A DNA stretch of 18,553 nucleotides from Chloroflexota bacterium. Lineage in GTDB: Bacteria; Chloroflexota; Dehalococcoidia; SHYM01. The DNA lies in assembly GCA_016199375.1 (NCBI GenBank), contig JACQGV010000112.1, forward strand, positions 1 to 18,553, written 5' to 3'. The notes beneath the pieces were generated by a model. The model was not told the origin of the DNA. It did not search any database and worked only from the letters and a program-made list of their open reading frames with translations. Positions 1 to 18,553 of this stretch are shown here, piece after piece. Made by a program: the position numbers and the translations under genes. Positions within the stretch are counted from its first letter, which is position 1. Each line of letters opens with the position of its first letter.

Positions 1-141
1 GCCCACGGCAGCCTGCGCCTCACCCTGGGGCCCGACAACACCGAGGTCGATGTTGACTACGTCCTGGAAGTGCTGCCGGGCGTCATCGCCAAGCTACGGG
101 CCCTGGCGCCCCTTAGCAGCGCTGCGGCGGCCAAGCACTGA
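1..141 (+). CDS. Cysteine desulfurase (NifS-type), C-terminal end only
   Basis: Frame 1 is open from the window edge to a TGA at 139-141 and encodes 46 residues. The segment [11 protein letters not shown] followed by a [19 protein letters not shown] stretch matches the C-terminus of NifS/IscS-like PLP-dependent cysteine desulfurases, where the helix after the 'RLTLG..NT..DVD' turn closes the small domain. These enzymes take sulfur from cysteine for Fe-S cluster assembly. The catalytic lysine and persulfide cysteine lie outside the window. The short Ala-rich tail (LSSAAAAKH) is unremarkable. Family assignment rests on this tail alone, so another fold-type I aminotransferase remains possible. 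Confidence 0.7.
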
Positions 142-223
142 GGCTCGTTGTGGAGCACTTGCTACGATTGTCCCGGCGGCAGTCTCCTTGTGGCAGATTA
201 GGGTGTCAGGTTAGACTAGCAGC

Positions 224-376
224 ATGACGACACGAACACGCACAAAGAAAACGCGGGCGAAGAGGACCTACGCGGGGCTGACGCAGCCACCCAAGGTATC
301 GCCTGAGATCCGCAAGGCCACCAAGCTTGCTCTCGAAGTCCTGCGAGAGCCTTTGAAGGAGCTGGCGAAGTATTAG
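224..376 (+). CDS. Small basic protein, candidate antitoxin for the downstream Doc protein
   Basis: An ATG at 224 opens a 50-residue frame ending in TAG at 374-376. The N-terminal third is strongly basic (MTTRTRTKKTRAKR), the middle has PPKVSPEIRKATK, and the end is a predicted helix (LALEVLREPLKELAKY). I do not recognise a named domain. Its place directly before a Doc/Fic toxin gene, overlapping that frame, is the arrangement of Phd-Doc-type pairs, where the antitoxin comes first and its C-terminal helix plugs the toxin. At 50 residues it is shorter than Phd (about 73) and has no visible Phd/YefM domain. No Shine-Dalgarno precedes the ATG. A TAGACT box at 212-217 lies six bases upstream, so a leaderless transcript is plausible. 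The antitoxin role is inferred from context. Confidence 0.6.
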   Translation: MTTRTRTKKTRAKRTYAGLTQPPKVSPEIRKATKLALEVLREPLKELAKY

Positions 377-437
377 CCGAAGATACAGATTCCTCAGCGT
401 AGACGAGGCGCGCTACGTCGCCTACGAGCTGGCAAAG

Positions 438-953
438 GTGTTCTACGAAGACTATCCGAACCCAATGCCAGCTTTCACTTTTTCTGGAGGTGAGGCCCAC
501 GGCAGGGCGTTGCTGGAATCGGCTCTAGCCGAGCCGCGTCAGACTTTTGGCGGGCGCTATCTGCGCCGGACCATCTATGACAAGGCAGCCGCCCTGTTCC
601 GCTCCCTGGTCAAGAACCATGCGCTGTTTGATGGCAACAAACGCCTTGCGCTGGCCTGCCTGTTTGTGTTCCTCATGTACAACCGGGTAGCTTTCTATGT
701 TCCACGCCATGAGGCGATTCGGTTCTCTCTGCATGTGGCAAGAGAAGAGACAACCATTCGGGAGATCGCTTCGTGGATTCGCCGATATGCGCTTCCTATT
801 ACAAGGCCCCCGATTAGAAGGCCCCCGACGTGGTCAACTTCTAAGTTACTCCAAGCGGCAGAACTTCTTAGGGAGGCAACCACACGCACATGGAGTGCTA
901 TAAGGGCGATTAAGCGGCGTACAAAAAGCCTGCGTACCGAAACTGGTGTATAG
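438..953 (+). CDS. Doc/Fic-family (death-on-curing) toxin-like protein
   Basis: The family signature is clear. LLESALAEPRQTFGG at about residues 25-39 matches the Doc helix before the active site, and HALFDGNKR at 61-69 is the Fic/Doc loop (HxFx[D/N][G/A]NKR, here with Leu in place of Phe). Fic proteins transfer AMP to targets, while Doc phosphorylates EF-Tu. In both, the His acts as base and the Asn-Lys-Arg part binds the nucleotide. The GTG at 438 is the first conventional start, but the frame is open back to 357 and the extra codons (RYRFLSVDEARYVAYELAK) look like the missing Doc N-terminus. Translation may therefore begin at a rare ATT (372), which overlaps the stop of the small upstream gene. 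The tail after about residue 118 is basic and Pro-rich and unlike standard Doc. Gene identity is good; the start is uncertain. Confidence 0.8.
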   Translation: MFYEDYPNPMPAFTFSGGEAHGRALLESALAEPRQTFGGRYLRRTIYDKAAALFRSLVKNHALFDGNKRLALACLFVFLMYNRVAFYVPRHEAIRFSLHVAREETTIREIASWIRRYALPITRPPIRRPPTWSTSKLLQAAELLREATTRTWSAIRAIKRRTKSLRTETGV

Positions 954-989
954 CTTGTACTGGTGCCAAGCTTGCCGCAAGCCCAGTCA

Positions 990-995
990 TATAAT
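990..995 (+). promoter_or_regulatory. Consensus -10 box before the M20 hydrolase gene
   Basis: A perfect TATAAT lies 26 bases before the ATG at 1022, giving an expected start of transcription near 1002. No good -35 sits at 16-18 bases (the hexamer there reads CAAGCT). A short inverted repeat (GCTTG-CCG-CAAGC, 970-982) occupies the spacer region and could be an operator site or the tail of the upstream gene's terminator. Confidence 0.45.
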
Positions 996-1021
996 GGTCA
1001 ATCTTGCGTCGGAGGCCAGCG

Positions 1022-2233
1022 ATGTCTGCCCACAAGGATGCCGAGCGGCTGAAGGCCCAGGCGGCCACCGTCGTGGACGGGCGCAGCGAGGAGCTGCGGC
1101 GCATCAGCCTGGACATCCACGGCCATCCGGAGGTCGCGTTCCAGGAGCACCGCGCGGCGAAGCTGCTGGCCGGCTACCTGGAGGCGAACGGGTTCCGGGT
1201 GGAGCGTGGCATCTGCGACATGCCCACGGCCTTCAAGGCCAGCTACGGCAGCGGACGCCCTGCCATCGCCATCCTGGCCGAGTACGACGCCCTGCCGAAG
1301 CTGGGCCATGCCTGTGGCCACAACATCATCGGCACGGCAGCCGTCGGCGCCGGCGTCGCCTTGAAAGGCGCCGTGGATGCCCTGGGCGGCTCGGTGGCCG
1401 TCTTCGGCACCCCCGCCGAGGAGGTCTGGGGCGGCAAGGTGCCCATGGTGGAGAAGGGCGCCTTCGCCGAGGTGGACTGCGCCCTGGAGGTCCACCCCAG
1501 CTCCCGCAACTCCGTCGTCAACGCCGCCCTGGCCTGCGTGGCCCTGGACGTGGAGTTCTTCGGCAAGGCGGCCCATGCCGCCGCCCATCCCGACTGGGGG
1601 ATCAATGCCCTGGAGGCGCTGCTCCAGTCCTACAGCCACATCAACGCCCTGCGCCAGCACATCCGGCCCACGGCCCGCATCCACGGCATCATCACCGACG
1701 GCGGCGAGGCGGCGAACATCGTGCCCGCCCACGCCGCCGGCACCTTCCTGGTCCGGGCGGTGGATGACGACTACCTGGACGAGCTCATCGAGCGCACGCT
1801 GGCGTGCTTCAAGGCCGGCGCCCTGGCCACGGGCGCGCGGCTGGAGTACCGTTTCTCCTCCGCTCGCTACGGCGCCATGCACGCGAACCGCACGCTGGCC
1901 GAGGCGTTCCGCCAGAACCTGGGGCGCTTCCGTGATCCGCAGGGCATCGAGGCGCCCGAGAAGCCCCAGGCCATGGGCTCCACCGACATGGGCAACGTGA
2001 GCGCCGTGGTGCCCGCCATCCATCCGATGCTGGCGGTGGCGCCGCCCGACGTGTCGCTGCACACGCCGGAGTTCGTGCAGTGGGCGGCGGCGCCGGAGGG
2101 GCACCAGGCGCTGCTGGACGGCGCCAAGGCCATGGCGCTTACCGCCATAGACGTGCTGGCCGACCTGCAGCTCCTGGCCGCCGCCCGCGCCGAGTTCGAG
2201 CGCGGGAAAGCGAGCGGGTGGAAGGAGGGATAG
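1022..2233 (+). CDS. M20-family metallo-amidohydrolase (M20D / PM20D2-like)
   Basis: This 403-residue protein has the full length and order of M20D amidohydrolases: an N-terminal segment with HGHPEVAFQEHRAAK (33-47), the metal-site region AEYDALPKLGHACGHN (86-101), PAEE (131-134) with the catalytic/metal Glu pair, a metal His in EVHPSS (156-161), and then the dimerisation insert from about residue 168. The family hydrolyses amide bonds of N-acyl amino acids, aminobenzoyl-glutamate or odd dipeptides in the cytoplasm. The CGHN form, rather than CGHD, resembles the PM20D2/AbgB-like branch, so substrate is not predictable. I chose ATG 1022 because GGAGG at 1011-1015 lies six bases upstream; an in-frame TTG at 1004 has no such site. 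It stands alone between the toxin-antitoxin-like pair and the restriction-modification cassette and has typical host-like GC. Confidence 0.88.
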   Translation: MSAHKDAERLKAQAATVVDGRSEELRRISLDIHGHPEVAFQEHRAAKLLAGYLEANGFRVERGICDMPTAFKASYGSGRPAIAILAEYDALPKLGHACGHNIIGTAAVGAGVALKGAVDALGGSVAVFGTPAEEVWGGKVPMVEKGAFAEVDCALEVHPSSRNSVVNAALACVALDVEFFGKAAHAAAHPDWGINALEALLQSYSHINALRQHIRPTARIHGIITDGGEAANIVPAHAAGTFLVRAVDDDYLDELIERTLACFKAGALATGARLEYRFSSARYGAMHANRTLAEAFRQNLGRFRDPQGIEAPEKPQAMGSTDMGNVSAVVPAIHPMLAVAPPDVSLHTPEFVQWAAAPEGHQALLDGAKAMALTAIDVLADLQLLAAARAEFERGKASGWKEG

Positions 2234-2254
2234 AGTCAGTCAGGATCAGAGGTC

Positions 2255-2283
2255 TTGACTTGGCACACGTGTTCTGCTATATA
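2255..2283 (+). promoter_or_regulatory. Sigma70-type promoter of the restriction-modification cassette
   Basis: TTGACT (2255-2260), a 17-base spacer and TATATA (2278-2283) form a near-consensus promoter, with a TGn extended -10 (TGC at 2275-2277). The predicted start of transcription is near 2290, leaving a leader of about 64 bases before the methyltransferase ATG at 2354. It lies just after the M20 gene stop, so the cassette appears to be transcribed independently. Confidence 0.7.
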
Positions 2284-2353
2284 GCGCGTGAGCCGCGTGG
2301 GGGACGGAAATGCGGCATAGGACTGTGAGTAAAGGAATCGAGGCCCAAGACCG

Positions 2354-3454
2354 ATGACCCGTAAGCCACCCCTGTCGCGTGGACTCGGTGATGCGCCCAG
2401 CAGGGAAGGGCCGCCGATCAGTACTGTTTGGATTGAGACTAGCCACGGGCGGGCCTTCTGGGCAGACTCAGCGATCCTAATGGCTGCCTTTGAGCGGGCT
2501 TCGATTGATCTCATTGTGACGAGCCCGCCGTTTGGGCTGGTTAGGAAGAAGGAATACGGGAATGCGGATGCTGACCAATATGTCGAGTGGTTCAAACCCT
2601 TTGCCAACGAATTCAGGCGAATCCTGCGACCAACGGGTTCGCTAGTGATCGACATTGGGGGGGCGTGGATACCCGGCCAGCCCACCAAGAGCCTCTACCA
2701 GTACGAGCTTCTTATCACACTATGCAAGGAGTTTGGTTTTCACCTCGCTCAGGAGTTCTTTTGGTGGAATCCGTCACGGTTGCCGACCCCCGCCGAGTGG
2801 GTGAACATTCGCCGTATCAGGGTCAAGGACGCCGTTAACACCATCTTTTGGCTTTCGCGCACGCCTTGGCCCAAGGCGAGTAATCGTAGAGTCCTGACAC
2901 CGTATAGCGAGAGCATGCGGACCCTCCTTGTAAATGGCTATCGGGCCAAAAAGAGGCCCAGCGGCCATGACATCAGCACGAAGTTCAATGTAGACAATGG
3001 GGCTGCGATCCCTCCGAACCTGATTGCCGTCGCGAATACTGAGAGCAACTCGAGGTACCTGAAGTACTGCGAGGAGCACAATCTACCGCCTCATCCGGCT
3101 CGGTTCCCTGCGTCGATCCCAGAATTCTTCATTCGGTTCCTGACAGATCCTCGCGATATCGTGTTTGACCCATTCGCGGGAAGTTGCATTACCGGCGAGG
3201 TGGCCGAACGCCTGGACCGCCGCTGGATATGCGCCGAGATTCGGGACGAATACTTGTCAGGAGCGAGGGGAAGATTCCTCGATGCGCCGACTGCTAACGT
3301 TCGTAAGACACAGATAAGTGACGACGATTTCTACAAGATCGCGAGGCCAGGCATCTTGTGGAATGGCGTACTTGAGCCGGCGCTGCCTTCAGATGGCGGG
3401 CGAGCTAGGCCCTTGTTCACGCCTGGACGAAGTCCTAAGTCGAAGTTGGTATAG
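2354..3454 (+). CDS. Site-specific DNA amino-methyltransferase (beta class, probably N4-cytosine)
   Basis: The catalytic motif IV comes first (LIVTSPPF, residues 53-60) and the AdoMet-binding motif I last (FDPFAGS, 271-277), the order that defines beta-class amino-methyltransferases. A Ser before the Pro-Pro (SPPF) is typical of N4-cytosine enzymes, though N6-adenine cannot be excluded. The stretch SGHDISTKFNVDNGAAIPPN (203-222) and PHPARFP (246-252) are conserved in this family. Its 366 residues are a normal full length, and the last 55 form a tail outside the catalytic core. The nuclease gene starts three bases after its stop, so this is probably the protecting half of a type II system. No strong ribosome-binding site is seen. 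Base composition is less GC-biased than in the flanking genes, suggesting transfer. Confidence 0.88.
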   Translation: MTRKPPLSRGLGDAPSREGPPISTVWIETSHGRAFWADSAILMAAFERASIDLIVTSPPFGLVRKKEYGNADADQYVEWFKPFANEFRRILRPTGSLVIDIGGAWIPGQPTKSLYQYELLITLCKEFGFHLAQEFFWWNPSRLPTPAEWVNIRRIRVKDAVNTIFWLSRTPWPKASNRRVLTPYSESMRTLLVNGYRAKKRPSGHDISTKFNVDNGAAIPPNLIAVANTESNSRYLKYCEEHNLPPHPARFPASIPEFFIRFLTDPRDIVFDPFAGSCITGEVAERLDRRWICAEIRDEYLSGARGRFLDAPTANVRKTQISDDDFYKIARPGILWNGVLEPALPSDGGRARPLFTPGRSPKSKLV

Positions 3455-3457
3455 GGG

Positions 3458-4447
3458 ATGCCCGCCGTCACGCCAGCCAGAATCCTTCGGGCGGTCCTGA
3501 ATGCTGTCGGTGCTTCCGGCGGAGTAGGGCTGGTAGTTCGAGATGGCCAACCGCGCGAACTTCGGATCCAAGTGGCAGGCGGCGAGCTTTCCATTTGGGC
3601 CTACGTGTGGACGCTGACCCACGGCGGGCGGCCAACTCTGCCTCACGAATACCGAATCCAATTGACCTCGGTGCGATCGCCGCTCGCGCTCAATCCCGAT
3701 GGCGTGACAGTGCTCATTGGCTACGAACCCGATCTGGACATGTTTGCCGGTTTCGACCTGAAGCGCCACAGGCGCTTCACACCAGGGTCGCCGTCCGTAC
3801 AGATTGACATACGCAAGATCCAGCAGGCTCTCCAGAACGGTGTGGCGTTCGACCTCAAAGAGAACAACGAGATAGCTGTGGCCTTCCGCCCCGATCACTT
3901 TCTGTTCTACAGCCAGCATTCAAAAGAGCTCCACGCGGCCGGCCAGAGTGCTCAGGTTCTCAATCTTCTCGGGCGGGCAGCGGCTCGTCAAAACATTCGA
4001 GCTGCCGACTTGGCCCTCGTCCCGGCGCAGAGACAAAGGGTTGTCGAACAGGTGGCGCGCTTCGCACGTGCAGCCAACTTTAGGGACCAGGTTCTCAACG
4101 CCTACGACCGTCGTTGTGCTGTCACTCGCCTTCAGTTGCGTATCGCTGAGGCCGCTCACATTCTTCCAGTTGCAGCTGGCGCACGAAGTCTTGATGTTGT
4201 CGGCAACGGCATCGCCTTGTCACCCTCGTACCATCGTGCCTTCGACAGCGGGTTGATCTACCTGGGTGAAGATCTCGTCATGCGTGTCAATCGCCACATG
4301 GCTCTGGACCTGAGGGCAAAGGGACTGGCAGCCGGGCTTGAATCGTTCCGTGCACCGTTGGGCAGGATTCACCTCCCAGCCGACCGGAACCAGTGGCCAG
4401 ACCCCCGGTTTGTCAGGTTGGCCAATGAGTTCAGAGGGGTACATTAG
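3458..4447 (+). CDS. HNH restriction endonuclease with an uncharacterised N-terminal domain
   Basis: The C-terminal part (about 205-275) is an HNH_2-like nuclease domain: CAVTRLQLRIAEAAHILPV with metal/catalytic His234, then Asn250 (DVVGNGIALSPSYHRAFDSG) and His259. The N-terminal 160 residues carry no motif I can name. They hold conserved-looking segments EYRIQLTSVRSP (64-75), IGYEPDLDMFAGFDL (87-101) and GSPSVQID (110-117), and may be the DNA-recognition domain. The ATG follows the methyltransferase stop by three bases and a GGGG run precedes it, so the pair is translationally linked. I infer that it cleaves DNA at the site the methyltransferase protects. Like its partner it has lower GC than the surrounding genes. 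Confidence 0.8.
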   Translation: MPAVTPARILRAVLNAVGASGGVGLVVRDGQPRELRIQVAGGELSIWAYVWTLTHGGRPTLPHEYRIQLTSVRSPLALNPDGVTVLIGYEPDLDMFAGFDLKRHRRFTPGSPSVQIDIRKIQQALQNGVAFDLKENNEIAVAFRPDHFLFYSQHSKELHAAGQSAQVLNLLGRAAARQNIRAADLALVPAQRQRVVEQVARFARAANFRDQVLNAYDRRCAVTRLQLRIAEAAHILPVAAGARSLDVVGNGIALSPSYHRAFDSGLIYLGEDLVMRVNRHMALDLRAKGLAAGLESFRAPLGRIHLPADRNQWPDPRFVRLANEFRGVH

Positions 4448-4512
4448 AGAAGCAGGCCCTGCCAAGACGGCTCAAGCCGTGGACTGAATAACTGAATAGA
4501 AGTGTCTCGCGC

Positions 4513-4587
4513 CTTCGCGAAGCTCCTGGTGTTCGTACGTGCGAACGCTCCGTATGCGCCGAAAGGCGCCCGCAGTCGAATCTCGAC
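4513..4587. other. Gap with four short inverted repeats between convergent genes
   Basis: The 171 bases between 4447 and 4619 carry no gene. They contain a 10-base perfect palindrome (CTTCGCGAAG, 4513-4522), GTTCG/CGAAC arms (4531-4535 and 4542-4546), GCGCC-GAAA-GGCGC with a GNRA-type loop (4556-4569), and GTCGA/TCGAC arms (4575-4579 and 4583-4587). No run of T follows, so these are not classical intrinsic terminators. They could still end transcription from both sides or form a small structured RNA. Confidence 0.35.
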
Positions 4588-4618
4588 AGTCGGACACTAG
4601 CAGGCCTCGCCGGGCTCC

Positions 4619-5323
4619 CTAATACTCATACGGCGGCTTTGAATCAGGGATCGGCCTGGCGTCATACGGCTCGGCGCCCTCCAGCTCGTAGTAGGTCTCC
4701 TCGTAGGGGGCGCCCCGCGACGGCCACTTGGGCACGTCGAAGTGCCTCATCTTCGCCCCCAGCGCCTGCAGCGTCGCCTCGTCCACGATCTTGAAGAAGC
4801 GCCAGCACATATCGGGGCACTGGCCGCAGGCCGGGGTCAGCCCGCACTTGTACAGGTGCTCGTGCAGCACCTTGTCCGAGAACTTCAGCAGCTTCACGTC
4901 CGCGGGCTTGCCCTGGAACAGCTCGTACTCGAAGCGGAAGTACTGGAAGATGGTGTGCATGTCCTCGGGGTTGATGCTGTGGCGCTTGCGGATGCCCTCG
5001 GCCCGCTGGGTGCCGATCTCCCAGGCGATATCGTGGAGGATGGCCCAGGCGTCCTCGCCGAAGCGGTCGGTCATGCGCTTGACGATGGCGCCGATCATGT
5101 GCAGGTACGAGCGGCTGATGAGCCGGATGGAGGTCTCGGGCCGGAAGTTGAAGTGGGGCATGTCCGCGTACTCGACGTAGTCGTATTGGGCCTGGATGCG
5201 GGCCATCTCCTGGGGGCTGTACTCGCGGGGCGCGTCGCCGGGCCGGGCGAAGCCGCCGGCGGCGTGGGCGTGCTCCTCCACGTTCCACTGGGGGTAGTGG
5301 GACTCCTGGGTGGGCTCTGGCAT
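4619..5323 (-). CDS. Conserved-looking protein of unknown function with a Cys cluster
   Basis: This is a 234-residue soluble protein. After a low-complexity N-terminus it has a mostly helical core (FRPETSIRLISRSYLHMIGA, then RFGEDAWAILHDIAWEIGTQ) and a cysteine cluster C-x5-C-x2-C-x3-C (C160, C166, C169, C173 in KCGLTPACGQCPDMCW), which could bind zinc or an Fe-S cluster. The 'RFGE.AW' and 'GTQRAEGIRKRH' pattern weakly recalls L-2-amino-thiazoline-4-carboxylate hydrolase-like or DUF6125-like families, but I would not assign it. The start at 5323 is chosen because GGAGGG (5329-5334, minus strand) lies five bases upstream; the in-frame upstream extension is low-complexity. The alpha/beta hydrolase gene lies upstream on the same strand, 116 bases away. 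Confidence 0.75.
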   Translation of the reverse strand: MPEPTQESHYPQWNVEEHAHAAGGFARPGDAPREYSPQEMARIQAQYDYVEYADMPHFNFRPETSIRLISRSYLHMIGAIVKRMTDRFGEDAWAILHDIAWEIGTQRAEGIRKRHSINPEDMHTIFQYFRFEYELFQGKPADVKLLKFSDKVLHEHLYKCGLTPACGQCPDMCWRFFKIVDEATLQALGAKMRHFDVPKWPSRGAPYEETYYELEGAEPYDARPIPDSKPPYEY

Positions 5324-5439
5324 GGTGTCCCTCCGTTCGTCAGTGTGCGCTGGCGAGCGCGGCCCCCGCGCCCGCCGCAGTTGGCCCCAAGCTATCATGG
5401 GCCCTGCGGGGGCGCAATGGGATGCGGCTTGGGGCGGAC

Positions 5440-6231
5440 TCAGCCTGAGGAGCCCACGAAGTCGCGGAGCGCGCTCAGGTACTGCTCCGTGCCCAGGTAG
5501 AAGAGGTCGTTGTGGCCCGCCCCCGGTATCACCACCAACTCCTTGCGGGCCGAGCCCACGGCCTCCTGCAGCTCCAGCGCCGACTCCAGGGGGATGAGCG
5601 CGTCGCGCTCGCCGTGGATGGAGAGCAGGGGCAGGGCGATGGAGCGCAGCTTCGCCAGATGGCGCCGGTGCAGCTCCTCCCAGGGGGCGGGGTCCGCGCC
5701 GGGCCGCAGCATCCGGAACCAGCCCCGGGTGCCGCCGGCGCCGCTCTCGATGATCAGGCCGCTCAGGTCGCCGGGATAGCGCGCGGCCACCTCCAGGGCG
5801 GAGAGGGCGCCCAGGGAGCGGCCCATCGCGAAGCGGCGCCCGCGGTAGCCCTCCTGGGCCAGCAGGCCCCGGAAGGCCTCGAAGAGCGTGCGCGCGTCGG
5901 CGACCATGGTCGAGAAGGCGGGACTCCCGCCGCTGCGGCCGTAGCCCCGGTAGTCAGCCACGAAGAGGTTCAGGCCGATGCCGTGGTAGAGGGGCGCGGT
6001 GTAGTCGTAGTCGCTAACCACCTCGCCGTTGCCGTGGAAGAACAGGACCGTGGGGGCGTCCGGGGCGTGGCGATAGAACCGGCAGGCGACGGCCACCCCC
6101 GGCGCCACCGCGACCGCGTGGTCCGTGGCCCCCGGCGGCGGGGGAGCCCAGTCGCCGCGGGGATAGAAGATGAAGCCCGTGATCTCGGGCTGGTCCAGGA
6201 GGGTATAGTCGGGCTCCAAGGGCTGCGGCAT
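5440..6231 (-). CDS. Alpha/beta hydrolase (serine hydrolase)
   Basis: The 263-residue product has the complete catalytic set of the alpha/beta-hydrolase fold: the oxyanion-region HGNGE (66-70), nucleophile elbow GRSLG with Ser139, acid Asp210 in GERDALIP, and His240 in GAGHND. The strand order and length match cytosolic BEM46/YqkD-like or ABHD13-like hydrolases (VADYRGYGRSGGSP at 91-104 is typical). The substrate is unknown; small esters or acyl groups are likely. No signal peptide is visible. Its start faces the respiratory cluster with a 173-base divergent region between them. Confidence 0.85.
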   Translation of the reverse strand: MPQPLEPDYTLLDQPEITGFIFYPRGDWAPPPPGATDHAVAVAPGVAVACRFYRHAPDAPTVLFFHGNGEVVSDYDYTAPLYHGIGLNLFVADYRGYGRSGGSPAFSTMVADARTLFEAFRGLLAQEGYRGRRFAMGRSLGALSALEVAARYPGDLSGLIIESGAGGTRGWFRMLRPGADPAPWEELHRRHLAKLRSIALPLLSIHGERDALIPLESALELQEAVGSARKELVVIPGAGHNDLFYLGTEQYLSALRDFVGSSG

Positions 6232-6271
6232 GGCGGGAAGGGTACCACAGGGCGCTGGTGGGCGCCAAAGA

Positions 6272-6287
6272 TCAGGGAGTTCCCTGA
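6272..6287. promoter_or_regulatory. Perfect inverted repeat, possible operator
   Basis: TCAGGGA-GT-TCCCTGA is a 7+7 perfect inverted repeat with a two-base centre in the divergent region between the hydrolase and the respiratory cluster. The tight centre suits a dimeric DNA-binding protein better than an RNA hairpin. It lies 33 bases before the -35 of the cluster promoter and 41 bases before the hydrolase start. Confidence 0.4.
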
Positions 6288-6319
6288 GAGACCTCGGCAG
6301 CCGTCCGAGGGGGTTCGCC

Positions 6320-6349
6320 TTGACCCGTACTTCTGGCCTCTGCTAGAAT
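6320..6349 (+). promoter_or_regulatory. Sigma70-type promoter of the respiratory cluster
   Basis: TTGACC (6320-6325), an 18-base spacer and TAGAAT (6344-6349) fit the sigma70 consensus well (5/6 and 5/6). The expected start of transcription is near 6356, about 49 bases before the chosen ccmE-like start. Confidence 0.65.
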
Positions 6350-6404
6350 CCTGGGACTCGCAACCGCTGACACCAGGTGCCGGATGGCAGCCTGGGGGAG
6401 CAGA

Positions 6405-6854
6405 ATGCTTGAAGGGCAGGTGGCAGCCCCTGGCCGAGGGCTTCCGCTGTGGCGACGCAAGGTCTTTGTGGTGGGGCTCGTCCTAGCCCTCGCCCTGGGC
6501 TATCTGCTCTATGTTTTTCTCTCGGCCTCCAGCGGCGCCAGCTACTATGTGACGGTGAGCGAGCTGCGGGAGCTGGGGCCCCGGGCCTACGGCAAGACGA
6601 TCCGGTTGAACGGCAACGTGCCGGCGGAGTCCATAGTGAGCGATAAGGCGAGCGATACGCTGCGTTTTGCGATCCAGGATGGGGGCGCCACCGTGCCAGT
6701 GGAGTTGCGGGGGGTGGCCGGAGACTTCTTCTATAGCTACAGCGCGGATGTGGTGCTGGAGGGCACCCTGCAGCCCAGCGGAGTTTTCCTGGCCCGCTCC
6801 GTCATCACCAAGCACCCCACGAAGTTCGAAGGGTCCCCCGAGGCGAGCCGCTAA
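6405..6854 (+). CDS. CcmE-like cytochrome c maturation haem chaperone
   Basis: CcmE carries haem, covalently bound, to apocytochrome c on the outer face of the cytoplasmic membrane. This 149-residue protein has a short cytoplasmic N-terminus, one membrane anchor (VFVVGLVLALALGYLLYVFL, 20-39) and the OB-fold core: SYYVTVSEL (46-54), GKTIRLNGNV (63-72), LRFAIQDGG (86-94), VVLEGTLQPSGVF (116-128). The haem-ligating position is His137 in ITKHPTKFEG, but the usual H-x3-Y tyrosine is Phe141. I chose ATG 6405 because GGGGGAG (6394-6400) precedes it; an ATG at 6384 would add seven residues. It opens the cluster encoding cytochromes c, which fits its role. No other ccm gene is in the window. Confidence 0.85.
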   Translation: MLEGQVAAPGRGLPLWRRKVFVVGLVLALALGYLLYVFLSASSGASYYVTVSELRELGPRAYGKTIRLNGNVPAESIVSDKASDTLRFAIQDGGATVPVELRGVAGDFFYSYSADVVLEGTLQPSGVFLARSVITKHPTKFEGSPEASR

Positions 6855-6865
6855 GGAGAGCAGCC

Positions 6866-9691
6866 ATGGGCCTGGGCGAGGAGCTGGGGCGAGGCAAGGC
6901 GCCGCCGGTTGCGGCGCCTCCGGCCCTGGTTGCCCTGACCATAGATGGCAAGGTGGTCCAGGCCAGGGCTGACCAGTCCATCGTCGAGGCGGCGCGGGAC
7001 GCCGGCATCTACATCCCCACCCTCTGCTCGCACCCCAGCATGAAGTCCTTCGGCACCTGCCGGGTCTGTACCGTGCAGATCGGCGGGGCCGATACCCTCG
7101 TTCCGGGCTGCGTCACGCCGGTGGCCCAGGGCATGGTGGTGCAGACCAGCACCCCCGAGGTGCGGAGGGTCCAGCGCGATATCGCCAAGTACTACATTGA
7201 CGAGTGTCTCCATCCCAATGCCTGCCTGATCTGCCACCGCCGCGAGAAGTGCGAGCCCTACCAGGTCTGCCTGCGCCAGGTCCGTTGGCAGGAGGCCGAT
7301 TCCTGCCTCTACTGCCCCCGCAACGGCCGCTGCGACCTGCAGCGGGTCGCCGACTTCGTGGGGGTGGAGGAGGCGACGGCGGGCTTCCCTACCAAGTGGC
7401 AGGGCGTCCCCGTGGACACCCGCGACCCCTTCATCAACCGGGACTACAAGCTCTGCATCGTCTGCGGCAAGTGCGTCCGAGTCTGCGAAGAGGTGCGCAA
7501 CCTCAACGTCTATATCTTCACCTATCGCAACGGGCTCCCGGCCGTGGGCACTCCCGAAGACAAGAGCCTGGTGGAGGGTGGCTGCGACCACTGCGGCGCC
7601 TGCGTGGACGTCTGCCCCACGGGCGCCCTGATGGACAAGTTCTACAGCGCCGGCGAGCCGCCGCTGCCCAGCCAGGAGGGTGCGGTCTCAACCGTCTGCC
7701 CTTATTGCAGCGTGGGCTGCAAGCTCTCCCTGGAGGTGGAGAAGGGCCGGCTCCTGCGCCATATGCCGGACGTGCTGGGCCCCGTCAACGAGGGCACCGC
7801 CTGTGTGAAGGGGCGCTTTGCCCTCGATTTCGTGGAGCACCGGGACCGCCTGACGCAGCCCCTGGTCCGTCGGGGCGACAAGCTCGTCGCCGCGACCTGG
7901 GAGGAGGCCCTGGGCCTGGTGGCCGAGCGCTTCGCCCAGGCCCGGGGGCGCCAGTTCATGGCCGTGGCCTCGGGCCTGAACACCAACGAGGATAACTACG
8001 TTTTGCAGAAGTTCACCCGGGTGGCGATGGGAAGCAACAACATTGACAGCTCCGCCCGCCTCTCCCACGGCGCTACCCTGGCTGGCCTCACCGAGGCCCT
8101 GGGGCTGCCCTGCATGACCAACTCCATCCGGGAGCTCCGCCAGGCCGGCTGCATCCTGGTTGTCGGCTCCAATGTGACCGCCGACCAGCCGGTGCTGGCC
8201 GACCAGATCAAGATCGCCGCCCGCCAGGGCGCCAAGCTCATCGTCATCAATCCCCGGCGCATAGACCTCTGCCGCCAGGCCGACCTCTGGCTGCGCCCCC
8301 GGCCGGGCACCGATATGGCCCTCCTGGCTGGTCTGGCCCGGGCGATCCTTGAGAACGGCTGGGCTGACCTGGCCTTCGTGGCCACCAGGGCCCAGGGCTT
8401 CGACGCCTTTGCGGCCTCCGTGCAGCCCTTCACACCGGAGCGGGTGGCGGAGCTAACCGGTGTGCCAGCAGGCCAGCTTCTGGAAGCGGCGCGGCTGTAC
8501 GCGGTGGCTTCCCAGGCGGCCATCGTCTATGGCACGGGCATTACCCAGCACGCCGACGGCACCGCCCGCGTCCGGGCCATCGCCGATCTGGCGCTCCTCA
8601 CCGGACAGGTGGGGAAGGCGGCGGCGGGCGTGGTTCCGGCCCTGAAGCAGGCGAACCACCTGGGGAGCTGGGACATGGGGTGCGCCCCCGACCTGCTGCC
8701 CGGCTATCAGCAGCTACCCCAGGCTGCCGCCAAGCTGCGGGACATCTGGGGCGTGGAGCCCCCGTCCGCGGCGGGGCTCTCCCTCTTCGAGATGCTGGAG
8801 GCGGCGCGGCGGGGCGAGATCAAGGCGGCCTACCTCTGCCGCGAGGACCTGCTCCGGAGCCTGCCCGACAGCGCCGCCGTGGCGGCCGCCCTGGGCAAGG
8901 TGGGATTCCTGGTCGTCCAGGACTCCTTCCTGACGGCGACGGCCCAGCGGGCGGACGTGGTGCTGCCGGCGACGGTCTTCGCCGAGAAGGAAGGCACCTT
9001 CACTAACCTGGAGCGGCGCATCCAGCGCCTGCGCTGCGCCCTGCCCAGCCCCGGCCAGGCCCGGGGCGACTGGGAGACCACCGCGGAGCTGGCGCGCCGC
9101 CTGGGGGCGCCGGGCTTCGACTATCGGGATGCCGCCCAGATTATGGATGAGATCGCCCGCGCGGCCCCTATCTATGGCGGTGTGAGCTATGGGCGGCTGG
9201 AGAGCCCCGACGGGCTCCAGTGGCCCTGCCCGGCCGCGGGGCACCCGGGCACGCCGCTCCTCTACGCCGAGGGGTTCCGTGGGGGTAAGGCCCGGATGGC
9301 GCCTATCGAGCACCGGCCTGCCAGGGCCAGCGACGGCTATCCGCTGGCCCTCACTATAGACCCCTCCATCTATCAGTTCGAGAGCGGCACCTGGACCCGC
9401 CTCACCCCTGGGCTCCAGCAGCTCCAGGGGGAGGAATTGTTGGAGGTGAACCCCGAGGACGGCCGGCGGCTGGGTATCGCCGACGGCCAGCGGGTGCGGG
9501 TGGTATCAGCGCGCGGCTCGGTGGAGACCAGGGCGAAGCTGACCGCTGCGTCGCTAGAGGGACAGGTGGCCCTGACAGGCCATTTCCAGGAGGTCCCGGC
9601 GCACCTTTTGACCGACGGCGCCCTGGATCTCCTGGGCAAGGGGCCAGCGGTCCAGGCCAGCGCCGTTCGGGTAGAGCGGCTGGAGCGCTGA
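6866..9691 (+). CDS. NuoG/SfrA-like Fe-S molybdopterin-fold oxidoreductase subunit
   Basis: The 941-residue product has, in order: a [2Fe-2S] domain (C54, C65, C68, C82); a NuoG-type H-x3-C-x2-C-x5-C site (H116, C120, C123, C129) followed by a second C-x2-C-x5-C (C147, C150, C156); two [4Fe-4S] motifs (C197/200/203/207 and C240/243/246/250); a molybdopterin-oxidoreductase domain with its own Fe-S site (C278, C281, C285, C313); and a C-terminal MGD-binding domain (about 820-935). In ARLSHGATLAGL the position of formate dehydrogenase's catalytic Cys/Sec is Ser400, with the next His kept. It is thus unlikely to be a formate dehydrogenase and is closer to NuoG or to SfrA of SfrAB-type NADPH oxidoreductases. 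AAGGAGAG (6853-6860) precedes the ATG. With the next gene it probably forms a soluble electron-transfer module. No signal peptide is seen. Confidence 0.85.
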   Translation: MGLGEELGRGKAPPVAAPPALVALTIDGKVVQARADQSIVEAARDAGIYIPTLCSHPSMKSFGTCRVCTVQIGGADTLVPGCVTPVAQGMVVQTSTPEVRRVQRDIAKYYIDECLHPNACLICHRREKCEPYQVCLRQVRWQEADSCLYCPRNGRCDLQRVADFVGVEEATAGFPTKWQGVPVDTRDPFINRDYKLCIVCGKCVRVCEEVRNLNVYIFTYRNGLPAVGTPEDKSLVEGGCDHCGACVDVCPTGALMDKFYSAGEPPLPSQEGAVSTVCPYCSVGCKLSLEVEKGRLLRHMPDVLGPVNEGTACVKGRFALDFVEHRDRLTQPLVRRGDKLVAATWEEALGLVAERFAQARGRQFMAVASGLNTNEDNYVLQKFTRVAMGSNNIDSSARLSHGATLAGLTEALGLPCMTNSIRELRQAGCILVVGSNVTADQPVLADQIKIAARQGAKLIVINPRRIDLCRQADLWLRPRPGTDMALLAGLARAILENGWADLAFVATRAQGFDAFAASVQPFTPERVAELTGVPAGQLLEAARLYAVASQAAIVYGTGITQHADGTARVRAIADLALLTGQVGKAAAGVVPALKQANHLGSWDMGCAPDLLPGYQQLPQAAAKLRDIWGVEPPSAAGLSLFEMLEAARRGEIKAAYLCREDLLRSLPDSAAVAAALGKVGFLVVQDSFLTATAQRADVVLPATVFAEKEGTFTNLERRIQRLRCALPSPGQARGDWETTAELARRLGAPGFDYRDAAQIMDEIARAAPIYGGVSYGRLESPDGLQWPCPAAGHPGTPLLYAEGFRGGKARMAPIEHRPARASDGYPLALTIDPSIYQFESGTWTRLTPGLQQLQGEELLEVNPEDGRRLGIADGQRVRVVSARGSVETRAKLTAASLEGQVALTGHFQEVPAHLLTDGALDLLGKGPAVQASAVRVERLER

Positions 9692-9726
9692 GGTGGCTCT
9701 GAGACTGGCTCATAGGGATAAGGACC

Positions 9727-9742
9727 CCCTTCCGAAGGGAGG
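9727..9742 (+). promoter_or_regulatory. Ribosome-binding site partly inside a small hairpin
   Basis: GGGAGG (9737-9742) lies six bases before the ATG at 9749. Its GGG is the 3' arm of CCCTT-CCG-AAGGG (9727-9739), so folding would partly hide the site. The gap between the two genes (57 bases) is the longest in the first half of the cluster. This suggests modest translational tuning of the flavoprotein; it is an inference only. Confidence 0.3.
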
Positions 9743-9748
9743 CGGGCG

Positions 9749-11197
9749 ATGAGCTATGCCAAGGACCCGGCAGCACGGTACGAGGTCTCCCTGGTGGACG
9801 TGGAGTACTATCAGAAGACCATCAAGTGCCAGTGGGCCTGCCCCGTGAAAACGGATGTGTCCGGCTATGTGAACGCTGTGGCCGACAAGGACTACCAGAC
9901 GGGCTACGTCATGGCGCGGCAGCCCAACCCCTTCTCCAGCGTCTGCGGCCGCATCTGCGTGGCGCCCTGCGAGGCGGCCTGCCGCCGCTCCGACGTGGAC
10001 GTGCCTATCCAGATCCGCGCCCTCAAGCGCTTCCTCACCGAGCGCCACGGGGTAGAGTCCAAGGGGCCCGGCTCCAAGGGGATCGAGCTGCTGCTGGACA
10101 ACGCCCCGGGCAACTCCCGCACCGCCGAGAGCGTCTGGTCGCTCAACCGCACCTACGCCAGCCTCAAGGAAGCTAATGGCAAGAAGGCCGTCGCCATCGT
10201 GGGCGCCGGGGCCGGGGGCCTGACGGCTGCCCACGACCTGCGGCTCATGGGCTATCGGGTGGCTGTGCTGGAATCCTTCCCCGTCCTCGGGGGGGCGCTG
10301 CGCACCGCGATCCCCGAGTACCGGCTGCCCCGCGAGGTGCTGGACGGCGAGATACAGGACATAGTCAGCCTGGGGATCGAGGTCCGGACCAACGTGATGC
10401 TGGAGCGCGACTTCACGGTGGCTGACCTCAAGCGCGAGGGCTTCAATGCCGTCCTCATCGCCACTGGCCCCGAGCGCAGCCGCAAGCATGCCAGCCCCAG
10501 GGAGGGGGTCTACGCCCTGGGGGACTTCGGGCAGGGGACCATCGCGGTCATTGACACTATCGGGGCGGGGCACCGCGCCGCCATCGCCCTGGACGAGTTC
10601 CTGCGCAAGAAGAAGGCCCGCGTCGTCAAGCGGGGCTGGCTCACCCCGGTGGAGCCGGAGGACTACCTTAGCTTTGGCTACGACTACCTGGAGTGGCCGG
10701 GGGAGACGCCGCCGCACAACCGCTTCGAGACCCCCGAGACCCCGGGCTGTGGCCATGAGCTGGAGGAGCCTTATCCGGAGTTGATGGGGCGGCGCCAGGG
10801 CGCCCGCTGCCTCAAGTGCCATATCCAGACGGTCTTCCACGGCGAGAAGTGCATCCAGTGCAACGGCTGCGTGGATATTTGTCCCTGGGACTGCCTGAAG
10901 ATGGTGAGCCTCAGCGAGATCGCCGGCGATGAGGACATGAACCGGGTCATCGAGGCCAAGTACGGCTACGATCTGAAGACCTTCCAGGAGCGCGGTGGCG
11001 ACGTGGAGTTCCTCTCCCAGGGCGCCGTGATGCTGAAGGATGACTCGGTCTGCACCCGCTGCGCCCTCTGCTACAAGCGTTGCCCCACGGGCGCCATCAC
11101 CATGGAGCTGTTCGAGTTCGCGGAGGAGATCGTCTTCGAGGACGCGCCGGAGGCCGAACTGGCGACAGCAACCGCCGTGGGAGGCAGTAAGCCATGA
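9749..11197 (+). CDS. GltD/SfrB-like flavin Fe-S oxidoreductase lacking the NAD(P)H-binding domain
   Basis: The 482-residue product begins with the GltD-type Fe-S region (C27, C31, C66, C70, C74, C78), followed by the FAD-binding Rossmann motif VGAGAGGLTAAHDL (151-164) with Glu175 at the ribose position. GltD/SfrB relatives then carry a NAD(P)H domain of roughly 150-200 residues. Here NAVLIATGPERSRKH (233-247) runs straight into GVYALGDFGQGTIAVIDTI (253-271), the closing FAD segment, so that domain is gone in frame. The C-terminus has C354/C357 and two ferredoxin motifs (C368/371/374/378 and C435/438/441/445). Pyridine-nucleotide binding is not expected; electrons probably pass between FAD, the clusters and the NuoG-like partner or the bc complex. 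The ATG overlap with the next gene (ATGA, 11194-11197) indicates translational coupling. Confidence 0.85.
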   Translation: MSYAKDPAARYEVSLVDVEYYQKTIKCQWACPVKTDVSGYVNAVADKDYQTGYVMARQPNPFSSVCGRICVAPCEAACRRSDVDVPIQIRALKRFLTERHGVESKGPGSKGIELLLDNAPGNSRTAESVWSLNRTYASLKEANGKKAVAIVGAGAGGLTAAHDLRLMGYRVAVLESFPVLGGALRTAIPEYRLPREVLDGEIQDIVSLGIEVRTNVMLERDFTVADLKREGFNAVLIATGPERSRKHASPREGVYALGDFGQGTIAVIDTIGAGHRAAIALDEFLRKKKARVVKRGWLTPVEPEDYLSFGYDYLEWPGETPPHNRFETPETPGCGHELEEPYPELMGRRQGARCLKCHIQTVFHGEKCIQCNGCVDICPWDCLKMVSLSEIAGDEDMNRVIEAKYGYDLKTFQERGGDVEFLSQGAVMLKDDSVCTRCALCYKRCPTGAITMELFEFAEEIVFEDAPEAELATATAVGGSKP

Positions 11198-12093
11198 TGC
11201 TCCCGCCCATACCCGCTCCCCTGCGGGCGCCCCTGGACCGCGCCATCGAGGTCAACAAGATGGTGCTGGACCTGGTCCGCCAGAGCCCGCCGTGGAAGTC
11301 TATCTTTCGCAACGCCTACCCCAACACCGACGAGAACCGGGCCCTCGTCATGTTCAACAGCTTCTTCCTTCACATCATGCCGGTGAAGGTGAAGCAGAAT
11401 ACCTTGAAGTGGACCTACACCTTTGGCCTGGGGCTGATGACCTTCTATCTCTTCCTCCTGCTCTTCATCACCGGCATCATCCTGATGTTTCTCTACGTGC
11501 CCGCGGCGGAGCGCGCCTACCAGGATATGCAGCGCCTGGGCACCAGCGTTGCCTACGGCCAGCTCCTGCGGAACTCCCACCGCTGGGCGGCGCACCTGAT
11601 GGTGCTCTTCGTCTTCCTCCACATGTGCCGGGTGTTCTACACCGGCGGCTACAAGCCGCCGCGGGATTTCAACTGGGTGGTGGGGGTGCTGCTGCTGGTG
11701 CTGACCCTGCTGCTCAGCTTCTCTGGCTACATCCTGACCTGGGACCAGTTGGCCGCCTCGGCCATCACCGTGGGCGCCAACATCGGGGGCGCCAGCCCCT
11801 TCCTGGGCGGCATCGTGAAGGCCTTCATCCTGGGGGCCGATGAGCCGGGGCCCGCCACCCTCATCCGGGTGTATGCTTTCCATGTAATCCTGCTGCCGAC
11901 CGCCGTATTTATCATGGCGGGGGTACACTTCTGGCGGATCCGTAAGGACGGGGGGCTTTCGGCCCCCGCCACGGCCCGCAAGGCCCGGCACGTTCTAGTC
12001 CCCAGCGCCCGGGGCGGCTTCACTGTAAAAGAGGTCCCTCCGGTGTCGCCGGAGGCCCAGGTGCCGCCGTCCCCTGAGGAGGTGCGACGCTGA
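11194..12093 (+). CDS. Cytochrome b, b6-type N-terminal subunit of a split bc complex
   Basis: This 299-residue membrane protein holds the four-helix haem core of cytochrome b. Helix A is about 74-100. Helix B has His129 and His143 (SHRWAAHLMVLFVFLHMCRV), helix C is about 161-181, and helix D has His230 and His245 (FHVILLPTAVFIMAGVHFW). The 14-residue spacing in helix B and 15 in helix D match cytochrome b6 rather than bc1 cytochrome b. The quinol-site CD region (GYILTWDQLAASAITVGANI) is present. The b6 cysteine that holds the extra covalent haem is absent before helix A. The N-terminus (about 60 residues) and the Pro-rich C-terminal tail extend beyond b6. Its ATG overlaps the flavoprotein stop, and the stop shares one base with the next ATG. 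Confidence 0.9.
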   Translation: MMLPPIPAPLRAPLDRAIEVNKMVLDLVRQSPPWKSIFRNAYPNTDENRALVMFNSFFLHIMPVKVKQNTLKWTYTFGLGLMTFYLFLLLFITGIILMFLYVPAAERAYQDMQRLGTSVAYGQLLRNSHRWAAHLMVLFVFLHMCRVFYTGGYKPPRDFNWVVGVLLLVLTLLLSFSGYILTWDQLAASAITVGANIGGASPFLGGIVKAFILGADEPGPATLIRVYAFHVILLPTAVFIMAGVHFWRIRKDGGLSAPATARKARHVLVPSARGGFTVKEVPPVSPEAQVPPSPEEVRR

Positions 12094-12878
12094 TGGCTAA
12101 GGGAGAGACTGTCGTCCAGGACATCAACCCCAAGGACCCCAACAAGACCTACGGGTTGATGGAGCTGATGAAGGGGCGGGCCCCCCTGGTGGACAAGGGG
12201 GGACCGGAGGAGAGCCTTTTCTCCTGGCCTCACCTCATGATCTGGCTCACCGTGGTCTTCCTGGGCCTCCTCATCGTGGTTGTAGGCATCTCGTGGATCG
12301 CCGACGCCCCCTTGCGGGAGCCCTTCGACACCGACGTGCCTGAGAACCCCGCCAAGGCGCCCTGGTACTTCCTGAACCTCCAGGAACTCCTGCTCCACAT
12401 GGACAAGAGCCTGGCCGGGGTGATAGTGCCCAGTATCGTCCTGGGGGTCCTCATGGCCCTGCCCTTTATTGACCGCAACACCCGTGATGTCGGCATCTGG
12501 TTTGCCACCAAGAAGGGTGTCCAGATCTCCATCTTCACCACCATCTACACTGTTGCCTGGATCACCGCGGGGGTGCTGTTTGACGAGTCCAACATCTTCG
12601 GCGGGTTCTTGCGCCTGCTGCCGGGCTTGACGGGGCTGACAGCCACCATCGTCGCCGGCTGGCTGCTGCCGGTGGTGGTGATGGTAGCCCTGATCGGGCT
12701 GCTCATGGCGATTGTGGAGGTACGGTGGCGGCCCAACATCCGGGAGCGGGCTATGGCCCTCTTCACCGGCTTCGCTGTGGCTTACCTCTACCTGATCGTC
12801 ATCAGCATGTTCTTCCGCGGCTTCGGCATGCACCTGACCTGGCCCTGGGACCTGCCTCCCAAGGCCATCCCGTTCTAG
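12093..12878 (+). CDS. Cytochrome bc complex subunit IV-like protein (C-terminal cytochrome b half)
   Basis: The 261-residue product starts with a soluble segment, then a membrane helix (about 46-68) and the ADAPLREPFDTDVPENPAKAP region that leads into the quinol-oxidation (Qo) loop. At the PEWY position the sequence is APWY (89-92), so the proton-accepting Glu is replaced by Pro. FLNLQELLLHMD follows, as in menaquinol-type complexes. Further hydrophobic helices lie at about 107-126, 145-163, 183-211 and 220-243. That is more than the three of subunit IV, so this is a QcrC-like extended form, here without any haem c-binding CXXCH. It completes the quinol-binding core with the preceding cytochrome b. 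The ATG shares one base with the upstream stop (TGATG). Confidence 0.85.
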   Translation: MAKGETVVQDINPKDPNKTYGLMELMKGRAPLVDKGGPEESLFSWPHLMIWLTVVFLGLLIVVVGISWIADAPLREPFDTDVPENPAKAPWYFLNLQELLLHMDKSLAGVIVPSIVLGVLMALPFIDRNTRDVGIWFATKKGVQISIFTTIYTVAWITAGVLFDESNIFGGFLRLLPGLTGLTATIVAGWLLPVVVMVALIGLLMAIVEVRWRPNIRERAMALFTGFAVAYLYLIVISMFFRGFGMHLTWPWDLPPKAIPF

Positions 12879-12920
12879 CCCTGGGCACAGGCACGCTGGC
12901 TAACGGAGGTTTACGGACAG

Positions 12921-13457
12921 ATGGCCCTCAGCGGACAGACGGCCCGGCGCAAAGGGCTCTCCCGGCGCGAGTTCATCACCATCGGGTGGTGGGCGGCGGC
13001 GGGCCTGGTATTGACGGAGATCTCGGCCGGGGTTATCTACTCCCTCTGGCCCAAGGACAAGCCGAAGGCCAAGGTCGAGGCCTTCGTCGCCGGTACCCTG
13101 GACCAGTTCAAGCTGGGTGAGCCGGTCCTTTTCAAGAAGCAGCGGCTCTACTTGTCGCGGGTGCCGGAGGGCGTTATCGCCTTCTCCACCAAGTGCACCC
13201 ACCTGGGTTGCTTCGTCCCCTGGCGAGCCGACGACCCGAGTGAAGATGAGCCGGGTAAGTTCAACACTGGCAAAGGCCGGTTCAACTGCCCCTGCCACGG
13301 CTCTATCTACACCCGCTACGGCGTGCGCGTCGCCGGGCCGGCCCCACGGCCCCTGGACTGGTACAACGTGAAGCTGGATGGCAGCAAGGTCGTGGTGACC
13401 ATCGGCAAGCCTATCCAGCGCCAGGGGGTGACCCCTGACCAGATTGTGCCGGTGTAG
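12921..13457 (+). CDS. Rieske [2Fe-2S] protein of the bc complex
   Basis: The Rieske protein takes the first electron from quinol and passes it to cytochrome c. The 178-residue product has both cluster motifs: CTHLGC (C92, H94, C97) and CPCHGSIY (C123, C125, H126), where Ser128 and Tyr130 are the usual potential-tuning hydrogen-bond donors. The N-terminus carries a twin-arginine-like SRREFIT motif (14-20) before a single hydrophobic anchor (21-42), which suggests Tat export while staying membrane-bound. GGAGG (12905-12909) precedes the ATG at a longish 11 bases. The stop is three bases before the next gene. Position and motifs leave little doubt. Confidence 0.95.
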   Translation: MALSGQTARRKGLSRREFITIGWWAAAGLVLTEISAGVIYSLWPKDKPKAKVEAFVAGTLDQFKLGEPVLFKKQRLYLSRVPEGVIAFSTKCTHLGCFVPWRADDPSEDEPGKFNTGKGRFNCPCHGSIYTRYGVRVAGPAPRPLDWYNVKLDGSKVVVTIGKPIQRQGVTPDQIVPV

Positions 13458-13460
13458 CCG

Positions 13461-14267
13461 ATGGACAAGAAGACCATCTTCGGTGTCCTGGCAACCCTGC
13501 TTATCGTCCTTATGGTCCCTGGATACGGGCTTTGGGACGGCCTGGTCCGCCAGAAGACGGCCAAAGAAGGCTTTCTGGCCAGCGACGCCCAGCGTGGGGT
13601 GGAAACCTATATCCAGTTCTGCGTGAGCTGCCACGGCCCCGACGGCCAGGGCAAGGTGGACCCCCAATACATCGGCCTGCCCCTGAACCCCATCTACCGC
13701 AACCAGCTTGGATTGGACGAGCTGGGGGCGGACGTGGCCCGCAAGACCATCGCCCGCGGGCGGCCGGGCACGGCCATGCCGGCGTGGAGCGTGGAAGAGG
13801 ATGGGGACCTCAAGGACTACCACATCCGCGACCTGGTTACATTCCTGACAACCTGGGAGAAGGCTGAGCATCTGCTGAAGGAGGCGCTGGCCCACCGCGC
13901 TGCCGCCGCGACTCCCATAGCGGCGCCGACTCCAACTCCGGCGGTGCCAGCTACACCTGGGCCGGCGGCGGCGGACCCCGCCGTGGCCCGCGGCAAGGCG
14001 CTGATCACCGGCCAGGGCTGCGGCGCCTGTCATACGATCGCGGGAGTGCCGGGCGCGGCCGGCGCCATCGGGCCCAAGCTGGACGGGATCGCGACCGCGG
14101 CCGCTAACCGCAAGCCGGGGCTCTCCGCCGCCCAGTATATTGAGGAGTCCATCCGTGAGCCGGCGGCCTTCACCGCCCAGGGCTTCCCAGCGGGCGTGAT
14201 GCCCAAGCTGTCCCTGAGCGACGCCCAGGTCAGGGATCTGGTGGCGTTCCTGCTCAGCCTCAAGTAG
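13461..14267 (+). CDS. Membrane-anchored dihaem cytochrome c
   Basis: The 268-residue protein has an N-terminal anchor (about 6-24) followed by two class-I cytochrome c domains: CVSCH (54-58) with distal Met106 (GTAMPAWS), and CGACH (187-191) with Met247 (GVMPKLS). They are joined by a Pro/Ala/Thr-rich linker (about 148-174). It probably replaces cytochrome c1/f, taking electrons from the Rieske centre and handing them to the following lipoprotein or to a terminal oxidase. The second domain is a close paralogue of the next gene. The ATG is three bases after the Rieske stop, so they are co-translated. No terminal oxidase is in the window. Confidence 0.92.
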   Translation: MDKKTIFGVLATLLIVLMVPGYGLWDGLVRQKTAKEGFLASDAQRGVETYIQFCVSCHGPDGQGKVDPQYIGLPLNPIYRNQLGLDELGADVARKTIARGRPGTAMPAWSVEEDGDLKDYHIRDLVTFLTTWEKAEHLLKEALAHRAAAATPIAAPTPTPAVPATPGPAAADPAVARGKALITGQGCGACHTIAGVPGAAGAIGPKLDGIATAAANRKPGLSAAQYIEESIREPAAFTAQGFPAGVMPKLSLSDAQVRDLVAFLLSLK

Positions 14268-14342
14268 GGCGGCTTATGCGACAGGGGTAGCCAGGGCTTG
14301 GCGAATGGTGTATTCTCTGGCGTTGTGTAGGAGGTGTCGTCA

Positions 14343-14834
14343 ATGAGCAGTCGTGCGCCTCTGGTACTGGCAGGCATCCTGAGCGCGGCAGCGCTCGCCT
14401 TCGCCGCCTGCGGAGGCGGGGGCGGTGGAGCGGCGGCGCCGACCGCTACGAGGGCGGCGCCTGCCCCCACGGCGGCCCGGGCCGCTACCACGGCGGCGCC
14501 GGCGGGCGGCGATGTGGCGCGGGGCAAGGCGCTGATCGTATCCCAGGGCTGCGCCGCCTGCCATACTATCGCTTCAGTACCCGGGGCCGTCGGCGCGGTG
14601 GGGCCCCGGCTGGACGCGGGGCCTATTCTGCCCGGAAAGGCTAATGAGCCTGGGATCGGGACCCGGGCTGCCACCCGGAAGCCACCCCTCACCGAGGCCC
14701 AGTACATCGAGGAGTCCATCCGCGAGCCCGATGCCTTTGCGGTGCCGGACTTCCAGAAGGGGCTGATGCCCAAGCTGCCCGTGAGCGATGCCCAGGTCAA
14801 GGACCTGGTGGCGTTCTTGCTGACCCTGAAGTAG
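14343..14834 (+). CDS. Monohaem cytochrome c lipoprotein
   Basis: The 163-residue product begins with a lipoprotein-type signal (hydrophobic stretch 6-21, then AFAAC with Cys23) and a Gly run, followed by an Ala/Thr/Pro linker (about 30-55). The cytochrome c domain has CAACH (70-74) and Met142 (GLMPKLPVSD). It is closely similar to the second domain of the preceding dihaem cytochrome, with a ten-residue insert (about 93-107). It is probably the mobile, lipid-anchored electron carrier between the bc complex and an oxidase. AGGAGG (14329-14334) lies eight bases before the ATG; this start is preferred over an in-frame GTG at 14334 that overlaps the ribosome-binding site. It closes the cluster. 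Confidence 0.9.
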   Translation: MSSRAPLVLAGILSAAALAFAACGGGGGGAAAPTATRAAPAPTAARAATTAAPAGGDVARGKALIVSQGCAACHTIASVPGAVGAVGPRLDAGPILPGKANEPGIGTRAATRKPPLTEAQYIEESIREPDAFAVPDFQKGLMPKLPVSDAQVKDLVAFLLTLK

Positions 14835-14852
14835 GGGCGCGGCACCAGCTAG

Positions 14853-14895
14853 AACAAAGGGTCGCCAGGAGCACTTCTCCTGGCGACCCTTTGTT
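14853..14895. terminator. Bidirectional intrinsic terminator
   Basis: Arms 14853-14871 and 14877-14895 form a perfect 19-bp stem with a five-base loop (CACTT). The outer stem is A-rich on the left (AACAAAGGG) and T-rich on the right (CCCTTTGTT), so it can serve both the plus-strand respiratory cluster ending at 14834 and the minus-strand genes ending at 14953. A fully paired stem of this length is strong evidence for termination between convergent operons. Confidence 0.85.
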
Positions 14896-14952
14896 GGTCT
14901 ATGTTCAGGGGGCGCCGGGCTGTTTCTTGCTCGCGCCACCTGATGCTACGCG

Positions 14953-15846
14953 CTACTCGAAGATGCTGGCTACGATCTCCTCCAGGCTGCGCTGGACCTC
15001 GGGGTCGTCGGTGAGGGTCCAGACCACGGCGACCTGACACGCCCGCCGCGCGGCGATGCCCATCTGCATCAGCTTGCCGCTATAGATCAGGAGGCGGGTG
15101 CTGGCGCCCTCCTGCAGGCCGTGCTCCTTGAGGTTGCGGACCTTCTCCCCCAGCTTCGCCAGGTCCAGGGCGCGCTCCAGGGTGACGCCGCTCTCATGCT
15201 GGATGATCTGGGCCTCGGCCTGGCGCGGGGGATAGTTGAACTCCATGGCGATGAAGCGCTGGCGGGTGCTCTGCTTGAGGTCCTTCAAGGCGCTCTGGTA
15301 GCCGGGGTTGTAAGACATGACCAGCAGAAAGCCGTCGCTCGCCTCCACCACCTGGCCCCGCTTTTCGACCGGCAGGATGCGCCGGTGGTCGGTGAGCGGG
15401 TGGATAAGCACGGTGGTGTCCTTGCGCGCCTCCACCACCTCGTCCAGGTAGCAGATGCCCCCGGCCTTGACGGCGCGAGTCAGGGGGCCATCTATCCAGA
15501 CCGTGGACTCGCCCTCGATGAGATAGCGTCCCACCAGGTCGCTGGCGGTCAGGTCCTCGTGGCAGGCCACCGTGACCAGGGGCAGCCCCCGCTTGGTCTC
15601 AGCCTCGGCCTCCCTGGCCTTGGGCTTCAGCGTGGTCAGGGGCGCGCCCAGCCTCCAGGCCATGTACTCCACGAAGCGGGTCTTGCCGCAGCCCGTGGGC
15701 CCCTTCAGGAGGACCGGGATTTTCTGGGCGTAGGCGGCCTCGAAGACCTTGATCTCGTCGTGGATGGGCAGGTAGTAGGGCTCTTCGGTGGCCCGGTATT
15801 CTTCAATGACATGTTCGCGGAAGGTCTTGGTCTCGGTGCGTACCAT
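14953..15846 (-). CDS. CbbQ/NorQ-type (MoxR-like) AAA+ ATPase
   Basis: CbbQ/NorQ ATPases remodel metalloenzymes such as Rubisco or NO reductase together with a VWA-domain partner. The 297-residue product has Walker A GPTGCGKT (49-56), [20 protein letters not shown] (95-114), Walker [12 protein letters not shown] (131-141), sensor-1 MSYNPGYQS (177-185) and the arginine region STRQRF (193-198). These are family hallmarks. About 20 extra charged residues (about 71-90, [14 protein letters not shown]) sit between RLGAPL and [10 protein letters not shown], where relatives run on directly. The start at 15846 is two bases after the coaE stop and gives the normal N-terminus, so the two genes are one operon. 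No VWA partner (NorD/CbbO) is in the window, so the target is unknown. Confidence 0.85.
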
Positions 15847-15848
15847 AT

Positions 15849-16457
15849 TTAGCGCCGCCCGTCCCGCAGCGAGTTCCAGGCCGCTACCACCTGAGCCCGG
15901 GTCTCCTCTAGAGTGCAATCGGTGCGGATAATCACCTGGGCTCGCTGGGCCTTTTCGTCTATCGGCATCTGGGCTGCGATACGCCGTCTGGCTTCCTCGG
16001 GCGGCAGGGGAAGGCCGTCCCTGGACGTGAGCCGCTTGATGACCACCTCCTCGGGCGCGTAGGTGACCCAGACCCGGTGCACCAGCCGATCGAAGCCGGC
16101 CTCGAAGAGCACCGCAGCCTCCAGGACACCTACCTGGACCCCTTCCTTCTCCTTCTCGTCAAAGATCTCTACGGCCTTACGGCCGATCTCGGGCTGCACA
16201 ATATCCTCGAGGCGCTTCAGGCGCGCGCGATCGGCGAAGACGATGGCGCCCAGCTTCTTGCGGTCTATCTCGCCGTCAGCCGTCAGGACGCCCTGGCCAA
16301 ACTCCTTGACCACCTGCGCCCAGCCGGAAGTCCCTTTGGCATAGACCTGGTGTCCTAGCTTGTCGGCGTCGAGGACGAGGGCCCCCAGCTCCGCCAGGAT
16401 CTTCGCCACCGTGCTCTTGCCGCTGCCAACGCCACCGGTCAGACCGATCCGAATCAT
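15849..16457 (-). CDS. coaE: Dephospho-CoA kinase
   Basis: CoaE phosphorylates the 3'-hydroxyl of dephospho-CoA, the last step of coenzyme A synthesis, in the cytoplasm. The 202-residue length is normal. The N-terminus [13 protein letters not shown] (4-16) contains the P-loop, followed by [13 protein letters not shown] (with the conserved DAD), the substrate-lid region [18 protein letters not shown], and [23 protein letters not shown]. The R-x2-RI-x2-Q segment (RRRIAAQMP) is also conserved. The start is firm because relatives begin the same way. A promoter ends nine bases before the ATG, leaving almost no leader. The AAA+ ATPase gene follows by two bases. Confidence 0.95.
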
Positions 16458-16466
16458 CGCGACCCC

Positions 16467-16495
16467 ATTCTAGGTGGGCCAGGTTGGGGCGTCAA
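16467..16495 (-). promoter_or_regulatory. Promoter of coaE, apparently giving a leaderless transcript
   Basis: On the minus strand TTGACG (16490-16495), a 17-base spacer and TAGAAT (16467-16472) form a good sigma70-type promoter. The predicted start of transcription (near 16459-16461) is only two to four bases before the coaE ATG (16457), and no Shine-Dalgarno precedes it. Confidence 0.65.
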
Positions 16496-16535
16496 GCAGA
16501 CCTGGGCGGGGCCAGATGCCCAGGGCGGCTGAGGC

Positions 16536-17213
16536 TCAGTAGCGAGGGTCCGGCAGGCCCTCGGACTCCCAGTCGCCGCCGTGAAAGTCCCCGGCCTTGA
16601 GGGCCTCCAGAAAGTCGTGGTCATCCCGTATCGTCCCGTGGAAGACGGTGAAGCAGACCGCGGCCTCATTGAGGCGGTGGGCGTCGCTCCCGCCGGTGGT
16701 CCGCTTGCCCAGCCGGCGGCACAGTTCGTTGACCAGCAGGGTCTCCCGCGGGCGCGCCAGGCCGTTGAAGGCCTCCACCGCGTCCACCACGTCATAGACG
16801 GCCTCGGCGCAGGCCCAGTCGAGGAACTTGGCCACCTCGGGGGCGACAAAGCTGTCCACGTAGGGGAGGCTGACCTTGCGAAAGGGGTGGGCGCGGACCA
16901 GCACGCCCCCATGCTCATCCGCGAGCTTCCGTAGCTCCAGCACTGTAGGCAGCTTGGACCAGCGCCTGGGGCCGGGGAGGCCGAAGGCAAGCACATGGTC
17001 ATAGTCGGGGGTGTCGAGCTCCGCGCCCGCAATAACCAGAAAGTTGTGCTTCTCCCGCAGCATGGCGACCTTTTCCGAGTCCCACACGAAGTTGTGTTCC
17101 GTGAAACAGATGCCGTCGAGGTGCCAGAGCTTAGCCCGCTCGATAAGGTCCGAGGGGTGCTGGTGGGTGTCACCCGAGCCCCAGCCGGTATGGTTGTGCA
17201 TATCTATGAGCAT
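16536..17213 (-). CDS. PHP-domain metal-dependent hydrolase
   Basis: PHP proteins are trinuclear-metal phosphoesterases (for example the YciV/RnaseAM and histidinol-phosphatase types). The 225-residue product has the motifs in order: IDMHNHTGWGSGDT (3-16), GICFTEHN (34-41), AGAELDT (62-68), VRAHPF (107-112) and TGGSDAH (182-188). This is a complete metal set. It is a stand-alone PHP domain without the longer insert of YciV, so the substrate (nucleotide or sugar phosphate) is open. I chose ATG 17213, which starts MLIDMHNH like relatives, with AGAGGA close upstream. A GTG at 17243 would add ten residues. Confidence 0.87.
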   Translation of the reverse strand: MLIDMHNHTGWGSGDTHQHPSDLIERAKLWHLDGICFTEHNFVWDSEKVAMLREKHNFLVIAGAELDTPDYDHVLAFGLPGPRRWSKLPTVLELRKLADEHGGVLVRAHPFRKVSLPYVDSFVAPEVAKFLDWACAEAVYDVVDAVEAFNGLARPRETLLVNELCRRLGKRTTGGSDAHRLNEAAVCFTVFHGTIRDDHDFLEALKAGDFHGGDWESEGLPDPRY

Positions 17214-17263
17214 CGGTCCTCTGAAAAAAGCTAGCGCGATCACCAGGCAGGAGGCATCCCGAA

Positions 17264-17292
17264 ACCTTAGCAGGGGAGGGTGGGGCTGTCAA
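17264..17292 (-). promoter_or_regulatory. Probable promoter of the PHP gene
   Basis: A perfect TTGACA (17287-17292, minus strand) is followed after 17 bases by TAAGGT (17264-17269), a weak -10. The start of transcription would be near 17257, giving a leader of about 44 bases before the ATG at 17213. The rest of the 17214-17349 gap has a 12-base direct repeat (CCCCAGCCTGCG at 17318-17329 and 17337-17348) but no clear terminator for the upstream oxidoreductase gene. Confidence 0.5.
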
Positions 17293-17349
17293 GGCAAAAG
17301 TGCGCCTGCGCTTGCAGCCCCAGCCTGCGGATGTGCCCCCAGCCTGCGC

Positions 17350-18384
17350 CTAGACGCGCAGGACCAGTTTCCCGAAGAAGTCGCGGCCCTCCATGGTGGT
17401 GTGGGCCTCCGCAGCCTTCTGGAGGTCGAACACCCTTCCCACCACGCCCCGCAGCTTCTTCTGGGCCACCGCCTCCATCACCTCCGTCAGGTCGCGGCGG
17501 GTGCCCATGCGGGAGCCCATGAAGGTGAGCTGCCGGGTGAACATGTTGCCCATATGCAGGCTGGCCTTGTAACCGCCGGTGACCCCGCAGTTGATGAAGC
17601 GGCCCCCGGGCTTCAGGGAGGCCACGCTCCCCTCCCACACCGTCTCGCCCACGGAGTCGAAGACCAGGTCCACGCCCTCGCCCTGGGTGAGCTCCTTGAC
17701 GCGGTCGGCGACGTTCTCGCGGTTGTAGTTGATGCCCGCGTCCGCCCCCAGCTCCTTTGCCTTCTCCAGCTTCCAGTCGGTGCCGGCGGTGGTGATGATG
17801 CGGGAGCCGAAGAGCTTGGCGATCTGAATCGCGGCGCTGCCGACGCCGCTGCCGGCCGCCTGCACCAGCACCGTCTCGCCCGGCCGGATGGCGGCCCGAC
17901 GCACCAGCATGTGCCAGGCGGTGAGATAGCAGAGCGGGATGGCGGCGGCCTCTTCGAAGGAAAGCCAGTCGGGGAGGGGATGCACGTTGGTGGCGGGCAC
18001 GCTCGCGTATTCAGCGTAGCCGCCGTCCCGCGTGGAGCCGATGGTCTCGTAGAAGCGGCAGAAATTGTCCCGGCCGGTGAGGCAGGCGGGGCACTGGCCG
18101 CAGGAGGTGCCGGGATTGACCAGCACCCGCACGCCAGGTTGCAGGTAGCGCACCAGGCTGCCCACCCGGGCGACCTCCCCCGCGATGTCGCAGCCCAGGA
18201 CCAGGGGCTTGGTCAGCTCCCGCTTGGTCCCGCGGACCCCGGCGCGGGTGTACACGTCCAGGTGGTTGAGAGCGCAGGCGCGCACCCGCACCAGGACCTC
18301 ATCGGGCTTCAGCTCTGGCTCAGGCAGCTCGCCGTAGGTAAGAACCTCCGGCGGCCCTTGTTTGGTGATGTACATAGCTTTCAT
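17350..18384 (-). CDS. MDR-family oxidoreductase (zinc-type alcohol dehydrogenase-like / quinone oxidoreductase)
   Basis: The 344-residue product is a full-length medium-chain dehydrogenase/reductase: a GroES-like N-terminal half, then a Rossmann nucleotide-binding half with AAGSGVGSAAIQIAK (176-190). The structural zinc lobe is intact (C95, C98, C101, C109 in CGQCPACLTGRDNFC). The catalytic zinc positions are not: the usual Cys38-type residue is Asn40 (ALNHLDV) and the usual GHE is GCD (64-66), as in zinc-independent quinone oxidoreductase-like enzymes. NAD(P)H-dependent reduction of enones or quinones is therefore likelier than alcohol oxidation. AAGGAGG (18397-18403) lies twelve bases before the ATG. 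The gene appears to stand alone. Confidence 0.85.
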   Translation of the reverse strand: MKAMYITKQGPPEVLTYGELPEPELKPDEVLVRVRACALNHLDVYTRAGVRGTKRELTKPLVLGCDIAGEVARVGSLVRYLQPGVRVLVNPGTSCGQCPACLTGRDNFCRFYETIGSTRDGGYAEYASVPATNVHPLPDWLSFEEAAAIPLCYLTAWHMLVRRAAIRPGETVLVQAAGSGVGSAAIQIAKLFGSRIITTAGTDWKLEKAKELGADAGINYNRENVADRVKELTQGEGVDLVFDSVGETVWEGSVASLKPGGRFINCGVTGGYKASLHMGNMFTRQLTFMGSRMGTRRDLTEVMEAVAQKKLRGVVGRVFDLQKAAEAHTTMEGRDFFGKLVLRV

Positions 18385-18553
18385 GACCTATCCGCGCCTC
18401 CTTCTTGGCTACTGATGGCTCACCCCTACGCTGAAATACCTACCCCAGGCACCGAGGACGAAGCCCCAGACTGGCCCAGGGCCGTCTGCGGCGGTCTTGC
18501 CTGCCCGCGGTGCCGCCCTATATTACGGCATTGGGGGCGGAAGAGCAGCAGGC
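18385..18553. other. Upstream region of the MDR gene; no gene seen
   Basis: Apart from the ribosome-binding site of the MDR gene nothing here is well supported. A TATATTA (18519-18525) could be a minus-strand -10 box, but no -35 fits. A plus-strand frame from ATG 18415 runs off the window edge for 46 codons without a recognisable motif or ribosome-binding site, so I do not call it. Confidence 0.4.

Follow-up and report, generated by a model that had tools for sequence, protein, structure and literature searches.

A Chloroflexota Rieske/cytochrome b gene cluster with a GltD-type flavoprotein lacking its NAD(P)H domain and a formate-dehydrogenase-alpha-like neighbour

Hauser et al. 2025 (PMC12954380) describe two complexes of Kuenenia in which a putative NAD(P) oxidoreductase accompanies a Rieske protein, a b6-like cytochrome b and a subunit IV of five helices, and they predict that a histidine at the cytochrome b dimer interface binds an extra haem b. 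According to the same text, the anammox complexes are proposed to make NAD(P)H, and Kartal et al. are cited there for Rieske/cytochrome b complexes of anammox bacteria. A GltD unit is also found in StnC, for which a structure has been solved. There, GltD is joined to a NuoG/FdhF-like part (PMC10482914); the GltD and NuoG parts carry electrons, and the FdhF domain is catalytically inactive, its clusters lying off the electron path. The locus studied here, a Rieske/cytochrome b cluster of a Chloroflexota bacterium that includes a GltD-like flavoprotein, was originally put forward as the best candidate in the window for an undescribed system, on the understanding that bc complexes normally stand alone. 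That understanding is not supported, and for the GltD part neither is the claim of novelty, since anammox Rieske/cytochrome b complexes with a putative NAD(P) oxidoreductase are already in print (PMC12954380).

An eight-gene run in Chloroflexota

The window, that is, the whole 18,553-nucleotide stretch of DNA that was analysed, comes from a metagenome-assembled genome (MAG; G000) of 1.44 Mb in 251 contigs that is 63% complete. Its nearest named relatives are Chloroflexota, partly Dehalococcoidia. On the plus strand, positions 6384-14834 carry, in order, ccmE, an fdhA-like gene, a gltD-like gene, cytochrome b, subunit IV, Rieske and two cytochrome c genes. The original prediction had described such a plus-strand run, without naming ccmE, and with ATGA and TGATG overlaps; all of its genes are there in the order it gave, and the overlaps are exact.

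The run opens with the gene of a CcmE-like haem chaperone for c-type cytochrome maturation (6384..6854, +; Pfam CcmE, 75.7 bits), within which position 6405 is an internal ATG and an alternative start. It continues with an FdhA-type (formate-dehydrogenase alpha-like) Fe-S subunit of 941 aa (6866..9691, +; TIGR01591, 663.7 bits), a GltD/SfrB-type flavoprotein of 482 aa that has a C-terminal ferredoxin domain and no NAD(P)H-binding domain (9749..11197, +), a b6-type cytochrome b of 299 aa (11194..12093, +; Pfam, 128.7 bits), and a subunit IV-like protein (12093..12878, +) recognised by Pfam and a hydrophobicity scan. Then come the Rieske protein with the motif CTHLGC...CPCHGSIY (12921..13457, +; Pfam Rieske model and motif), a cytochrome c with two CxxCH motifs and an N-terminal hydrophobic segment (13461..14267, +; Pfam, hydrophobicity scan and CxxCH count), and a small cytochrome c with one CxxCH and a GTG start (14334..14834, +; Pfam and CxxCH count), which appears lipoprotein-like, judging only by its N-terminal sequence. 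An ATGA stop/start overlap links gltD to cytochrome b (11194..11197, +) and a TGATG overlap links cytochrome b to subunit IV (12091..12095, +), both read directly from the sequence. The remaining gaps measure, in order, 11, 57, 42, 3 and 66 nt. The 57-nt gap, which separates fdhA from gltD without overlap (9692-9748), holds a short palindrome (CCCTTCCGAAGGG) adjoining a likely ribosome-binding site.

G001 (locus L023), which belongs to another genus of the same family, carries these eight genes in an identical order, so the run is real and conserved and not a product of chance. Between the two genomes, dN/dS was 0.11 for gltD, 0.14 for Rieske, 0.16 for cytochrome b, 0.17 for the fdhA-like gene, 0.19 for subunit IV, 0.21 for ccmE and 0.22 for the two-haem cytochrome c. 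The last cytochrome matches only weakly (28 bits; 30% identity), and its dN/dS of 0.48 comes with a divergence too great for judging selection. A ccmE gene upstream of gltD or fdhA was also seen in several Chloroflexota (L023, L028 and L153).

Outside the run, the window encodes a Fic/DOC domain protein (438-953, +) and, at 2354-4447 (+), a DNA methylase (PF01555) followed by an MTaX1 and HNH protein, which together look like a restriction-modification pair. A 259-aa ORF at 4619-5398 (-), with several cysteines in its C-terminal half, gave no Pfam or NCBIfam match at E 0.001. A CbbQ/NorQ/GvpN-type AAA protein (14953-15918, -) is encoded convergently to the bc cluster.

The GltD-type flavoprotein and its FdhA-like neighbour

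One genome per species was scanned for loci pairing gltD with bc genes, and the best 80 of at least 244 confirmed loci were considered, which amounts to no census. Most of these 80 have a full-length gltD beside Rieske/cytochrome b/cytochrome c genes, and they come from Acidobacteriota, Planctomycetota (including Scalindua), Nitrospirota, Bacteroidota, Myxococcota, KSB1, Zixibacteria, Actinomycetota and others. The GltD-linked Rieske/cytochrome b cluster is present in at least 10 named phyla and is not special to anammox bacteria; the pairing of GltD with bc genes is itself of a known and widespread kind. Over all loci read, cytochrome b lies no more than 5 kb downstream in 74 of 95 rows with full-length or truncated gltD, a count that holds one contig (L041/L152) twice. 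Among the other 21 rows, seven have bc genes upstream (L066, L082, L090, L093, L096, L099 and L100), and L118 has them downstream, where they were missed by the count through overlapping ORF calls. That the flavoprotein belongs with the bc genes, as had been predicted, is therefore borne out in the loci surveyed, where its closest relatives mostly adjoin cytochrome b/Rieske genes, as well as by the His60 motif described below. In the GltD-linked Rieske/cytochrome b loci L046, L047, L051, L053, L058, L071 and L110, from Acidobacteriota, Myxococcota and others, large molybdopterin oxidoreductase-like genes (71-122 bits to FdhA) stand behind the cytochrome c genes.

The window flavoprotein departs from its full-length relatives at residues ~246-252 (10484..10504, +), the junction where, in alignments, their NAD(P)H domain is missing. 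Alignments to relatives of ~660 aa split at this point, for example into query residues 7-250 and 247-469 in G038. Seventeen Fe-S-motif cysteines are kept in 12 of 12 GltD-type proteins without the NAD(P)H-binding domain (hereafter delta rows; P0002 and L024 are one protein), and the structure predicted for the window protein, likewise without the domain, reached a pLDDT of 89.2. Since the domain is missing, the designation of an SfrAB-type NADPH oxidoreductase that accompanied the first description does not fit. In a tree of 112 rows built without the NAD(P)H-domain columns, the delta rows formed one clade among Chloroflexota full-length proteins (SH-aLRT 99, one change). Inside this clade also falls P0241 (589 aa), which does have the domain. 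P0085 is the row nearest to it (76% across the columns compared); its ends are of the delta-clade type and its FAD+NAD(P)H middle is like that of ordinary GltD, which points to a regain by recombination or an assembly chimera. Once P0241 is counted, the delta label needs two changes on the tree. This mosaic means that the domain loss is not absolute; the sequences are most simply explained by one loss of the NAD(P)H domain with one mosaic exception.

An uninterrupted match to the delta profile was obtained in at least five of 393 genomes of the class (G000, G001, G016, G075 and G090) and, among 400 genomes of the phylum, was listed only for G000, at most four candidates having been scored per genome in both searches, so that misses are possible. 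Besides the window, the distinct delta loci are L023, L024 (same contig as L039), L040 (same as L149) and L150. An FdhA-like gene lies directly upstream of gltD in all five, the window included, the FdhA-like genes of two of the four non-window loci being pieces cut by contig ends. Of 63 full-length GltD rows that are followed by cytochrome b and have 3 kb or more of sequence on their upstream side, two showed an FdhA-like match (>60 bits within 3 kb upstream), both from KSB1 and both distant (L049 and L056; 91 and 96 bits); L042 has an FdhA/NuoG-like gene upstream and no cytochrome b. The delta loci are not independent of each other, as the delta rows form one clade. Their architecture occurs in five genomes of three families, represented by MAGs that are 63-86% complete. 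What is new is the loss of the NAD(P)H domain together with an FdhA-like gene beside bc genes, a combination absent from the original prediction, and no title or abstract found in a search that left subscription literature mostly outside names an FdhA-linked Rieske/cytochrome b complex.

The pair had been named NuoG/SfrA-like and GltD/SfrB-like, and only the second name can be kept as to type. NuoG was rejected as a name for the large subunit, which scores about twice as high against the Fdh-alpha model (663.7 bits, cut-off 666) as against NuoG (323.8 bits), and no match to a NuoE/NuoF partner was found among the 18 window proteins scanned. The best PDB sequence matches of the window FdhA are the formate dehydrogenase alpha subunits 9wxb and 6tg9, and its predicted structure (pLDDT 77.6) has formate dehydrogenases and periplasmic nitrate reductases as top fold matches (VIA rows). 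By sequence and predicted fold, the formate dehydrogenase (FDH) fold and the Fe-S cysteines are present; a hydrophobicity scan found no hydrophobic segment.

Residues of the active site are changed. In an alignment of 120 proteins that includes the window's, Ser400 (codon 8063..8065, +) aligns with the Cys/Sec that ligates Mo/W in formate dehydrogenases, a column with Cys in 117 proteins, Ser in two (the window and P0122) and Gly in one. Leu593 (codon 8642..8644, +) stands in a column with Arg in 113 proteins, Ser in three, Leu in two and Gly in two, which we take to be that of the catalytic Arg of formate dehydrogenases. Two further residues of the FDH site, Lys315 and His401, are retained. 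Given Ser in place of the metal-ligand Cys and Leu in place of the catalytic Arg, the window FdhA is probably not a formate dehydrogenase. The NCBIfam Fdh-alpha model is blind to such changes, with the G001 copy above its cut-off and the window copy about at it. The window, G001 and P0122 proteins all have Ser-His and Leu at the ligand and Arg positions; of the two contig-end pieces of G016, one shows Ser-His and the other has Ala where the Arg would stand. The protein of G075 (lineage f32) keeps the formate-dehydrogenase residues, Cys-His and Arg.

Two inserts of two residues each, at 114-115 (7205..7210, +) and 144-145 (7295..7300, +), are present in all four rows labelled bc-linked, namely the window, P0122, G075 and the N-terminal G016 piece, the label of P0122 resting on 84% identity and not on gene neighbourhood. 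Among the 121 other rows, mostly of unread neighbourhood, the first insert is found in one and the second in two and none by position. Both inserts are common to proteins of three families, and their occurrence in the bc-linked FdhA proteins suggests one FdhA recruitment. The FdhA tree (55 rows), which came with a long-branch warning, is not taken as proof of one origin because its seven bc-linked rows have long branches and require two changes.

Four other FdhA-like genes (L155-L158, on stretches of 5-19 kb) have no matching bc gene alongside, and among FdhA-like genes whose neighbourhood was read, bc genes adjoin only the copies beside a domain-less GltD. The original prediction had named homologues lying mostly away from bc genes as the observation that would tell against it. 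For GltD the opposite was found, most relatives being beside bc genes; for FdhA the association is weaker, as L155-L158 illustrate. One of these genes, at 865-3837 of L158, is a second FdhA-like gene of the window's own genome, with Ser-Tyr at the ligand and Ala at the Arg position. Another, an FdhA piece of G090 at 4603-6060 of L155, has Leu at the Arg position and no bc match on its 6-kb contig, so loss of the Arg is not confined to bc-linked copies.

Membrane subunits, Rieske protein and genome context

All four haem-ligand positions of cytochrome b (H129, H143, H230 and H245) are His in each of the 85 rows taken from GltD loci, 82 of which are distinct. His60 (11371..11373, +), which matches by motif the predicted dimer-interface haem ligand of the anammox complexes, is His in 85 of 85, and K251 and R250 are present in 85 and 83 rows, respectively; these three residues were equated with those of Kuenenia by motif, in a set holding one Scalindua locus (L091) and no Kuenenia sequence. 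An unlinked second cytochrome b of the window's genome (L033) has Leu, His and Lys at the His60, R250 and K251 columns, where its alignment is loose. Gly78 of the window protein falls in a column, not anchored to a solved b6, that has Cys in 8 of 85 rows, and we take this Cys as a haem cN ligand.

On the Qp side, the cd loop (residues 180-189; 11731..11760, +) is changed in the window lineage, reading TWDQLAAS against PWDQ..YW in the alignment. The window and G001 depart from their relatives at eight cytochrome b positions that are conserved elsewhere (158, 180, 182, 189, 218, 222, 226 and 229), seven of which presumably fall in the cd loop or just before the P-side haem ligand His230. The window lineage thus has a changed quinol site, which makes it uncertain that quinol is oxidised there in the ordinary way. 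Five hydrophobic segments were counted in subunit IV, and its PEWY Qp motif is replaced by APWY; APWYF makes up 82 of 102 motif-like matches in GltD loci. The window Rieske protein has both the Ser and the Tyr of CPCHGSIY beside its cluster, which occur in 82 and 19 of 87 locus rows, respectively. In other Rieske proteins, as PMC12954380 states, Ser and Tyr at those sites make the potential higher.

COX1 was found in all five delta genomes, and four of them yielded no Pfam cytochrome b other than the linked one, so the delta complex is probably the complex III of these genomes, within what MAG incompleteness allows to be read. FdhD was found in none of the five; it is also absent from three of five comparison genomes and is hence not a decisive marker of an active formate dehydrogenase. 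The MoaA C-terminal domain was detected in G000, G001 and G016, and not in G075 or G090, the lineage whose FdhA keeps the formate residues, which either speaks against a working formate site in G075/G090 or reflects gaps in the MAGs. NuoF-like genes occur in all five.

Proposed complex, alternatives and relation to known systems

We hold it somewhat probable, from the sequence comparisons, that the cluster encodes one membrane complex, a b6/Rieske-type quinol:cytochrome c oxidoreductase whose cytoplasmic electron port was swapped from NAD(P)H to an FdhA-type subunit. In the parent kind, the GltD-type subunit would link the b haems to NAD(P)H; in the delta clade, the NAD(P)H domain would have been deleted, most simply once, and an FdhA-type Fe-S/molybdopterin subunit recruited, apparently once. 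We infer the binding of FdhA and GltD to the bc complex, as well as the cofactors, path and direction. Electrons would pass from the Fe-S clusters of FdhA to those of GltD (FAD alongside), and on through the interface haem at His60 and the b haems to quinone, and the Rieske protein and cytochromes c would deliver high-potential electrons to the oxidase. In lineage f32 (G075), whose FdhA keeps the formate-dehydrogenase residues, formate would be favoured as donor by little better than an even chance against the reverse direction. In the window lineage, Ser400 and Leu593 suggest that FdhA most likely either has a Mo/W site that acts on a different substrate or serves purely as an Fe-S wire. A more specific scenario is rather doubtful: a complex III in which a formate-dehydrogenase-type cytoplasmic subunit replaces NAD(P)H, quinol being coupled to formate/CO2 in f32 and then, once the formate residues had been lost, to a different molybdo-substrate in the window lineage.

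That FdhA of the window lineage is an inert Fe-S wire, to which a soluble donor would dock (for instance ferredoxin, or a NuoEF-type diaphorase whose genes lie elsewhere), is a real possibility that we place somewhat short of even. Ser400 and Leu593 in the window would fit it, as would Ser and Ala in the two G016 contig-end pieces, the NuoF-like genes of all five delta genomes and the inactive FdhF domain of StnC, a parallel that is partial because the FdhF clusters there lie off the electron path (PMC10482914). However, the protein has a complete FDH fold, its gene shows purifying selection, the site retains Lys315 and His401, MoaA is present in three of five delta genomes, including G000 and G001, and the cluster contains no diaphorase gene. 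We regard as unlikely a bifurcating output, in which quinol at Qp would send one electron to Rieske/cytochrome c and the other via the b haems and GltD to FdhA, which would then reduce CO2 (f32) or another low-potential acceptor (window lineage). The parent complexes are proposed to run in that direction, for NAD(P)+ in anammox (PMC12954380). Both potential-raising residues of the window Rieske protein and the presence of oxidase genes would suit it as well. Against it, CO2/formate, at about -430 mV, is a more demanding target than NAD(P)H, and FdhA of the window lineage has lost its CO2/formate residues; the Qp residues of that lineage are changed as well.

A soluble SfrAB-like pair simply co-transcribed with an ordinary bc complex seems improbable. 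The make-up of FdhA plus GltD-like protein is that of SfrAB, as the original prediction put it, and 57 nt separate gltD from the gene before it, but the GltD protein has lost the NAD(P)H domain on which a pair of this type depends, GltD adjoins cytochrome b in many phyla, and the interface residues of cytochrome b are conserved. Decay or assembly error, which would leave a broken GltD and an FdhA in a poor MAG, is hardly credible: even with a genome 63% complete in 251 contigs and P0241 as an example of mosaic sequence, the same architecture in five genomes of three families contradicts it as separate copies, and so do the dN/dS values of 0.11 (gltD) and 0.17 (fdhA) and the confident GltD fold.

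If the electron port was indeed exchanged for an FdhA-type subunit, complex III can be rewired by swapping its cytoplasmic module, and some oxidase-bearing Chloroflexota would respire via a complex III with a formate-dehydrogenase-type arm. For the Rieske/cytochrome b complexes that are proposed to make NAD(P)H, the cluster would also serve as a natural test, having lost the NAD(P)H site and kept the b-haem interface residues.

Set against known systems, the cluster resembles SfrAB and the NADP-linked formate dehydrogenases in having FdhA-type and GltD-type genes side by side, but these enzymes keep the NADPH domain that the window GltD lacks. At L157, an FdhA gene lies beside two GltD-type genes, with no bc match in the 19-kb stretch. 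With cytochrome bc/b6f complexes the window shares the four haem His ligands and the Rieske cluster motif, and not PEWY. Its cytochrome b matches the ExtP model of Geobacter ExtOPQ (261 bits, cut-off 290) and its subunit IV weakly matches ExtQ, whereas the Ext cluster, in the consulted part of PMC5877670, has multihaem cytochromes and a porin and no GltD or FdhA gene. The GltD-type fold is common to the StnABC/NfnABC transhydrogenases (8oh5, 9bov and 9n5u) and the window. In contrast, StnC is one fused chain that includes an NADPH domain and belongs, together with a bifurcating module of the HydBC type, to a soluble complex; the window cluster has neither an NADPH domain nor a HydBC-type or NfnA partner.

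The anammox clusters (Kuste4569-4574 and Kustd1480-1485) have in common with the window that a GltD-type Fe-S flavoprotein is encoded together with a Rieske protein, a b6-type cytochrome b and a subunit IV of five helices, and they share with it, by motif, the interface His and basic residues (His60, R250 and K251). Unlike them, the window has a GltD without the NAD(P)H domain, an added FdhA-like subunit and two small cytochromes c in place of multihaem ones, and it carries Gly where 8 of 85 relatives have the presumed haem cN ligand Cys. Because the NAD(P)-binding domain is absent, the window cluster is best read as a derived variant of the anammox-type complex and not as a member of it.
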